DNA of 64,000 nucleotides from an uncultured Bacteroidales bacterium (GTDB lineage: Bacteria > Bacteroidota > Bacteroidia > Bacteroidales > Muribaculaceae). Both the position numbers and the translations under genes were made by a program. The first letter of the stretch is position 1. The number at the start of each line of letters is the position of its first letter. Under the pieces are notes generated by a model that worked only from the letters and a program-made list of their open reading frames with translations, did not search any database and was not told the origin of the DNA. The stretch lies in assembly GCA_946412245.1 (NCBI GenBank), contig CAMKGM010000004.1, positions 1-64,000 of the forward strand. The letters run 5' to 3'. Below are positions 1 to 64,000 of the stretch, piece after piece.

Positions 1-2
1 AG

Positions 3-422
3 TATAAAATCAATGGTCACGAATACAAAGTAAATGTTGGTGACATTGAAAACAATATCGCTCACATCGAGGTCAACGGAGTGGCTTACGACGTGGAACT
101 CGAAGAAGAGAAAGCCGTGAAACCGGTTGTCAAGAAAGTGGCTGTGAGCAATGACGCTCCCGTGGCTGCCAAGCCAGCTGCCGCCAAGCCAGCCGCCGCT
201 GCTGCCGGCGAATATGTTATCGCATCGCCACTACCCGGCGTGATTAAGGAACTCCATGTGAAAGAAGGCCAGCAAGTGAAGGCCAGCGACGTGGTGTGCA
301 TTCTCGAAGCCATGAAAATGGGTAACGAGATTCATGCAGGCAAAGACGGTGTTGTGAAATCTATTAACGTTGCTCTTGAGGAGTCAGTTCAAGAGGGCAC
401 CACTATCATGATTATCGCATAA
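3..422 (+). CDS. Biotin carboxyl carrier subunit of a decarboxylase (5' partial)
   Basis: The reading frame is open from base 3, so the N-terminus lies outside the window; about 139 residues are visible. An alanine/proline/lysine-rich linker (bases 130-205) is followed by a biotinyl domain with the biotin-attachment motif EAMKM; the lysine codon is at 315-317. The layout (short N-terminal domain, Ala/Pro linker, C-terminal biotinyl domain) is that of the gamma/carrier subunit of sodium-translocating methylmalonyl-CoA or oxaloacetate decarboxylases. It carries CO2 as carboxybiotin from the carboxyltransferase to the membrane beta subunit, whose gene starts 4 bases downstream. Whether the substrate is methylmalonyl-CoA or oxaloacetate cannot be told without the upstream carboxyltransferase gene. 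The internal GTG at 81 is not the true start because the homologous frame continues upstream. Confidence 0.9.
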   Translation, partial: YKINGHEYKVNVGDIENNIAHIEVNGVAYDVELEEEKAVKPVVKKVAVSNDAPVAAKPAAAKPAAAAAGEYVIASPLPGVIKELHVKEGQQVKASDVVCILEAMKMGNEIHAGKDGVVKSINVALEESVQEGTTIMIIA

Positions 423-426
423 CGCT

Positions 427-1581
427 ATGGTACTATTAAATATTGCTGAAAACCTGAAGCAATTCTGGGAGTTCACAGGCTTCTATAACGTAACGTTATC
501 GCCCGAGAGCTTAATCATGTTGTGCGTGGGTCTGTTTTTCATTTACCTCGCCATCAAGCATGATTTTGAGCCCATGTTGCTCGTGCCAATCGGCTTTGGT
601 ATTCTGATTGGCAACATTCCGTTCCAGCCTGGCAACGAAATAGGTATTTACGAGGAAGGTTCCGTGCTCAACATCCTGTATCAGGGTGTGCGTCAAGGTT
701 GGTATCCGCCACTCATCTTCTTGGGAATCGGCGCGATGACCGACTTCTCGTCTTTGCTTGCCAACCCCAAGCTGATGCTTGTGGGTGCGGCCGCACAGTT
801 TGGTATCTTTGGCGCTTATATGGTAGCCCTGGCTATGGGCTTCATGCCCGACCAGGCCGGTGCTATCGCCATCATTGGTGGTGCTGACGGTCCTACCGCC
901 ATCTTCCTGTCATCGAAACTCGCCCCCAACTTGATGGGAGCTATCGCCGTGAGTGCTTACAGTTACATGGCGCTTGTACCGGTGATTCAACCGCCTATCA
1001 TGCGCTTGCTCACCACCAAGAAAGAGCGCGTGATCAAGATGAAACCCGCTCGCAAGGTATCGCAGACCGAGAAGATCATCTTCCCCATTGTGGGTTTGAT
1101 TCTGACTTGTTTCTTCGTGCCAAGCGGTCTGCCGCTGCTGGGTATGCTCTTCTTTGGCAACCTGCTGCGTGAAAGTGGAGTGACCACCCGTCTTGCCAAG
1201 ACTGCCAGCAACGCCATGACCGACATGGTAACCATCGTGCTCGGTATGTGCGTGGGTGCATCGACACAAGCTTCGGAGTTCCTCACAAGCGACACCGTCA
1301 AGATTTTTGCTCTTGGTTTCATGGCATTTATCATTGCCACTACATCGGGTGTACTCTTTGTGAAGATCTTCAACCTGATTCTGCCCAAGCACAAGAAGCT
1401 GAACCCGCTTATTGGTAATGCCGGTGTGAGCGCAGTGCCTATGGCTGCCCGCATCAGTAATGACCAAGGCCTGAAGGCTGACCCGAGCAACTATCTGCTC
1501 ATGCACGCTATGGGCCCGAACGTGGCCGGTGTGATTGGCTCCGCAGTTGCTGCCGGTGTCCTACTCGGTTTCCTGGGTTAA
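427..1581 (+). CDS. Sodium ion-translocating decarboxylase, beta subunit
   Basis: A 384-residue, strongly hydrophobic polytopic membrane protein of normal length for the OadB/MmdB/GcdB family. Family hallmarks include GGADGPTAIF (from about residue 151) and, near the C-terminus, GNAGVSAVPMAARISN and NYLLMHAMGPNVAGVIG. The subunit decarboxylates carboxybiotin on the carrier protein and couples this to sodium export through the inner membrane. It starts 4 bases after the stop of the carrier gene, so the two are co-transcribed and probably translationally coupled. A hairpin with a T-run follows it, making it the last gene of the operon. Family assignment is firm; the decarboxylated substrate (methylmalonyl-CoA in the succinate-propionate pathway is the usual one in Bacteroidales) is inferred. 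Confidence 0.95.
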   Translation: MVLLNIAENLKQFWEFTGFYNVTLSPESLIMLCVGLFFIYLAIKHDFEPMLLVPIGFGILIGNIPFQPGNEIGIYEEGSVLNILYQGVRQGWYPPLIFLGIGAMTDFSSLLANPKLMLVGAAAQFGIFGAYMVALAMGFMPDQAGAIAIIGGADGPTAIFLSSKLAPNLMGAIAVSAYSYMALVPVIQPPIMRLLTTKKERVIKMKPARKVSQTEKIIFPIVGLILTCFFVPSGLPLLGMLFFGNLLRESGVTTRLAKTASNAMTDMVTIVLGMCVGASTQASEFLTSDTVKIFALGFMAFIIATTSGVLFVKIFNLILPKHKKLNPLIGNAGVSAVPMAARISNDQGLKADPSNYLLMHAMGPNVAGVIGSAVAAGVLLGFLG

Positions 1582-1612
1582 TGAACACTGAAATGTGAAC
1601 ACATTATTTATA

Positions 1613-1648
1613 TATATAGGCGGACAATCCTGTTCGCCTATATTTTTT
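1613..1648 (+). terminator. Rho-independent terminator after decarboxylase operon
   Basis: A 12-base stem (1615-1626 with 1631-1642, one mismatch) with loop ATCC is followed by a run of T. It closes the decarboxylase operon. Confidence 0.85.
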
Positions 1649-1676
1649 AAAAACGCTGAACAACAAAAGTCATAAC

Positions 1677-3350
1677 ATGAAAAAGCAGAAAACCGTCATC
1701 TACCAACTAATGCCACGATGGTTCACCAATGTGAAAAGTGACCAAGTGTTTAACGGCACTATTGAGCAGAACGGAGTGGGCAAACTGAATGACATTAATG
1801 GCCATGTGCTAAGAATGATTAAAGCTCTGGGAGTTACACATGTGTGGTATACCGGAGTGATAGAGCACGCGACTAAAAGTGATTATTCAAGCTTTGATAT
1901 TCAATCGAGTAATAGCCAGGTAGTTAAAGGTAACGCAGGCTCACCTTATGCCATTCGCGACTACTATGACATAGACCCCGACTTGGCAGTTGATGTCAAC
2001 AAGAGAATGGAGGAGTTTGAACAGTTGGTAAAGCGCACTCATGATGCCGGTTTGAAGGTGGTGATTGACTTTGTGCCTAATCATGTTGCGAGGGAATATT
2101 TTAGCGACTCAAAGCCTCAAGGAGTAAGTGACCTGGGTGAAGATGACAACAAGGAGCGATTTTTTGACCCTAACAACAACTTCTACTACATAACGGGACA
2201 TGACTTTGTGCCACCTGTGCCATGTGACCACGGGAATCCATACAGCGAGAATCCGGCCAAGGCCACAGGCAACGATTGCTATCGCGAGAATCCAAGCATC
2301 AATGACTGGTACGAGACTGTGAAACTGAACTACGGCATTGACCCGGGATGCAATTGCTGCCACTTCTACCCCATTCCGTCGACTTGGAGTAAGATGGAGG
2401 CCATTCTGCATTATTGGGCCGGTAAGGGCGTAGATGCCTTCAGATGCGACATGGCGCACATGGTGCCTGTTGAATTTTGGAATTACGCGATTAAGAGTAT
2501 CAAAAGGGAATATCCCGAGATTGAATTTATCGCTGAAATCTATGACACGGGACTATATCATGACTACATTGTGCGAGGCGGATTTGACTACCTATATGAC
2601 AAAGTGACACTTTATGACACATTGCGTGCCGTGATGTGCGGTCATGCACCGGCTAATGCTATCACCGGCTGTTGGCAAACCATTGAGGGGTTGCAGGACC
2701 ATATGCTCAACTTCCTTGAGAACCATGATGAGCAGCGCATTGCATCGCCACAATTTGCAGGCGAAGCATTCAAAGCCATTCCAGCACTGGCGGTGAGTGC
2801 CGCCATTTCGCGCTGTCCGTTTATGCTCTACGCAGGTCAGGAATTGGGCGAGAAAGCGCAAGGTGCCACCGGATTCAGCGGTGACGACGGCCGAACTTCG
2901 ATATTTGACTACATCAGTGTTGACACGGTTCAGCGATGGTACAACCATGGCCGTTGCAACACAATGAAACTCAATGCCGACGAAAAGTCGCTGCGAAGCA
3001 TCTACGCCACAATACTCAGAGCTTGCCGCGACGAGAAAGCCATTGCCGATGGGGATTTCTTTGACCTAATGTATGTAAACACCGACACGCTAAACACGTC
3101 GAAACAATATGCGTTCATGCGACACAGGGACGATGAAACCATTGTGATTGTCGCCAACTTTGACTCTGTGCAGGTCACTTGCCCGGTGCGCATTCCCGGA
3201 CACGCGTTGGAGTGCATGGGCATTCAAGCCGGCATCAAGAATGCACAAGAATTATTAACCGGCAAGCGATGCAAAATGGAGTTACAGCCCGAATGTGTTT
3301 TGAAAGTTGAAATTCAGGCACATAGCGCTGCCTTCTGGAAACTCAAATAA
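1677..3350 (+). CDS. Glycoside hydrolase family 13 (alpha-amylase family) protein
   Basis: A 557-residue protein with all four conserved GH13 regions: VIDFVPNHV (region I), FRCDMAH with the presumed nucleophile Asp258 (region II), FIAEIYD with the presumed acid/base Glu287 (region III) and ENHDEQR with Asp351 (region IV). No signal peptide is present, so it probably acts in the cytoplasm on maltodextrins or a related alpha-glucan or alpha-glucoside. The N-terminus (VIYQLMPRWF) is typical of Bacteroidales cytoplasmic alpha-amylase-family enzymes. The exact specificity cannot be read from the motifs. It lies behind a terminator with no clear promoter box in the 28 bases in between, so its transcription start is unresolved. 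Confidence 0.88.
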   Translation: MKKQKTVIYQLMPRWFTNVKSDQVFNGTIEQNGVGKLNDINGHVLRMIKALGVTHVWYTGVIEHATKSDYSSFDIQSSNSQVVKGNAGSPYAIRDYYDIDPDLAVDVNKRMEEFEQLVKRTHDAGLKVVIDFVPNHVAREYFSDSKPQGVSDLGEDDNKERFFDPNNNFYYITGHDFVPPVPCDHGNPYSENPAKATGNDCYRENPSINDWYETVKLNYGIDPGCNCCHFYPIPSTWSKMEAILHYWAGKGVDAFRCDMAHMVPVEFWNYAIKSIKREYPEIEFIAEIYDTGLYHDYIVRGGFDYLYDKVTLYDTLRAVMCGHAPANAITGCWQTIEGLQDHMLNFLENHDEQRIASPQFAGEAFKAIPALAVSAAISRCPFMLYAGQELGEKAQGATGFSGDDGRTSIFDYISVDTVQRWYNHGRCNTMKLNADEKSLRSIYATILRACRDEKAIADGDFFDLMYVNTDTLNTSKQYAFMRHRDDETIVIVANFDSVQVTCPVRIPGHALECMGIQAGIKNAQELLTGKRCKMELQPECVLKVEIQAHSAAFWKLK

Positions 3351-3411
3351 AAAAAATGCTATTGGCTGAACTTTTTATACTGAAACACTCGCAAAAGTCA
3401 ATAAAAATGAT

Positions 3412-3419
3412 TAAATTTG
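3412..3419 (+). promoter_or_regulatory. Promoter -7 box for prs
   Basis: TAAATTTG matches the Bacteroidota -7 consensus TAnnTTTG and lies 26 bases before the prs start. No clear TTG box is visible about 20 bases upstream. Confidence 0.6.
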
Positions 3420-3445
3420 CAGTACTTTTTAATGCCTAAAAAACT

Positions 3446-4390
3446 ATGAGCAACTCAAACCAGCCTTTCAAAATCTTTTCTGGAACAAAATCAATGTACC
3501 TGTCACAGGAAATCTCCAAGCATTTGGGGATTGACTTGGGCAAAATGAACATTCAACGCTTCTCTGATGGCGAGTTCGAAGTATCGTTTGAAGAGTCGAT
3601 TCGCGGCGACGAAGTGTATCTGATTCAGTCCACTTTCCCCAATAGCGACAACCTGATGGAACTGTTGCTGATGATTGACGCTGCCAAGCGAGCCTCGGCC
3701 AAGACTGTGATTGCAGTTGTGCCCTACTTTGGCTGGGCGCGTCAGGACCGCAAGGACAAGCCCCGTGTGTCAATTGCAGCAAAACTTGTTGCCGACTTGC
3801 TGAGCAAGGCAGGCATTGACCGTCTGATTACTATGGACTTGCATGCCGACCAGATTCAGGGCTTCTTCAATGTGCCTGTTGATCACCTGTATGCTTCGTC
3901 AGTATTTATTCCGTTCATCAAGAACATGAAGCTCAAAGACATGGTTATTGCTTCGCCCGATGTGGGTGGTGCCAAACGAGCCAACACCTATGCCAAGTAC
4001 TTTAACTCCCCCATGGTGCTGTGCCACAAGCAGCGCGCCAAAGCCAATGTGGTTGACACGATGACCATCATTGGCGATGTGGAAGGCAAGGATGTGGTGC
4101 TTGTCGACGATATGATTGACACAGCCGGAACCATTTGCAAGGCCGCTAACGTGATGATGGAAGCCGGTGCCAAGAGCGTGAGAGCCCTTGCGTCGCATGC
4201 ACTGATGAGTGGTCCTGCTTGCGAACGTGTGACTAACAGTGCCTTGAGCGAGGTGATATTCACCAACTCAATTCCGTTTGACACAGAGCGTTGTCCAAAA
4301 GCAACGATTGTGAGCATCGCGAAACTGTTTGCCGACACTATGATGCGCGTTCACAACAATGAAGCCATTAGTTCACAGTATCTTGTATAA
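3446..4390 (+). CDS. prs: Ribose-phosphate pyrophosphokinase
   Basis: A 314-residue protein of normal length for PRPP synthetase, which transfers pyrophosphate from ATP to ribose 5-phosphate, giving PRPP for purine, pyrimidine, histidine and tryptophan synthesis. Visible hallmarks are the N-terminal IFSGTKSMYLSQEI segment, the flexible-loop motif FGWARQDRKDKPR, the signature MDLHADQIQGFF and the PRPP-binding loop VVLVDDMIDTAGT. It is monocistronic: it has its own TAAATTTG box upstream and a perfect 12-base-pair terminator downstream. Confidence 0.98.
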   Translation: MSNSNQPFKIFSGTKSMYLSQEISKHLGIDLGKMNIQRFSDGEFEVSFEESIRGDEVYLIQSTFPNSDNLMELLLMIDAAKRASAKTVIAVVPYFGWARQDRKDKPRVSIAAKLVADLLSKAGIDRLITMDLHADQIQGFFNVPVDHLYASSVFIPFIKNMKLKDMVIASPDVGGAKRANTYAKYFNSPMVLCHKQRAKANVVDTMTIIGDVEGKDVVLVDDMIDTAGTICKAANVMMEAGAKSVRALASHALMSGPACERVTNSALSEVIFTNSIPFDTERCPKATIVSIAKLFADTMMRVHNNEAISSQYLV

Positions 4391-4437
4391 TTACGAGCAA
4401 CTCTTTTTCATAAGATAATTTTTTATTGTTAATGGTG

Positions 4438-4472
4438 CCGTTATCCGCTTTGTAGCGGATAACGGTTTTTTT
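4438..4472 (+). terminator. Rho-independent terminator after prs
   Basis: A perfect 12-base-pair stem (4438-4449 with 4454-4465), loop TTGT, then seven T. This is one of the strongest terminators in the window. Confidence 0.95.
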
Positions 4473-4516
4473 GTGCCAATACATTGAAAAATGTTGCATA
4501 ATTCAAAAAAATCCTT

Positions 4517-4524
4517 TAAATTTA
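4517..4524 (+). promoter_or_regulatory. Probable -7 box for the beta-propeller/amidase pair
   Basis: TAAATTTA differs from TAnnTTTG only in the last base. It is about 70 bases before the first gene of the pair, in the only spacer between it and the prs terminator. Confidence 0.4.
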
Positions 4525-4594
4525 CGGCAAAATCAAAACCAAAATACTACAAACTATCAAAAACCCTATTGTTTAACTCAAAAATCAAGCATTT

Positions 4595-5506
4595 ATGAAG
4601 AATGTTTTCTTAACATTAGCATTGTGCGTCTCACTGAGCGGTATGGCCCAGCTCGTGAATGTTGGCTCGATAGAGAAAGTCAACATCCCCACGAACGAGG
4701 TCAACAAAATTGCCGCAATCAGTCCTGCGGGCGATTATGTGCTCATCACGACTGACTACAACAAGGGGCTCACAAAGTTCGACCTGAACACCGGCGAGTC
4801 AACACTCGTCACTAATGCTGAAGGTGCCGGTTTCGATGCCAAGATTTCTCAAGATGGCCAGAGCATTGTCTATCGCGAGAAATCGGTCAACAACAAGCAC
4901 TTGCGCCTTACTGCTCTCAAAAGCAAGGACCTCACTACCGGCGAGAGCAAACAGATTGTGAAAGCATCGCGCAACCTTAATGGTGCCGCTATTCAGGGCA
5001 AGACAGCCATTGCCATTAACAAGGGCAAGATGGAGAAGAAAGCACTGGGAAGCGACAAAGCTAAGGTTGAGATGCCGGTGGTGTATGTCAACCAAAACCA
5101 CCAGCTCTTTGTCAACAACAATGGCAAAACCAAGCAACTTGCACCGCTGGGCAACCAGTGCCGCTACATTTGGCCCTCGGTTTCGCCCGATGGCACTAAG
5201 GCCCTGTTCTTTGTTTCAGGAAAGGGAGCTTATGTGTGCAACATTGACGGTAGCGACGTTCAATCGCTGGGCATCGTTCGCGCTCCCAAGTGGTACGGCA
5301 ACAACCTGATTGTGGGCATGAATGACCAGGACAACGGCGAGGTTTACACCTCAAGCGAAATCGTGGTTGTTGACCTGCAGGGCAACCGTCAGGTACTCAC
5401 CGACTCAAATGTGATTGCTATGTATCCTCAGCCCAGTGCCGACGGCAGCAAGATTGCCTTCTCGACACCTACCGGTGAGGCTTATATTATTAACATTGCT
5501 AAATGA
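4595..5506 (+). CDS. Secreted beta-propeller (TolB/PD40-like) protein
   Basis: A 303-residue protein with an N-terminal signal peptide (hydrophobic LTLALCVSLSGMAQ, probable cleavage before or at Gln19). At least four PD40/WD40-like blades are recognisable by repeated SP-x-G-x-x-hydrophobic cores: ISPAGDYVLIT, ISQDGQSIVYRE, VSPDGTKALFFV and PSADGSKIAFST. Such propellers are normally periplasmic or surface binding scaffolds; no enzyme motif is visible and the ligand is unknown. Its stop codon overlaps the first possible ATG of the amidase gene downstream, so the two are very likely co-expressed, and a role next to peptidoglycan hydrolysis is possible but inferred. Confidence 0.75.
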   Translation: MKNVFLTLALCVSLSGMAQLVNVGSIEKVNIPTNEVNKIAAISPAGDYVLITTDYNKGLTKFDLNTGESTLVTNAEGAGFDAKISQDGQSIVYREKSVNNKHLRLTALKSKDLTTGESKQIVKASRNLNGAAIQGKTAIAINKGKMEKKALGSDKAKVEMPVVYVNQNHQLFVNNNGKTKQLAPLGNQCRYIWPSVSPDGTKALFFVSGKGAYVCNIDGSDVQSLGIVRAPKWYGNNLIVGMNDQDNGEVYTSSEIVVVDLQGNRQVLTDSNVIAMYPQPSADGSKIAFSTPTGEAYIINIAK

Positions 5507-5514
5507 TTACAGCT

Positions 5515-8500
5515 ATGAAGAAGATATTATTACTTGCAGCAGCTGCAATCATGGCAGCATTCGCACTTCAGGCAAAAGATGCCAATGAACTGCGTTTTTA
5601 CATCAACCCGGGTCATGGCAGTTGGGGTCCTAACGACCGCCCCATGGCAACTATTCCCTATCCGATGCTTCCTGAGACCGGACGTCCTGACACCTGCGGT
5701 TTCTATGAGTCAAATACCAACCTGTGGAAATGTCTGCGCCTGCGCGAAGAACTTGTAGCCATGGGCGTAGATGCCAACAACATCACCATGTCGCGCGTCA
5801 AGAATGGCCCCTACCCCTATGTGAGCGGAGCGGCCGATGCCGAAATCTATAACCGCAATCTGTCAGAGATTTGCGAGGAGGTGGAAGTAGGCAACTACGA
5901 TATGTTCATATCGATTCACTCCAATGCGTCAACCGATGGCACTGCTACCAACTACCCGCTGTATCTGTATCGCGGCTATGATGCCGGCCAGACCGGTGGA
6001 GCCGGATACACAGGTCCGGGCGTTGAAGGTAGCGACCAAATGGCTCTGACCAACTGGCCCTATCATCACTTTAACCCTGATTTTGAGCCACAGAATTACT
6101 ATCTGAATTCAACCAATGTGCGTGGCGATATTAGCTTCTATGGTTCTTATAGCACTCGTGTTGATCCAAACACCGGTCAATCTTACGCAGGCTATCTGGG
6201 TGTGCTCAAGCATGGAGCCCCCGGTTTCTTGCTTGAAGGTTACTTCCATACCTATCAGCCGGCACGCCACCGCGCACTGAATCCCGACTACGACTATCTT
6301 GAGGGAATTCGTGTGTCACGCGGCGTAGCATCATACTTCAACATTCCCATGAAGGGAACCGGCGAGATTGTGGGTACCGTGAAGGATTTGCATGAGAAGA
6401 TTGTGAACAATCTGTTCAAGTATGCCCCCAACACTAACGACCAATGGCTGCCGTTGAACGGTGCTACCGTGCGTCTGCTCAAGAATGGCACTGAAGTGGC
6501 CAGCTACAATGTTGACAACAACTACAACGGCCTGTTTGCCTTCTTCAACCTCGAACCGGGTGAATACACCCTCGATGCCACATGCGAAGGCTACAAGCCA
6601 TTGGCTGACGAGTACAAAGTTCCCATTACTGTGGCAGCAAATGAAACCAGCTGGCCGCTCATCTATCTTGAGAACGAAAACTTCGTTCCCGATGAAGAAG
6701 TCTATGAGAACTATCCTAATCCCGACCAGCCCGGTTACCTGAAAGTGGCTGATGAATACAACTTCACACAGACCCCCGCAAGCTTTGAGTTTGCCGGCGT
6801 GGTGAAGGACGCTGTACAACTCGGCGACTCTACCGTAGTACTCACCAACGAAGGCATTACTCCTCACCTGTACTTAATCAAGACCAGTACAAGAGAATTG
6901 ATTAAGGAATTGAGCACCACCGGTATTTACACCGAGAACAGCCCGGGCTTCTTCAGCGCGCTCAACGCCATCAACAAGACCGCCGACAACAAGATTGTGG
7001 GTGTATCGCTCACCGAGAATCAATATAATGATAGTCAAGTAGTCGACGGTTACACTCGCGGAACTGCTCGCGTGTACATCTGGAATGACATTGATGGCGA
7101 TCCCACACTGTTTGCCTCAACACAGAATTCCGGCAACTTCTATGTCGCCAATGTGGGCCATGGCATTATGGTGAATGGTGCATCGAACAAAGAATGCGAA
7201 ATCATCATCTCCTCCATGACAACAGGTGCATCTTGCCAAATACGTCTCGTTCACATCATGATGAATGAGGGCGAACAGGGAACCGTATTCTATGAAAAGA
7301 CTCATGACGGCACCGGAATTACAGGTCTTCAGACGGCCTATGGCGAGGAGCTGCACTTGGCCGTATCGCCTAACGACGATGCCAAGGTTCTGCTTGGTGG
7401 CATGGGCATGATTTGCGAGTTCACCGCTCCCACCAAAAATGCAGGTGTACCCGATGACGTGAAACTGCTGAGCGACGAGTTTGGCGCAACAGGTGTTGGC
7501 TTCCAGTGCTTCAAGTATGCCGGCCACAGTTTGCTCGTGACCCCCTACGCTGAAGAAGGTGTGGTGAAAGGTATTAAGATTCTCGACATCACCGGCGGTA
7601 TTGATAAGGCTAAACTCATCAAGACCACTAACACCGATGTTACTCTTGCCGGAGCTAAGGCTCACCACGATCCCGTGCTTAATGGCTTGACTCAGTACAT
7701 TGCCACTGCCATTGTGAATGGTGTTGACATCAATGCCACCCTCACGGCCGCTAACGACTACACGCTGTTCTCGACCCAGGGTGTCGATCAGCCTGTAGTG
7801 AAAGGCATCTATGCTTACGGACTGAATGACGTGGAGAACAATGGTGACTACACCTTCACCTTCACAGCCAACGATGATGCTCAAGCCGCTTACCTCATCT
7901 TCACCGATGCCACTACGGGTGAGACCGTGGGCAGCGTTGAGGTTCCCAATGTGGTTGCCGGCGAGAACACCATTGCTCTGACCAACGACCAGCTGCCCGG
8001 CAACGCAGGCCAGCGCATGAACTGGGCTGTGAATTTGGTAGGCAAGAGCATCCCGACCATCAGCCTGCTTAACAATCCTGATGATTTCACTTTTAACCGT
8101 ATTGGTAATGTGGTAGACAACAGTCCTGAGAGTGACTACTTCGGCCGCTTCTATCTGGTGAACCGTATTGGCTCTTCTGATGCCAACAACGGTATCTGGG
8201 CTTATAATGCTGACTGGAGCAAGATCAATACCACAGTTATAGCAAACGACTTCACCAAGGGCAACCCATTCCGTTTGGCAACAGATGAACATGGTATGCT
8301 CTACATGGCCAACTGGGCCGACGGCGCTCGCTCAGGCGTTTACAAGATTGACCCGGCTACGCTCAACGATGTAGTACCCTTCTTTGAGGGCACACACGCC
8401 AGCGACGGTACAATCACCACAGCCGACGGCGACGTGATTTGCACCTCTACCCCATCAGTATTCATTGCAGGAACCGGTGCCAACACACACATGTATTGCC

Positions 8501-9273
8501 ACCTCGAAGACTATAACTACGACATTGCCCAATACAACATTGGCAATGCCGATGGCTCTATCATGGAGACTTGGAACCAGGGTGCTTCAAGATTCTGGGG
8601 CGTAGGCGGAAAACTTGCCAGCCAGCACGCTGCTGTCTTCCATGAGACTGCCGATGGTGGCATTTGGGTGGTTCAGAACCGTGGTGCCGGTAACAACAAC
8701 ACCGGTGTGCCATCAGTGATATATGTCAACAACGAGGGCACTATCACCTTTAACAGCGGCGATCCCGACCTGCCCATCGTTGATAACCTCACCGGTACAC
8801 AATATGCAGCAGGCGCATTCAATGCCGAAGGCAATATGATGGTTGTAAATCAGCCCGACGGAACACTCAAGTTCTTCTCTGTGACCTACGACGAAGCCGG
8901 TGTTCCCGACGTTCAGTATCTGTATGACTACAAAGCCGGTGTGGGCAACCTCGTGACACAAATCAACTTCGACTATGCAGGCAACCTGTTCGTTTCAGGT
9001 GGCAAACTTGCTATTCTCTCAATGCCTACCGATGACAACCAGAACACAACACCCGCCAAGAAGGCGTTGCTGGTAGTCAAGGCCGGTGCATCGAATGGTG
9101 ACGTGAACGAAGACGGCGAAGTTAATGTGAACGACGTGACTGTGCTCATCAACTACATCCTGGGCAAGAACCCCAGCCCGTTCAACATGGCAGCAGCCAA
9201 CGTGAATGGTGATGAAGGTATTAATGTAATGGATGTCACAGCTTTGATTAACCTCATTTTAGGTAATAACTAA
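5515..9273 (+). CDS. Secreted N-acetylmuramoyl-L-alanine amidase with C-terminal dockerin
   Basis: A 1252-residue secreted protein. The signal peptide (MKKILLLAAAAIMAAFALQA) favours the ATG at 5515; the ATG at 5503 overlaps the upstream stop and would add four residues. Residues 25-280 form an Amidase_3-like domain with the expected zinc ligands His34 (NPGHGSW), Glu65 (YESN) and His135 (SIHSNA), predicted to cut the MurNAc-L-Ala bond of peptidoglycan. A carboxypeptidase-regulatory-like beta-sandwich follows at about 285-385 (GEIVGTVKD to GEYTLDATCEGYKPL), then some 800 residues of unassigned, probably beta-rich sequence. Residues from about 1195 to the end are two dockerin type I repeats (GDVNEDGEVNVNDVTVLI and NVNGDEGINVMDVTALI). 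It is far longer than ordinary amidases, so it may be a surface or secreted enzyme acting on foreign peptidoglycan rather than the cell's own. Confidence 0.85.
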   Translation: MKKILLLAAAAIMAAFALQAKDANELRFYINPGHGSWGPNDRPMATIPYPMLPETGRPDTCGFYESNTNLWKCLRLREELVAMGVDANNITMSRVKNGPYPYVSGAADAEIYNRNLSEICEEVEVGNYDMFISIHSNASTDGTATNYPLYLYRGYDAGQTGGAGYTGPGVEGSDQMALTNWPYHHFNPDFEPQNYYLNSTNVRGDISFYGSYSTRVDPNTGQSYAGYLGVLKHGAPGFLLEGYFHTYQPARHRALNPDYDYLEGIRVSRGVASYFNIPMKGTGEIVGTVKDLHEKIVNNLFKYAPNTNDQWLPLNGATVRLLKNGTEVASYNVDNNYNGLFAFFNLEPGEYTLDATCEGYKPLADEYKVPITVAANETSWPLIYLENENFVPDEEVYENYPNPDQPGYLKVADEYNFTQTPASFEFAGVVKDAVQLGDSTVVLTNEGITPHLYLIKTSTRELIKELSTTGIYTENSPGFFSALNAINKTADNKIVGVSLTENQYNDSQVVDGYTRGTARVYIWNDIDGDPTLFASTQNSGNFYVANVGHGIMVNGASNKECEIIISSMTTGASCQIRLVHIMMNEGEQGTVFYEKTHDGTGITGLQTAYGEELHLAVSPNDDAKVLLGGMGMICEFTAPTKNAGVPDDVKLLSDEFGATGVGFQCFKYAGHSLLVTPYAEEGVVKGIKILDITGGIDKAKLIKTTNTDVTLAGAKAHHDPVLNGLTQYIATAIVNGVDINATLTAANDYTLFSTQGVDQPVVKGIYAYGLNDVENNGDYTFTFTANDDAQAAYLIFTDATTGETVGSVEVPNVVAGENTIALTNDQLPGNAGQRMNWAVNLVGKSIPTISLLNNPDDFTFNRIGNVVDNSPESDYFGRFYLVNRIGSSDANNGIWAYNADWSKINTTVIANDFTKGNPFRLATDEHGMLYMANWADGARSGVYKIDPATLNDVVPFFEGTHASDGTITTADGDVICTSTPSVFIAGTGANTHMYCHLEDYNYDIAQYNIGNADGSIMETWNQGASRFWGVGGKLASQHAAVFHETADGGIWVVQNRGAGNNNTGVPSVIYVNNEGTITFNSGDPDLPIVDNLTGTQYAAGAFNAEGNMMVVNQPDGTLKFFSVTYDEAGVPDVQYLYDYKAGVGNLVTQINFDYAGNLFVSGGKLAILSMPTDDNQNTTPAKKALLVVKAGASNGDVNEDGEVNVNDVTVLINYILGKNPSPFNMAAANVNGDEGINVMDVTALINLILGNN

Positions 9274-9308
9274 TCTTTGAGCCCATAGGGCTTAAAATAC
9301 TCACTTAT

Positions 9309-9346
9309 CAGGAGCATGGCAGCATTGCCATGCTCCTGACTTTTTG
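9309..9346 (+). terminator. Rho-independent terminator after the amidase gene
   Basis: A perfect 13-base-pair stem (9309-9321 with 9326-9338), loop GCAT, followed by ACTTTTTG. Confidence 0.93.
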
Positions 9347-9399
9347 CAAGAAAATACCTTATTTTCACTAAAAAAACGAAAGGATTTCAGCGATTATCC

Positions 9400-9430
9400 T
9401 TGCACATTTCCATTAAAATCAGTAAATTTG
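9400..9430 (+). promoter_or_regulatory. Promoter of the LRR surface protein gene
   Basis: TTG at 9400-9402, 20 bases, then TAAATTTG at 9423-9430: a full Bacteroidota-type sigma-ABfr promoter. It leaves a leader of about 55 bases. Confidence 0.75.
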
Positions 9431-9492
9431 CAAGTTGAAACAATCTACAACAAGAGAAAGAAACTGTAAATTCAATAACCAAATTATCATAA

Positions 9493-12400
9493 ATGATTAT
9501 GAAACGTTTATTACACATTACTCAACGAATGCTTGTGATAGCCTTGTGCTTGTGTGCCGCGGGACAAGTCAATGCTATCACCATCAAAGTACAGAAAGGC
9601 GGCACAGCTCCCTACCTCTATGCCTATTTAGGCTCCGGTGATGGAGCCACCAAACTCACAGGCGACTGGCCAGGCACCCAATTCACCGAAAAAGAGGGCA
9701 ACTACTGGATGATGGAAATTCAAGGTCAGTCCACCATCAACATGATTCTCAACAATGGTAGCGGCGGAGATGGAAACCAAACAGCCGACTATCTCAACAT
9801 CAGTGGCGTTGACGGTGTGGCCTCATTCATTTATGATGGTCACTCCACCATGTTTGGTACTATGCCTAATGCCACTTTCTCAGCAAGTGAAATCTACTTC
9901 ACCAATCCTCCCTCATGGGGAACACCAAATGCTATTGCACGGACAACTGGAGGTGGCTATGGGAAGAAAGCTATGGTATTAGTCGGTACCGATGGAAGCG
10001 GTTTAAGTGTTTATAAAACATCATTTTCTGAATGGAATGACACTCCCAACACAATAGAATTCACTGATGACAGTAATCCATCAACAGGACAACTCACATA
10101 CACTGCAGGCGGCTACTACAATACCAGTAAGGTCGTCGCAACATTCACCGACTTGAATAGTGTAATCTCTGATGTAAATTTCAGAAATGCCATTACTGCT
10201 TCAACGGGCATTTCCGGTGCGTTCTGCCCCAGCAACATCACGGTGTTAGACGTAAGTAATAGCAACATCACCTCACTATCCGGCATCGAGCTGTTCACTA
10301 ACCTTATTGAACTCAATGCCAGCAATAACAGTATTAACTCAACAACAAACTTTAGTAGCAATACAAACCTTGAGGTCTTAAACTTAGCCAACAATGGCAC
10401 TTTCACGGGTGTCACTTCAGGACATACTCCATATGCTGACATTGCCTCTTGCTCGGCTTTAAAATACTTGGACATGAGCGGAAATAAGTTTTATTACAGC
10501 TCTGCTCTTTCGTCCAACACAAATCTTGAAACACTCAAGCTTAACAATAATACCACATACGATTATTGGGGTCAAGCTGTAACTAACGCACTGACAAGAC
10601 TAAAACATGTAGAATTATCAGGATGTAAAATCACTGGCAGTTTGACCTTGCCTGCATCTGTAACATATCTTGACGTAAGCAATAACGCTTCATCATTAAC
10701 ATCGTTGGATCTCTCCGGCAAAACCAATCTTGAATATTTGGACTTGAGCCAAAATACAGGGCTCACGGTTTCCGGTCTCACTTTGCCGACAACTCTCAGC
10801 AATCTGGAGACTCTTAAACTGAGCAACTGTGACAAGCTCTCAACTAGTTCATCAAGTCATATTAGTCTTGCAAAAGCTACAGCGCTGAAGCACCTTGAAT
10901 TTGCCGATGTAGATCTCTATGTTGATGCCATCATGGGCTCTCTACCCGCATCGGCCAAGTCAACACTTGAGTATATTGATTTCAGCAATGACCAAATGAG
11001 CCAACCATCAGTATTTGATGGTTTTACCTCGCTGAATACTTTTATTGCAACGGGCAATAGTACAATGAAGCAGTTAATGTTTAACAATTGCCCAGCACTG
11101 AAAACTATTGACATTACTAATGACGTTGCTTTAGGGACAGCAAGCGTTGGAACTGCTGAATACCGCAATTTACGTCTCAGTAACTGCGGATTCAATGAAA
11201 ACAACCATCCTACCATCATTGGTATCAGTAACATTCCTGATTTAATTCTCAATCTTGAAGGAAACGCTTTCACTGCAGTACCTACAGATGCCAACTTCAC
11301 ATCAAAGTATGTAAAACTACGTAGCAACGGCATTAGTGGTATATTCAATCCGACAACTTTGGGCATCATTGAAGGTCTTGACTTGACAGGTAATAGTGGC
11401 ATTACCGAGCTGAAAATCAACAATAGCAATCTCACAGCTCTGATGCTCGGCAATCTAACCGCCTTAACTAAACTTGACATCAGCGGCAATAACAGTATCA
11501 CCTCAACTGCAGGCAATAATTCCGACACCAACCTCACAAGCGGTCATGGTCGTGTTTATCTCAAAGAGAGCACCGCACTTGAAGAAATCAACATTTCGAA
11601 TTGCGACATTCGCAACACCACTTCATATAATAATTTTGACGTGAGCCACTGCACCGCGCTCATGAAAATCATTGCTTCAGGAAATACAGGAAATGGCATG
11701 ACACACTTCCAATCGAGTGATATGCCATCATCAGTTGAAGAACTTTATTTAAGTGGCTGCACGAAACTTGTTCTTTCTACACAGCTTGATAATCTTGCTA
11801 ACATCAAGACAACGCTTAAGGTGCTTGACGTTTCCAATACTGACATTGAATCGGCAAGTGTTCCCACATTTGACGGTTACACCGCTCTCACAACGCTTAA
11901 TATCAGTGCCAATCCAAATATGACAAACGGTGTGACGGTTAATAATAGCCCTAATCTAACCTCAGTAAATGTGACAGGTAATACCTTAATGCCTTCACTC
12001 GCGCTGACAAACTGCGGATTGAGCAATAGCGTTACAATGCCTATAACCGGATTAAGCACCTGTACGAGTTTGACCAGTGTAAACCTGAACAACAACAATT
12101 ACACAAGTGTGCCCGCTTTAGGTGCTCCCGCATCATGCACATCACTCTATATGAACAACAACGCATTGTCTAACATTGACATGAGTAATGCCGACGCAAG
12201 CATCAAGTTCTTGTATGCGGAGAACAATAGTGGGTTCAATGGCGGAGACTATGAGCTGACAGCTGAGGCTGCCGGTTCGCTCAAGGGGCTTGATCTTGGC
12301 AATAATGGCTTCACCTCGTTTAAGGCCGTAGGCACTGCCCTGTCGGCACTGATGATCGGCAACAACACCGGCCTCACCACCCTGGAACTGCATGGCAACA

Positions 12401-14838
12401 ACAACCTCACTTGCACCACGGCCGGCACGACGATGAGCGAAGGCAGCGGCTTATACTTGTTAGGCAACACGAATCTGGAATCCATCAACATTGAGAACAG
12501 CAAGTTCAACAACATTGGTGCCAACAACTCTCTTCTTGGTCTGAGTAAAGTAAAGACACTGAGAGCGTCGCACAACGAATTCAAAACCTTCACCAATAGC
12601 AACTATACAAATGAAGACTCTCGCGACCACACGCTAAGTAACATCGCAGGCAAGCCAAGCCTGGAGGACCTCACGGGTCTTGAATATCTGGATTTGAGCT
12701 ACAACCTGCTAAAAGACTCGGTTCACCTGTATCGCAACACGCAACTCAAACGACTTGACGTGAGCCACAACCAAATTCTCGGCCCTCTGCCCACAACTCC
12801 TGACGAGCGCACAGCAATGATTGACAAGAAACTGAAAGCCGCTCTGAAATATGGCAAAACCTATAATGGAGGCGCCGTAGGAAAATCAGTAGAACTCACC
12901 GAAGCCATCCGCACAGCGCTTACTAAAGAAGACCTCTATCGCAACGAGACACGCTATGCCGACTTCCGCCCTTGCGACCTGCGCGACACCACGGGCATCT
13001 TCCACCTGGATTTGACCTACAACACCAAACTGGAATACATCGACATCAGCTACACCAACATCCACAATACAGCGGCAGGCCGCGAATACATGAATCCCGG
13101 ATGGGAAACTAACGAAGGAGAAGACAGTTGGTATAGTTGGGTAGACACACCAGCTCCTAATCAGAACTATGGCACGGTGAAGCACCATTTCATCTGGATG
13201 CAACCAGCCGGAGACAACCTGCGTGTGTTCAAGTGCGACCACAACAATATGCAGTCGCTGGGAACTGTCTACTATGCCAATCTAGACACCCTCAGTGCCA
13301 GTCACATGTATGGCGACTGCCTATTCATGGCAGGACATGCCGGTGACCACATAGGCTGGGGTTCTAAAGAGTTCAACAATGGCAACTGCCGGAATGCCCG
13401 TTATATCGACTTCAGCTACGGCAATTACTATAGTTTTACACCTACCAACCTTGCCAATGTGGAGAAACTGATTCTCACCGGCAACCCGTTGGGTGGGGGG
13501 CATTATCCCGACTATGTGCTCGATGTGACACACAACAGCAAACTGCAGCAGCTGCAGGCCGACCAGTGTACTGACTTGCAGACCATTGAGGCGCACGGGC
13601 TCAACGACCTTGCCATTCTCGACGTGACGGGCAACACAGCACTGAAGACGCTACGCGCTTACGATGACCCTGTTCTCTATAACGCACAGACCGACTTCAT
13701 CACGGGCTTATCTGGTTGCTCCAACCTCGAAGAGCTCTGGGTATCGAACGACAAACTGCCCGAGCTTGATGTAGCTTACAACACTAAACTGAAAACACTC
13801 AAGTGCTACAACAATGCCCGCTTGCCGGAACTGGATTTGACCACGAACACTGCACTGAGCTATCTGGACTTCCACAACTGCAAGCTGAATAATATTGACC
13901 TGAGACAGAACACGGCCCTCACCTACCTGGATTGTAGCAGCGCAGCTGTAGCTACCAGCATAGGTGATGACGGCATCAACAAACTGAGTGACCTTGACAT
14001 CTACTCAGATAATATCCAAACGGTGATTGCCAACTGCAACAACCTGTATCGCATGACAGGACTCAACAAGCCGTCGCTCACCAGTCTGAAGTTTGCTCAC
14101 AACCACATCAATGGCATAGACCTTTCACAGACCAGTCTTATCCCCGACTCACTGGTAGATAATGACAACGGCCGCACCATCGCCGCCGACTATACCATCG
14201 TCACTGTGAAAGACGCCAATAACAATGCCACGCATTATGACCTGTACTACTTCCAGCTTGACAGTCTGAAAACAAGCCAAAATGAGGTATTCCTGGGTGG
14301 CAAACACAGTGTTGATATGCTGAAACAGGATGTGCTGGACAATCAAGGTTATCGCGACGACCTGAACTACGAGGGTTTAGTATCATCGAAGATTACCGAA
14401 TGGACAGCTAACGCAACGCCCATTGTGGGTCACAGGCCCAATACTTATGCCAATGCTTATATTGACCCGAGTAATGTGAATAGCCTGATTGACCCCGACA
14501 AGATTTCGGGTACTATCGTGGTTCTCGATGAGCATAACAAACGTGCCAAGTACACTTATGACACCGGCGTGAGCGGTCACAAGAGCACCTATTATCTTGA
14601 TTGGACCGCACCCGCCACACCAACCGCTGTAACCGACATTGAGACAGATGCGAAACCGACGGTAACCGGCGGCAACGGCATCATCAGCGTGACAGCGCCC
14701 GACGGAACTGCCGTCATGGTCTATGACATGGCCGGCCGACTTGTTCAGCAAGCCACCGCCACTGGCGGCGAAGTGGTGATTGACGGAATGTCACCGGGCG
14801 TGTACATCGTGAACGGCGAGAAAGTGATTGTGAAGTAG
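9493..14838 (+). CDS. Giant secreted leucine-rich-repeat protein with starch-binding-like N-domain and T9SS-like tail
   Basis: A 1781-residue protein. The signal peptide (about residues 1-28, ending GQVNA) fits a start at 9493 or at the ATG at 9499. Residues 29-140 resemble the starch-binding module 26 type (aromatic YLYAY, then GDWPGTQF, then NMILNNGSGGDGNQTADY). From about residue 200 to 1600 there are dozens of leucine-rich repeats such as LEVLNLANNG, LKYLDMSGNKF and LEYLDLSQNTGL. The last 50 residues (VMVYDMAGRLVQQ, MSPGVYIVNGEKVIVK) look like a type A T9SS C-terminal sorting domain, so it is predicted to be exported and surface attached. Codon and base use changes near 12240, the first part being more AT-rich. 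The binding partner is unknown; surface adhesion or glycan binding is an inference. Confidence 0.85.
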   Translation: MIMKRLLHITQRMLVIALCLCAAGQVNAITIKVQKGGTAPYLYAYLGSGDGATKLTGDWPGTQFTEKEGNYWMMEIQGQSTINMILNNGSGGDGNQTADYLNISGVDGVASFIYDGHSTMFGTMPNATFSASEIYFTNPPSWGTPNAIARTTGGGYGKKAMVLVGTDGSGLSVYKTSFSEWNDTPNTIEFTDDSNPSTGQLTYTAGGYYNTSKVVATFTDLNSVISDVNFRNAITASTGISGAFCPSNITVLDVSNSNITSLSGIELFTNLIELNASNNSINSTTNFSSNTNLEVLNLANNGTFTGVTSGHTPYADIASCSALKYLDMSGNKFYYSSALSSNTNLETLKLNNNTTYDYWGQAVTNALTRLKHVELSGCKITGSLTLPASVTYLDVSNNASSLTSLDLSGKTNLEYLDLSQNTGLTVSGLTLPTTLSNLETLKLSNCDKLSTSSSSHISLAKATALKHLEFADVDLYVDAIMGSLPASAKSTLEYIDFSNDQMSQPSVFDGFTSLNTFIATGNSTMKQLMFNNCPALKTIDITNDVALGTASVGTAEYRNLRLSNCGFNENNHPTIIGISNIPDLILNLEGNAFTAVPTDANFTSKYVKLRSNGISGIFNPTTLGIIEGLDLTGNSGITELKINNSNLTALMLGNLTALTKLDISGNNSITSTAGNNSDTNLTSGHGRVYLKESTALEEINISNCDIRNTTSYNNFDVSHCTALMKIIASGNTGNGMTHFQSSDMPSSVEELYLSGCTKLVLSTQLDNLANIKTTLKVLDVSNTDIESASVPTFDGYTALTTLNISANPNMTNGVTVNNSPNLTSVNVTGNTLMPSLALTNCGLSNSVTMPITGLSTCTSLTSVNLNNNNYTSVPALGAPASCTSLYMNNNALSNIDMSNADASIKFLYAENNSGFNGGDYELTAEAAGSLKGLDLGNNGFTSFKAVGTALSALMIGNNTGLTTLELHGNNNLTCTTAGTTMSEGSGLYLLGNTNLESINIENSKFNNIGANNSLLGLSKVKTLRASHNEFKTFTNSNYTNEDSRDHTLSNIAGKPSLEDLTGLEYLDLSYNLLKDSVHLYRNTQLKRLDVSHNQILGPLPTTPDERTAMIDKKLKAALKYGKTYNGGAVGKSVELTEAIRTALTKEDLYRNETRYADFRPCDLRDTTGIFHLDLTYNTKLEYIDISYTNIHNTAAGREYMNPGWETNEGEDSWYSWVDTPAPNQNYGTVKHHFIWMQPAGDNLRVFKCDHNNMQSLGTVYYANLDTLSASHMYGDCLFMAGHAGDHIGWGSKEFNNGNCRNARYIDFSYGNYYSFTPTNLANVEKLILTGNPLGGGHYPDYVLDVTHNSKLQQLQADQCTDLQTIEAHGLNDLAILDVTGNTALKTLRAYDDPVLYNAQTDFITGLSGCSNLEELWVSNDKLPELDVAYNTKLKTLKCYNNARLPELDLTTNTALSYLDFHNCKLNNIDLRQNTALTYLDCSSAAVATSIGDDGINKLSDLDIYSDNIQTVIANCNNLYRMTGLNKPSLTSLKFAHNHINGIDLSQTSLIPDSLVDNDNGRTIAADYTIVTVKDANNNATHYDLYYFQLDSLKTSQNEVFLGGKHSVDMLKQDVLDNQGYRDDLNYEGLVSSKITEWTANATPIVGHRPNTYANAYIDPSNVNSLIDPDKISGTIVVLDEHNKRAKYTYDTGVSGHKSTYYLDWTAPATPTAVTDIETDAKPTVTGGNGIISVTAPDGTAVMVYDMAGRLVQQATATGGEVVIDGMSPGVYIVNGEKVIVK

Positions 14839-14861
14839 TCACAACACATATACTTTAGTGC

Positions 14862-14904
14862 ATAATCGGCGGTATTTCAAGGAATACTGCCGATTATTCT
14901 TTTT
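14862..14904 (+). terminator. Rho-independent terminator after the LRR gene
   Basis: A 15-base-pair stem with one G-U pair (14862-14876 with 14883-14897), six-base loop, then TCTTTTTA. Confidence 0.9.
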
Positions 14905-14908
14905 AAAA

Positions 14909-14939
14909 TTGGCAGATTGGCACAAAATGTGTAATTTTG
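14909..14939 (+). promoter_or_regulatory. Promoter of the crp-DUF4924-rfbD-prfC operon
   Basis: TTG at 14909-14911, 20 bases, then TAATTTTG at 14932-14939. It lies directly behind the preceding terminator and 28 bases before the regulator start. Confidence 0.75.
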
Positions 14940-14967
14940 TGTGTTTTAAAGCAATGTTGTTCAACAC

Positions 14968-15669
14968 ATGATCAAGAAAAGCACTCTTGAAAAGGTCATT
15001 AGTGAAGACCTTGCCGCCATTTGGACGATTCTGACCGCTGAAGAAAAGCGCAGAATCGCCGACAACTTCATTCTTCACAATTTCAAGAAGAATCAAATCA
15101 TCTATGCCGAAGGAGATGCCCCCGAACAACTGTGGTGCCTGCTCAAGGGCAAGGTGAAACTGGTGAAAGACGGCATCGGCGGGCGTCAGCAAATTCTGAG
15201 GCTCTACAGACCCATTCAGTACTTCGGGTATCGTGCCTACTTTGCCGATGAGCCCTATGTGTCGACTGCCATGGCATTTGAGCCATCGACGCTGGGCGCG
15301 TTGCCCATGCAACTAGTCAAAGAGATGATTGACGACAACCGCAACCTGGCATGGTTCTTCATTCACGAGCTGTCGAAAAACCTGGGCGGCTCTGACACCA
15401 AGATTGTCACCTTGACCCAGAAGCGCATTCGTGGTCGCTTGGCCGAAGCACTCATTTTGCTCATGGACAACTACGGGCTGGAAGACGACGGCGCTACGCT
15501 CAAGATTTATATGGCGCGCGAAGACATCGCCAACCTGTCGAACATGACCACATCGAATGCCATTCGCACCCTGTCGGCATTTGTTCAAGAAAAGATTATC
15601 ACAGTCGATGGCCGACGCATCAAGATTGTGGACCAGAACGCATTGCGACACATTAGTAAATTCGGATAA
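14968..15669 (+). CDS. Crp/Fnr family transcriptional regulator
   Basis: A 233-residue protein of typical length for the family. Residues about 25-140 form a cyclic-nucleotide-binding-type beta-roll (IIYAEGDAPEQLWCLLKGKVKLVKDG), followed by a long dimer helix and a winged helix-turn-helix at about 165-225 (MAREDIANLSNMTTSNAIRTLSAFVQEKIITVDGRRIKIVD). There is no N-terminal cysteine cluster, so it is not an oxygen-sensing FNR; the effector is unknown. It is the first gene of a tight four-gene run and ends four bases before the next start. The targets cannot be read from the sequence. Confidence 0.93.
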   Translation: MIKKSTLEKVISEDLAAIWTILTAEEKRRIADNFILHNFKKNQIIYAEGDAPEQLWCLLKGKVKLVKDGIGGRQQILRLYRPIQYFGYRAYFADEPYVSTAMAFEPSTLGALPMQLVKEMIDDNRNLAWFFIHELSKNLGGSDTKIVTLTQKRIRGRLAEALILLMDNYGLEDDGATLKIYMAREDIANLSNMTTSNAIRTLSAFVQEKIITVDGRRIKIVDQNALRHISKFG

Positions 15670-15673
15670 GACC

Positions 15674-16240
15674 ATGCTCATAGCACAAGCCAAACGCAAA
15701 GAGAACATTGCCGAGTATCTGCTCTACATGTGGCAGGTTGAGGACTTGATACGCGCCAATCACTGCGACATCGATGAGGTGCAACGCAACGTGATAGATC
15801 GCTTTCAGGTTGATGATGACACACGGCATGAAATGCGCGAGTGGTACGACTCACTCATCAAGATGATGGAGCTGGAGCACGTGAAGCAGAATGGACATCT
15901 GCAAATCAACAAAAATGTGCTCATTAGGCTCAACGACCTGCACCGCCTACTGCTCCAGTCGCCCAAGTTCCCGGAATACGGGGCGCAATACTACCAAACA
16001 CTTCCTTTTATCGTGGAACTACGGGCCAAGGCACCCGAGGGCAAGCAAGTTGACGAGCTGGAGACTTGTTTCCAGGCCCTCTACGGCGTGCTGCTACTCA
16101 AACTGCAAGGAAAGGAAATCTCAAAGGAGACCGAGAAGGCCATTAGGCACATCTCTTACTTCCTGGGTATGCTCGCCGCCTACTACAAGAAAGACGAGGC
16201 CGGTGAACTATTTGACGAAAATGACAACCTGAACGGCTAA
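15674..16240 (+). CDS. DUF4924 family protein
   Basis: A 188-residue soluble protein starting at the ATG at 15674, four bases after the regulator gene. The opening LIAQAKRKENIAEYLLYMWQ and the overall helical composition match the Bacteroidota-specific DUF4924 family, whose function I do not know. A longer frame from 15557 would run through the regulator gene and is not credible. The gene sits 3 bases before rfbD, so it is translated from the same message. No signal peptide, membrane segment or catalytic motif is visible. Confidence 0.88.
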   Translation: MLIAQAKRKENIAEYLLYMWQVEDLIRANHCDIDEVQRNVIDRFQVDDDTRHEMREWYDSLIKMMELEHVKQNGHLQINKNVLIRLNDLHRLLLQSPKFPEYGAQYYQTLPFIVELRAKAPEGKQVDELETCFQALYGVLLLKLQGKEISKETEKAIRHISYFLGMLAAYYKKDEAGELFDENDNLNG

Positions 16241-16243
16241 GAT

Positions 16244-17122
16244 ATGAAAAAACACAACATACTCATTACAGGTGCCAATGGACAGTTGGGGCGTGAGCTG
16301 CGCCTTGTGCTGGCCAATGAAATTGACTTTGCACCCCAATTTACCGATGTTGAAGAACTTGACATCACCAGCCCGGAGGCTATTGAACATTACTTCAGTG
16401 CACACCCGATTGATTGTGTGGTGAATTGTGCCGCCTATACTGCCGTGGACCGCGCTGAGAGCGACGAGCAACTGTGCCGCACGCTCAATGCCGATGCGGT
16501 GGAACATCTGGCAAAGGCAGCCAAGGCTCACAACGCTCGCATGATACACATCTCGACCGACTATGTGTTTGACGGCACAGCCTGCCGCCCCTACGATGAG
16601 CAAAGTGACACTTGCCCCACCTCGGTCTACGGACTGACAAAACTCGAGGGCGAGAAACGGCTGCGCGAAACGCTGCCTGAAGACAGCATCATCATTCGCA
16701 CTGCATGGCTCTACTCACCTCATGGCAAGAACTTTGTCAAGACCATGCTGGAGCTCGGCAGAGCACGCGACCAACTGCGCGTGGTGTGCGACCAAGTAGG
16801 AACCCCCACCTACGCGCTCGACCTCGCCAGCACCATCGTAACGATACTGAGGCATGACACATGGATGCCGGGCATCTACCACTTCAGCAACGAGGGTGCC
16901 ATTTCGTGGTACGACTTCACGATGGCCATTCACCGCATTGCGGGCATCACCGGCTGCGATGTGCAGCCCTGCACCACCGACCAGTACCCCACCCCGGCCC
17001 GTCGCCCCAGCTATAGCGTGCTCGACAAGACGCTCATCAAGCGCACTTTCGGGTTCTCTATTCCGTACTGGGAGGAGAGTCTGGCCCACTGCATTCAGCG
17101 ATTAGAGAACAATAACATTTAA
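16244..17122 (+). CDS. rfbD: dTDP-4-dehydrorhamnose reductase
   Basis: A 292-residue short-chain dehydrogenase/reductase of the RmlD family, catalysing the last step of dTDP-L-rhamnose synthesis (NAD(P)H-dependent reduction of dTDP-4-dehydro-L-rhamnose). Visible are the nucleotide-binding glycine motif TGANGQLGREL near the N-terminus, the STDYVFDG segment, and the catalytic YGLTK (Tyr-x3-Lys). The rest of the rml pathway is not in the window. It lies 3 bases after DUF4924 and 24 before prfC in the same operon. Confidence 0.95.
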   Translation: MKKHNILITGANGQLGRELRLVLANEIDFAPQFTDVEELDITSPEAIEHYFSAHPIDCVVNCAAYTAVDRAESDEQLCRTLNADAVEHLAKAAKAHNARMIHISTDYVFDGTACRPYDEQSDTCPTSVYGLTKLEGEKRLRETLPEDSIIIRTAWLYSPHGKNFVKTMLELGRARDQLRVVCDQVGTPTYALDLASTIVTILRHDTWMPGIYHFSNEGAISWYDFTMAIHRIAGITGCDVQPCTTDQYPTPARRPSYSVLDKTLIKRTFGFSIPYWEESLAHCIQRLENNNI

Positions 17123-17146
17123 TCATCATAATTACAATTACATATT

Positions 17147-18727
17147 GTGGCAAATCTAACTCAAGAAATCACGAAACGCCGCACGTTCGCCATCATATCA
17201 CACCCCGATGCGGGTAAAACCACGCTGACTGAGAAACTATTGCTCTTTGGCGGTGCGATTCATGTGGCAGGTGCTGTAAAATCAAACAAAATCAAGAAAA
17301 CCGCCACCAGCGACTGGATGGAGATTGAGAAGCAACGCGGCATCTCAGTCGCCACCTCGGTGATGGGTTTTGAATACGAAGGTTATAAAATCAACATTCT
17401 GGACACTCCCGGTCATCAGGACTTTGCCGAAGATACTTTCCGCACGCTCACGGCCGTCGATAGCGTAATTATTGTGGTTGATGTCGCTAAAGGTGTGGAG
17501 CAACAGACGCGCCGCCTCATGGAGGTGTGCCGAATGCGTAATACCCCTGTCATCATTTTCGTCAACAAGCTCGACCGCGAGGGACGTGACCCGTTTGACA
17601 TTCTCGACGAACTGGAAAGCGAGTTGCACATAGACGTGCGACCGTTGAGCTGGCCCATTGGCATCGGTGCCAAGTTCAAGGGCGTGTATAACATCTATGA
17701 GCAGAACCTGAGTCTGTTCACGCCCGACAAGCAGCACGTGACCGACCGTGTTGACATTCGCGACATTAACGACCCCGCCATTGACAAGAGCATAGGCGAA
17801 GTTGACGCAGAGAAGCTACGCAGCGATATTGAACTCATTGATGGTGTCTACCCCGAATTCAGCACCCTCGATTACCTGGACGGCATGGTGGCACCCGTGT
17901 TTTTCGGGTCGGCACTGAACACATTCGGTGTGAAGGAATTGCTTGATTGCTTTGTGCGCATAGCACCATCGCCTCGGCCTGTTCAAGCCATTGAGCGCAC
18001 GGTGGAACCCGGTGAAGACAAGTTCACCGGCTTTGTGTTCAAGATTCACGCTAATATGGACCCGAATCACCGCAGTTGCATTGCTTTTGTCAAGGTGTGC
18101 TCGGGCGTATTCCACCGCAACCAGTACTACTTGCACGTGCGTAGCGACAAGCAGATTCGTTTCACCGCTCCCACTGCCTTCATGGCGCAGAAAAAGGAGA
18201 TTATTGACGATGTGTATCCCGGCGACATCGTGGGTTTGCCCGACAATGGCGTGTTCAAGATTGGCGACACGCTCACCGAAGGCGAGCAACTACACTTCAA
18301 GGGATTGCCCAGTTTCTCGCCTGAGATGTTTAAGTATATTGAGAACACTGACCCCATGAAGACCAAACAGCTCAACAAAGGCATTGAGCAGCTCATGGAC
18401 GAGGGCGTGGCACAGTTGTTCACTAACCAGTTCAACGGCCGCAAGATTGTGGGCACTGTGGGGCAGCTGCAGTTTGAGGTGATTCAATACCGACTGCTAC
18501 ATGAGTACGGTGCCAGTTGCCGATGGGATCCCATTCACCTGTACAAGGCCTGCTGGATTGAGAGCGATGACGAGGAAGCCCTTGAGGCATTCAAGCACCG
18601 CAAACGCCAGTTTATGGCGGTGGACAAGGAAGGCCGCGACGTGTTCCTCGCCGACTCGGCCTATGTGCTACAAATGGCACAGGAAGATTTCCCGAAAATA
18701 AACTTCCATTTTACATCAGAGTTTTAA
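17147..18727 (+). CDS. prfC: Peptide chain release factor 3
   Basis: A 526-residue translational GTPase of standard RF3 length; RF3 removes RF1/RF2 from the ribosome after peptide release. The GTP-binding motifs are clear: [10 protein letters not shown] (G1), DTPGHQDF (G3) and NKLDREGRD (G4), and the RF3-specific [20 protein letters not shown] segment is present. The start is a GTG at 17147, which gives the usual N-terminus MANLTQEI; no ATG lies in a suitable place. It is the last gene of the crp-DUF4924-rfbD-prfC run. Confidence 0.97.
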
Positions 18728-18738
18728 CCTTTCAACGC

Positions 18739-18769
18739 TTGACACAATTAGGGATTTTAAGTAAATTTG
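18739..18769 (+). promoter_or_regulatory. Promoter of the kinase-RapZ/MurU-like pair
   Basis: TTG at 18739-18741, exactly 20 bases, then TAAATTTG at 18762-18769, 30 bases before the start codon. Confidence 0.78.
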
Positions 18770-18799
18770 CAACTTTAAAATCATATAAAGCATACCACA

Positions 18800-20269
18800 A
18801 TGAATACAGATATTTTAGCAACACTATATGAAAACTACGTGGGTAGCGCGCCCTCAGAAATCAAATTGATGGACAAGGCGGGCTCAAACCGCAGCTACTA
18901 CCGACTCACAGGAGCTAAATCGGTGGTGGGCGTCATTGGCGAATCGCGTGAAGAGAACGAGGCGTTCATCTACATAGCACGTCACTTCAAGACCCAAGGT
19001 CTGTCAGTCCCTACCGTTTATGGCGTGAGCGATGACCACATGGCCTACATTCAAGAGGACCTGGGCGGCAAGCCTGAGAACATTTTGTGGAATAAGATTC
19101 GCCGCAGTAGCATCACCCATGCATTCACCAGCGATGAGAAAGAGTTGCTACGCCGTGCCATGCGCGACCTTTGCGACATTCAATTTCGCGGCACACAGCG
19201 GTTTGACTACACCAAGTGCTATCCCGCACAATGCTTTGACGAGCGCTCAATCAAGTGGGACTTGAACTACTTCAAATATTGTTTCTTGAAAGCCACGGGC
19301 GTAATATTCAACGAAGACAAGTTGGAGAATGACTTTGAAACCCTCACGCACGACTTGCTCACCGTTCCCAGCGAGACGTTCATGTACCGCGACTTCCAGT
19401 CACGCAATGTGATGATTGTGGGCGATACCGACCATCCTGCCGACTGCCGACTTGCCTACATCGATTTCCAGGGCGGCCGCCGCGGTCCGTACTACTACGA
19501 TGTCGCATCATTTGTGTGGCAATCGCGAGCCAAGTATCCTGAAGACTTGAAGAAAGAGCTCATCTATGCCTACATGGAGCAACTTCGCCTCTACAAGCCC
19601 AATCTTGACGAAGATGAGTTTCTGAAAAACCTGCGTATGTTCGTTCTGTTCCGCACACTGCAAGTGCTGGGAGCCTACGGTTTCCGCGGCTACTTTGAAA
19701 AGAAGCCTGACTTCATGAAGAACAGTATTGTACCCGCCGTCGCCAATTTGCGCCGCCTCGTTTCAACCACAGCGTTTGATCGGTATCCCTACTTGAGCGA
19801 AATCATCAACGAGTTGGTGAATATGAAAGACTTCACCAGCGAGGAAAAATCGCTCACCGTGCGCGTCATGAGCTTTGCCTACAAGAAGGGCATTCCGCAC
19901 GACACCTCGGGCAACGGTGGCGGCTTCGTGTTTGACTGCCGTGCGCTGAACAACCCCGGCAAATATGACAAGTACAAAGCATTCACAGGCCTTGACGAGA
20001 ATGTGATTAAGTTTTTACAAAAAGAGAGCACTATTGACCAGTGGCTTGAACATGTCTATGCACTGGTCGACGAATCGGTAGAGCGCTACAAAAAACGTAA
20101 CTTCACCGACCTGATTGTATGCTTCGGGTGCACCGGTGGCCAACACCGCTCAGTCTATGCTGCTCAACATCTGGCAGAGCACATTTACAAGAAGTTTAAC
20201 GTGCGCGTCGAGCTTACTCATCGCGAGCAAAGTGGCCATGACCGAACCTTCAACCCCGTAGACGAATGA
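18800..20269 (+). CDS. Sugar kinase (APH/AmgK-like) fused to a RapZ C-terminal domain
   Basis: A 489-residue two-domain protein. Residues 1-330 have the aminoglycoside-phosphotransferase fold motifs MYRDFQSRNVMI (catalytic loop) and AYIDFQGGRRGPYYYDVAS (metal-binding region), as in the anomeric amino-sugar kinase AmgK. Residues about 355-489 match the C-terminal half of RapZ/YvcJ (FDCRALNNPGKY, CFGCTGGQHRSVYAAQ); the P-loop N-terminal half of RapZ is missing. In E. coli the RapZ C-terminal domain senses glucosamine-6-phosphate. The gene overlaps the next by 4 bases (ATGA), and that gene is a MurU-like uridylyltransferase; AmgK and MurU work in sequence in peptidoglycan sugar salvage. The kinase substrate and the regulatory role of the RapZ part are inferred. 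Confidence 0.85.
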   Translation: MNTDILATLYENYVGSAPSEIKLMDKAGSNRSYYRLTGAKSVVGVIGESREENEAFIYIARHFKTQGLSVPTVYGVSDDHMAYIQEDLGGKPENILWNKIRRSSITHAFTSDEKELLRRAMRDLCDIQFRGTQRFDYTKCYPAQCFDERSIKWDLNYFKYCFLKATGVIFNEDKLENDFETLTHDLLTVPSETFMYRDFQSRNVMIVGDTDHPADCRLAYIDFQGGRRGPYYYDVASFVWQSRAKYPEDLKKELIYAYMEQLRLYKPNLDEDEFLKNLRMFVLFRTLQVLGAYGFRGYFEKKPDFMKNSIVPAVANLRRLVSTTAFDRYPYLSEIINELVNMKDFTSEEKSLTVRVMSFAYKKGIPHDTSGNGGGFVFDCRALNNPGKYDKYKAFTGLDENVIKFLQKESTIDQWLEHVYALVDESVERYKKRNFTDLIVCFGCTGGQHRSVYAAQHLAEHIYKKFNVRVELTHREQSGHDRTFNPVDE

Positions 20270-21009
20270 AAGCGCTCATTTTTGCTGCCGGTCTCGGCAC
20301 ACGGTTGCGCCCGCTCACAAACGACCGTCCAAAGGCACTTGTAGAGGTGGGCGGTAAAACCATGCTGGAGCGCGTCATCACCCACGTGGCCGAGTGTGGA
20401 TTCACCGACATCACCGTCAATGTGCATCACTTTGCCGATAAGGTGATAGACTATCTGTATGAGCACAACAACTTTGGGCTCGACATTCACATCAGCGACG
20501 AACGCGACCGTGTGCTCGAGACCGGTGGTGGCATCCTCAAGGCACAGCCATTTTTGGATGGCGACGAACCTTTCCTGGCGCACAATGCTGACATCCTCAC
20601 CGACCTCGACCTGAACGCATTCTATCAAGCCCATCTTAATTCAGGTGCCATGGCATCGGTGCTGGTCAAGGACCGCGTCACGTCGCGCTACTTCCTTTTT
20701 GACGGCGACTACCGCCTGCGCGGCTGGGTCAACAAGTCGACAGGTGACACGAAACCCGACGGTTTTGTGTATCGCCCCGGTGAGTATCGCGAACTGGCAT
20801 TCGGCGGCATCCACATCATTTCGCCCTCCATCTTCCCGCACCTGCAGGAGTACGCGCAGGCCGATGCCAAGTTCTCCATCACCCCGTTCTATGCCAGTGA
20901 GTGCCACACGCACCACATCCACGGCTATGAACCGGCCGGAGACTACCGATGGATTGATGTGGGCAAACCCGAAACGCTCGCCCAGGCACAGGCGCTGTTC
21001 ACCGAATGA
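20266..21009 (+). CDS. MurU-like sugar-phosphate nucleotidyltransferase
   Basis: A 247-residue nucleotidyltransferase with the family signature FAAGLGTRLRPLTNDRPKAL at the N-terminus, the ETGGGI segment and the metal-binding HNADILTDLD. It belongs to the group containing N-acetylmuramate alpha-1-phosphate uridylyltransferase (MurU) and mannose-1-phosphate guanylyltransferases, and is short, as MurU is. Its start overlaps the stop of the kinase-RapZ gene, which points to the AmgK-MurU salvage route making UDP-MurNAc directly from recycled MurNAc. The motifs alone do not fix the sugar or nucleotide. Confidence 0.85.
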   Translation: MKALIFAAGLGTRLRPLTNDRPKALVEVGGKTMLERVITHVAECGFTDITVNVHHFADKVIDYLYEHNNFGLDIHISDERDRVLETGGGILKAQPFLDGDEPFLAHNADILTDLDLNAFYQAHLNSGAMASVLVKDRVTSRYFLFDGDYRLRGWVNKSTGDTKPDGFVYRPGEYRELAFGGIHIISPSIFPHLQEYAQADAKFSITPFYASECHTHHIHGYEPAGDYRWIDVGKPETLAQAQALFTE

Positions 21010-21053
21010 GGTGGGATTGGAGTGTATAGATGCCATCGTGAAATTACCCTCTT

Positions 21054-21368
21054 GTGGTTCCTGTAAATTCGTATGAATACTACCTTGGTTTGCGTCCGGG
21101 TCCTTCGTATGAATTATATGCTTACCCCATTTATTCGATTTCAGCACCCACATGCGACCTAATTGGAAATTCCAGCACCTTTACCACCGAGGCTCTCTTG
21201 GGAGATGTGAATGGTGACGGCGCTGAGAATGTGAGCGATGTGACCACACTTGTGAACATGATCCTGGGTGTGATTCCGAAGGATAACGCTCGTGCCGACA
21301 TTGACGGCAACGGCACAGTGAACGTATCGGATGTCACGGCACTGGTTAGACTCATTCTGAATGTATAA
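21054..21368 (+). pseudogene. Remnant of a dockerin-bearing secreted protein
   Basis: The open frame gives about 104 residues beginning at a GTG, with an in-frame TGA only 13 bases upstream and no signal peptide. Its last 60 residues are a complete dockerin type I pair (GDVNGDGAENVSDVTTLV and DIDGNGTVNVSDVTALV). A dockerin without a partner domain or export signal is best read as the 3' end of a lost larger gene. It could still be expressed from readthrough of the MurU-like gene, but nothing supports that. Confidence 0.6.
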
Positions 21369-21408
21369 CAAACAAGTTATCGAGACACAACCGATAACAA
21401 CAAATCAA

Positions 21409-21445
21409 ACACGCCCTGCCTCAAGCTACATGAGACAGGGCGTGT
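21409..21445. terminator. Bidirectional hairpin between convergent genes
   Basis: A 15-base stem with one mismatch (21409-21423 with 21431-21445) and a 7-base loop lies between the dockerin remnant (+) and the DUF4836 gene (-). T-rich but imperfect tails occur on both strands, so it could stop transcription from either side. Confidence 0.65.
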
Positions 21446-21513
21446 CTTATTAACCCTTGGGGTGTTCAGACGTTATTACAGCTTGTTGACAAGGTCAACC
21501 ATTTCCTGCTTGG

Positions 21514-23079
21514 TTAGTATGCCATTTCAGCTTCCTGCTCCTCGTCGGCGTAAGCCATATCCTCATCATCCGAACTATAGGAATCAAGCTGTTGCATATA
21601 CTGGCGGTAACGAGCCTCTTGATTCTTGGCTACGGTCATCATCACATCAAGGTAGTAAATGAAAGGCAGTTTCTTGCCATCCTTGCCCAGAATATAGAAT
21701 TCTCCGCTGGATTTTTTGATGTCCTTAGCTGCCCCACTGGCGCACAAAGTGTAATCGCCAATTTTCAATTTCGTAATTGAACCGGTCATAACACCGGCAA
21801 ACAGTTTGCTGGCCTCTTGAGCGTCAATGCCGCTTTCAGTGGTTTCGGCATCAGGCATACGAACCTTGACAAATGCCATATCGTTGCCCTTTACACCGGC
21901 ATCGACTTTAACCTTTTCCATACTGAAACTGTAGATGTTGTTAGACAATGTAGCAGGCACATTAGCTTCACGCACCAAACTGCCCACGAGCCTCACAAAG
22001 TCAGCTGCCTTATTGGTCTTAAAGCCAAATACCACCTCACCAAATTGAGAAGGGTCTTCATTACCATAATCCGCTGCTAAGTAAACAGGTCCATTGATTG
22101 AAGCAAGCATTCCGCCAAGGTTCATCGCACGTGCAGTAGGATCTTGGTTAATCATGTCAATAAGTTTCTTAACCTGTTCAAATTCAGCGATGTTCTTTCC
22201 CTTGATATTGAATACAGCAACCATATCCATATTAGCAGGGACATATTGCAAGAAGCTAGCATCGCCCGTAGTGAAAGCCGACTGCATGAGTTTAGCAAGG
22301 TCGCTATTATCATCCATGAAGAATTTGCTATCCACCTTCATTGTGTTATCGACAAGATTGGCCGTGAGTGCTATTGCCTTCATGTCGCTGAGCAGTGTTA
22401 CAATTGAGGCAATTGAAGGATCTATTTGCCCGGCAAACATACCCATGAGACCGGTGAGTTTACTCATGTTCACATAGCAGTTGGCATCATTGTCGTTATC
22501 CAGACACTCATCAGCGCCTTCACACTCTGAAATGTTGGTAAAGTCAGCCTCAAACTGCTTGCGCGCCTGGCTCTTGAATGAACTTGCATCTTGTGTCATT
22601 CCCACAAGCATAATGTTGTCCTTCAGGGCGATACCGGCATTGCCTTGCACAGCAATCTCCATGCCGTCCTCCTTAGTGAATGAGAACTTTTGTCCCAGAC
22701 TGCCGTCTTCAAACACAGCCTTGGTGTCGTCCTGGTTCTTCAGCGGGACAAGAGCAACTACGGGCATAGCGTCTTGGGTTACGTAGGCATAAATCTTGTT
22801 ATCGGTGTCAACACCGAGCTTGGCAATGGCTTTGCACACCTTTTCAAATTCAACCAATCCTTGGGGGCCCATCTCGTTCTTGAGCGATTGAGGCAGATTC
22901 TTGATGACACCTTCGTCTGAAATCTCAGCTCCCGAGTGCTCAATGAGCGCCTTAGGATTGAAGTTCATCACAACAAATGCGTCCTTGGGGACCATCTTCT
23001 TGATCTTCTTGTCAACTCCGCTACACGAAGTGATGAAAACCAGCAGAAGTGCTAATGATAAAAATTTAAATACTCTCAT
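21514..23079 (-). CDS. DUF4836 family lipoprotein
   Basis: A 521-residue predicted lipoprotein: the signal peptide ends in the lipobox ITSC, with the acylated cysteine at residue 19. The mature start (IKKMVPKDAFVVMNFNPKALIEHSG) and overall length match DUF4836, a Bacteroidales family without known function. The C-terminus is acidic. It is a paralogue of the gene just upstream on the same strand, 75 bases away, with the same plan of lipobox, 'IPxDA' opening and long alpha/beta body. Co-transcription with that gene is likely because no good promoter box is visible between them. Confidence 0.85.
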   Translation of the reverse strand: MRVFKFLSLALLLVFITSCSGVDKKIKKMVPKDAFVVMNFNPKALIEHSGAEISDEGVIKNLPQSLKNEMGPQGLVEFEKVCKAIAKLGVDTDNKIYAYVTQDAMPVVALVPLKNQDDTKAVFEDGSLGQKFSFTKEDGMEIAVQGNAGIALKDNIMLVGMTQDASSFKSQARKQFEADFTNISECEGADECLDNDNDANCYVNMSKLTGLMGMFAGQIDPSIASIVTLLSDMKAIALTANLVDNTMKVDSKFFMDDNSDLAKLMQSAFTTGDASFLQYVPANMDMVAVFNIKGKNIAEFEQVKKLIDMINQDPTARAMNLGGMLASINGPVYLAADYGNEDPSQFGEVVFGFKTNKAADFVRLVGSLVREANVPATLSNNIYSFSMEKVKVDAGVKGNDMAFVKVRMPDAETTESGIDAQEASKLFAGVMTGSITKLKIGDYTLCASGAAKDIKKSSGEFYILGKDGKKLPFIYYLDVMMTVAKNQEARYRQYMQQLDSYSSDDEDMAYADEEQEAEMAY

Positions 23080-23154
23080 CTGTCAATAAATAAATTATGG
23101 TTAAAAATCAGTTATTTTGGTCATATAACAAAAAGCGAGCCAAATTGTGGTGCA

Positions 23155-24663
23155 TTACAAATCAAAGTCTGAAATGTAATCATCCTCATCGCGATTTGGC
23201 ATATTAATTGAGGTGAATATTGACAACAGCGCAAGCACCACATTGTCGTTCTCGTCGGCGGTATAGAACAGGCCGTCACCCTTCATAGGACTGCTAAACC
23301 CAAAGTTGAAGAACGAACTGTAGCCATTCACCTTGCTTTGTACATAGAAACCCAAAGCCGACTGTCCGAAGCGGTCCTTGCAGTCGGGATAATCGTCATA
23401 ATAGTTGCCTTCAAGCAATTCATGATCCAAACGAGTGAGATAGACCACATCGTCAATATTGCCCACCAACAACGGTTTGCCTCCGTAATTGTACACATGA
23501 CGGCCATTCTTGAAATAGTCAGGCTGGCCCATGGAACGAGCAAACTGCTTGATTCGCGATATGAAAGCCTCAGCGTCGGCTGTCTTTGCGGCAATAGTTA
23601 CATTCCAGTCATTGATCAGGTCATACTCCGATTCACTTTGCATATAGCTTGGAGCCATCGCGATGGCAAGCGGGCCTTGTATGGAACGCAGCAACGAGGG
23701 TAAATCCAGTTCTTCAGTGTGTGGGTAATCCTCCAGTTTCTTGAGTAGCATCTTCACTTGCTCAAGCGATGCGAGAGCCTCGCCATTGACCGACGTGGAT
23801 ATTACATATTGCATGGAACTGGGAATAACCTTAAGGAAAGAGTTGTCGGGTTTGGTCAGCAGGGTGTTGAGCAACTTCACATAGTCACTGTTAGGCTGCG
23901 CTTTGACATCAATATTGAGTTTGGCGCTCTCCTTCTCAATATTGAAATGCATCGCAATCGCATCAATATCGGCATCGGTGAGCATTGTCAAGGCCGGATT
24001 TGTCTTCATGGCATCGGCAACAGCCGGTATGGTTTGAAGCACAGTCTTGAGGCCTTTCATATTGAGATAGGCATTTACCTCGGCATCGTTATTTAGACAC
24101 TCCATCACATCGCTGTGGTCAAGTATGCTGGTAGCATTCTTGTTGAGAATGCTTGCCGCGGCATCGCCCATCACATTATCGGCAGTTGAGCGGTTGGCGC
24201 GACCATAAAGCAACACACCATCACCAATCATGAATGCATAGTCAAGATAGTGCATAAAATCGCGGTCGTGCATTTCCTTGAACTTGAGGCCGGTTTCGCG
24301 TTCAATGAGATTCTTGGCCGCGTCTTCGTCGGCAATCCGAGCCAGCACTACATAGCGAAAAGTCTTTGCCGTGAAAAACACATAGAGGTTACTCTCGGTA
24401 TCGAGCCCGAAACGGGGCAACAAGCGCAAGAGATTTCCCAACCCTGAGTCTTCATTCTCATCAAGAGCGGCCTTGAGCCGATCAGGAATCACAATATTGT
24501 CGCCGCTGAGCATTCCGCCTTGGCTCAATATGGATTCCACATCAACCGAGAAAACCGCACCGGCATCTTCAGGTATCATGCCTTGTAAATGCTTATTGCC
24601 CTTGCTGCAACTGCACATAAGAGCCAGCAACAAAGCGAAAGCTACACAACATCGAATCTTCAT
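23155..24663 (-). CDS. DUF4836-like lipoprotein
   Basis: A 502-residue predicted lipoprotein with lipobox LMCSC and mature start KHLQGMIPEDAGAVFSVDVESIL. Plan and length parallel the neighbouring DUF4836 protein, and the pair looks like an old duplication with low sequence identity. The function is unknown. A promoter with TTG and TAATTTTG lies directly upstream, so this is the first gene of the two-gene operon. Confidence 0.8.
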   Translation of the reverse strand: MKIRCCVAFALLLALMCSCSKGNKHLQGMIPEDAGAVFSVDVESILSQGGMLSGDNIVIPDRLKAALDENEDSGLGNLLRLLPRFGLDTESNLYVFFTAKTFRYVVLARIADEDAAKNLIERETGLKFKEMHDRDFMHYLDYAFMIGDGVLLYGRANRSTADNVMGDAAASILNKNATSILDHSDVMECLNNDAEVNAYLNMKGLKTVLQTIPAVADAMKTNPALTMLTDADIDAIAMHFNIEKESAKLNIDVKAQPNSDYVKLLNTLLTKPDNSFLKVIPSSMQYVISTSVNGEALASLEQVKMLLKKLEDYPHTEELDLPSLLRSIQGPLAIAMAPSYMQSESEYDLINDWNVTIAAKTADAEAFISRIKQFARSMGQPDYFKNGRHVYNYGGKPLLVGNIDDVVYLTRLDHELLEGNYYDDYPDCKDRFGQSALGFYVQSKVNGYSSFFNFGFSSPMKGDGLFYTADENDNVVLALLSIFTSINMPNRDEDDYISDFDL

Positions 24664-24703
24664 TCTTTTTGATTTAAAAAAACAACACGAGTTTTAATTG
24701 ACA

Positions 24704-24735
24704 CAAAATTAATAATTATTTTCAATCTACAACAA
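24704..24735 (-). promoter_or_regulatory. Promoter of the DUF4836 operon
   Basis: Read on the minus strand: TTG (24735-24733), 21 bases, TAATTTTG (24711-24704), about 40 bases before the start codon. The distal box overlaps the terminator of the small gene behind it. Confidence 0.65.
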
Positions 24736-24764
24736 AAAAGTAGCAGAAAAAGCTTTCTGCTACT
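24734..24764 (-). terminator. Terminator of the 69-residue small gene
   Basis: A perfect 11-base-pair stem (24739-24749 with 24754-24764), loop of four, followed on the minus strand by a run of T. It lies 30 bases downstream of the small minus-strand gene and supports that gene being real. Confidence 0.85.
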
Positions 24765-24794
24765 TCACCCTAATAAAAACTCAATTATCACTTT

Positions 24795-25004
24795 TCAATT
24801 ACTCGCGAGGCGCATGGTGTCTCTCATGATATAGTCATGGATAAAAAGATACAACAACTCTTGTACGGGTGTGAGCATGCGCTTGCGCGGTGTTTTGCTG
24901 ATTTCATCGCACACATAGGTCTCCAGGAACAGTTCCTGCTCCTCTCGCGAGAGATTCTTCATTCGATTCCGTACATTGCTCGATATAACAAATTGATTTT
25001 CCAT
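24795..25004 (-). CDS. Small conserved-looking protein of unknown function (69 aa)
   Basis: A 69-residue soluble, charged protein (opening MENQFVISSNVRNRMKNLS). No known domain was recognised; predicted helices are separated by a KTPRKRML basic patch. The gene is supported by its own -7 box CAAAATTA (minus TAATTTTG, 25031-25038) and a perfect terminator downstream. A short inverted repeat (25048-25066) lies just upstream of the promoter box and could be an operator. A small regulatory or modulator protein is possible but unproven. Confidence 0.6.
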   Translation of the reverse strand: MENQFVISSNVRNRMKNLSREEQELFLETYVCDEISKTPRKRMLTPVQELLYLFIHDYIMRDTMRLASN

Positions 25005-25030
25005 AATTCCTTGATTTTTAATTTCTGTGA

Positions 25031-25066
25031 CAAAATTAGAACGAGAAAGTGCCGTAAATAGGCACT
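25031..25066 (-). promoter_or_regulatory. Promoter box and inverted repeat upstream of the 69-aa gene
   Basis: On the minus strand TAATTTTG occupies 25038-25031. The inverted repeat AGTGCC-N7-GGCACT (25048-25066) sits where the distal promoter box would be, so a bound protein there could block RNA polymerase. The operator role is inferred. Confidence 0.45.
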
Positions 25067-25143
25067 ATAAAATTAAAAATTGTTTAATCCACACAATCTT
25101 GATATAAATTTCATTTTTTGACACTTTTTATAGCATATAATCA

Positions 25144-25173
25144 TTGCAGATTAGAGAGAAATCATTAAATTTG
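25144..25173 (+). promoter_or_regulatory. Promoter of the small protein-aguA-aguB operon
   Basis: TTG at 25144-25146, 19 bases, then TAAATTTG at 25166-25173, 37 bases before the first start codon. Confidence 0.75.
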
Positions 25174-25210
25174 AGCAATAATTAATATCATAACTAAAAA
25201 ACAAGACATC

Positions 25211-25435
25211 ATGAACGATATTTCCGAGATTCTAAGCGCGTTGCTCGACCAGAATAGCCGCATTAGCGAGGCCGAGGACGAATTCAAGATGATGCTCAGC
25301 GAGGACAAGACATTGATGAATGATTACAAAGAGTGGTGTGACGACCGAGGCTACGACACCAAAACCGGTTATCAAGACTACTTTGACGAACTCATGGAGT
25401 CACGTGACTACGTTTGGGAAAACATCAATGAATAA
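25211..25435 (+). CDS. Small acidic protein of unknown function (74 aa) ahead of aguA
   Basis: A 74-residue, strongly acidic, probably helical protein (opening MNDISEILSALLDQ, ending DYVWENINE). No family was recognised. It has its own promoter, and its last 8 bases overlap the start of aguA, so the two are translationally linked. That arrangement suggests a link to agmatine deimination or a translation-coupling role, but neither is shown by the sequence. Confidence 0.7.
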   Translation: MNDISEILSALLDQNSRISEAEDEFKMMLSEDKTLMNDYKEWCDDRGYDTKTGYQDYFDELMESRDYVWENINE

Positions 25436-26471
25436 TCACTTGCGTTCACTGCCCGCCGAGTGGCATAGGCAAGACGGCATCATGCTGGTGTGGCCTCATG
25501 CCGACACCGATTGGTTCTCAACGCTGCATGAGGTGACTCGTTGCTACATTGAGATTGCTCGTAACATTGTGCTTGATGAGCAACTCATCATCATTGCGCC
25601 GTCGGTTGAGATGGTTCAATCTTATTTTTCGTTTGACATCACCGGTCCGGAGTCAAAGATACACGTTATCACTGCAGCCAGCAACGACACTTGGGCACGT
25701 GACCTGGGCCCTATCACCGTGATTGACAACGGCACTCCCTTGCCGCTCAATTTCAAATTCAATGCTTGGGGCATGAAATTTGCCGCCAATCACGATAACC
25801 AAATTAATCTTGAATTGGAAAAAGCCGGCTTGTTTAAGACCGGCTTGGAAAATCACCTTGATATGGTGCTTGAGGGCGGTTCCATTGAGAGCGACGGCAA
25901 CGGCACGTTAATGACAACCTCGCAGTGTCTGCTCTCACCCAACCGCAATGAGCAGTGGGACCGCAGCGATATTGAGCAACAACTCATGACGCGTTTCGGC
26001 GCTCGCAAGGTGCTATGGCTTGACTACGGGTTCATTGCCGGTGACGACACCGACAGCCACATTGACACACTGGCACGCTTTGCACCCAACAATACCATCA
26101 TATATTGTGGATGCAATGCCCCGGCCGACATTCACTATGACGAATTGCAACACATGAAGGAACAACTCGCCACTTTTACCGATGCCGACGGAAATCCCTA
26201 CAGGCTCATTGAACTGCCCATACCTGAACCCATTTTTGACAATGATGACAATAGGTTGCCAGCCACCTACGCCAACTTCCTGATAACGAACCGTAGCGTG
26301 CTTGTGCCCACCTACAACCAGCCTACACTTGACCTGAAGGCCCTTGATGCCATCAGCCAAGCGTTTCCCAATCATCAGGTGAAAGGCATTGACTGCACTC
26401 CGCTCATTGAGCAACATGGATCGCTACACTGCATCACCATGCAATTCCCCGAAAACACATTGAAATTCTAA
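25428..26471 (+). CDS. aguA: Agmatine deiminase
   Basis: A 347-residue enzyme of the peptidyl-arginine-deiminase-like family, converting agmatine to N-carbamoylputrescine and ammonia. Conserved features are the N-terminal LPAEWHRQDGIMLVWPH, the TWARDLGPI and EGGSIESDGNGT segments, DDTDSHIDTLARF, and the catalytic cysteine Cys335 in GSLHCITMQ. The ATG at 25428 is chosen because it gives the standard N-terminus; a longer frame from 25320 would overlap the upstream gene entirely. It precedes aguB by 20 bases, completing a two-step route to putrescine. Confidence 0.96.
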   Translation: MNNHLRSLPAEWHRQDGIMLVWPHADTDWFSTLHEVTRCYIEIARNIVLDEQLIIIAPSVEMVQSYFSFDITGPESKIHVITAASNDTWARDLGPITVIDNGTPLPLNFKFNAWGMKFAANHDNQINLELEKAGLFKTGLENHLDMVLEGGSIESDGNGTLMTTSQCLLSPNRNEQWDRSDIEQQLMTRFGARKVLWLDYGFIAGDDTDSHIDTLARFAPNNTIIYCGCNAPADIHYDELQHMKEQLATFTDADGNPYRLIELPIPEPIFDNDDNRLPATYANFLITNRSVLVPTYNQPTLDLKALDAISQAFPNHQVKGIDCTPLIEQHGSLHCITMQFPENTLKF

Positions 26472-26491
26472 ACACCTTAATATATATAGCA

Positions 26492-27373
26492 ATGAAAATA
26501 GGCATTATCCAGCAACACAATAGCGGCGATGTGAAAGACAACCGCTCACGTTTGGCACAAAAGATTACTCGCCTGGCACAACAAGGCGCAGAACTCGTCG
26601 TGCTACAAGAACTGCACGACGCGCTCTACTTTTGCCAAACTGAGGATGTAAACAATTTTGCTCTCGCTGTAGAGATTCCCGGCGAAGTGACTGACTTCTA
26701 CGCGAACATAGCACGCGACAATCACATCGTGCTAGTCACATCGCTCTTTGAGAAACGTGCCGCGGGCCTCTATCACAACACCGCTGTCGTGTTTGAGTCT
26801 GATGGTAGCATTGCCGGCCGATACCGCAAGATGCACATTCCAGATGATCCTGCCTATTATGAAAAATTCTACTTTACCCCGGGCGATTTGGGTTTCAACC
26901 CCATCGACACATCAGTGGGTCGACTTGGAGTGCTCGTGTGCTGGGATCAATGGTATCCCGAGGCAGCACGGCTCATGGCCCTCAAGGGTGCGCAATTGCT
27001 CATCTACCCCACTGCCATTGGCTACGAGAGCACCGATACCCCCCAAGAAAAGAAACGCCAGATTGAAGCTTGGACCACCGTGCAACGAGGCCATGCCATT
27101 GCCAACGGACTGCCCGTTATTACCGTAAACCGCTGCGGGCATGAACCCGACCCCAGTCAGCTGACCGGCGGCATCCAGTTCTGGGGCAGTAGTTTCATTG
27201 CCGGGCAACAAGGCGAAATTCTATATCAAGCACCGCAAGACAGCGAGGCTGAGACCGTATTTGACCTCTCGCTAGAGCGCACTGAGATTGTGCGACGCTG
27301 GTGGCCATTCTTGCGAGATCGACGCATTGACTTCTATAGCGATTTGAACCGCCGCTTTATTGACGAAGGTTAG
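26492..27373 (+). CDS. aguB: N-carbamoylputrescine amidase
   Basis: A 293-residue carbon-nitrogen hydrolase that splits N-carbamoylputrescine into putrescine, CO2 and ammonia. The catalytic triad is visible: Glu in VVLQELHD, Lys in RYRKMHIPDD, and Cys150 in VCWDQWYPEAARL. It follows aguA in the same operon. Its stop codon overlaps that of the convergent DUF5686 gene by 4 bases, leaving no room for a terminator between them. Confidence 0.97.
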   Translation: MKIGIIQQHNSGDVKDNRSRLAQKITRLAQQGAELVVLQELHDALYFCQTEDVNNFALAVEIPGEVTDFYANIARDNHIVLVTSLFEKRAAGLYHNTAVVFESDGSIAGRYRKMHIPDDPAYYEKFYFTPGDLGFNPIDTSVGRLGVLVCWDQWYPEAARLMALKGAQLLIYPTAIGYESTDTPQEKKRQIEAWTTVQRGHAIANGLPVITVNRCGHEPDPSQLTGGIQFWGSSFIAGQQGEILYQAPQDSEAETVFDLSLERTEIVRRWWPFLRDRRIDFYSDLNRRFIDEG

Positions 27374-29907
27374 AAAGCGATGTGCACTTGCACACGCAGT
27401 CCTTGGCGGTCAACACCCGGCGTATCACGATAAGTGAGACGCCACACATAGTCGAGCCGCAAGAACGTGAAGATGTTATCAATGCCCACACCCAGTTCCA
27501 TATAGGGTTTGTTGCCCATGGGCCGACAGTTTGCGGTCTCAGGGAATCTAAACACACGGGATGACTTCTCGGGGTTATTCTTTGAAGTCAGACCACCATA
27601 TACTCCCCTAAACGACAACACTTCGCGTAGCTTCAGTTTCTTGAGTAGCGGAATGCGGTTAAACACCATGCCGTTCATCCAGTAGGTCATGTCCCATGAC
27701 ACATACTGGTCGCAGGCAAACTCCATAGCATTCATGAGTGAATAAGTCTCAGGCTGAATGGTGTACGACAGGTTGGCATTGGGTATCATCAAGTCGGGAT
27801 ATGGGACCTGACTCCAAGTCTTGCCGGCTTTCACAATCAAGTCGGTATAGCCATAGGCCGAGAACCAGAACCGTTTCTGAATAGCCATCTCAGTCTTGTT
27901 TACCTCAAAATCTCCACCCAGAAAGCCTCGTGGCATATATGTATGCTCCAGCGTTATAATGGGATTATCGATATTGATGGGAAAACGGTAGTTGCGCGTC
28001 TGATAGAACTTTTCACCCGGTGCATAACGCAGACCCACTTTAAAACCGGCCGTGTTATAGTGACCGAAATCATGACCGTTTCCATCAATGAACGGCAGGA
28101 AGCACGTGGCCTCATGGCGCTGATGTGTCACACCAGCCGTAACCGAAAAGCCGTTGAGCAGTTCCAGCTTATAGTCAAGGGCTGTCGTACGCAGGTAGGT
28201 CATCTTGTCATCGGTCTTGCGACGAATGGCAAGAAAAGCGTTGTCCTGACTGGTGAACTGGTAGTGCTGCCCTATCTTGTCCACATCATATTCATGCCAC
28301 AACTTGAGCGAGTGGATGGGAAACTCGTTGCCATGGTATTTCTTTTCATTGAACGAGTACTCCAGCTCACCTCGATATTTCAATTTCTTGTCCTTGAATC
28401 CGTAGGCAATATAACCCTTAGCGAACAAATGCTTGTTGAGGTGGGCCGTTGTCATACCGCCCACTTTGAGTCTGAAGCCCTCAAGTTTGTTCCAGTTCAT
28501 GAATGTGTTGAGTGGCCCAAAATCAAACTTGCTAGGCGATCCGGTTGCCACATAGCCGTTGACCAGCATGAGCGCCACCTTCTCAGTCCAGTAGAAAAAC
28601 TTGGACCGTCGCAACTTGGCCAGCATGCCACCCACATCATCTTTCTGAGCTTGAGCGACAGCGGGCCGTAATCGCGCCCACTGCTCTTGCGTGACGCTGG
28701 CGGCCCCCGCATCTTCCACTTCCTCACCGCTACGGTCAAATATGGCCATATCTCGGGGTGGGTCAAAACTATGATTGCTACAGAAAGTCTTGCGGTGTGC
28801 ATAAAACTCTTGTGCGCCCTTGATGATTTTGAATTCCACCGTCATTTCATCGCGCGTCTTAAGTCGGCTTCCATCGGGTGCTCGCGCGAAATCCTGCTCT
28901 ATGTACACACGCTTCACATAGTTTAGATTAATGGATGTGGGCGTAGTCATCATCAACTTTTTCACAAACATCGACGAGTCGGCAAGCGACACATACATCC
29001 TGCCGATAAACCCGAATGTCTCAGGTACGAACGGAACAAACGACAATCGCACGCAAAGCTCGCCTTCCAGCATCACGGTATCGGTCAAGTAGTACTTATA
29101 AAATCCCGCTCCTGAACTTGATAATGGACTCACAAAACGACTTTGCATCACGGCAAGGTCGTTGCTGTAAACGTCAACCTCGCTAAAAGCATCGTCCATA
29201 AAGCGCTTCACTCCCTCAGCATTAAAATTGTCCTCTATGCCCTCGTGTCGCTTGGCGACAATCAGTCGCTTGTGTGTTTTGGGATTCTTGCGGTAATATT
29301 CCTCTGAGAATGTTTCATTCACCGACACCGGTAGCACCTGTCGCCCTGTGGCAGGGAGGGTGTCGAGATAGTTGGCAAGGAAGTCAAACTTCTTGAGCAA
29401 CACATTCTTTTCGTCAGGATTCATATTGTTTAGCCCAAAGGTCATGAGTTCATATTTATCATAAGTGTAGTAGTCATGACGCATAGGGTCTCCTTCATCC
29501 TTGTGTTGCCTAACCCGTTCCATGAACGCAATGGCTGGATTTCCTTTCTTCTGATATTTCTCTTTGCGCTTGCGGTCAATAATTACCTCATCGAGCAGGC
29601 GACTTTCAGATGCTATGTAGATTACAACAGGTTCGGCAGCATCGGCCACAGTCACCTCACGGGGTTTATAACCCACCACCTGCACTTTCAGCACTGAGTT
29701 CAAGGGCATTGACACTGAGAACTCACCCTTCACATTAGCTATAGCACCCTCACCGGTTCCCTTGACAAACACCGATGCGTATGGCACCGGTTCATCGGCC
29801 ACTGAATCTTTCACAACGCCATGCACGTTCACAAACTGCTGCGCAACAACATCCACACTGAAGAAGATGAAGAGCGCCATCAATATGTGAACCGCTTTTT
29901 TCGTCAT
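27370..29907 (-). CDS. DUF5686 and carboxypeptidase-regulatory-like domain protein
   Basis: An 845-residue exported protein with signal peptide (ending VDVVAQ). Residues about 25-115 are a CarboxypepD_reg-like beta-sandwich (VNVHGVVKDSVADEPVPYASVFVKG, typical of Bacteroidota outer-membrane proteins). The remainder matches DUF5686; the last 350 residues are rich in alternating aromatic strands and end in a beta-signal-like VQVHIAF, so an outer-membrane beta-barrel is likely. The function is unknown and there is no TonB-plug domain. It is transcribed from a promoter placed back to back with that of the CYTH gene. Confidence 0.85.
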   Translation of the reverse strand: MTKKAVHILMALFIFFSVDVVAQQFVNVHGVVKDSVADEPVPYASVFVKGTGEGAIANVKGEFSVSMPLNSVLKVQVVGYKPREVTVADAAEPVVIYIASESRLLDEVIIDRKRKEKYQKKGNPAIAFMERVRQHKDEGDPMRHDYYTYDKYELMTFGLNNMNPDEKNVLLKKFDFLANYLDTLPATGRQVLPVSVNETFSEEYYRKNPKTHKRLIVAKRHEGIEDNFNAEGVKRFMDDAFSEVDVYSNDLAVMQSRFVSPLSSSGAGFYKYYLTDTVMLEGELCVRLSFVPFVPETFGFIGRMYVSLADSSMFVKKLMMTTPTSINLNYVKRVYIEQDFARAPDGSRLKTRDEMTVEFKIIKGAQEFYAHRKTFCSNHSFDPPRDMAIFDRSGEEVEDAGAASVTQEQWARLRPAVAQAQKDDVGGMLAKLRRSKFFYWTEKVALMLVNGYVATGSPSKFDFGPLNTFMNWNKLEGFRLKVGGMTTAHLNKHLFAKGYIAYGFKDKKLKYRGELEYSFNEKKYHGNEFPIHSLKLWHEYDVDKIGQHYQFTSQDNAFLAIRRKTDDKMTYLRTTALDYKLELLNGFSVTAGVTHQRHEATCFLPFIDGNGHDFGHYNTAGFKVGLRYAPGEKFYQTRNYRFPINIDNPIITLEHTYMPRGFLGGDFEVNKTEMAIQKRFWFSAYGYTDLIVKAGKTWSQVPYPDLMIPNANLSYTIQPETYSLMNAMEFACDQYVSWDMTYWMNGMVFNRIPLLKKLKLREVLSFRGVYGGLTSKNNPEKSSRVFRFPETANCRPMGNKPYMELGVGIDNIFTFLRLDYVWRLTYRDTPGVDRQGLRVQVHIAF

Positions 29908-29936
29908 AAATCTTTTTACCTGTCGATGATTATTTT

Positions 29937-29973
29937 TAACTTTGCAAAAGTAATGATTTTATCTCAATCACAA
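29937..29973. promoter_or_regulatory. Back-to-back divergent promoters (DUF5686 / CYTH)
   Basis: On the plus strand TAACTTTG (29937-29944) faces the CYTH gene. Immediately adjacent, CAAAAGTA (29945-29952) is a minus-strand TACTTTTG facing the DUF5686 gene, with a minus-strand TTG at 29973-29971. The two -7 boxes touch, so the polymerases probably exclude one another. Confidence 0.6.
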
Positions 29974-30003
29974 CGCTGTTTTCATTATTGAAATCACATT
30001 TTT

Positions 30004-30474
30004 ATGGCTAAGGAAATAGAACACAAATATCTTGTGACCGGCGATAGCTTCAAGCATCAGGCCTCACAAGTGATACACATCACTCAAGGTTACCTGTCGC
30101 GCGACAAGGGCCGCACTGTGCGCATCCGCACTGCCGGCGAAAAGGCTTTTATCACCATCAAGGGGCCAGGAATCGATGCCGCTCGCGACGAGTTTGAGTA
30201 TCCCATACCGCTGGCCGATGCTCAAGCCATGCTACGCATGTGCGTGCCTCCGGTCATCAGCAAGGACCGTCACATAGTCATGCACGATGGTAATAAGTGG
30301 GAGATTGACGTGTTTCACGGCGACCTGCAGGGATTGATTTTGGCCGAGATTGAGATTCCCTCGGTTGACTATCGCTATACCCTACCCGACTTTGTGGGAC
30401 GCAACGTCACGGACGACCGGCGCTTTTACAACTCATGCCTCACCACATTCGAGGACATAAAAGATGCCCTTTAA
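30004..30474 (+). CDS. CYTH domain protein
   Basis: A 156-residue protein with the CYTH signature E-x-E-x-K at the N-terminus (KEIEHKYLV) and alternating charged strands (VRIRTAGEKAFITIKG, DEFEYPIP) lining a triphosphate tunnel. CYTH enzymes such as bacterial triphosphatases act on inorganic triphosphate or nucleotide tails with a divalent metal; short bacterial versions like this are often tripolyphosphatases, though adenylate cyclase CyaB shares the fold. It is convergent with rlmD, 5 bases apart. The substrate is not determined. Confidence 0.93.
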   Translation: MAKEIEHKYLVTGDSFKHQASQVIHITQGYLSRDKGRTVRIRTAGEKAFITIKGPGIDAARDEFEYPIPLADAQAMLRMCVPPVISKDRHIVMHDGNKWEIDVFHGDLQGLILAEIEIPSVDYRYTLPDFVGRNVTDDRRFYNSCLTTFEDIKDAL

Positions 30475-30479
30475 CCCAA

Positions 30480-31892
30480 TTAAAATCGGCGCTCTAAAGC
30501 CACCACATTCTCCACATGCTGGGTGTGTGGAAACATATCAACCGGTTGCACCTCCAGCACAGCGTACTTGGCATCGAGCATAGCCAAATCGCGTGCTTGT
30601 GTGGCGGGATTACAGCTCACATAGACAATGCGTTGCGGCTCGGCACGCATAATCACGTTAACCACATCCTCATGCATTCCCGCGCGCGGAGGGTCAATAA
30701 TCATCACATCGGGGCATCCGTGTTCTAGCACAAAGTCGTCGGTCAAGATATCTTTCATGTCACCAGCGTAGAACAGTGTGTTTTCAATCTTGTTCACCTG
30801 TGAATTGAGTCGCGCGTCATCAATGGCTTCAGACACATACTCAATACCAATCACTTTACGTGCTTGGCGTGCCACAAAATTGGCTATCGTGCCGGTGCCG
30901 GTGTATAGGTCGTAGACCAGTTCGTCGCCTGTCAGTCGAGCCATGCGACGTGCCACCTTATATAACTCATAGGCCTGGGCTGAGTTGGTCTGATAGAACG
31001 ACTTTGGTCCGACCCTAAATCGCAACCCTTCCATCTCCTCTTCAATATACTCACGACCGGCGTAGAGCACAAATTCCTGATCATTGAGCGAGTCGTTCCG
31101 CTTTAGGTTCACCACATAGAGCAGCGATGTAATCATCGGGAAGCGTTCGTGCATGGCGTGCATCACATCGTCGATGGCAGCACGATTATCCTCGCCGAAC
31201 ACTACCACTAGCATCACCTCGCCTGTGCTGGCCGTTCTAATCATGATGGTGCGTAACAGACCCACATTGTCACGCAAGTCAAAGAATGAATAGCCTTGTC
31301 GCTTGCCATAGTCACGAATGAAGTTCCTTATCTCGTTCGACAGCTCAGATTGCAACCAACAATGCTTAATGTCGAGCACCTTGTCAAATGCGTTGGGAAT
31401 GTGGAATCCCAGCGCGTTACGATCGTCAAATGCCTCTCCTGACTCCAGTTGCTCACGCGTGAGCCATGATTTATTGGAGAAAGTAAATTCCAGTTTATTG
31501 CGATAATAGCAAGTATGGGCTGAGCCAAGTATGGGATTAATGGCCGGCAGCTCCACTTTGGCAATGCGTTGCAAGGCATCCTCTACTTGTTGTTGCTTAT
31601 ATTTGAGCTGCTGGTCATAGGGTATATGTTGGAATTTGCATCCGCCGCACACACCATAGTGTTCACACATGGGCTCAACACGCATTGCGCTCATTGTGTG
31701 AAAACGCACAATTTTGCCTTCGGCAAACGAATGGCGTTTCTTGGTCAATTGCACATCAACCACATCTCCCGGTGCGCCCAGCGGCACAAACACCACCATG
31801 TCGTTCCACCGGCCCAGGCTTTTGCCCTCGGCCGCTATGCCTGTTATCTCCAGTTTTTCAATCACTGGCAACGGTTTACGCTTTCTGCTCAC
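30480..31892 (-). CDS. rlmD: 23S rRNA (uracil-1939-C5)-methyltransferase
   Basis: A 470-residue class RumA/RlmD methyltransferase. An N-terminal TRAM domain (about residues 8-65, IEKLEITGIAAEGKSLGRW) is followed by an iron-sulfur cluster motif (CEHYGVCGGCKFQH plus a later cysteine), the SAM-binding YDLYTGTGTIANF, the DPPRAGMH motif and the catalytic-cysteine motif YVSCNPATQARDL. It methylates 23S rRNA at the uracil C5 position; which uridine (1939 or 747 in E. coli numbering) is inferred from family naming. Confidence 0.93.
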   Translation of the reverse strand: MSRKRKPLPVIEKLEITGIAAEGKSLGRWNDMVVFVPLGAPGDVVDVQLTKKRHSFAEGKIVRFHTMSAMRVEPMCEHYGVCGGCKFQHIPYDQQLKYKQQQVEDALQRIAKVELPAINPILGSAHTCYYRNKLEFTFSNKSWLTREQLESGEAFDDRNALGFHIPNAFDKVLDIKHCWLQSELSNEIRNFIRDYGKRQGYSFFDLRDNVGLLRTIMIRTASTGEVMLVVVFGEDNRAAIDDVMHAMHERFPMITSLLYVVNLKRNDSLNDQEFVLYAGREYIEEEMEGLRFRVGPKSFYQTNSAQAYELYKVARRMARLTGDELVYDLYTGTGTIANFVARQARKVIGIEYVSEAIDDARLNSQVNKIENTLFYAGDMKDILTDDFVLEHGCPDVMIIDPPRAGMHEDVVNVIMRAEPQRIVYVSCNPATQARDLAMLDAKYAVLEVQPVDMFPHTQHVENVVALERRF

Positions 31893-32241
31893 GTCTGTAT
31901 TTATTTTTTATCTTGTTTTATATTCGGTTGATTTTCGGCTACAAAGATAGCGATAATCTGCTATTCGTTAAAAAATATTTTTATTTAGTCATTAAATCGC
32001 ATTTATTTACATCAACTTTTATATTTTTTTCGTATCTTTGCAACTCCAAAACGGGGTGCGTCTTGTTGCCCCCTTGGAATTCATAGTGCGAGCAGGATGT
32101 TGTTGCGTTACAACAAGTTCCATGTTGCTTAAAAACTGTAACCAACGCCAAACAACGACCTATAGGCACTTTTTGAAATGCATTTTCATCTACAACCGTT
32201 ATTTTGCTTTCAATTTTTTTAATTATAAATTTACTTATTTA
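31893..32241. other. Divergent intergenic region with promoters and long ppdK leader
   Basis: There is no gene in these 349 bases. A minus-strand TATCTTTG (31949-31942) can serve rlmD. A plus-strand TATCTTTG (32033-32040) can serve ppdK, leaving an untranslated leader of about 195 bases. The leader contains a small perfect hairpin (TGTTGT/ACAACA, 32098-32115) and a GC-rich patch at 32052-32075, then turns very AT-rich before the start codon. The open frame that extends ppdK upstream through this leader has no family match and is discounted. Confidence 0.6.
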
Positions 32242-34959
32242 ATGAAGACAGTTTACACTTTCGGAAATGGCATGGCCGAGGGCAAAGCCGAAATGCGCGA
32301 TTTGCTTGGTGGCAAGGGTGCCAATCTGGCCGAGATGAATCTCATTGGAGTTCCCGTACCTCCCGGTTTTACTATTACTACTGAAGTTTGCAAGGTCTAT
32401 AACGAAAAAGGCCGCGAACATGTTGTCGAACTCATTAAGGCCGATGTTGAAAAGGCTATCAACCACATCGAGTCGCTCACCGGCAACAAATTCAACGACC
32501 CCAGCAACCCACAGCTCGTGTCGGTTCGCTCGGGTGCTCCCGTATCTATGCCGGGTATGATGGACACCGTGCTTAACCTGGGTATTAACGACGCCGTCGC
32601 TGAGACGCTCGCCGTCAAGTCTGGCAATCCTCGCTTTGCTTGGGACAGCTACCGCCGTTTTGTACAAATGTACGGCGACGTGGTGCTGGGCATGAAACCC
32701 AAGAACAAGACCGACATTGACCCCTTTGAGGAAATCATTGAAAACGTCAAGGCTCAGAAGGGTGTGAAGTTTGACACCGAACTCGAAGTGGAAGACCTCA
32801 AGAAACTGGTCGACCTGTTCAAGAAAGCCGTGAAAGAGAACACCGGTAAGGACTTCCCCACCAACGCATGGGATCAGCTCTGGGGAGCCATCTATGCAGT
32901 GTTCGATAGCTGGAACAACGAGCGCGCCATCCTTTACCGCAAGATGAACCAAATTCCTGAGGAATACGGAACTGCCGTCAATGTGCAAGCCATGGTCTAT
33001 GGCAACATGGGCAACAACTCTGCTACCGGCGTGTGCTTCTCTCGCGATGCCGCCACAGGTGAGAACCTGTTCAACGGCGAGTACCTGATTAACGCTCAGG
33101 GCGAAGACGTGGTGGCCGGTGTGCGCACCCCGCAACAAATCATGACCGAAGGTAGCCGTCGCTGGGCTCAGCTTCAAGGCATCAGCGAAGAGCAGCGCAA
33201 GGCCGAGTTCCCCTCACTGGAGGAATCTATGCCTGAGTGTGCCGCTCAGTTGGTTGACATTCAGCACAAACTCGAGGAGCACTATCACGATATGCAAGAT
33301 ATGGAGTTCACCATCCAGAACGGCAAGCTTTGGCTGCTTCAGACCCGCAACGGCAAGCGCACCGGTGCTGCTATGGTGAAGATTGCCATGGACCTGCTGC
33401 GTGAAGGCAAAATTGACGAGAAAACCGTCCTTAAACGCATGGAGCCCGAGAAACTCGATGAGCTTCTCCACCCCGTCTTCGACAAGGAAGCGCTGAAATC
33501 GGCCAAGGTTATCGCCAAGGGTCTGCCCGCAAGCCCCGGTGCTGCTACCGGACAAATCGTATTCTTCGCCGACGAGGCCGAGGAATGGGCAGCCAAGAAC
33601 CACAATGTGGTGCTCGTGCGCATTGAAACTTCACCCGAAGACCTTCGCGGTATGCGTGTTGCTGAGGGTATCCTCACCGCTCGTGGCGGTATGACCTCGC
33701 ACGCTGCTGTGGTTGCCCGTGGTATGGGCAAGTGCTGCGTGTCGGGTGCAGGCGACATCATTGTTGACTACAAGGCCAAGACCGTGGAAATGAACGGTAA
33801 AGTTTATCACGAAGGCGAGTGGATTTCACTCAATGGTTCTACCGGACAAGTCTATGAAGGCAAAGTTCAGACCGCTGATGCCGACATTAGCGGTGACTTT
33901 GCAGCCATCATGGACCTGGCTGAGAAACACTCTAAGATGATGGTCTACACCAATGCAGACTCTCCTGCCGATGCAAAGGTGGCACGCCGCTTTGGTGCCA
34001 AGGGTATCGGTCTGTGCCGCACTGAGCATATGTTCTTTGAAGGTGACCGTATCCAGGCTATGCGCGAAATGATTATCGCTCAAGACAAGGCTAGCCGTGA
34101 GGTTGCCCTTGCCAAACTGCTCCCCTTGCAGCGTGGTGACTTCGAAGGCATCTTCGAGGCTATGGACGGTTACGACGTGACCATCCGTCTGCTCGATCCC
34201 CCTCTGCACGAGTTTGTTCCCAAGGAAGCAGCAGCCATTCGTGAACTATCTGCCAGAACTAACATCTCTGAGGCCGACATCAAAAACATCAGCGAAGCTC
34301 TCGTTGAGCAGAACCCCATGCTCGGTCATCGCGGATGCCGCCTGGGTAACACCTATCCTGAAATCACTGAGATGCAGGCTCGCGCCATCATTGAGGCAGC
34401 TCTGAACATGAAGGCTAAGGGCATTGATGTGCATCCCAAGATTATGATTCCTCTTGTGGGCGTATTCAACGAAATTAAACTGCAGGCCGAGATCATTCGC
34501 CGCACTGCCGACAAGGTGTTTGCCGAGCGTGGCGAAACCGTGGCTTACAAGATTGGTACTATGATTGAGATTCCGCGTGCCGCTCTCGTGGCCGACCAAA
34601 TCGCTCAGGTTGCCGACTTCTTCTCGTTCGGTACTAACGACCTCACGCAAATGACCTTCGGTTATTCTCGCGACGATGTTGCCAAGTTCCTCCCCGACTA
34701 TATGCGTCTCGGTCTGTTGAAGAACGACCCGTTTGCAGTGCTAGACCAGGAAGGCGTTGGCCAACTCATCGAGATGGCTTGCCGCAAAGGCCGTCAAACC
34801 AAACCCGAGCTCGACCTTGGCATCTGTGGCGAACATGGTGGTGAGCCCTCGTCAGTGAAGTTCTGCGACTCGCTCAACCTCAAGTATGTTTCTTGCTCGC
34901 CCTATCGTGTGCCCATCGCACGTCTCGCTGCCGCTCAAGCAGCCATCGAGCACGCTTAA
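32242..34959 (+). CDS. ppdK: Pyruvate, phosphate dikinase
   Basis: A 905-residue enzyme of normal length, interconverting pyruvate + ATP + Pi and PEP + AMP + PPi. The N-terminal nucleotide-binding region (LLGGKGANLAEM), the swivelling domain with the phosphorylated histidine His487 in GGMTSHAAVVARGMGK, and the C-terminal PEP-binding barrel (GLCRTEHMFF, FGTNDLTQM, CGEHGGEPSSVKF) are all intact. The start at 32242 gives the standard MKTVYTFGNG N-terminus. It is monocistronic, with its own promoter and a strong terminator, and its codon use looks like that of a highly expressed gene. Confidence 0.98.
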   Translation: MKTVYTFGNGMAEGKAEMRDLLGGKGANLAEMNLIGVPVPPGFTITTEVCKVYNEKGREHVVELIKADVEKAINHIESLTGNKFNDPSNPQLVSVRSGAPVSMPGMMDTVLNLGINDAVAETLAVKSGNPRFAWDSYRRFVQMYGDVVLGMKPKNKTDIDPFEEIIENVKAQKGVKFDTELEVEDLKKLVDLFKKAVKENTGKDFPTNAWDQLWGAIYAVFDSWNNERAILYRKMNQIPEEYGTAVNVQAMVYGNMGNNSATGVCFSRDAATGENLFNGEYLINAQGEDVVAGVRTPQQIMTEGSRRWAQLQGISEEQRKAEFPSLEESMPECAAQLVDIQHKLEEHYHDMQDMEFTIQNGKLWLLQTRNGKRTGAAMVKIAMDLLREGKIDEKTVLKRMEPEKLDELLHPVFDKEALKSAKVIAKGLPASPGAATGQIVFFADEAEEWAAKNHNVVLVRIETSPEDLRGMRVAEGILTARGGMTSHAAVVARGMGKCCVSGAGDIIVDYKAKTVEMNGKVYHEGEWISLNGSTGQVYEGKVQTADADISGDFAAIMDLAEKHSKMMVYTNADSPADAKVARRFGAKGIGLCRTEHMFFEGDRIQAMREMIIAQDKASREVALAKLLPLQRGDFEGIFEAMDGYDVTIRLLDPPLHEFVPKEAAAIRELSARTNISEADIKNISEALVEQNPMLGHRGCRLGNTYPEITEMQARAIIEAALNMKAKGIDVHPKIMIPLVGVFNEIKLQAEIIRRTADKVFAERGETVAYKIGTMIEIPRAALVADQIAQVADFFSFGTNDLTQMTFGYSRDDVAKFLPDYMRLGLLKNDPFAVLDQEGVGQLIEMACRKGRQTKPELDLGICGEHGGEPSSVKFCDSLNLKYVSCSPYRVPIARLAAAQAAIEHA

Positions 34960-34981
34960 AACAATACTGTTTTATACACAC

Positions 34982-35019
34982 AAAACGGTAAGATTCACAT
35001 GAGTCTTACCGTTTTTTTA
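34982..35019 (+). terminator. Rho-independent terminator after ppdK
   Basis: A perfect 12-base-pair stem (34982-34993 with 35004-35015), 10-base loop and a seven-T tail that overlaps the stem base. Confidence 0.92.
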
Positions 35020-35109
35020 TCATTAGTGTCCGATAAAAAAGGTAAGCACGAATGTAAGTAAACTTTTATTAATTATTATTAAACTACCATTTTCATTAAA
35101 TATATTGGT

Positions 35110-35117
35110 TACATTTG
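35110..35117 (+). promoter_or_regulatory. Promoter -7 box of the M13 peptidase gene
   Basis: TACATTTG fits TAnnTTTG and lies 64 bases before the start codon. No distal box is evident. Confidence 0.5.
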
Positions 35118-35181
35118 CAATTGAAAAACAACATTATTGCAACAAACAATTAATACACATTTAAATATCCTACAAACAATA

Positions 35182-37212
35182 ATGAAAATGAAACAAGCTT
35201 TTATTGCCGTTGCTCTTGCTTTGTCTTGCATGATAGGGACGGCACAAACCCAACAGCATGTAAACAAGGCCAACATGGACCTTAGTGTAAAACCCGGCGA
35301 AAACTTCTGGCAGTATGCCGTGGGCGGATGGCTCAAAGCCAACCCACTCGACAAACAGCACGTCCAGAACGGCGCGTTCATGGATCTCTATGAACAGAAC
35401 AACGACCGCATCAACGACTTGATTATGGAGTATGCCGGCAAGCACTTGCCGCAAGGCACCGATGGTCAGAAGATAGGCAGTCTGTACCGCCTGTATATGG
35501 ACACCGTGAGTCGCAACGCGATGGGTTACCAACCCATTTTGCCCTATCTGAAGCAAGTGCGCGAAATCACCACTCGCGAGCAAATGCTCAAGGTGATGTA
35601 TGAACTCGACGCCAAGGGCTTCGGCACAGCGCCGTTTGGCATATACTTGTCAATGAATCCCTATAATTCCAACGAGTATATGATGGGTGCCGGTCATGGT
35701 GGTGCCTCACTTTCAAAGGAGTACTACGACAACCCCAGCGAGCAGCAAAAGGTGGTGGTGAGCACTATTAAAGAGCTCAATAAGGACTTGTTGAAGATGG
35801 TGGGTAACAGCGACGAGGAAGCCGAGCGCATGATGGAAGCCGAGTGGGCCATAGAGACCAAGATAGGCTTGAGTCAGCTTGACCAGGTGGAGTCGCGCGA
35901 CCCCTACAAGCGCATTCACATCATGACCTGGGAGCAGCTGCTTAACGATTTCAAGGGCATAGATTGGGCGACGTATCGCAATGTTATCAACTATCCGCAG
36001 GACATCGACACCGTGAATGTGGGTCAGCTTGAGCCCCTGCATGTGGTTGAGGATTTGTTAGCCAACGCAAGTGTTGACGACTGGAAGGCATTTATGGAAC
36101 TGAGCATAGTCAAGAGTTTCTCGGGCTTCCTGTCCGACGAATTCAGCGACCGTTCGTTTGAGGCCAGTAAGAAAATCTCGGGTGTTCAGGAACAGCAGCC
36201 CCGCTGGAAGCGTGCCGTGGGCTTGATTAGCGGCTTTTTGGGTGAAACCATAGGCAAACTGTATGTTCAGAAGTATTTCCCCGAGAGCAGCAAGCAGCGT
36301 GTGGTGAAGCTGGTGAAAGACTTGCAGCAGGCCTTTGAAGACCGCCTGAAGGACAACACCTGGATGAGCGCGGAAACCAAGGCCAAGGCCATAGAGAAAT
36401 TGCATGCCATGCACATTAACGTGGGCTATCCCGACAAGTGGGAAGACATGGAAAAGTATATCGACATTCGCGAAGACGAGAATATGGTGGAAAACTACAT
36501 TCGCATCTCACAAGAAACCACACAGGCAAATCTGCGCAAGCACTGGCACCAGCCAGTGGACAAGACGGTGATGGCATGCACCCCTCAGACGGTTAACGCC
36601 TTCTACAACTCTCGCTTCAACAGCATCAACTTCCCGGCAGCCATCCTGCAACCTCCCTTCTTTGACCCCGAGGCCGACTATGCCAGCAACTATGGTGCCA
36701 TTGGTGTTGTCATCGGTCACGAAATGACCCACGGATTCGACGACAAGGGCTGCCTCTTCGATAAGGACGGTAACCTCGCCAACTGGTGGACTCCCGAGGA
36801 CAAGGCAAACTACGACAGCCGGACGAAGGTGATTGCCGACTGGTTCAGCAAACAGGAAATTCTTCCCGGTGTGTTTGTAAACGGTGCGAAAACTCTGGGC
36901 GAGAACGTGAGTGACAACGGTGGCTTGAACATTGCCTACCGTGCCTACGAGAACCGCATGAAGGTGGAGCCGCTGAAGAAAATCGACGGTTACACACCTG
37001 CACAGCGCTTCTTCCTGGCTTACGCCCGCGTCTGGGCCAGCAACAGCACCCCCGAGTCGATTGCCAACCTCGTTGACAGCGACACGCACTCACCCAACGA
37101 GCTCCGCGTCAATGCGGCTCTGCCTATGATCGGTCCCTGGTACAAGGCCTTCAACATCAAGAAGAGCGACAAAATGTACCTCCCCGAGTCGCAGCGCGCC
37201 CTCGTATGGTAA
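35182..37212 (+). CDS. M13 family zinc metallopeptidase (neprilysin/PepO-like)
   Basis: A 676-residue exported endopeptidase. The start at 35182 places a clean signal peptide first (MKMKQAFIAVALALSCMIGTAQ); the upstream ATG at 35137 would put 15 odd residues before it. The zinc motif HEMTH spans residues 513-517, the third ligand Glu574 lies in ENVSDNGG, and the substrate-binding NAFYNSRFNSINFPA is present. The C-terminus ends in the family-typical short tryptophan motif (ALVW). It cleaves oligopeptides, probably in the periplasm. The gene has its own promoter box and terminator. Confidence 0.95.
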   Translation: MKMKQAFIAVALALSCMIGTAQTQQHVNKANMDLSVKPGENFWQYAVGGWLKANPLDKQHVQNGAFMDLYEQNNDRINDLIMEYAGKHLPQGTDGQKIGSLYRLYMDTVSRNAMGYQPILPYLKQVREITTREQMLKVMYELDAKGFGTAPFGIYLSMNPYNSNEYMMGAGHGGASLSKEYYDNPSEQQKVVVSTIKELNKDLLKMVGNSDEEAERMMEAEWAIETKIGLSQLDQVESRDPYKRIHIMTWEQLLNDFKGIDWATYRNVINYPQDIDTVNVGQLEPLHVVEDLLANASVDDWKAFMELSIVKSFSGFLSDEFSDRSFEASKKISGVQEQQPRWKRAVGLISGFLGETIGKLYVQKYFPESSKQRVVKLVKDLQQAFEDRLKDNTWMSAETKAKAIEKLHAMHINVGYPDKWEDMEKYIDIREDENMVENYIRISQETTQANLRKHWHQPVDKTVMACTPQTVNAFYNSRFNSINFPAAILQPPFFDPEADYASNYGAIGVVIGHEMTHGFDDKGCLFDKDGNLANWWTPEDKANYDSRTKVIADWFSKQEILPGVFVNGAKTLGENVSDNGGLNIAYRAYENRMKVEPLKKIDGYTPAQRFFLAYARVWASNSTPESIANLVDSDTHSPNELRVNAALPMIGPWYKAFNIKKSDKMYLPESQRALVW

Positions 37213-37781
37213 ATCACTAAACCTAAAGATTGATTTGGGTTAACCCAAGCAAAATAATCTGGGGATGTGTCAAATTACCGGCTCATCCCCTTTTTATATA
37301 GGAAGACAGGGAAGCGTGAATCATCCGGGAAAGCCGGGAAAGCCGGGAAGGGTGAATCTTTTGGGAAAGGTGGGAAAAGTGGGAAAATTGCGGTTGGTTT
37401 TCATGCAATCTACTGGTTTTTAGAGGTGTGTCCTATTTTTGGATTGTACTGCTTACGTCAACTATTGTACTGCTTACGTGAGAATAATGTGTACTTTCGT
37501 AAGATATGGGATATTGGAAGGATGTCAAAGAGCGTGGGTGTGCGGCAAAGATAGTGGAAATTGTGTGGTTGCGCGAGGGCAATAGCACACTCCGTGAATA
37601 AACTACGGATTAATCTGATTTGTTTGGATGCTGCAGAATAACCTCAAAAAGGACGAAAAGCTCGTCGCAGATGTCAAAGAACATGCCCGCAAGAACGGCA
37701 TTTCAATTCCATCATGTCCAAATGGACGGCGGTCAAACAGCCCGGTTTCTGGAGAATCTACAAAGAATTATGTTGTCCAGG
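37213..37781. other. Intergenic region with terminator, G-rich repeats and unassigned coding-like debris
   Basis: A terminator-like hairpin (GGGGATG/CATCCCC, 37261-37290, then five T) follows the peptidase. From about 37321 to 37390 there is a degenerate GGGAAAG-type purine repeat. Between 37640 and 37790 short stretches look protein-like in more than one frame (for example KDEKLVADVKEHARKNG), as if a gene had decayed, but I cannot assign a family. A 95-codon open frame at 37267-37554 is low-complexity and not credible. Confidence 0.5.
37261..37295 (+). terminator. Terminator after the M13 peptidase gene
   Basis: A 7-base-pair stem GGGGATG/CATCCCC with a 16-base loop is followed by five T. 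It is weaker than the others in the window. Confidence 0.6.
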
Positions 37782-38849
37782 TTATGAATTTGATTTTTCG
37801 AGTGTAAGGAAATTGCAGTGCATCATCGAACCATCGTCATCGCGCAGGTGGAACGCACCACCGGCACAGTAGTCCCACATGCGGCACCGTGCGCATTCAC
37901 CAGTTTTCATCCAGCGACGGTCACGCATTTGCTCAAAACGATTATTCCAAACATCCAGGAAACTATCTTCATAGATATTGCCTTGCTTATAGTTGGCACG
38001 AATGCTCATGCAGCCCGAAATGTCGCCATTGGCAAGTATTGAGGCTGTCATGATACCGGCATCACAGCGAAAACAATGGTCTCTCACTCTGGTTTCGTAG
38101 TCGCCTAAAAAACCTTCACAGCTATATGACAAATCAATTTGCCCCTGCTCACGAGTTTCAACGATGAAATCCATCACACTGCGATACTCGGCAGGAGTCA
38201 AGAATAATTCAGGGTCAAGTTTGGCGCGACCTTGCGGAAATATTGTGAATATGCGCCACTTTTTCACACCGGCCTCAATCAAGTATTGACGTAATTGAGG
38301 CAACGACGCAAGGTTGCGACGATTCACACAGGTAATCACATCCCACAACAAATTGCGAGTGCGCGTGAGCAGCCTCACGGCCGCCATAGCACCGTCAAAC
38401 GAATTGCCACGCAGCCAGTTATGATGACCCTCCAGTCCATCAAGGCTCACGGCAAGGGTCCCCAAACCGGCATCAATCATGCGCCGAAGCGTGGTCTCGG
38501 TGAGTAGCACGCCATTGGTCACAAAACCCCACAAGAAACCGCGTCGCGTAATCTCACGGCCACACTGTTCCAAGTCGGGGCGCACCAGCGGTTCTCCTCC
38601 CACCGTATTCACCTGCACATCGGCAGGATTCATGGCAGTAGCAATTTCATCAAGTACGCGAGTGAAGTGCTCCAAGGGCATGTCGGGCACTTGCGATATC
38701 TTTTTGCAGTCGCTTCCACAATGCCTACATGCCAAGTTGCAACGCAGTGTGCACTCCCAAAACAACTGACGCAACGGATGATGCTTCTCAAGCATCATCC
38801 TATCACGGCGCATCTTCTCAAGTTCAATAAGTTGTTTCGTCTTCATCAA
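37782..38849 (-). CDS. Radical SAM/SPASM enzyme associated with YGPP lipoproteins
   Basis: A 355-residue radical SAM enzyme. The 4Fe-4S/SAM motif is C37-x3-C41-x2-C44 (CNLACRHC), followed by the GGEP motif (NTVGGEPLVRPDL). The C-terminal 100 residues form a cysteine-rich SPASM/twitch-type region (HCFRCDAGI, GDISGCMSI, GECARCRMWDYCAGG and a final Cys) able to hold extra iron-sulfur clusters, as in peptide-modifying maturases. It is the last gene of a minus-strand operon behind two paralogous small lipoproteins, matching what I recall as the TIGR04133/TIGR04134 pairing of a Bacteroidales radical SAM enzyme with putative lipoproteins. The chemistry and substrate residue are unknown; modification of the lipoproteins is inferred. 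Confidence 0.85.
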   Translation of the reverse strand: MMKTKQLIELEKMRRDRMMLEKHHPLRQLFWECTLRCNLACRHCGSDCKKISQVPDMPLEHFTRVLDEIATAMNPADVQVNTVGGEPLVRPDLEQCGREITRRGFLWGFVTNGVLLTETTLRRMIDAGLGTLAVSLDGLEGHHNWLRGNSFDGAMAAVRLLTRTRNLLWDVITCVNRRNLASLPQLRQYLIEAGVKKWRIFTIFPQGRAKLDPELFLTPAEYRSVMDFIVETREQGQIDLSYSCEGFLGDYETRVRDHCFRCDAGIMTASILANGDISGCMSIRANYKQGNIYEDSFLDVWNNRFEQMRDRRWMKTGECARCRMWDYCAGGAFHLRDDDGSMMHCNFLTLEKSNS

Positions 38850-38882
38850 AAAACCGGATTATATCCAATCGGTCAAATTTGA

Positions 38883-39203
38883 TTAATTACTATCCGGATC
38901 AACAGTCACCTCGCCTTTTGGCTCGGGCTCGACTATGACCGGAGGCCCGTAAACATCTTCAACAGGTAAGATGGTATCCTTTACTATATCTCTCCTCATC
39001 ACAGAAGGTGGACCATAAACAAGGGGCTGAGGCTTAGGTGGCCTATTGGGCTCGGTCGAGGGTTGAACAGGCTGCGTTGGCCGTGTCGAGGGATCGGTTT
39101 CAGCAGTCTTCGAAGAGTGGCATGCTACTAAACCAAGAGCGCCCCCAAGAACCACGAAAGCACGCACCAACCATTTTTTTACTGAAAAAGCAGTTTTTTT
39201 CAT
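38883..39203 (-). CDS. Radical SAM-associated putative lipoprotein, copy 1
   Basis: With the start at 39203 the protein has 106 residues and aligns without gaps to the neighbouring paralogue; an ATG at 39209 would add two residues. The signal peptide MKKTAFSVKKWLVRAF leads to the lipobox LVAC with Cys28. The mature part is Pro/Thr/Glu-rich and low in complexity, with two YGPP motifs (LVYGPPSV and DVYGPPVIVEPEPKGE). It ends 33 bases before the radical SAM gene. It is a candidate substrate for that enzyme and probably ends up in the outer membrane; both points are inferred from context. Confidence 0.8.
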   Translation of the reverse strand: MKKTAFSVKKWLVRAFVVLGGALGLVACHSSKTAETDPSTRPTQPVQPSTEPNRPPKPQPLVYGPPSVMRRDIVKDTILPVEDVYGPPVIVEPEPKGEVTVDPDSN

Positions 39204-39232
39204 ATTCATGAAATAATAGTGATTAATAGTCA

Positions 39233-39577
39233 TTATTGCTTGGGAGGAATTTCGGCAGGTTCCTGCGGGTCGACGATAACAGGCGGACCATAGACATCGA
39301 CAACAGGATCAATCTCAACGGGCTCTGCTCCGTTCACTTCTCCGGGAGGCGGACCGTAAACACATTCTATAGGCTCCACTTCACTCTTCTGACCGGGGCT
39401 TATTGAGGCTGATGAAGAACGTTGCGTTACAGAAGAATTGCCTCTACTCGCTCCGCTACCTTGACCATTGCTTGAAGTGGTACCCACGTGCTGGCAAGAG
39501 GCAAATCCCAATACACCACCCACAGTAACGAGCATGCGTATAATCCATTTCTTGACAGTGAATGATGCTTTTTTCAT
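39233..39577 (-). CDS. Radical SAM-associated putative lipoprotein, copy 2
   Basis: A 114-residue putative lipoprotein and the first gene of the operon. Its signal peptide (MKKASFTVKKWIIRML) runs to Cys28 in the lipobox FASC, in exactly the same position as in the paralogue downstream. A Ser/Gly-rich linker follows, then two YGPP motifs (CVYGPPPGE, DVYGPPVIVDPQEPAE). A cysteine precedes the first YGPP motif here but not in the other copy. A minus-strand promoter lies 30-60 bases upstream. Confidence 0.8.
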   Translation of the reverse strand: MKKASFTVKKWIIRMLVTVGGVLGFASCQHVGTTSSNGQGSGASRGNSSVTQRSSSASISPGQKSEVEPIECVYGPPPGEVNGAEPVEIDPVVDVYGPPVIVDPQEPAEIPPKQ

Positions 39578-39606
39578 GAGATTATATATTTTTAAAATTC
39601 AACTTA

Positions 39607-39637
39607 CAAATATATAAAATATTTATTGAAAACACAA
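39607..39637 (-). promoter_or_regulatory. Promoter of the lipoprotein/radical SAM operon
   Basis: On the minus strand: TTG (39637-39635), 20 bases, TATATTTG (39614-39607), 30 bases before the first lipoprotein start. Confidence 0.65.
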
Positions 39638-39683
39638 AAAATATGCGATTTTTTCAAAAATCAGTCTTTAAAAAACAATTTAT

Positions 39684-40836
39684 TTAGGTGCGTTCCACTT
39701 CTTTCACGCCTTTGAGTGAGCGCATTTTCTTCATCAGTTCATCGAGATGGTCAAGGCTGTCAACACTTATCACCAAATAACCCTCAAACAATCCGTCGAG
39801 AGAATTGATGGTAATGTTGCGCAACATGGCATTACCTTCCTTGTTGATGAGCGAGGTCATGTTGGCCACAATGCCTATGTCGTCCTGACCCACGACACGC
39901 AACGTAGCCACAAACTGCTTGCCCATACGTCCCGACCACTCCGACTTGATGATGCGATAAGGATACTTTTCTTTCAGGTGTTTCAGGTTGCCACAATCGC
40001 TGCGATGTATCTTGATAGCACCGTCGCTGGCAATGAATCCCATGATTCTATCTCCATAAATGGGATTGCAGCACTTCGACAGTTTGTAATTGATGCCTTT
40101 CACATTTTCACCTATCACCAGAATGTCGTCACTTTCTTGTTCATCGCTCTTTTTGCTCACAAGCACGAAATTCTCGGCTGTCTCATGACTGCTGACCGTC
40201 TCGGTTTGGCGCTTCATGAACTCAACATACTGGTCAATCGTGGCAACCACATCCAGATTCCTGTCGTGCAGTTCCACATAGAAGTCGTTAATGTTCTTAA
40301 AGCCCTGTTTCTTGATGAACTTGGCAAGCATCGCGTCATCTGAATCCACTTTACGGTTCTTCATGCGACGCGTCAGCATCTCCCTGCCTATCTCGGCCTT
40401 TTTGAGGTTGGCCTCGTTGATGGCCTGCTTAATCTTATTGCGGGCTTTTGAGGTAACAACATAGTTCAGCCAATCCTGACGCGGCACCTGGGTTGACGAT
40501 GTCATAATCTCAACCGTATCGCCACTCTTGAGCACATAATTGATTTTCTGTGTCTTGCCGTCAATCTTTGCACCCGTGCAACGGCAACCTATCTTGGTGT
40601 GAATGTGAAACGCAAAGTCAAGCACTGTGGCGCCCTGACGCAACTTGAACAAGTCTCCTTTAGGAGTGAACACAAACACCTCTTTTTCATACAAGTTCAT
40701 GTTCATGTTCCTGATGAGTTCCATTTGCCCGTCAACACCGGCTTCAAGCACTTCGCGCACATTATTCATCCACTGATCAATCTCGCCTTCACTCTTCACG
40801 CCCTTGTAACGCCAGTGAGCAGCAAGACATCGCTTC
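39684..40836 (-). pseudogene. 5'-truncated duplicate of the rel gene (TGS-ZFD-ACT part only)
   Basis: The 385-codon frame repeats the C-terminal half of the full-length RelA/SpoT gene at 43318-45546. It starts within the end of the synthetase domain (AAHWRYKGVKSEGE) and includes the TGS domain, the helical and zinc-finger-like regions and the C-terminal ACT domain (VVGQDDIGIVANMTSLI). The hydrolase and catalytic synthetase domains are absent. Alignment is gap-free at an offset of 3634 bases; I found no differences in the interior and only a few substitutions at the two edges (for example the end KEVERT-TAA against KEVQRT-TGA). No promoter is visible. It is most likely non-functional, but a translated product could in principle bind ribosomes. 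Confidence 0.85.
39687..40835. repeat. Direct repeat of rel 3' region, left copy
   Basis: About 1.15 kb, nearly identical and co-linear with 43321-44469 in the same orientation. The interval between the two copies holds the htpG fragment, ridA and the C10 protease gene. Confidence 0.9.
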
Positions 40837-40837
40837 C

Positions 40838-41377
40838 ACACTATTCAAAGCGGTGATTCCGGAAGTGGAAAAAAGCAATTTCTATGTATCTTTCGCCACT
40901 ATGGCGCCCACCGACAAGCCCATCATCATCACCCAAAGTGAGTATATGCGACGCATGAAAGAGATGGCTCAGTTCCAGCCGGGCATGAGCTTCTATGGTG
41001 AGATGCCTAACGCTTACAACCTTACGCTCAACACCAACCACAATCTCATCACCAGCGTCATTGAAAATGCTGAAAAAGCACTCGAAAGCGAACTTAAACC
41101 AATCAATGAAGATTTGGCTGCTACGGCTAATGTTATCAAGGCTATACGAGACCTGAACAAGGACGGAAAAGGCGTCCCCGACGACAAAAAGAAGGACCTT
41201 GAAGACAACGAAGCGCACGAGCGTGAATTGCGTGATAAAAAGACGGCTGCCATCACACGCTATGCCCAAGACCAAGACAAGGTGAAGCAGCTCATCGACA
41301 TTGCGCTTCTCGGTAACGGACTGCTCAAGGGAGAGGCACTAAACAACTTCCTGCAGCGCTCTATCGACCTGCTATAA
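40838..41377 (+). pseudogene. htpG: 3' fragment of htpG (Hsp90 C-terminal domain)
   Basis: The frame encodes about 180 residues that match the C-terminal domain of bacterial Hsp90: STLFKAVIPEVEK, VSFATMAPTDKPIIITQSEY, MRRMKEMAQFQPGMSFYGE, and the ending VKQLIDIALLGNGLLKGEA. The N-terminal ATPase and the middle domain (some 500 residues) are missing. The 5' break coincides with the 5' break of the truncated rel copy, which runs the other way, so two gene ends are joined head to head. A terminator-like hairpin downstream (41413-41441) is probably the original htpG terminator. Confidence 0.85.
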
Positions 41378-41412
41378 ACTCGCAACGCTTCTGAGGAGCT
41401 ATACAAAATAAA

Positions 41413-41441
41413 TAAAGGTGTGCTTTTCCTGCACACCTTTA
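41413..41441. terminator. Hairpin between htpG fragment and ridA
   Basis: An 11-base-pair stem (41413-41423 with 41431-41441) and a 7-base loop, lying between convergent genes. The stem is A/T at its base, so it may act in both directions. The T-run is short. Confidence 0.6.
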
Positions 41442-41461
41442 TGCGTTTTCATAACCTAATG

Positions 41462-41839
41462 TCACCTGGCTGCTATGCACTCTATTTCAACAAGTGCGCC
41501 TTTTGGCAGGTCCTTCACAGCAAAGGCTGAACGTGCAGGATATGGTTGCCCGAAAAACTCTGCATAAACCTCATTCATTGGACCAAAGTTAGCTATATCC
41601 GACAGCAAAACAGTCGTCTTAACCACATTACTCAAGTCCAATCCGGCCGACTCCAGAATCGCTTTGGCATTGAGTAGAGACTGCCGTGTCTGCTCCTTGA
41701 TGCCGCCATCCGGGAATGCGCCTGTTGAGGGATCTATCGGTAGCTGACCCGACAAGAAAATCATGCCATTCACTTCAATTCCTTGACTGTAAGGTCCAAT
41801 AGCCGCAGGGGCATTGTTCGTGTTCAATACGTTTTTCAT
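41462..41839 (-). CDS. RidA family enamine/imine deaminase
   Basis: A 125-residue protein of the RidA/YjgF/UK114 family, which hydrolyses reactive enamine/imine intermediates such as 2-aminoacrylate. Family features are IGPYSQGIEVNG near the N-terminus, the GQLPIDP segment, the conserved arginine in YPARSAFAVKDLPKGA, and the C-terminal VEIECIA. A minus-strand TAATTTTG (41888-41881) lies 42 bases upstream of the start. It is bracketed by the htpG fragment and a divergent protease gene inside the segment between the two rel copies. Confidence 0.95.
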   Translation of the reverse strand: MKNVLNTNNAPAAIGPYSQGIEVNGMIFLSGQLPIDPSTGAFPDGGIKEQTRQSLLNAKAILESAGLDLSNVVKTTVLLSDIANFGPMNEVYAEFFGQPYPARSAFAVKDLPKGALVEIECIAAR

Positions 41840-41961
41840 CTTTTTTCTTGGTTTTTCGTTGTTTGTTGTTTAGTTCTTTACAAAATTACAAATAAATTCG
41901 TGCTTAATAATCAATTCGAGTAAAAAATAGTCTCATCATGGTAATTATTTGAGAATTTATG

Positions 41962-41969
41962 TATATTTG
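41962..41969 (+). promoter_or_regulatory. Promoter -7 box of the C10 protease gene
   Basis: TATATTTG fits the consensus and is 13 bases before the chosen start at 41983. This rules out the longer frame starting at 41959 and implies a very short leader. Confidence 0.55.
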
Positions 41970-41982
41970 CAAAAAAAAAGCT

Positions 41983-43278
41983 ATGATTATGACTATATTA
42001 AGGTTTTTTTTATCCATCGCAATCACTCTTGTCGCCTCTACGGCTTGGTGTGGCACCCGCAGCGCACTTAATCCCATGCGCATGGCTGCCATGAGAGTGT
42101 TAAACTCTTCCCGAAATCCACAACTTGTGGCAACTTTACCAAACATGGAGGTCTACGAAAATAACAATGGCGGATTCGCCATCGTTGCCGGCAATGCCAC
42201 GTCGCCCAAAGTACTGGCCTACTCACCCTCGGGTTCATTTCAGCAAGCCGCCGATAACCCCGGTTTTAGTTGGTGGTTAAAAGCTGTCGGCAACGCCACG
42301 CTCAAAGAAACCCCTAAACCCGACACCACAAGGTTCGCGCCTTTCATTGCTCCACTCATCACCAGCAAATGGGGGCAAAACGAACCATGCCGTTACATGT
42401 GCCCCTTTCTTGAATACAATCCCGATTTAAGCAAATACGGCATCTACATCCCCGACAGCACACACAATGCGGTGGGTTGTGGACCCGCTGCAATGGCTCA
42501 ACTAATGTATTACTATAAATATCCACAGCATGGCACCGGTAGTGCTTCGGTAGTAGTTAAATACGACCAAGCTAACGTAACGCTCAACGTCGACTTCGAG
42601 AGTGCGGCCTATGACTGGCAAAACATGCTCGACGATTATAGCGGAACATACTCTACCGCCAATGGCATGGCTGTGGCACAGTTGTGCTACCACGCTGCTG
42701 TTGCAGCCAAAGCAAACTGGACGCGACTGGGTGGCGCTACTTTCGACGAAGACATCCTGAATGCTATGATCAACCACTTCAACTATAACGATAGTGCGCG
42801 TTTTATTCCACGACCTCTCTACCAAGACCAAGAATGGATGGATATGCTCTACACTATGCTCAACAACGGGCAACCGGTTTTGTATTCCGGTAAGGATATC
42901 AACTTCCAAGTTGGCATCCTCGTGGGGCATAATTTCATTATCGACGGATATGACGAGCAAGGCCTCGTGCACGTGAACTGGGGATGGCACGGCAGTCAAG
43001 ACGGATATTTCGATATTGCTACGCTCACAACGGGCATTCTTTCGTTCGACGACTGGCAGGGCATGTATGTCGACCTGTACCCCGAGGTACAAACAATCGC
43101 CGGTGATGTCAATGGCGACGGACTGGTAAACGTGATGGATGTTACTGCCGTCATCAACCACATTTTGGGCGACACACCCACACATTTCAATTCTCAAGCC
43201 GCCGACATGAACAACGACAACAGCATTAATGTGATTGATGTCACTGCAATCATTAACCACATTTTAACAGGACTATAA
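41983..43278 (+). CDS. Secreted C10 family cysteine protease (streptopain-like) with dockerin
   Basis: A 431-residue protein with a signal peptide (ending STAWCG), a propeptide region of about 90 residues resembling the Spi/C10 inhibitor type (MEVYENNNGGFAIVAGNA), and a C10 catalytic domain. The latter shows ITSKWGQNEPCRYMCP, the nucleophile Cys166 in GCGPAAMAQ, His316 in GHNFIIDGY and HVNWGWHGSQDGYF. The last 60 residues are two dockerin repeats (GDVNGDGLVNVMDVTAVI, DMNNDNSINVIDVTAII). C10 proteases of gut Bacteroidales are exported and can act on host or bacterial proteins. It lies between the two direct repeats of the rel 3' region, so it could be lost by recombination. Confidence 0.93.
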   Translation: MIMTILRFFLSIAITLVASTAWCGTRSALNPMRMAAMRVLNSSRNPQLVATLPNMEVYENNNGGFAIVAGNATSPKVLAYSPSGSFQQAADNPGFSWWLKAVGNATLKETPKPDTTRFAPFIAPLITSKWGQNEPCRYMCPFLEYNPDLSKYGIYIPDSTHNAVGCGPAAMAQLMYYYKYPQHGTGSASVVVKYDQANVTLNVDFESAAYDWQNMLDDYSGTYSTANGMAVAQLCYHAAVAAKANWTRLGGATFDEDILNAMINHFNYNDSARFIPRPLYQDQEWMDMLYTMLNNGQPVLYSGKDINFQVGILVGHNFIIDGYDEQGLVHVNWGWHGSQDGYFDIATLTTGILSFDDWQGMYVDLYPEVQTIAGDVNGDGLVNVMDVTAVINHILGDTPTHFNSQAADMNNDNSINVIDVTAIINHILTGL

Positions 43279-43317
43279 AAAGTTGTCATTCTTTTGCAAC
43301 ATCGGCCACTTAACCGC

Positions 43318-45546
43318 TCAGGTGCGCTGCACTTCTTTCACGCCTTTGAGTGAGCGCATTTTCTTCATCAGTTCATCGAGATGGTCAAGGCTGTCAACAC
43401 TTATCACCAAATAACCCTCAAACAATCCGTCGAGAGAATTGATGGTAATGTTGCGCAACATGGCATTACCTTCCTTGTTGATGAGCGAGGTCATGTTGGC
43501 CACAATGCCTATGTCGTCCTGACCCACGACACGCAACGTAGCCACAAACTGCTTGCCCATACGTCCCGACCACTCCGACTTGATGATGCGATAAGGATAC
43601 TTTTCTTTCAGGTGTTTCAGGTTGCCACAATCGCTGCGATGTATCTTGATAGCACCGTCGCTGGCAATGAATCCCATGATTCTATCTCCATAAATGGGAT
43701 TGCAGCACTTCGACAGTTTGTAATTGATGCCTTTCACATTTTCACCTATCACCAGAATGTCGTCACTTTCTTGTTCATCGCTCTTTTTGCTCACAAGCAC
43801 GAAATTCTCGGCTGTCTCATGACTGCTGACCGTCTCGGTTTGGCGCTTCATGAACTCAACATACTGGTCAATCGTGGCAACCACATCCAGATTCCTGTCG
43901 TGCAGTTCCACATAGAAGTCGTTAATGTTCTTAAAGCCCTGTTTCTTGATGAACTTGGCAAGCATCGCGTCATCTGAATCCACTTTACGGTTCTTCATGC
44001 GACGCGTCAGCATCTCCCTGCCTATCTCGGCCTTTTTGAGGTTGGCCTCGTTGATGGCCTGCTTAATCTTATTGCGGGCTTTTGAGGTAACAACATAGTT
44101 CAGCCAATCCTGACGCGGCACCTGGGTTGACGATGTCATAATCTCAACCGTATCGCCACTCTTGAGCACATAATTGATTTTCTGTGTCTTGCCGTCAATC
44201 TTTGCACCCGTGCAACGGCAACCTATCTTGGTGTGAATGTGAAACGCAAAGTCAAGCACTGTGGCGCCCTGACGCAACTTGAACAAGTCTCCTTTAGGAG
44301 TGAACACAAACACCTCTTTTTCATACAAGTTCATGTTCATGTTCCTGATGAGTTCCATTTGCCCGTCAACACCGGCTTCAAGCACTTCGCGCACATTATT
44401 CATCCACTGATCAATCTCGCCTTCACTTTTCACGCCCTTGTAACGCCAGTGAGCTGCAAGGCCTCGCTCCGCAACCTCATCCATGCGTTGCGTTCGAATT
44501 TGAACTTCCACCCACTTGTCTTCAGGGCCTCGCACAGTGATGTGAAGCGACTCATAACCATTAGATTTGGGTATTGTAATCCAGTCACGAAGACGCGACA
44601 CATTGGCCATATAGATATCAGTCACTATCGAGTAGGCAATCCAGCAGGCCTTTTTCTCTTCGTCAACAGGTGTATCTAAAATAATGCGTATCGCAAACAG
44701 GTCATACACTCCGTTAAGATCCACACCCTGCTTCACCATCTTATTCCAAATGCTATTAATCGATTTTGTGCGACCTTTCATCTCATATTTAAGGCCGCTC
44801 TTGTCAAGTGCCTCCTTAATGGGTTTCACAAAATCGGCTATATACTTATCGCGGTTCACTTTCGTTTCATTCAGTTTCCGTGCGATTTGATTATAAACCT
44901 TGCGATTCAAGTACTTAAGCGACAAGTCTTCAAGTTCTGATTTAATACCGTACAGACCCAGCTTATGAGCCAACGGAGCATAGAGATAGCGCGACTCGGT
45001 TGAGATTTCACGCACAAATTTTTCATCTTCGTGAAGATTAATTTCACGCATCAAGGCAAGGCGGTCAACAATCATGATAATCACCACTCTGATGTCGGCG
45101 GCGAACGACAATAGCAACTTGTGAAAATTGTCATCCTCAACCGCAGCCTGCTTGCGGTAAAGCTCCGACACATTAACGAGCCCCTTGACCAGTTTGGCAA
45201 TGTCTTCACCAAACAGCTTACGCACATTTTCCACTGTCACATAGCCGCTACGAGCCAAGTTGAACAATAGCGTCGCTATCACCATGCTGCGGTCAGGAGC
45301 AATATTTTCAGTCAAAGTCAACGCAGTGCGCAAGAATCGCACCACCGGATTCAAACCATACTTGTCGCGAACGTAGTGCCCATTAGACACCGCTCCCCGC
45401 AGAATGCGGTCTACCTGATTCACATCAGCCACAGTCAACTGGCTGTCCAGCATACGGATAAGTCGTTTAATCATTGACTGAACCTGAGCAAGTTCTTCAC
45501 GTGTGAAATAGGGGTGATTCATATATTTTTTTAAAGTATTTGTCAT
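43318..45546 (-). CDS. RelA/SpoT family (p)ppGpp synthetase, hydrolase motif degenerate
   Basis: The frame gives 742 residues from the ATG at 45546; a promoter box (45563-45556) lies so close that the ATG at 45522 (MNHPYFTREE) may be the real start. Domains in order: HD-like (about 30-180), synthetase (about 230-360, with IPKSNGYESLHITV and EVQIRTQRMDEVAERG), TGS, helical/zinc-finger-like, and ACT. In the HD domain the usual 'LLHD' motif reads LLFN (Phe95-Asn96), and 'DRLHNMRT' reads DRLALMRE, so ppGpp hydrolysis is probably lost and the enzyme may be synthetase-only (RelA-like). A truncated copy of its 3' half lies 3634 bases away. Confidence 0.93.
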   Translation of the reverse strand: MTNTLKKYMNHPYFTREELAQVQSMIKRLIRMLDSQLTVADVNQVDRILRGAVSNGHYVRDKYGLNPVVRFLRTALTLTENIAPDRSMVIATLLFNLARSGYVTVENVRKLFGEDIAKLVKGLVNVSELYRKQAAVEDDNFHKLLLSFAADIRVVIIMIVDRLALMREINLHEDEKFVREISTESRYLYAPLAHKLGLYGIKSELEDLSLKYLNRKVYNQIARKLNETKVNRDKYIADFVKPIKEALDKSGLKYEMKGRTKSINSIWNKMVKQGVDLNGVYDLFAIRIILDTPVDEEKKACWIAYSIVTDIYMANVSRLRDWITIPKSNGYESLHITVRGPEDKWVEVQIRTQRMDEVAERGLAAHWRYKGVKSEGEIDQWMNNVREVLEAGVDGQMELIRNMNMNLYEKEVFVFTPKGDLFKLRQGATVLDFAFHIHTKIGCRCTGAKIDGKTQKINYVLKSGDTVEIMTSSTQVPRQDWLNYVVTSKARNKIKQAINEANLKKAEIGREMLTRRMKNRKVDSDDAMLAKFIKKQGFKNINDFYVELHDRNLDVVATIDQYVEFMKRQTETVSSHETAENFVLVSKKSDEQESDDILVIGENVKGINYKLSKCCNPIYGDRIMGFIASDGAIKIHRSDCGNLKHLKEKYPYRIIKSEWSGRMGKQFVATLRVVGQDDIGIVANMTSLINKEGNAMLRNITINSLDGLFEGYLVISVDSLDHLDELMKKMRSLKGVKEVQRT
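43321..44469. repeat. Direct repeat of rel 3' region, right copy
   Basis: The part of the intact rel gene that is duplicated at 39687-40835. Similarity decays after the GTAACGCCAGTGAGC block near 44455. Confidence 0.9.
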
Positions 45547-45555
45547 TTTCAACCT

Positions 45556-45587
45556 CAAAATTAAATTATTATTGCTAACTTTACAAA
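45556..45587. promoter_or_regulatory. Divergent promoters between rel and DUF4301
   Basis: On the minus strand TTG (45587-45585), 21 bases, TAATTTTG (45563-45556) faces rel. On the plus strand TAACTTTA (45576-45583), one base off the consensus, faces the DUF4301 gene. The two promoters overlap. Confidence 0.55.
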
Positions 45588-45631
45588 ATAATTGCCACTT
45601 CTTTGAAATTTTTAATAAAACGACATACACC

Positions 45632-47155
45632 ATGTTCAACGAAAAAGACCTTCAATTACTGCAACAAAAAGGCATCTCGCAAGATACCATTCAGCAGCAG
45701 CTTCGACGATTTGAGAAAGGTTTCCCCTATCTCAAGATTGAGTGTGCCGCTACTCCCGGCAACGGCATAACAGTTCTCACCACCAAGGAGTTCAATGCCT
45801 GCACCGAACTGTGGCGCAACTATCGCGCAACCGATGGCTCCATCCTCAAATTCGTCCCGGCGTCGGGCGCTGCCAGCCGCATGTTCAAGGACATCTTTGC
45901 TTTCATCACTGCCGGAAAGGCTCAACCTGAAACCGACTTCGAAAAACAATTCTTTGCACAGATTCAGAATTTCGCCTTCCACGACTTGCTCAACCAGGCT
46001 TGCCAGCGACTGCACGGAAAGTCCATACAGCAACTCATTGACGACGGCCGATTTACCGACGTGGCACAAGCCTTGCTCTCGCCCGAGGGCCTCAACTATG
46101 GTGCCATGCCCAAGGCCCTGCTCCAGTTCCACAAAACCACGGTTAAGGCTACACGCACGCCTCTTGAAGAGCATCTTGAAGAAGGCGCGCAATATGCCGC
46201 CGACTGCAACCGGAATGTCAACATCCACTTCACCGTTTCGCCCGAGCACCGCGATGCTTTCCAACGGCTCATTGACAAGCAAGTGCCCCGGCTTGAGAAG
46301 GTGTGGGGCGTCAAGTTCCACGTCACCATGAGCGAGCAGATGCCTGCCACCGACACTATTGCCGTCGACATGAACAACGCGCCTTATCGCGACGATGACG
46401 GCAACCTGCTCTTCCGCCCGGCAGGGCACGGTGCGCTCATCGAGAACCTTAACGCACAACCCCAGCAAGTGGTCTTTGTTAAGAACATCGACAACGTAGT
46501 GCCTACACGTCTGCGCGCCGAGACCATTCGCTACAAGAAAGCACTCGCAGGCTACCTGCTCATGATTCAGAACAAAATCGCTTCATTCTTGAACACGCTC
46601 GAACACGGCACTCCATCGCGCAAGCAGCTTGACACCATGCTCCACTTCCTCGAGAACACATTGAGCACAAAATTTCCCGCAACCGCACAGATGGACGACA
46701 AGCAACTTGCCGACTATCTGTTCAAGAAATTCAACCGCCCCATCAGGGTGTGCGGCATGGTCAAGAACGAAGGCGAACCCGGTGGAGGTCCCTACCTGGC
46801 CTACAATCCCGACGGCAGCTGCTCACCGCAGATTCTCGAGGCCGCCCAAATCAACCCCGATGACGCTCGCTCAGTTGACATCATGCGCTCCGGCACACAC
46901 TTCAACCCCGTTGACCTCGTTTGCTACCTGCACGACTACAAGGGACAGCCTTTCGATCTCAAACAATTCGTCGACCCCGACACAGGGCTCATCAGCCTCA
47001 AGTCAAAGAATGGTGTCGACATCAAGGCGCTTGAACTGCCCGGATTGTGGAACGGCTCCATGAGCGACTGGAATACCGCCTTCGTCGAAGTTCCCGCAGC
47101 CACATTCAATCCGGTCAAGACGGTCAACGACCTTCTGCGCAAGCAACATCAGTAA
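45632..47155 (+). CDS. DUF4301 family protein
   Basis: A 507-residue soluble protein. The N-terminal MFNEKDLQLLQQKGIS, the segments PASGAASRMFKD and VCGMVKNEGEPGGGPY, and the overall length match DUF4301, common in Bacteroidota. Motifs such as FVPASGAASRMFK and the late NEGEPGGGP resemble sugar nucleotidyltransferase-like folds, but I cannot name a reaction. The ATG at 45632 is used because the longer frame from 45572 overlaps the promoter. It is followed 41 bases later by a thioredoxin gene without a promoter of its own. Confidence 0.87.
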   Translation: MFNEKDLQLLQQKGISQDTIQQQLRRFEKGFPYLKIECAATPGNGITVLTTKEFNACTELWRNYRATDGSILKFVPASGAASRMFKDIFAFITAGKAQPETDFEKQFFAQIQNFAFHDLLNQACQRLHGKSIQQLIDDGRFTDVAQALLSPEGLNYGAMPKALLQFHKTTVKATRTPLEEHLEEGAQYAADCNRNVNIHFTVSPEHRDAFQRLIDKQVPRLEKVWGVKFHVTMSEQMPATDTIAVDMNNAPYRDDDGNLLFRPAGHGALIENLNAQPQQVVFVKNIDNVVPTRLRAETIRYKKALAGYLLMIQNKIASFLNTLEHGTPSRKQLDTMLHFLENTLSTKFPATAQMDDKQLADYLFKKFNRPIRVCGMVKNEGEPGGGPYLAYNPDGSCSPQILEAAQINPDDARSVDIMRSGTHFNPVDLVCYLHDYKGQPFDLKQFVDPDTGLISLKSKNGVDIKALELPGLWNGSMSDWNTAFVEVPAATFNPVKTVNDLLRKQHQ

Positions 47156-47196
47156 TCACCAAACCTAAAAATTATCACATCTTTAATATTATCAAC

Positions 47197-47685
47197 ATGA
47201 AGAAACTCAGCATCATCGCAGCACTGCTGCTCATCACAACCACCGCCACCTGCGCGCAAAAGCAAGACAGCAAAACCGTCGCCACGCAATCAGCTAACGC
47301 GACTGAACAAACGGTCGATGCCAACGCCGGTAAGGTCGTTGAAATCGACCAGCAACAGTTCAGCCAACTCATCGCCGACATCAATGCCGACGACTGGAAA
47401 TTCTTGGGCAAACGGCCTGCAGTGGTCGACTTTAACGCCACTTGGTGCGGACCTTGCCGTCAGCTCGCTCCCATTCTCGATGAACTGGCACAGCAATACA
47501 GCGGACAAGTCGACTTCTACAGCATTGACATCGACAAAAACCGCGAACTCGCGCAGGCTCTTGGCATTCAGGGAATACCTTTCCTCATCATTTGCCCCAC
47601 CACGGGCGAGCCAAATGCCATCGTAGGTCTCCAGCCAAAGGACACGCTTGAGCAAGCCATTCAGGGCATTATCAACACAAAATAA
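47197..47685 (+). CDS. Exported thioredoxin-like protein
   Basis: A 162-residue protein with an N-terminal signal peptide (MKKLSIIAALLLITTTATCAQ), a linker of about 35 residues, and a thioredoxin domain with active site WCGPC (ATWCGPCRQLAPIL) and the cis-proline loop GIQGIPF. A periplasmic disulfide-exchange role is likely. The cysteine at the end of the signal peptide might be a weak lipobox (ATC). The start at 47197 is chosen over a longer frame that runs back into DUF4301. Confidence 0.92.
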   Translation: MKKLSIIAALLLITTTATCAQKQDSKTVATQSANATEQTVDANAGKVVEIDQQQFSQLIADINADDWKFLGKRPAVVDFNATWCGPCRQLAPILDELAQQYSGQVDFYSIDIDKNRELAQALGIQGIPFLIICPTTGEPNAIVGLQPKDTLEQAIQGIINTK

Positions 47686-47706
47686 TCTGAAAATAATCCC
47701 GCAAAA

Positions 47707-47738
47707 TTTGCACAATCCACAAATAGTCACTAACTTTG
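47707..47738 (+). promoter_or_regulatory. Promoter of the rpsF-rpsR-rplI operon
   Basis: TTTG at 47707-47710, exactly 20 bases, then TAACTTTG at 47731-47738: an essentially perfect Bacteroidota promoter. The leader is about 50 bases and AT-rich. Confidence 0.85.
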
Positions 47739-47795
47739 CACCGCTTTTTGCAAAATTAGCGACTATTTTTATTCATTTTATTAATTTAAATTTTT

Positions 47796-48233
47796 ATGAA
47801 TCATTACGAAACCGTTTTCATTTTGACTCCCGTTTTGTCTGAACCTCAGATGAAGGAAGCGGTAGAAAAATTCAAAGGTATCCTCACCGACAATGGTGCT
47901 ACCATCGTTAACGAGGAGAACTGGGGCATGCGCAAGCTCGCTTATCCCATCCAAAAGAAGTCAACCGGCTTCTACACACTCATTGAATTCGATGGCGAAC
48001 CCACCATCGTTAAAACCCTCGAAACCGCGTTCCGCCGCGACGAGAAAGTGCTCCGTTTCTTGACTTTCCATCTCGACAAGTTTGCTCACGAGTACGCTAT
48101 CAAGAGAAGAACCCTCAAGAAATCGGCTCCTCAAGTAGTCGAGCAGCAGGAACCCGAGGCCGCTCAAGAGGCTGCCCCCGAAGCTCCCGCACAGAACGAG
48201 GCTAATGAACAAGTTGAAGTTAATAACGATTAA
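47796..48233 (+). CDS. rpsF: 30S ribosomal protein bS6
   Basis: A 145-residue protein with the bS6 core ([16 protein letters not shown] at the start, [20 protein letters not shown] in the middle) and an extended acidic Glu/Ala-rich tail of about 40 residues ([13 protein letters not shown]). It pairs with bS18 on the small-subunit platform. It is the first gene of the conserved rpsF-rpsR-rplI operon. Confidence 0.98.
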
Positions 48234-48238
48234 TCATT

Positions 48239-48245
48239 AAGGAGG
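48239..48245 (+). promoter_or_regulatory. Strong Shine-Dalgarno sequence before rpsR
   Basis: AAGGAGG with an 8-base spacer to the rpsR ATG at 48254. Other starts in the window lack such a sequence, as expected in Bacteroidota. Confidence 0.85.
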
Positions 48246-48253
48246 ATTTTATC

Positions 48254-48523
48254 ATGGCACAGACTCAATCTGAAATTCGCTATCTCACTCCGCTGTCAGT
48301 GGACACCAAGAAGAAGAAATATTGCCGTTTCAAACGCAGCGGCATCAAGTACATCGACTACAAGGACCCCGAATTCCTCAAGAAATTCTTGAACGAACAA
48401 GGCAAAATCCTGCCTCGTCGCATCACCGGAACCTCGCTCAAGTTCCAGCGCCGTGTGGCCAAGGCCGTTAAGCGCGCTCGCCACCTCGCTATGCTTCCCT
48501 ACGTGACCGATTTGATGAAATAA
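48254..48523 (+). CDS. rpsR: 30S ribosomal protein bS18
   Basis: An 89-residue basic protein with the bS18 core ([46 protein letters not shown]). It binds bS6 at the small-subunit platform near the 3' end of 16S rRNA. It lies 20 bases after rpsF and is preceded by a full Shine-Dalgarno sequence. Confidence 0.98.
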
Positions 48524-48534
48524 CTTTAATTTTT

Positions 48535-48540
48535 GGAGGA
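48535..48540 (+). promoter_or_regulatory. Shine-Dalgarno sequence before rplI
   Basis: GGAGGA with a 10-base spacer to the ATG at 48551. It supports 48551 as the start; a GTG/ATG-type start at 48533 would lie on top of it. Confidence 0.75.
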
Positions 48541-48550
48541 ATACATCATT

Positions 48551-48994
48551 ATGAAGATTATATTGAAAGAAAACGTCACTAACCTTGGATACAAGGACGA
48601 CGTCGTTGAAGTTAAGAACGGATACGCTCGCAACTACCTCATCCCCCAGGGGAAAGCTATTCTCGCTACTGAGTCTGCACTCAAGGTGCTTGCCGAGAAC
48701 CAGCGCCAGCGCGCTCACAAAATCGCTAAAATCAAGGCCGACGCCGAGGCTATCGCTGCTTCGCTGCAGGATGTCTCGCTCACCATTCCCGCCAAGACCA
48801 GTGCCACCGGCACCATCTTCGGTTCTGTGGGCCCCATCCAAATCGCTGAAGAGCTCGAGAAACTCGGTCACAACATCGACCGCAAGATTATCATCATCAA
48901 GAATGCTGTCAAGGAAGTGGGTAACTATACCGCTACCATCGACCTGCATAAAGAAGTTAAGGTAGAAATTCCATTCCAAGTAGTAGCAGAATAA
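48551..48994 (+). CDS. rplI: 50S ribosomal protein bL9
   Basis: A 147-residue protein beginning MKIILKENVTNLGYKDD, with the bL9 N-terminal signature (VEVKNGYARNYLIPQGKA), the long connecting helix and the C-terminal domain (GTIFGSVGPIQIAEEL). It is the last gene of the rpsF operon, 27 bases after rpsR, and is followed by a strong terminator. Confidence 0.98.
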   Translation: MKIILKENVTNLGYKDDVVEVKNGYARNYLIPQGKAILATESALKVLAENQRQRAHKIAKIKADAEAIAASLQDVSLTIPAKTSATGTIFGSVGPIQIAEELEKLGHNIDRKIIIIKNAVKEVGNYTATIDLHKEVKVEIPFQVVAE

Positions 48995-49824
48995 GTCTGG
49001 GGAGAATTTATTACAATGGAATTTCTCGTGGTGCGCCGGGACTCCGGCGCACCTTTTTTTACCCTACCCCAAGACTCTACTGCCATTTTGATCCGATTTG
49101 CATGAATTCTGAGGGCGTTGCAAAGTTACAAGTAAATTTCAGCAGGAGTGAAAAACACTATACTGTCGCTGTTGAAGTTCCTCAATGTTGAGAAAAGCTT
49201 CAATGCTCTTCGAGCACCGCACACCGGCCTGGCGGCCGACTCATGCTTTGAAGTTTTCTCGAGCACTTTGTGGTTCGAGGCACAACCATAAGTCGCTGTT
49301 TTTGACCAAGCTGCGCACCTCTTCGAGGTTGCAATGTTGGGGTGAGTGTTGATGCCTAACGGCACCGCACGCCACTTCGTGACTCGTGCTTCAACATCAC
49401 CCCGAGCACTTCGTGGTTGCATGGTCTTACGCACAAGGTCGGGTCTCCGACCCGCTTGACCTCATCGAGGTCATTTTTACTTTTGATACAGTTTCTCTTT
49501 GACTGTGGTTTAGCAACCGTCGCTCGCTTTTTCACATCTATAATGCCATCAGGCATACACCTACCATAACCCGACCACCGAAAACCGTTAAACTTTACTA
49601 AAATTACAAGAAATTTAGACTAAACACACCTATAAATAATAGGAAATCAGTAATTTTGCTTGATTTTTTGCGTAATTGACATGAAGTGCTAACCCGGCAG
49701 ATAGAGAAAAGTGATTAGTATGACATGGTGCAATTTATGAATAAGCAAAAATCAAACCATTAACAGATAATCATAACTAACTGAAATTTAATAATTTAAT
49801 AATAATCTTATTTTTTTTACGACA
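48995..49824. other. Long intergenic region with terminator, degenerate repeats and promoter
   Basis: After the operon terminator, 49126-49560 carries a degenerate repeated element. A block containing GAGCACTTTGTGGTT near 49259 recurs as GAGCACTTCGTGGTT near 49410, each preceded by a GACTC[AG]TGCTT stretch about 30 bases earlier, and GGTCGGGTCTCCGACCCG (49438-49455) is a perfect palindrome-like hairpin. Short open frames here on the minus strand are low-quality and repeat one another. From 49590 the sequence is AT-rich and holds a -7 box TAATTTTG (49651-49658) for the large gene at 49825. No gene is supported. Confidence 0.6.
49030..49060 (+). terminator. Rho-independent terminator after rplI
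   Basis: A perfect 10-base-pair GC-rich stem (49030-49039 with 49044-49053), loop GACT, then seven T. Confidence 0.95.
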
Positions 49825-52800
49825 ATGAGAAAAGCTACTTTCTTTGCGATGACCCTCATCATTTCGATGCTTGCCTTCGCCGTGCGCGCGCAAGCACCGC
49901 AAGCCGGTGTCTATCGCATTCAGAATGTCGGTGGCAACAGCTATGTTAAAGTCACCGGAAAGTACGATGCCCAGCTCGTCTCTTCTCAGTCTGCCGCCAG
50001 CTACATCAGCATCGGCATCGAGAAGAAACTCCCTGACGGCACCTACAAGGTCAACTCATTGGCTTCGACCTATGGCGACGAAAACACCCCCGTCGAAGTC
50101 TATGACTACATCACCAAGGCTCTCACCCTCGGTGAAATCGAACTCCGACGCGAGCTCAGCACCTCGTCCGAGGAGCATATCCAGCAAGCTATTGCCCGCA
50201 TGCATGAGCTCGTTCAAGAAAACGCATTCATGCGACTTGGCATCGTCGACGGACAAGCCGACACCTACTATGCTATCGCTGTCCTGCCCACCATCCCCGA
50301 TGACGTGGTTGCAGTTTGGAAGGCAAAGAAGAACCCTGACGGCAAATATGTGTCAACCGTCACTGGTGGCAACACCATGTGGGACTGGTGCATTGACATC
50401 GTCTATCGCTACCTCGATGAGCACAGCGGTGTAGGCGGAACCAATGCCGCTCTCGCCTCCAAGATTCGCAACAACCTCAAGAACATCAAGGAGGGACACA
50501 CCTACATGCTCACCGTTGATCCCGACGGCTCGTTCGGCTACATCGACACCGAAGGCGCTCTCACCAGCACCAACAACCGCGCTTGGTGGAAGCTCACCCC
50601 CAAGGTGAACACCGACAACGTGAAAGACGGTACTTACAAGATCCACAACCTCGGCACCGACAAGTGGGTCTCCATCAAGAGCAAATACTACGCTAAACCC
50701 GATGCCGAAGAGGCCGCTGCCAGCGACATCCGCATCACCTTTGACGGCGAAGCCTACGGCGGACAGAAGATCATCAACCTGGGCGGAACAGCCCCTGACG
50801 GCACCAACATCGACATCTATGAGTATGTCAAGAAGGCCATCTTCATCGGCAAGACCGCTATCTACAACGTTCTCACGCAAGGCAACGGCGTTAATCCCGC
50901 CAGCCCCGAAAACATCGCCTACGCGCAAGACTTCATGGAAACCTTTGTCAAGGACAACGCCTTCATGTGCATGAAGCCCGTGCCCGACAAGGACGACGCG
51001 GTCTACGCTTACGCTTACATTCCTCACATTCCTCAGGAAGTAATCTATCAGATGAAGAGCCACGGCGCAATCGACGATGAATCTGAAGAAGCCGCATGGC
51101 AGTACGGCGTGAACTACGTCAAGCAATACCTCCAGGGTGGCACCGACAACACGCTCAAGACTTACATCCTGGCCAACATCGACAAGATTCGTCCGGGTGT
51201 TACCTATTACCTCAGTGCTCATCCCACCGACGGCACCTTCGACTTCGCACCCGAGACCGCTACCGACGCTCAGGCCGCTGCCGACCTCACCGACAAGCAC
51301 TTCCAGTGGGGCTTTGATGTGGAAGATGTTGAGGACGACAACCTCACCTCGGGCACTTACAAGGTGCGCAACGTCGAGTACAAGAACTACGTTCGCGTCA
51401 CCGACAAATACTACGCTAAACCCGATGCCACCGAGGAGGAAGCCTCCGAAATTCACATCACCTTCGCCGGCAAACTCGATGACGGCTCTTACAAGGTCAC
51501 TAACCTCTCCTCAACCTACACCGATGCCAACGGCAAGGAGCAGGTAGTTGACATCCGTTCTTACATCGACAAGGCCATCAAGCTCGGCAAGGTCGCCATC
51601 GCTGCCGTTCTGAGCGGCGAAGACCCCCATGTTCACGTGGCTGATCCCGATAACATCAAGTATGCACAGCAATATCTCGAAGACTTTGTCAACGAGAACG
51701 CCTACATGCGCATCATGCCCGTGGCCGGCACCAACTATGTCTACGCCATCGCCACCATCCCCGAGATTCCCGACGAAGTGGTTGAGCAAATGTACAACCA
51801 CGGCGCTATCACCGCGAATACCAAAGAGGCCGCTTGGCAGTACGGCGTTGACTATGTCATGAACTACCTCAACACCCACGGTACCAACAGCACCCTCGCC
51901 AGCTACGTGAGAAACAACCTGCCTAAGATTAAGCAGGGTCACACCTACTACCTGAGCGAGGATTCCGACAACACCTTCGGTTATGTCGATGCCGAGCAGT
52001 TCTCGACAACCGACCGCACCATCCAGTGGGGCATTGACATCGAGCAAGAAGACCAGCCCATTGAGAGCGACTTCTACAAGATTCACAACGTGGGCAACGA
52101 CCGCTACGTCAAGATTGAAGGCAAGTACTACGCTCGCCCCAATGTTGAAGACAAGGAAGACGCAACTCCCATCTACGTCACCTTCGACGGACAACTCGAG
52201 GACGGCTCTTACAAGATTACCAACCTCTCAGGCGACAACCAGGATATCCAAGAATACATCCAGCACGCCATTGAACTCGGTGAGGGTGTGCTTCGTGCCG
52301 CTCTCCCCAACTCCAGCGAAGCCAATATCAACAGGGCTATCAAGGCCATGACCGACTTCATCAACGAGAACGCCTACATGCGCGTGCGTCCCGTCCCCGG
52401 TGAAGACTCGGCTTATTACGCCTATGTCGTGCTGCCCACCGTGCCCGACAACATTGTCAACGAGTGGCGCAAGAAATATCCCAACTACAACGGCACCATG
52501 CGCGATTGGGCAGTCGAGAAAGTAAAGGAATATCTCAAAGAGCCCGGCAACAACACCAACGGCAAACTCAAGGCAATGGTGCTCAACAACATTGACCGTC
52601 TGTACGAGGGTCACACCTACTACCTCCGTGCCGATCAGGACTACACCTTCGGCATTGGCGACGCCACCATTGGCGAGGTCGACCTCTCTAACCGCTACTA
52701 CTGGTGGGGCTTTGCCGACGCTATTACCGGCGAACCCGCTTCTGGTTACTACCGCATCCGCAACGCCAAGGGCGTCGGCGACAAGATGTATGTCAATGTA

Positions 52801-54576
52801 ACCGGCACCTTCCAGGCTAAACCCGACAAGACCATCGACGAGGCCAAGTCTCTCGCCGGTTCGGTCATCTACGTGGGCATGGGCAAGTCAAATAAGACTA
52901 CCGCCTTCCCCGTCGACACACTCCGTTCGCAGGGTGTCAATGTGGGCGACTACATGCTGCTCTTCAACGACATTCTCGCAGTTATCGCCGAGACCGGCAC
53001 CGAGGTCATTACCGACAAGCTTGAGAACGACCCGGCATTTGCCAACTATAAGAAGTACGCCGGCATGGTTGAGCCTCTGGTACAGACACTGCTCAGCTCC
53101 ATCGACCTCACGCTCTATAGCCGCTCAACGCTCACCGCTGAGGGCAAACCGGCTTACACACTCGAAGTCAACATACCTGACCTGGCTGAGTATTGCGACC
53201 TCGCTAACGACGCGCTCACCATCATGGGCAAGTCCAAAGATGAACTCGTCAACAAGCTCAAACAATTGGAGGCCAGTGCCACCGGTGGAATGAAAAAAAT
53301 CTATAACATCGCTTGGCGCACGGCACAATACCTCGACGATCCTCAGGAAATGTGGAACAAGCTCCGCGAGAATGCGAAGCCCTACATCCAGAGCTACTTC
53401 ATCGACCAGGGTCTCGCTCCTTCACTCGGACAACTCGTTCTCAACAGCATCGACCGCATTGACTACGGCACCACTTACTGTCTGAAGCAGGATGCCGACG
53501 GTTCATTCGGCTTCGACAGCAAGCAGAACGTGGGCAATGACGATGCCGCTAAGTGGGTGCTCGAGCCCTTCAATGAGCAGGATCCCAACTACGACGCTGA
53601 AACTTATGTACCCTTCTTCGTCAAGGCCGACATGGATCAGGCTACTGTTAGCACTACCGGTGACCATGGCACAACCGGCAATACAACGGCCGGCGAGACC
53701 TACTACTACACCACCGGTTACTTTGACTTTGATGCACAGATTGAGAATAACGACGATTTCAGCATCTACACCGTTTCTGAGACTAATCGTGTTGACCACG
53801 CCAACACCGGTTCAAACACCAATAGTCCCTACTACGGCAAGACTTTCGTCTACTATCTCGCTACGCTCGCTCCGGTGAGTGGCGATGTGATTCCCGCTCA
53901 AACGCCCGTTGTCATCCGTTGCGCCACCGCACCCGCTGAGGCCGACGAACCCGGATTCAACATCAATATCCGACCCATCGGCAAGCCCGAGCATCCCGCT
54001 GTGGAAACCGGCGACTTCTCTGAGCTCAAAGAAGAGATTAGAGCCCTTCTGAGACAGAAACTGGGTCTTGACACCAATGTTGCAGGTGCTCCCCGCCGTG
54101 TCATCTCCAATACCACCGACAACAATCTATTAGTAGGTTCATTCCTCGGCGATAAGGTTGAATCTGGTCAAGAGAACAATTATCTTGAATTGTCGAACAA
54201 GACCAAGACTGAGGATTTGGAATCAGGAGATATTATCCTCAATATGGGCGGCCTCGGTATGTGGAAGAACAATGTGACTGAACTTGAAGGCAATAAGGCT
54301 TACTTGAAAGGTGTTGAGGACAACAAAGTCCAAGCTAATTTCCATTACGATACCACCTTTGAAGAAGGTACCGTTGGCGATGCTCCCGGCTACATCTTCC
54401 AGTTCGAAGATGGCACCATGACCGCTGTTAAGGACATTACTGCCACTAAGACAGTCAAGTCGGTTCGCTACTACAACGTGGCCGGCATCGAAAGCACACA
54501 GCCCTTCGATGGCATCAACATTGTAGTAACCACATTTACTGATGGCACCAAGTCTACAGTAAAAATACTTAAATAA
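49825..54576 (+). CDS. Large secreted protein with five ~240-residue tandem repeats and T9SS-like tail
   Basis: A 1583-residue protein with signal peptide (ending AVRAQA). Five tandem units begin near residues 28, 269, 510, 749 and 974 with a Y-[RK]-[IV]-x-N core (GVYRIQNVGG, GTYKIHNLGT, GTYKVRNVEY, DFYKIHNVGN, GYYRIRNAKG). The first four share a KYYAKPDA-like step, an NAYMRxxPV segment, an IPxIPDxVV segment and a GHTYYL segment; the fifth is diverged. Residues about 1250-1480 are unlike the repeats. The tail (VRYYNVAGIESTQPFDG, then a TFTDGT segment ending KILK) looks like a T9SS sorting domain. I do not recognise the repeat family; the short opening resembles the start of ricin-like beta-trefoil modules, but this is a guess. 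C-ending codon use suggests high expression. Confidence 0.85.
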   Translation: MRKATFFAMTLIISMLAFAVRAQAPQAGVYRIQNVGGNSYVKVTGKYDAQLVSSQSAASYISIGIEKKLPDGTYKVNSLASTYGDENTPVEVYDYITKALTLGEIELRRELSTSSEEHIQQAIARMHELVQENAFMRLGIVDGQADTYYAIAVLPTIPDDVVAVWKAKKNPDGKYVSTVTGGNTMWDWCIDIVYRYLDEHSGVGGTNAALASKIRNNLKNIKEGHTYMLTVDPDGSFGYIDTEGALTSTNNRAWWKLTPKVNTDNVKDGTYKIHNLGTDKWVSIKSKYYAKPDAEEAAASDIRITFDGEAYGGQKIINLGGTAPDGTNIDIYEYVKKAIFIGKTAIYNVLTQGNGVNPASPENIAYAQDFMETFVKDNAFMCMKPVPDKDDAVYAYAYIPHIPQEVIYQMKSHGAIDDESEEAAWQYGVNYVKQYLQGGTDNTLKTYILANIDKIRPGVTYYLSAHPTDGTFDFAPETATDAQAAADLTDKHFQWGFDVEDVEDDNLTSGTYKVRNVEYKNYVRVTDKYYAKPDATEEEASEIHITFAGKLDDGSYKVTNLSSTYTDANGKEQVVDIRSYIDKAIKLGKVAIAAVLSGEDPHVHVADPDNIKYAQQYLEDFVNENAYMRIMPVAGTNYVYAIATIPEIPDEVVEQMYNHGAITANTKEAAWQYGVDYVMNYLNTHGTNSTLASYVRNNLPKIKQGHTYYLSEDSDNTFGYVDAEQFSTTDRTIQWGIDIEQEDQPIESDFYKIHNVGNDRYVKIEGKYYARPNVEDKEDATPIYVTFDGQLEDGSYKITNLSGDNQDIQEYIQHAIELGEGVLRAALPNSSEANINRAIKAMTDFINENAYMRVRPVPGEDSAYYAYVVLPTVPDNIVNEWRKKYPNYNGTMRDWAVEKVKEYLKEPGNNTNGKLKAMVLNNIDRLYEGHTYYLRADQDYTFGIGDATIGEVDLSNRYYWWGFADAITGEPASGYYRIRNAKGVGDKMYVNVTGTFQAKPDKTIDEAKSLAGSVIYVGMGKSNKTTAFPVDTLRSQGVNVGDYMLLFNDILAVIAETGTEVITDKLENDPAFANYKKYAGMVEPLVQTLLSSIDLTLYSRSTLTAEGKPAYTLEVNIPDLAEYCDLANDALTIMGKSKDELVNKLKQLEASATGGMKKIYNIAWRTAQYLDDPQEMWNKLRENAKPYIQSYFIDQGLAPSLGQLVLNSIDRIDYGTTYCLKQDADGSFGFDSKQNVGNDDAAKWVLEPFNEQDPNYDAETYVPFFVKADMDQATVSTTGDHGTTGNTTAGETYYYTTGYFDFDAQIENNDDFSIYTVSETNRVDHANTGSNTNSPYYGKTFVYYLATLAPVSGDVIPAQTPVVIRCATAPAEADEPGFNINIRPIGKPEHPAVETGDFSELKEEIRALLRQKLGLDTNVAGAPRRVISNTTDNNLLVGSFLGDKVESGQENNYLELSNKTKTEDLESGDIILNMGGLGMWKNNVTELEGNKAYLKGVEDNKVQANFHYDTTFEEGTVGDAPGYIFQFEDGTMTAVKDITATKTVKSVRYYNVAGIESTQPFDGINIVVTTFTDGTKSTVKILK
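49906..53560 (+). repeat. Five-fold internal coding repeat of about 720 bases
   Basis: Units start near 49906, 50629, 51352, 52069 and 52744. Spacings of 723, 723, 717 and 675 bases keep the frame. Units 2 and 3 (and partly 4) are the most alike, as expected from repeated unequal duplication. Confidence 0.85.
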
Positions 54577-54594
54577 ATTTGCTTATCATTAACA

Positions 54595-54632
54595 CAAGGG
54601 TAGGCACATATTATAGCCTACCCTTGTTATTA
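54595..54632 (+). terminator. Rho-independent terminator after the five-repeat protein gene
   Basis: A perfect 11-base-pair stem (54595-54605 with 54616-54626) and a 10-base AT-rich loop, then TTATTATA. Confidence 0.82.
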
Positions 54633-54642
54633 TATTGTTAAA

Positions 54643-56772
54643 ATGAAAAAACGTTTTTGTATATTAGTGTGTAATTGTGCTTTCACTATTATAGCAAGCG
54701 CAGCTATTAATAATGGTTTTTATCGCATCCGCAATGTTAATGCCAGCAATGAATATCTTAACATTGTTTATGACTCCATCAATGCTCAAACCATTGTAGG
54801 ATCTGCATCAAGTCTTGCAGACGATAAAGGAGAAGCGGCAATGGGTAGAGTTGGCACTTTTCTTGACATTGACATCAAAACCATCAAGCCAAATTCAGTT
54901 TATACTGCACCGGGATCTATTATTTATCTTGAACAACAGTCGGGATCGTCTAAAGACTTTGATATTATAGGTCAAGGTGTTGGATTGAAATATATTTCTT
55001 ATTGTGCATATGTTGGTACTAATGCAGGAGCATATGTTCTTGATGGTATTCCTGCCACTTTAGAAGAAACATCTTCGGGTAGTAATATTTATACAGCAAA
55101 AGTCACATTAAACAAATCTGTTCAAGGGTATACAATTAACCAAACACGTTATTTAGGAGATGTCAATAGCAAATTGTCATTGTCAAAAACAGCTGATACA
55201 GGTTATCAATGGTACATTGAGCCTTTAAATATTACAGACAATTATTTTGCTGTTTCTCCGATTTCGCAATATACCCAATATGGAAAATACTATACAACTT
55301 TGCGCACTGCTTTTTCCTATAAGGTTCCTGAAGGTAGCCATGTCAAGGTATATAAGGTTACAGCTCTTCCATCTACAAATGGAGGAGTTGCCACACTTGA
55401 AGAAATTCCGCAAGGTAGTGTTATACCGGCAGGCTTACCCGTTATTATCGAAAGTAGCTCGCTTAATTATTCCGACAACAAATTAGCCCCCTACTATAAT
55501 AGTTCTACAGCTCCTATTGTGAGGTCAACGGCAAATGCAAGCACTTCCGGCTGGCTAATTCCTAGAATTTCATCAGCTTCAATAACAGTTACAGGTATTA
55601 CTAATAGTAATGTTTTATATAATAATTATGGCAGACATGGTCATGACGCTTACTTGGCAGCCACTCACACTTCTGGTTATGGCGCTAATTTAAAGAATGG
55701 TTGGGCTCCAGAAGGCGACAACATCGGATTTTTTAAAGGAAAATGTCCGGCAAATAGAGAAATCTATAAATTGGGCATTAAAGACGGACAAGTTGGATTT
55801 TGGGATCGAGTACAGACCAATGAAATCATCAATGGAAATGAAGCTTATTCTCCTATCCAATGCGCTCTATTTCCCGTTCAGGAGGCAGAACTGAAAACCA
55901 TTGTCAAAGATGGTTATGAAAATTCACCATATACTGTCTCCGACATGCTTTATGGTGTAAAAGTAGCTGGCGGCAAACTCTATGCCAAGGACAACAATCA
56001 GTATGCCACCCCCAGCGAGAAGCCTGCTGACGCTATTGACTATATGGCTCATGCCAACCTTCAAACCGGTTATGACCAAAGCAACTGGGTAGCCCTCAAT
56101 GTGGAAAATCCCGGTTCTTATGTCGATAAAGACCTTCAGGTTGTCGGTTCGTTGCTTCGCAAACCCAATCCGGAGATGACTGTTACCAAGATTACGGCCA
56201 CAGCTCCTGCTTCATCAGGTTACACGCCCAATGTCTACATCCCCGCCAACTTCATGGGCGAAACCCAAACCAGCACAGTGGGCAACCAAAACACCTACTT
56301 CTTCGTGACGCCCAAGCCGCAAGAATATGCACACATCTCTTGGGCCGTCTATGGCGGTGATGGCAAGTTCTATGTCAACGCTCCTGAGGGATCATCAAAC
56401 TTGGCTCACATCAAAGGCGGTTTCATTGCCAACGATGAGATGATGCCTGCAGGCACGAGCCTCAGCCACTTTATTGTGGGCAACAGCTACGAGTTCAATG
56501 CCATCATTCAGCGTGCTTCCGCAAGCAACTTGTCGCTCCGTGCCACGCCTTACACCGACGGTGGCTTCAGCACCGAGTGGGTTGTTTACCCCTTGGAGGC
56601 TCCGGCAGGAACGCCAACCGCAGTGACCGATATCTTCACAACCAAGTCGGTTACCGGTATCAAGTACTACAACTTGGCGGGCTTGGCTAGTGATGTGCCT
56701 TTTGACGGCATTAACATCCGCGTGACCACCTACTCCGACGGTACGCGCCAAGCTTCGAAAATCAGGTTTTAA
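54643..56772 (+). CDS. Secreted protein with Y-R-I-x-N module and T9SS-like tail
   Basis: A 709-residue protein with a signal peptide (hydrophobic to IIASAA). It opens with GFYRIRNVNASNEYLNIV, the same short module that starts each repeat of the gene before it. The body has no recognised domain. The tail (VTGIKYYNLAGLASDVPFDG, ending SKIRF) is a close relative of the upstream protein's tail and is probably a T9SS sorting domain. The first 1.3 kb is clearly AT-rich; from about 55960 the DNA is GC-richer with C-ending codons, so the gene looks like a mosaic. It starts just 11 bases after the preceding terminator, and its own promoter was not found. Confidence 0.8.
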   Translation: MKKRFCILVCNCAFTIIASAAINNGFYRIRNVNASNEYLNIVYDSINAQTIVGSASSLADDKGEAAMGRVGTFLDIDIKTIKPNSVYTAPGSIIYLEQQSGSSKDFDIIGQGVGLKYISYCAYVGTNAGAYVLDGIPATLEETSSGSNIYTAKVTLNKSVQGYTINQTRYLGDVNSKLSLSKTADTGYQWYIEPLNITDNYFAVSPISQYTQYGKYYTTLRTAFSYKVPEGSHVKVYKVTALPSTNGGVATLEEIPQGSVIPAGLPVIIESSSLNYSDNKLAPYYNSSTAPIVRSTANASTSGWLIPRISSASITVTGITNSNVLYNNYGRHGHDAYLAATHTSGYGANLKNGWAPEGDNIGFFKGKCPANREIYKLGIKDGQVGFWDRVQTNEIINGNEAYSPIQCALFPVQEAELKTIVKDGYENSPYTVSDMLYGVKVAGGKLYAKDNNQYATPSEKPADAIDYMAHANLQTGYDQSNWVALNVENPGSYVDKDLQVVGSLLRKPNPEMTVTKITATAPASSGYTPNVYIPANFMGETQTSTVGNQNTYFFVTPKPQEYAHISWAVYGGDGKFYVNAPEGSSNLAHIKGGFIANDEMMPAGTSLSHFIVGNSYEFNAIIQRASASNLSLRATPYTDGGFSTEWVVYPLEAPAGTPTAVTDIFTTKSVTGIKYYNLAGLASDVPFDGINIRVTTYSDGTRQASKIRF

Positions 56773-56784
56773 CCTCGCTACAAT

Positions 56785-56824
56785 AATGGGTGTGCCACGC
56801 ATGTGACACACCCATTTGTTTGAT
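56785..56824 (+). terminator. Rho-independent terminator after the Y-R-I-x-N protein gene
   Basis: A 10-base-pair stem AATGGGTGTG/CACACCCATT (56785-56794 with 56807-56816) followed by TGTTTGAT. A second small hairpin (TCACGC/GCGTGA, 56847-56862) lies downstream. Confidence 0.75.
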
Positions 56825-56911
56825 TTGAGTTAATTTGTAGGATTTCTCACGCGACAGCGTGACTCCTATTTTTGAGGCTTGTTCAAGAACATTATATTGA
56901 TTAGAATATTT

Positions 56912-58156
56912 ATGAACCGTTTACTATCCATAGTTCTCGCAACACTCCTCACCACCACCCTGCTCTCAGCGCAGCGTGGCGACGTCAATCGCGACGGCAC
57001 GGTGAACGTGAGCGACGTGACCACACTGGTCAACATAATTCTGGGCGTGCAGCAGACCGACTCTGCCACCGCCGACGTGAATCAGGACACACACATTAAC
57101 GTGAGCGATATCACCGCACTGGTCAACCTCATCCTGAATCCACCAGTTCCGGAGCCGCAAGACAGCATCTGCTTCATGCACATCAGCGACACCCACAGCA
57201 CCGACATCACGCTCAAACCCATGATTGAGATGCTCGATACGGGCGACTGCGCCTTTGCCGTCATCACGGGCGACCTCATGCCCACCACCGCTATGCTCAA
57301 CGAACTCAAGGCTGCCACAAAACCCATCTTCCAGATTCCGGGCAATCACGATTCCTGGGACGGACTGGGACAACGGGGCTTCCACGAGCAGGTGCAGCTC
57401 GCCACCAATCAGGACTACGACATCCACTATGGTGCCGACGATGCCTGCTATTTCTATGCCGACGTGCGTCAGAACAACCGCACCCTGCGCGTCATTGGCA
57501 TCGACCAGTACGAGATTGAGACGGTGGGACCCACCCACACCAACAGTGCCATCGTTTACTCGCAAAAGCAGATTGACTGGTTCATAGACGTGCTGGAGCA
57601 TAGCGACGAGGTCGACGGCATCATCATCCTGGCGCATGCGGGCTTTGGCAACCATGCCATTGGCGCGCGCGACATGAGCTACGTCAACGAGTTCGTTTCC
57701 ATCAACGCATGGACCTTCCTGTTCGGCTACCTGCACGACGGCATCAGCAATCCGCAGATGATTCCCGAAATCGTTGAGGCCTTCAGCACAGGTGTCAATC
57801 TGGAGAATGTGCGCTACTGCAACGGCATTGAAGGCGATACTATCACCATCAACACCCATTTCACGGGGCCACACAACTCCTTCATCGCGCACTACGCCGG
57901 CCACATTCACTTCGACATCGTCGAACCCCTGCCCAACTTCCCGCAACAGACCATGGCAATCATCGCCTACGGCGGTAAGGGACGCGGCAACGACTGGAAC
58001 GACCTTGTCAAACCGGCTACCGGCGAGCAGTCCTACACCATTAACCGCAACACGGTCAATTTCACCACGCGACAACTCGACATCACGCGTCTGGGTTCAA
58101 CGGAGAAAATCGACGGCACCTTCCGCCGACACATCTCCTTCCCCCTCCGCCCCTAA
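56912..58156 (+). CDS. Secreted metallophosphoesterase with N-terminal dockerin
   Basis: A 414-residue protein. The ATG at 56912 starts a signal peptide (MNRLLSIVLATLLTTTLLSA); an upstream ATG at 56879 adds 11 residues. Directly after the signal come two dockerin repeats (GDVNRDGTVNVSDVTTLV, DVNQDTHINVSDITALV, residues about 21-80), which is unusual because dockerins normally end a protein. The rest is a calcineurin-like phosphoesterase with metal-binding motifs HISDTHS, ITGDLM, IPGNHDSW, LAHAGFG and HYAGHIHFD. The substrate is unknown. There is no T9SS-like tail. Confidence 0.88.
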   Translation: MNRLLSIVLATLLTTTLLSAQRGDVNRDGTVNVSDVTTLVNIILGVQQTDSATADVNQDTHINVSDITALVNLILNPPVPEPQDSICFMHISDTHSTDITLKPMIEMLDTGDCAFAVITGDLMPTTAMLNELKAATKPIFQIPGNHDSWDGLGQRGFHEQVQLATNQDYDIHYGADDACYFYADVRQNNRTLRVIGIDQYEIETVGPTHTNSAIVYSQKQIDWFIDVLEHSDEVDGIIILAHAGFGNHAIGARDMSYVNEFVSINAWTFLFGYLHDGISNPQMIPEIVEAFSTGVNLENVRYCNGIEGDTITINTHFTGPHNSFIAHYAGHIHFDIVEPLPNFPQQTMAIIAYGGKGRGNDWNDLVKPATGEQSYTINRNTVNFTTRQLDITRLGSTEKIDGTFRRHISFPLRP

Positions 58157-58190
58157 CCCACGTTAGGGACAGCGCATACCCTATCCACCT

Positions 58191-58244
58191 CTCCGAGAAC
58201 TCTGAGAACTCCGAGAACTCTGAAAACTCTGAGAACTCCGAGCA
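58191..58244. repeat. Tandem GAGAACTC-type repeat, copy A
   Basis: About five imperfect 10-11-base units of the form (C/T)(C/T)GAGAACT. A related block in the opposite orientation lies at 60806-60852. Confidence 0.75.
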
Positions 58245-58280
58245 TAGAAAAAGAATAATTAATAAATAAAAAAAACGCTT

Positions 58281-59462
58281 ATGAAAAAGATTCTCTTACT
58301 ACTGACCCTCGCCTGGGCGTTCACATCTCAGGCCACCTATGAGGTCACGGTCACGACAGCTTCCAATGACTCTCATGAGCACTACTATGCCAAGGAGCCC
58401 AATGGCCCTGACATGAACGTGCACACCAAAATCGGTCACTACAAACTCACCGATTCTATCCAAATTCGCTCCTTCTTTGTCGAGGCCATGGTTCTGCCCG
58501 GTGACCTGGAGGGCATGCCACTCAACGCCAAGTTCACCGGCATTGAACTCGACGGCGCATCGACCAAACCCGGCAGCGCCACCTGCTTCAACTTCAAAGT
58601 CTACATCAAGAAACTCACTCCTGAAGTCATGGTGAAACCGGGTGGCGAGTGCTACACCGGCGGCTACGATAGGGCTGTCACCTACTACGAGGGCGAGGAG
58701 CCTTACTTCGACGGACAAGCAATCTTTGACGACATTGCTGCCGAAGGGGGACTCGGCACCATTTGCGATGCCAACTTCAGCCGCCCCTATACCTATAAGG
58801 GCGACTCGCTGCGCATCGGCCTTGATATGGACATCCCCGACCCTATGCACTTCTACTACAAGCAGACTTCGGCACAAGTTGCCGACGCGGTATCCTATCA
58901 CGTTTCTAACTTCGTGGCGATTGTCAGCGACGTGCCCATGCCGCTGAACAATGTCTGCTTCTACCCTTCCAGCCTCTTGGCTTCATACGCCAACCGTTTC
59001 GGCATGGCGTTTACGCCCAATATGCTCCCCGCATTTATCATCAATTATTATACCAACGATATTACGGGTACCTACAATGGCGAGAACGAGGCCACCGTCA
59101 CACTCATGGCCGAGGGCGACACCATTGCCACCGCACAGGTGAGCAATGGCGCAACCTTCGCCTTTGAGTCACTTGACACGGAGCGCATTTACACCCTGTA
59201 TGTCAACGACGAACCCGTACAGGAACTCACCTTCGCCGAACCCGACCAAGACATCAATCTTGAAATCAACGAAGAGACCTTGCTATTGGGTGACGTGAAC
59301 CGCGACGGCGCCGTGAATGTGAGCGATGTCACCGCGCTAATCAACATGATTCTCGGCGTTACCGAGAAAGATATGGAATCGGCCGATGTTGATGGCAACA
59401 CGCTGGTCAATGTCTCTGACGTTACTACCCTTGTCAATATCATTCTCGGCATTATCTCTTAA
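58281..59462 (+). CDS. Secreted protein of unknown function with C-terminal dockerin
   Basis: A 393-residue protein with signal peptide (MKKILLLLTLAWAFTSQA). The mature N-terminal 310 residues are beta-rich and not recognised; they include the cysteine-containing segments SATCFNFKVYIKKL and GGECYTGGYDRA. A short beta-sandwich-like stretch (VTLMAEGDTIATAQVSNG) precedes two dockerin repeats (GDVNRDGAVNVSDVTALI, DVDGNTLVNVSDVTTLV). It forms a pair with the next gene, 28 bases downstream. The target of the dockerin is unknown. Confidence 0.82.
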   Translation: MKKILLLLTLAWAFTSQATYEVTVTTASNDSHEHYYAKEPNGPDMNVHTKIGHYKLTDSIQIRSFFVEAMVLPGDLEGMPLNAKFTGIELDGASTKPGSATCFNFKVYIKKLTPEVMVKPGGECYTGGYDRAVTYYEGEEPYFDGQAIFDDIAAEGGLGTICDANFSRPYTYKGDSLRIGLDMDIPDPMHFYYKQTSAQVADAVSYHVSNFVAIVSDVPMPLNNVCFYPSSLLASYANRFGMAFTPNMLPAFIINYYTNDITGTYNGENEATVTLMAEGDTIATAQVSNGATFAFESLDTERIYTLYVNDEPVQELTFAEPDQDINLEINEETLLLGDVNRDGAVNVSDVTALINMILGVTEKDMESADVDGNTLVNVSDVTTLVNIILGIIS

Positions 59463-59490
59463 TTGTCAAACCACTTAAAACATATCCAAA

Positions 59491-60693
59491 ATGAAAACTT
59501 TCAAAACTATTCTTTTGGCAGCTATGATGCTGGGCATCAGCCTGCCTGCCACCGCCGACTTTAACGGCACCGGCTACTATCGCGTAAAAAATGAAAAATA
59601 TAGTCGCTATATTTCTGCGGCAAACGATGATGGAGATTTCACTACATCTATAGCCATGATAAGCAACCCCGATTCAGTGATATTTGATGCCGGTTCTGTC
59701 ATTCATCTTGAATATATTGATAGCCTTGGAGGTTATGACCTAAGAACACAAGGCTTAAGCACCGCTGAAATGTCACGAATACTTTTCCTTCAGATGTTTG
59801 GTGTAATGCAAACCGTACCTGTGATAATCAACCATATTTCTGATGATGCTAATGGGGTGCCTCTGTATAATGCGTCAATCACTGTTACTGATGATTCTGA
59901 CCCAGAGTATATAACATCAGTTACAGCATACTTCCAAGATCAAGGCGGGCTTCCTGGTGGTTTTATAAGCAATGATTTTGACATTGCCATGACAGGCAAT
60001 GACCCCACAACGCGCTGGTACATCACCCCCGTCGATGCTGCTGACAACTACTTCACCCCCGCCCCAGATGAGGATGGCAACTATGTGAACGACGGCACCT
60101 ACAACTACGCCACGCTCTACGTCGACTTCCCCGTCTTGCTCCCCGCCGATGCCGAAGCCTATATCGTGACCACCGACGAGACTAACTGCGTGAAGATGGC
60201 TGCCGCCGGCGAACTCGTTCCGGCCAACACCGCCATGCTCCTGCGCTGGAAAGTGGGCACCACCCTCAAACTGAATGCCGTCGTCCCCACCGACGAGCTT
60301 CCTGTAGTCACTGTTCCCGATGGCAACCAGCTCTACTGGTGCGGCACCTACTTCGGCAAGAACAGCCAGGTTGATCCTGAGGGCTACTATGAACTCGCTG
60401 TAACCGACGGCAAAGTGGGCTTCACCAAGCAAATTGAGGAGTGGAAGAACAACACCGTCTATATGCACGGCGCTACTGAGCTCGTTTGGCCACAGGAAGC
60501 CGGCATTCGCGGTGATGCCAACGGCGACGGCGAGGTGAATGTGAACGACGTCACGGTTACCATCAACTTTATTCTGGAAAAGAACCCCACTGAGTTTGTC
60601 TTTGCCAACGCCGACGTGAATGGTGACGGTGAAGTAACCGTGCTTGATGTTACAGCAATCATCAACCTCATCCTCAGCGCCCCCACCCGCTAA
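59491..60693 (+). CDS. Secreted Y-R-V-x-N module protein with C-terminal dockerin
   Basis: A 400-residue protein with signal peptide (ending LPATA). It opens with GTGYYRVKNEKYSRYISA, the same module as in the two T9SS-tailed proteins upstream, and its middle (WYITPVDAADNYFTPAPDEDG) parallels WYIEPLNITDNYFAVSP of the 709-residue protein. Instead of a T9SS-like tail it ends in two dockerin repeats (GDANGDGEVNVNDVTVTI, DVNGDGEVTVLDVTAII). DNA from about 59585 to 60000 is AT-rich, then changes sharply to GC-rich. Confidence 0.82.
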   Translation: MKTFKTILLAAMMLGISLPATADFNGTGYYRVKNEKYSRYISAANDDGDFTTSIAMISNPDSVIFDAGSVIHLEYIDSLGGYDLRTQGLSTAEMSRILFLQMFGVMQTVPVIINHISDDANGVPLYNASITVTDDSDPEYITSVTAYFQDQGGLPGGFISNDFDIAMTGNDPTTRWYITPVDAADNYFTPAPDEDGNYVNDGTYNYATLYVDFPVLLPADAEAYIVTTDETNCVKMAAAGELVPANTAMLLRWKVGTTLKLNAVVPTDELPVVTVPDGNQLYWCGTYFGKNSQVDPEGYYELAVTDGKVGFTKQIEEWKNNTVYMHGATELVWPQEAGIRGDANGDGEVNVNDVTVTINFILEKNPTEFVFANADVNGDGEVTVLDVTAIINLILSAPTR

Positions 60694-60805
60694 CCCCAAA
60701 CACCCGGCGGGTGCTCTCCGGTTAACCCCCAGTACCACTACCATAGTGAGCGCAAGCGAACGGTGATAGCGGCACTGGGGGTAAATTATTTAGCTGTCAG
60801 CCATT

Positions 60806-60928
60806 CCGAGATCTCCGAGTTCTCAGAGATCTCCGAGTTCTTGGAGCTCTCCAAAACTGACAACTGATAACTGATAACCGTCATCTGATAACTGAAAAAC
60901 TGATAACTGAAAACTGACTTCTGTCATC
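60806..60928. repeat. Tandem repeats: reverse GAGAACTC type and ACTGATAACTGA type
   Basis: 60806-60852 reads as imperfect CCGAG(A/T)TCTC units, the reverse complement of the block at 58191-58244. 60853-60928 consists of six or so imperfect CTGATAACTGA-like units. Confidence 0.75.
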
Positions 60929-60933
60929 TTCTT

Positions 60934-60965
60934 TTTGACTTTCTCAATAAAAACCGTTAACTTTG
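60934..60965 (+). promoter_or_regulatory. Promoter of the T9SS-tailed metallophosphoesterase gene
   Basis: TTTG at 60934-60937, exactly 20 bases, then TAACTTTG at 60958-60965, 43 bases before the start. Confidence 0.82.
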
Positions 60966-61008
60966 TAGGTTAACACGACGCTAACTGAATCATACAAAGT
61001 CAAAACTC

Positions 61009-63006
61009 ATGAAGACAAGCAGAATACTCACCCTCATCTTCCTGCTCACAATCGCGTTCAGGGTCACGGCCGACACCGAACCCACCGTCAGCGTGCAGGC
61101 ACAGTACCAGCCGGGCGAATCGGTCACCATCAACTACGCCAATTTGCCGGTCGGGGCCACCATCATGCTCTACAAAGACCTCTCGCTGCAACCCATGCGC
61201 GAGATGCTCGAAGTGAGCGATGAACAAAGCGGCGTCTTCACATTGGCTAACACGCTGGAGCCGGGTTCCTATGAGGTGCGAAGCATACTCAATGACACGC
61301 AAGTCGCCGAACCGGTGAGTTTCATCGTCAGCCAACCACCTTTCAAGCGCGACGACAAAAACATACTGGTTCTGAGCGACATACACGTCATGGCGCCCGA
61401 ACTGCTTGAGGCCGACGGCGCTGCTATGGCCGACTATGTGGCAAGCGACCGCAAGATGATTAGGCAAAGTGCTGAAATCTTCACCACCATGGTCGACAGC
61501 ATCATTCATCTGCAACCTGAGCTCCTGCTCATCAGCGGCGACCTCACTAAAGACGGCGAACGCCTGAGCCACGAATACGTTGTCAACGAACTCAATCGCC
61601 TGCGCGACGCAGGCATCAGCACCCTGGTCATTCCGGGCAACCACGACTGCAACAACCCCGCAGCACGGTACTTCAACGGTAGCGAGACCCGCTATGCCGA
61701 GACCGTCACTCGCGACGAGTTTGCCGACCTTTATCACAACTACGGATACGGCGAGAGCTCTGAACGCGACCCCAACTCGCTCAGCTACGTCTGTGAGCCT
61801 TTTGATGGCCTCGTAGTCGTGGGCATCGACAGCAATCGCGACGAGGAGAATCTGCTCACCTGCCGAGGCGACAGTGCCGACGTGGCACAGGTGGGTGGAC
61901 GCGTCAAACCGGAAACCCTCGACTGGATTCAAGAGCGCATGAAGGAAGCAAACGCTGCCGGCAAACGCGTCATTGCCATGATGCACCACCACCTCATTCA
62001 GCACTTTGACAAAGAGGCATCCCTGCTCAAGCCCTACATCATTGAGCAAAACGACTCAGTGCGCGACTTGCTGATGGAGGCAGGACTCCAAGTGCTGTTC
62101 ACAGGACACCTCCACGTGCCCGACATTGCCCGATGCCGACACTCAAGCAAAGCCGATACGCTCACCGAGGTATCGAGCGGCGCACTCGTGGGTTACCCCC
62201 ACCCCTTCAGAGTGGTCACGCTAAACACCGACAACACCGTGATGAGCATTGACGGAGGCCTGCTGCGCTCCATTCCTTCCATGCCCGACTTGCAGCGGCA
62301 ATCTAACGCCACGCTACAAGCATGCATCCCCTCGCTCATCAGGCGACTGGCGGGTATGTACTTCGACAAAGTTATAGAGAAAGTGGGTGAAATGATTGGT
62401 GACACGGAACTCATCTACGGCCTATGTGACATCCCCGAAGACACCGACGAACTGGCCGACATCGTCAACGGCTATCTCGGCGATCAGGCTAAACGCAGCT
62501 ACCTGCTCATGGCCGAAGGCAACGAGGGCATGAAATTCACCGATGACCTGCGCGACGAGGTCTTTGAGGGCGTTGACAACCTCTTCTATCGCATTGTCTT
62601 ACCCGAGTATGCTCCCATTCTGCGCGATGTCTATCTGGGTTATGCCTATCCCAAACTCGACACACTGTTCGTGAGCGTTTACAACGACATCAACAACTTG
62701 GGCAAACCGTTCGAGACCGTTGTCAATGATCTCTATACCACCCTGAACCTGGGTAGCCAACCCATCAGTGTGACTCAACCTGTGGCCGATGCTAATCACG
62801 CATTACAAGTAGTGCCGACAGTCACTACGGGCCCTGTGAGCATCACTTCGTCAACCGAGGGACTCATTGAGATTTATAACCTGAGCGGTCACCTCATCTA
62901 CAGGCATCCATGCCGGCCCGGCGAACCGCTACCCTACCATTTCAACACCGGTGGCATCTATATCGTGAGAGGCAGAAATCATGCAGTCAAGGTCATCGTT
63001 CACTAA
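61009..63006 (+). CDS. Secreted metallophosphoesterase with T9SS-like tail
   Basis: A 665-residue protein with signal peptide (ending AFRVTA) and a short beta-sandwich (about residues 25-110). The calcineurin-like phosphoesterase domain follows, with metal-binding motifs VLSDIHVM, ISGDLTKDG, IPGNHDCNN, MMHHHLIQH and FTGHLHVPD. A helical region of about 180 residues follows, then a C-terminal domain (LIEIYNLSGHLIYRH, GGIYIVRGRNHAVKVIVH) typical of T9SS type A sorting domains. It is probably surface attached. The substrate is unknown. It starts the last transcription unit; the ABC-F gene begins 19 bases after it. Confidence 0.9.
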   Translation: MKTSRILTLIFLLTIAFRVTADTEPTVSVQAQYQPGESVTINYANLPVGATIMLYKDLSLQPMREMLEVSDEQSGVFTLANTLEPGSYEVRSILNDTQVAEPVSFIVSQPPFKRDDKNILVLSDIHVMAPELLEADGAAMADYVASDRKMIRQSAEIFTTMVDSIIHLQPELLLISGDLTKDGERLSHEYVVNELNRLRDAGISTLVIPGNHDCNNPAARYFNGSETRYAETVTRDEFADLYHNYGYGESSERDPNSLSYVCEPFDGLVVVGIDSNRDEENLLTCRGDSADVAQVGGRVKPETLDWIQERMKEANAAGKRVIAMMHHHLIQHFDKEASLLKPYIIEQNDSVRDLLMEAGLQVLFTGHLHVPDIARCRHSSKADTLTEVSSGALVGYPHPFRVVTLNTDNTVMSIDGGLLRSIPSMPDLQRQSNATLQACIPSLIRRLAGMYFDKVIEKVGEMIGDTELIYGLCDIPEDTDELADIVNGYLGDQAKRSYLLMAEGNEGMKFTDDLRDEVFEGVDNLFYRIVLPEYAPILRDVYLGYAYPKLDTLFVSVYNDINNLGKPFETVVNDLYTTLNLGSQPISVTQPVADANHALQVVPTVTTGPVSITSSTEGLIEIYNLSGHLIYRHPCRPGEPLPYHFNTGGIYIVRGRNHAVKVIVH

Positions 63007-63025
63007 TGCGAAAAGATTATTATTT

Positions 63026-64000
63026 ATGGCAGTATATCTTCAAGTCGAGAATTTAACTAAATCGTTCGGTATCAACGTATTATTTGAAGACATCAGCTTT
63101 GGCATCGATGAGGGTGACAAGATTGGGCTGATAGCTAAGAACGGCACCGGAAAATCAACCCTGCTCGACATCATAGGCAATGATGCTCAGTACGACAGCG
63201 GCACTATCACTTTCCGCAACGACCTGCAGGTGGGCTACTTGCAGCAGAGCCCGACCTTTGACCCACTGCTCACCGTCATTGACGCTTGCCTCGTGGGGAA
63301 CGATAGCCGAAGTCATGCCGTGAAGGCCTACGAAGATGCGCTGAAAAACGGCAACAGCGAGGCGATGACCACAGCCATTGAAGCCATGGACAGCACGAAC
63401 GCATGGGACTACGAAAGCCGTTTTAAACAGATTCTCACAAAGCTGAAAATCAGCGATTTCAATGCGCAAATCGGCACCCTTTCAGGCGGGCAAGTGAAAC
63501 GTGTGGCGCTGGCAAAGATTTTGATTGATGAGCCACAACTTCTCATCCTTGATGAGCCCACTAACCACTTGGATATCGAAATGATTGAATGGCTGGAAAA
63601 TTTCCTGAGCCACAGCACGCTAACAATACTCATGGTGACGCATGACCGCTATTTCCTCGACAAAGTGTGCAACAAGATATTTGAACTCGACCAGCAACAT
63701 CTCTACACCTACGACGGCAACTACGATTACTACCTGGAAAAACGAGCCGAACGCATCGAAGCTCAAAACGTGGCCGTGGAACGAGCTCGCAACCTGCTGC
63801 GCACCGAACTCGAGTGGATGCGACGACAGCCACAGGCTCGCATGCACAAGGCGCAATACCGCATTGATGCCTTCTACGATCTGCAAGAGCGTGCGCGACT
63901 GCGGCGCGACGATGGCGATGTGGAACTCAATGTCAAGTCTACCTATATCGGCAAGAAAATCTTCACCGCCCACCACATCAGCAAGCGATTTGGCGACAAG
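63026..64000 (+). CDS. ABC-F family ATPase (3' partial)
   Basis: The first 325 codons of an ABC-F protein, cut by the window end. The first ABC domain shows Walker A AKNGTGKST, signature LSGGQVKRVALAK, Walker B LLILDEPTNHLD and switch VTHDRYFLD. The charged interdomain linker follows (RAERIEAQNVAVERARNLL, WMRRQPQARMHKAQ), then the start of the second ABC domain (HHISKRFGDK). There is no membrane domain. ABC-F proteins act on ribosomes; the MRRQPQAR-type linker resembles Uup-like members, but the subfamily is not settled. Confidence 0.95.
   Translation, partial: MAVYLQVENLTKSFGINVLFEDISFGIDEGDKIGLIAKNGTGKSTLLDIIGNDAQYDSGTITFRNDLQVGYLQQSPTFDPLLTVIDACLVGNDSRSHAVKAYEDALKNGNSEAMTTAIEAMDSTNAWDYESRFKQILTKLKISDFNAQIGTLSGGQVKRVALAKILIDEPQLLILDEPTNHLDIEMIEWLENFLSHSTLTILMVTHDRYFLDKVCNKIFELDQQHLYTYDGNYDYYLEKRAERIEAQNVAVERARNLLRTELEWMRRQPQARMHKAQYRIDAFYDLQERARLRRDDGDVELNVKSTYIGKKIFTAHHISKRFGDK

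Follow-up and report, generated by a model that had tools for sequence, protein, structure and literature searches.

Genes for radical SAM/SPASM enzymes of the TIGR04133 family mostly adjoin genes for proteins that share a short Tyr-Gly-x-Pro (YGxP) tag, and this tag, not one lipoprotein family, is the constant element of the association. Sequence comparisons indicate that the enzyme very probably modifies the YGxP tag in lipoprotein precursors before these are exported. An operon from an uncultured Muribaculaceae bacterium, in which two tagged lipoprotein genes are followed by a TIGR04133 gene, would represent a minimal substrate and enzyme module of this kind; we regard this as the best explanation of the whole, with confidence that is about evenly balanced.

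The operon and its products

The operon lies within positions 37782..39637 of the window, by which we mean the whole analyzed stretch of 64,000 nucleotides of contig CAMKGM010000004.1. Its three genes occupy the minus strand in the order lipoprotein 1, lipoprotein 2, and radical SAM/SPASM enzyme. Lipoprotein 1 (39577-39233, minus strand; 114 amino acids) has a lipobox-like LGFASC and two tags, ECVYGPPPG and VDVYGPPVI, with VYGPPP at Tyr74 and VYGPPV at Tyr96. Lipoprotein 2 (39203-38883, minus strand; 106 amino acids) has a lipobox-like LGLVAC and the tags PLVYGPPSV and EDVYGPPVI (VYGPPS at Tyr63 and VYGPPV at Tyr85); its most likely start is the ATG at 39203, and a longer ORF begins at 39233. 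The signal-like starts and lipobox-like ends were read by eye. Neither protein exceeds any NCBIfam or Pfam cut-off in profile scans; both are predicted substrates of the enzyme. The enzyme gene (38846-37782, minus strand), encoding a predicted modifier of the YG tag, starts with the ATG at 38846, which is preceded by an in-frame TTG at 38849; residues are numbered here from the TTG, giving 355 amino acids. The closest relatives of the enzyme (96 and 92% identity) come from MAGs labelled Bacteroidales and Muribaculaceae, the second of them from buffalo rumen. A record of Parabacteroides distasonis likewise has the enzyme and lipoprotein pair.

The YGPP motifs of the two lipoproteins are not a product of chance. 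A YGPP-coding pattern occurs eight times in the whole 3.17-Mb genome, and four of these occurrences fall in the two lipoprotein genes. Of the rest, one falls in the reading frame of a Lon-like ATPase, another lies in a short ORF of doubtful reality, and the last two have no clear in-frame protein.

A promoter-like site, TTTG-N20-TATATTTG, is located upstream of lipoprotein 1 (39607..39638, minus strand) and matches the Bacteroidetes-type promoter consensus. Neither the operon nor the sequence immediately ahead of it has another consensus match; since the window contains 5 such matches against 1.29 expected, one match is weak evidence for a promoter. A sigma-70 scan (8 sites versus 4.1 expected) was uninformative.

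The enzyme scores 510.5 bits with the TIGR04133 model over residues 5-347, against a curated cut-off of 425, and is thus a full member of the family that the first-pass annotation had named and proposed for an HMM search. It also exceeds the gathering thresholds of Pfam Radical_SAM PF04055 (61.1 versus 29.5 bits) and SPASM PF13186 (38.2 versus 21.5 bits) and carries a CxxxCxxC cluster at Cys37/41/44. Together with the ORFs, these features bear out the original description of two lipoproteins with two VYGPP motifs each, followed by a radical SAM/SPASM enzyme. Further cysteines are found at positions 244, 259, 262, 280, 319, 322, 328, and 345, of which Cys319, Cys322, and Cys328 are invariant in 119 aligned TIGR04133 rows. 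The full set of SPASM cysteines is CX2CX5CX3C; its fourth cysteine is absent in 18/18 aligned TIGR04133 rows, and the next cysteine of the enzyme is Cys345. Cys48 and Cys244 are invariant and Cys174 is nearly invariant in TIGR04133, and none of the three is present in the TIGR04103 enzyme.

The predicted structure of the enzyme starts with one helix, followed by the barrel. In fold it is most similar to SPASM enzymes that modify peptides and proteins, the closest solved structures being SuiB, anSME, ChlB, and CteB, which carry out varied chemistry; folds missing from this list carry no evidential weight. No export signal was seen by eye on the enzyme. Counting the genome of the window in each case, the enzyme is present over the cut-off in 18/149 genomes of the family, in 87/393 genomes sampled from the order, and in 3/395 genomes sampled from the phylum.

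TIGR04133 and TIGR04134 are annotated in NCBIfam as "hypoth_equivalog" under names, rSAM_w_lipo and lipo_with_rSAM, that give no function; the first-pass annotation had named the TIGR04133 family correctly. Assignment of the window lipoproteins to TIGR04134 did not hold: hmmscan produced no match of either protein to that model at an E value of 0.1 (cut-off 39.8 bits), and a search of the whole genome of the window gave no match at 0.001, with the control also silent, although the model does match other loci. TIGR04134 partners carry the tag, as the window lipoproteins do, but the latter differ from them in the lack of a match to the model and in having two tags each.

The YGxP tag and its carriers

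We inspected ORFs adjacent to TIGR04133 genes at 143 loci derived from 146 enzyme ORFs; L056 and L012, copies of L102 and L032, respectively, were left out, as was, inadvertently, L057, which is not a copy. One rule was applied to all loci. YGxP was found at 122/143 loci and YG at 135/143, compared to 7/407 and 124/407, respectively, among control ORFs of the same loci, which are stop-to-stop frames of at least 300 amino acids, some of them not real genes (Fisher p = 5e-90 for YGxP). Beside other SPASM/rSAM genes, YG is present at 17/27 loci and YGxP at 2/27; YG alone is therefore weak evidence, and YGxP is strong. The upstream ORF of L057 contains EYGVRE, and inclusion of this locus changes the counts to 122/144 for YGxP and 136/144 for YG. 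L054 and L109, whose last 300 residues are identical, are both counted. By the adjacency rule, 21/143 loci lack YGxP and 8/143 lack YG. On a second inspection of the latter eight, four (L162, L186, L193, and L194) proved to have a YGxP partner overlooked by the rule (this second look covered enzyme loci and not controls), L137 is cut by the contig end, and no such partner was found within 1.5 kb of L140, L145, and L171.

The collecting rule for tags accepted Tyr with Gly or Ala at +1 and Pro or Arg at +3, as well as YGP. In the resulting 278 tags, the residue at -1 is variable (V 88, E 40, L 35, C 30, M 24, and K 21; A also occurs), and position +1 holds Gly in 257 tags and Ala in the other 21. 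Pro occupies +3 in 239 tags, a share biased upwards because the collecting rule itself demanded Pro or Arg at this position or YGP. The motif, which the first-pass annotation wrote as YGPP, is better written X-Y-G-x-P. That the enzyme would act at this motif, as was originally proposed, is strongly supported by its presence in partners at 122 of the 143 loci.

The proteins carrying the tag are diverse. Among the matches listed, there are CarboxypepD-like lipoproteins with, for example, EYGTPYATFKV or ACYGTPQD (in the latter, Tyr directly follows the lipobox Cys); CarboxypepD_reg scores above its cut-off in one carrier and below it in two. Other carriers are a lipoprotein with CVYGSPEV that looks coiled, proteins with an acyl-carrier domain and MYGPR or VYGPP (a PP-binding domain was detected in three proteins), and short peptides in which CVYGPPPP is accompanied by a tail that appears hydrophobic by eye. 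Many carriers among the matches listed have a lipobox, and the tag often either separates the anchor from a domain or, as in ACYGTP, coincides with the lipobox Cys. Carriers of the window type are Pro-rich short lipoproteins and are probably unstructured.

Lipoproteins of the window type occur in 6/149 genomes of the family, all from one genus, and all 14 matches adjoin a TIGR04133 gene. They are a form with multiple tags and were encountered in no other genus of the family sample. Between the window and three orthologous loci, the linkers differ in both length and sequence while the signal peptide and tags persist. The YG of every tag is preserved in the four orthologue pairs, and the one within-tag change is VYGPS for VYGPP, at the first tag of one lipoprotein 2. 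An alignment of 15 such lipoproteins shows VYGPP to be invariant at the first tag and nearly so at the second. The signal peptide is also unusually conserved, with K, R, G, G, and C invariant, and may help recognition by the enzyme. Homologous lipoproteins found routinely without the enzyme had been named in advance as a refuting result; since each window-type match lies beside a TIGR04133 gene, this result is absent for the type.

TIGR04134 exceeds its cut-off in 57/393 genomes of the order, and 54 of the 57 have a TIGR04133 match with an E value of 1e-40 or better (Fisher p = 1e-34). In several genomes, extra TIGR04134 proteins are encoded on contigs other than that of the enzyme. YG is kept in 15 and YGxP in 9 of 16 TIGR04134-type proteins from non-enzyme contigs of enzyme-bearing genomes, a hand-picked subset of the co-occurrence matches that includes some below the cut-off. 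Retention of YG in 15/16 suggests that the enzyme may act on such proteins in trans. In three TIGR04134 genomes without TIGR04133 over the cut-off (best score, 54.7 bits), two of the proteins have no YG (GNGSP and DNKTP) and one keeps it; two of these genomes are 94-95% complete, and one is 75% complete. A genome that does have the enzyme, congeneric with one of the enzyme-less genomes, contains one paralogue that has lost YG. An association between tag loss and absence of the enzyme is thus no more than suggestive. Two weaker TIGR04134-type matches in further genomes (L223 and L224) have no YG and look like generic CarboxypepD-like domains; another match (L225), which keeps YGTP, adjoins a fragmented enzyme match at the end of a contig.

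Flanking genes were clustered as ORFs of at least 120 amino acids at 124 loci and as ORFs of 40-130 amino acids at 140 loci. Among the best 22 clusters of the longer ORFs, one comprises 48 proteins from 37/124 loci, 47 of them with YGxP, and another comprises 26 proteins from 26 loci, 22 of them with YGxP; both are encoded on the strand of the enzyme. In two of the best 10 clusters of short ORFs, YG is present in 52/52 and 22/24 proteins. Neighbors recurring at more than 9 loci are tag carriers only: in these best 22 and best 10 clusters, non-carriers reach at most 9 and 8 loci, respectively, and no protease, exporter, or RRE/PlpY-like partner is widely recurrent. By eye, the non-carrier clusters consist of ordinary genes or antisense ORFs common to related genomes, including peptidase-like proteins. 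Overall, a short tag that is kept while the rest of the module changes is best read as an enzyme together with its modification site.

Candidate reactions and alternative readings

The TIGR04133 enzyme would act in the cytosol, where it would recognize the X-Tyr-Gly-x-Pro tag of lipoprotein precursors and, before export, edit the Tyr-Gly site by radical chemistry. The most likely reaction would be tyramine excision, in which most of the tyrosine is cut out, and we place this just short of an even chance by analogy with PlpX. The product would be an unusual reactive group, a ketoamide, on a protein that is then lipidated and anchored; the group would therefore be retained on a lipid-anchored protein and not leave the cell with a peptide. 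The lipoproteins may be exposed at the surface. Less certain is the role of the ketoamide, which might, for example, inhibit proteases covalently. More broadly, we tentatively propose, with confidence appreciably below even, that RRE-less spliceases across Bacteroidales and in a Treponema rebuild the lipoprotein backbone at X-Tyr-Gly-x-Pro, yielding lasting electrophilic alpha-keto-beta-amino acids; in ACYGTP, the rebuilt residue would be the lipidated cysteine itself.

Another reaction at YGxP, be it a cross-link from Tyr or to Gly or Pro, an epimerization, or a change of Tyr that spares the backbone, is possible, though some way from probable. The invariant Cys48 and Cys244 and the nearly invariant Cys174 are foreign to TIGR04103, one canonical SPASM cysteine is missing, the closest structures perform varied chemistry, and TIGR04133 sits on a long branch of 1.8-2.1 changes per column in trees of 41 and 32 hand-picked sequences. 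Pro at +3 in 239/278 tags, even with its share biased upwards by the collecting rule, is a feature that splicing does not explain. Against such a reaction, Tyr-Gly is kept and the -1 position is free, as expected of an Xaa-Tyr-Gly enzyme, and no further conserved residue capable of cross-linking was seen by eye.

It is improbable that YGxP is only a docking site and that the modified molecule is something else, either a small molecule or another protein. Such a role would be compatible with the presence of enzymes without a visible YG partner in the supported tree group described below, and a tetrapyrrole enzyme model scores as close to the enzyme as TIGR04103 does. A lasting complex is unlikely, however, because the lipoproteins are exported and the enzyme has no export signal by eye; moreover, the tag is often repeated within one protein and is shared by carriers of different folds. 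Release of a tag peptide cut from the lipoprotein, as in an ordinary secreted RiPP, is very improbable: a SPASM enzyme beside a small precursor with repeated tags would fit it, as would an ABC-transporter-like protein (identified by eye) in the flanks of 7/124 loci in the best 22 clusters, but this protein is on the strand of the enzyme in only 3 of the 7 and at a median distance of 1.3 kb, no small partner recurs in the best 10 clusters from 140 loci, and among the matches listed, the tags are often placed between a lipid anchor and a domain or at the anchor itself.

Because X-Y-G-x-P sits in carriers of different folds, and neither an exporter, a protease, nor a PlpY-like gene recurs widely in the best 22 and best 10 clusters, the system resembles protein modification directed by a tag more than a secreted RiPP. 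The first-pass claim that the product would belong to an undescribed class probably goes too far, since the tag resembles that of the known tyramine splicing by PlpX. Our literature searches found no paper linking TIGR04133 to spliceases; the survey of Scott et al. 2022 was outside their scope, and the link may already be published there. According to papers that cite this survey, splicing is reportedly distributed broadly in bacteria and yields protease inhibitors. The main text of a survey of Bacteroidales RiPPs, in its accessible part, mentions no lipoprotein, spliceotide, TIGR04, or YGPP (PMC10352776).

The tag comparison gives the functionless TIGR04133/TIGR04134 pair a sharp prediction at one short site. 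If splicing is true, backbone editing would be a common protein modification in Bacteroidales (87/393 genomes of the order) rather than one restricted to rare peptides, and the enzymes could serve to place ketoamides in proteins, maybe without a leader or partner protein. A different mass shift would point to new radical chemistry at Tyr-Gly.

Comparison with spliceases and other SPASM enzymes

TIGR04103, to which PlpX presumably belongs, was used as a stand-in for the PlpX family. The enzyme scores 121.2 bits with this model, far below the cut-off of 725, and 122.8 bits with each of the TIGR04053 and AhbD models, which is on par; a Nostoc enzyme scores 853.1 bits with TIGR04103. In a tree of 32 hand-picked sequences, a supported branch (99/97) unites TIGR04133 with TIGR04103/TIGR03913 and other SPASM enzymes, some without such a tag seen beside them. 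MftC, TIGR04053, and an AhbD-like protein, which scores 329 bits against a cut-off of 500, lie outside this group. TIGR03913 groups with TIGR04103 (100/99). A clade of TIGR04133 with TIGR04103/TIGR03913 alone appears in 0% of bootstrap trees, and enforcing it is not rejected (p-AU = 0.159).

Two other known activities were considered and set aside. MftC acts on a C-terminal Val-Tyr, and Val-Tyr is common to both systems; a mycofactocin-like action was discarded because the motif here is internal and MftC, itself long-branched, falls across the supported branch. Heme-type enzymes (AhbD and NirJ) give similar HMM scores, but the AhbD-like protein and TIGR04053 lie across the same branch, and the partner here bears a tag. 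As for anSME, it oxidizes Cys or Ser to formylglycine at CxPxR, a motif not known at this locus.

TIGR03913 enzymes with GDL/DUF1843 peptides resemble the window in having xYG or xYA beside the enzyme. DUF1843 peptides with PYGP, PYGV, PYGA, LYGV, and MYAA were found at four TIGR03913-type loci (L063, L065, L203, and L204); at a Tropicibacter locus of the same clade (L205), no xY[GA] peptide was seen. Unlike the window lipoproteins, these are short peptides without a signal by eye, and none has YGxP. Since TIGR04103 and TIGR03913-type partners also present Tyr-Gly or Tyr-Ala, the partner motif is common to three families, as judged from one TIGR04103 and four TIGR03913-type loci.

A further parallel is provided by PlpXY. 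PlpX excises tyramine at Xaa-Tyr-Gly, as stated in the available part of one report (PMC11002830), and protease inhibition is reported for spliceotides in the available part of another (PMC10373908). The accessible portion of a third gives MYG and LYG as natural splicease sites, describes the splice tag PIRPLYGLPI and a GYG form also tried in FtsZ, and lists 16 FtsZ constructs of which 2 were accepted, so context matters (PMC10533398). The same portion contains another tag, GAVAAGYGVVFPG, without Pro at +3, and reports that PlpXY is independent of a leader (PMC10533398); within these sources, no requirement of PlpX for Pro at +3 is known. No Nif11 or NHLP leader model is among the NCBIfam matches of either window lipoprotein, and no PlpY-like partner recurs beside TIGR04133 genes in the best 10 short-ORF clusters from 140 loci; a partner encoded elsewhere is possible. 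The window enzyme also differs from PlpX in its score far below the TIGR04103 cut-off and in its predicted lipoprotein substrate. The systems nevertheless share a SPASM radical SAM enzyme beside an Xaa-Tyr-Gly precursor, here with four VYG sites, YG alone being also found near 17/27 other rSAM genes. On a Nostoc plasmid, a TIGR04103 enzyme adjoins a Nif11 peptide ending RGSIALYGLPPELF, with the core end IALYGLPPELF, which of the splicease-type cores seen comes nearest to the VYGPP tag. LYGLPI in the accessible published text and LYGLPP in Nostoc correspond to VYGPP in the window.

Genes upstream of the operon

The operon, in which two lipoprotein genes with VYGPP tags (the Tyr-Gly sites predicted to be edited) precede the TIGR04133 radical SAM/SPASM gene, is adjoined on its upstream side by a partial RelA/SpoT-type gene copy (39684–40841, minus strand; 385 amino acids) with TGS, RIS and ACT parts. 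The full-length RelA/SpoT-type gene (43318–45639, minus strand) lies ~2.5 kb beyond the partial copy, and the two are 99.5% identical across 1149 bp. The presence of both copies in the window means either that the gene was duplicated recently or that the assembly has introduced an artefact. In three relatives, too, the operon is flanked on its upstream side by a homologous stretch, at 79 to 84% identity. Between the two copies sits a gene for a C10 (SpeB-type) peptidase (41959–43278, plus strand). This peptidase also has a Spi inhibitor-like domain and, at its C-terminus, a dockerin type I domain.

Tagged partners at other TIGR04133 loci

At three loci from the window's genus (L009, L011 and L014), partners of a second type, encoded directly 3′ of the TIGR04133 gene, combine MYGPR/VYGPP tags with a C-terminal acyl-carrier (PP-binding) domain.

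In the 26-member cluster of tag-carrying neighbor proteins, L166 and other loci have the tag form ACYGTP. Since the residue preceding Tyr is here the lipobox Cys, the predicted edit would touch the lipidated residue itself.

The enzyme and its catalogued lipoprotein partner, TIGR04134, also occur as a pair beyond Bacteroidota, on plasmid pTS1 of Treponema saccharophilum (L200). This lipoprotein carries SCYGMPENYY at its lipobox, and a DNA invertase gene adjoins the pair.

Peptides beside TIGR03913-type enzymes

DUF1843 “GDL motif” peptides adjoining SPASM enzymes of the TIGR03913 type (L063, L065, L203 and L204) contain xY[GA] near their N-terminus. From this sequence feature, editing at Tyr-Gly is predicted for these peptides too.
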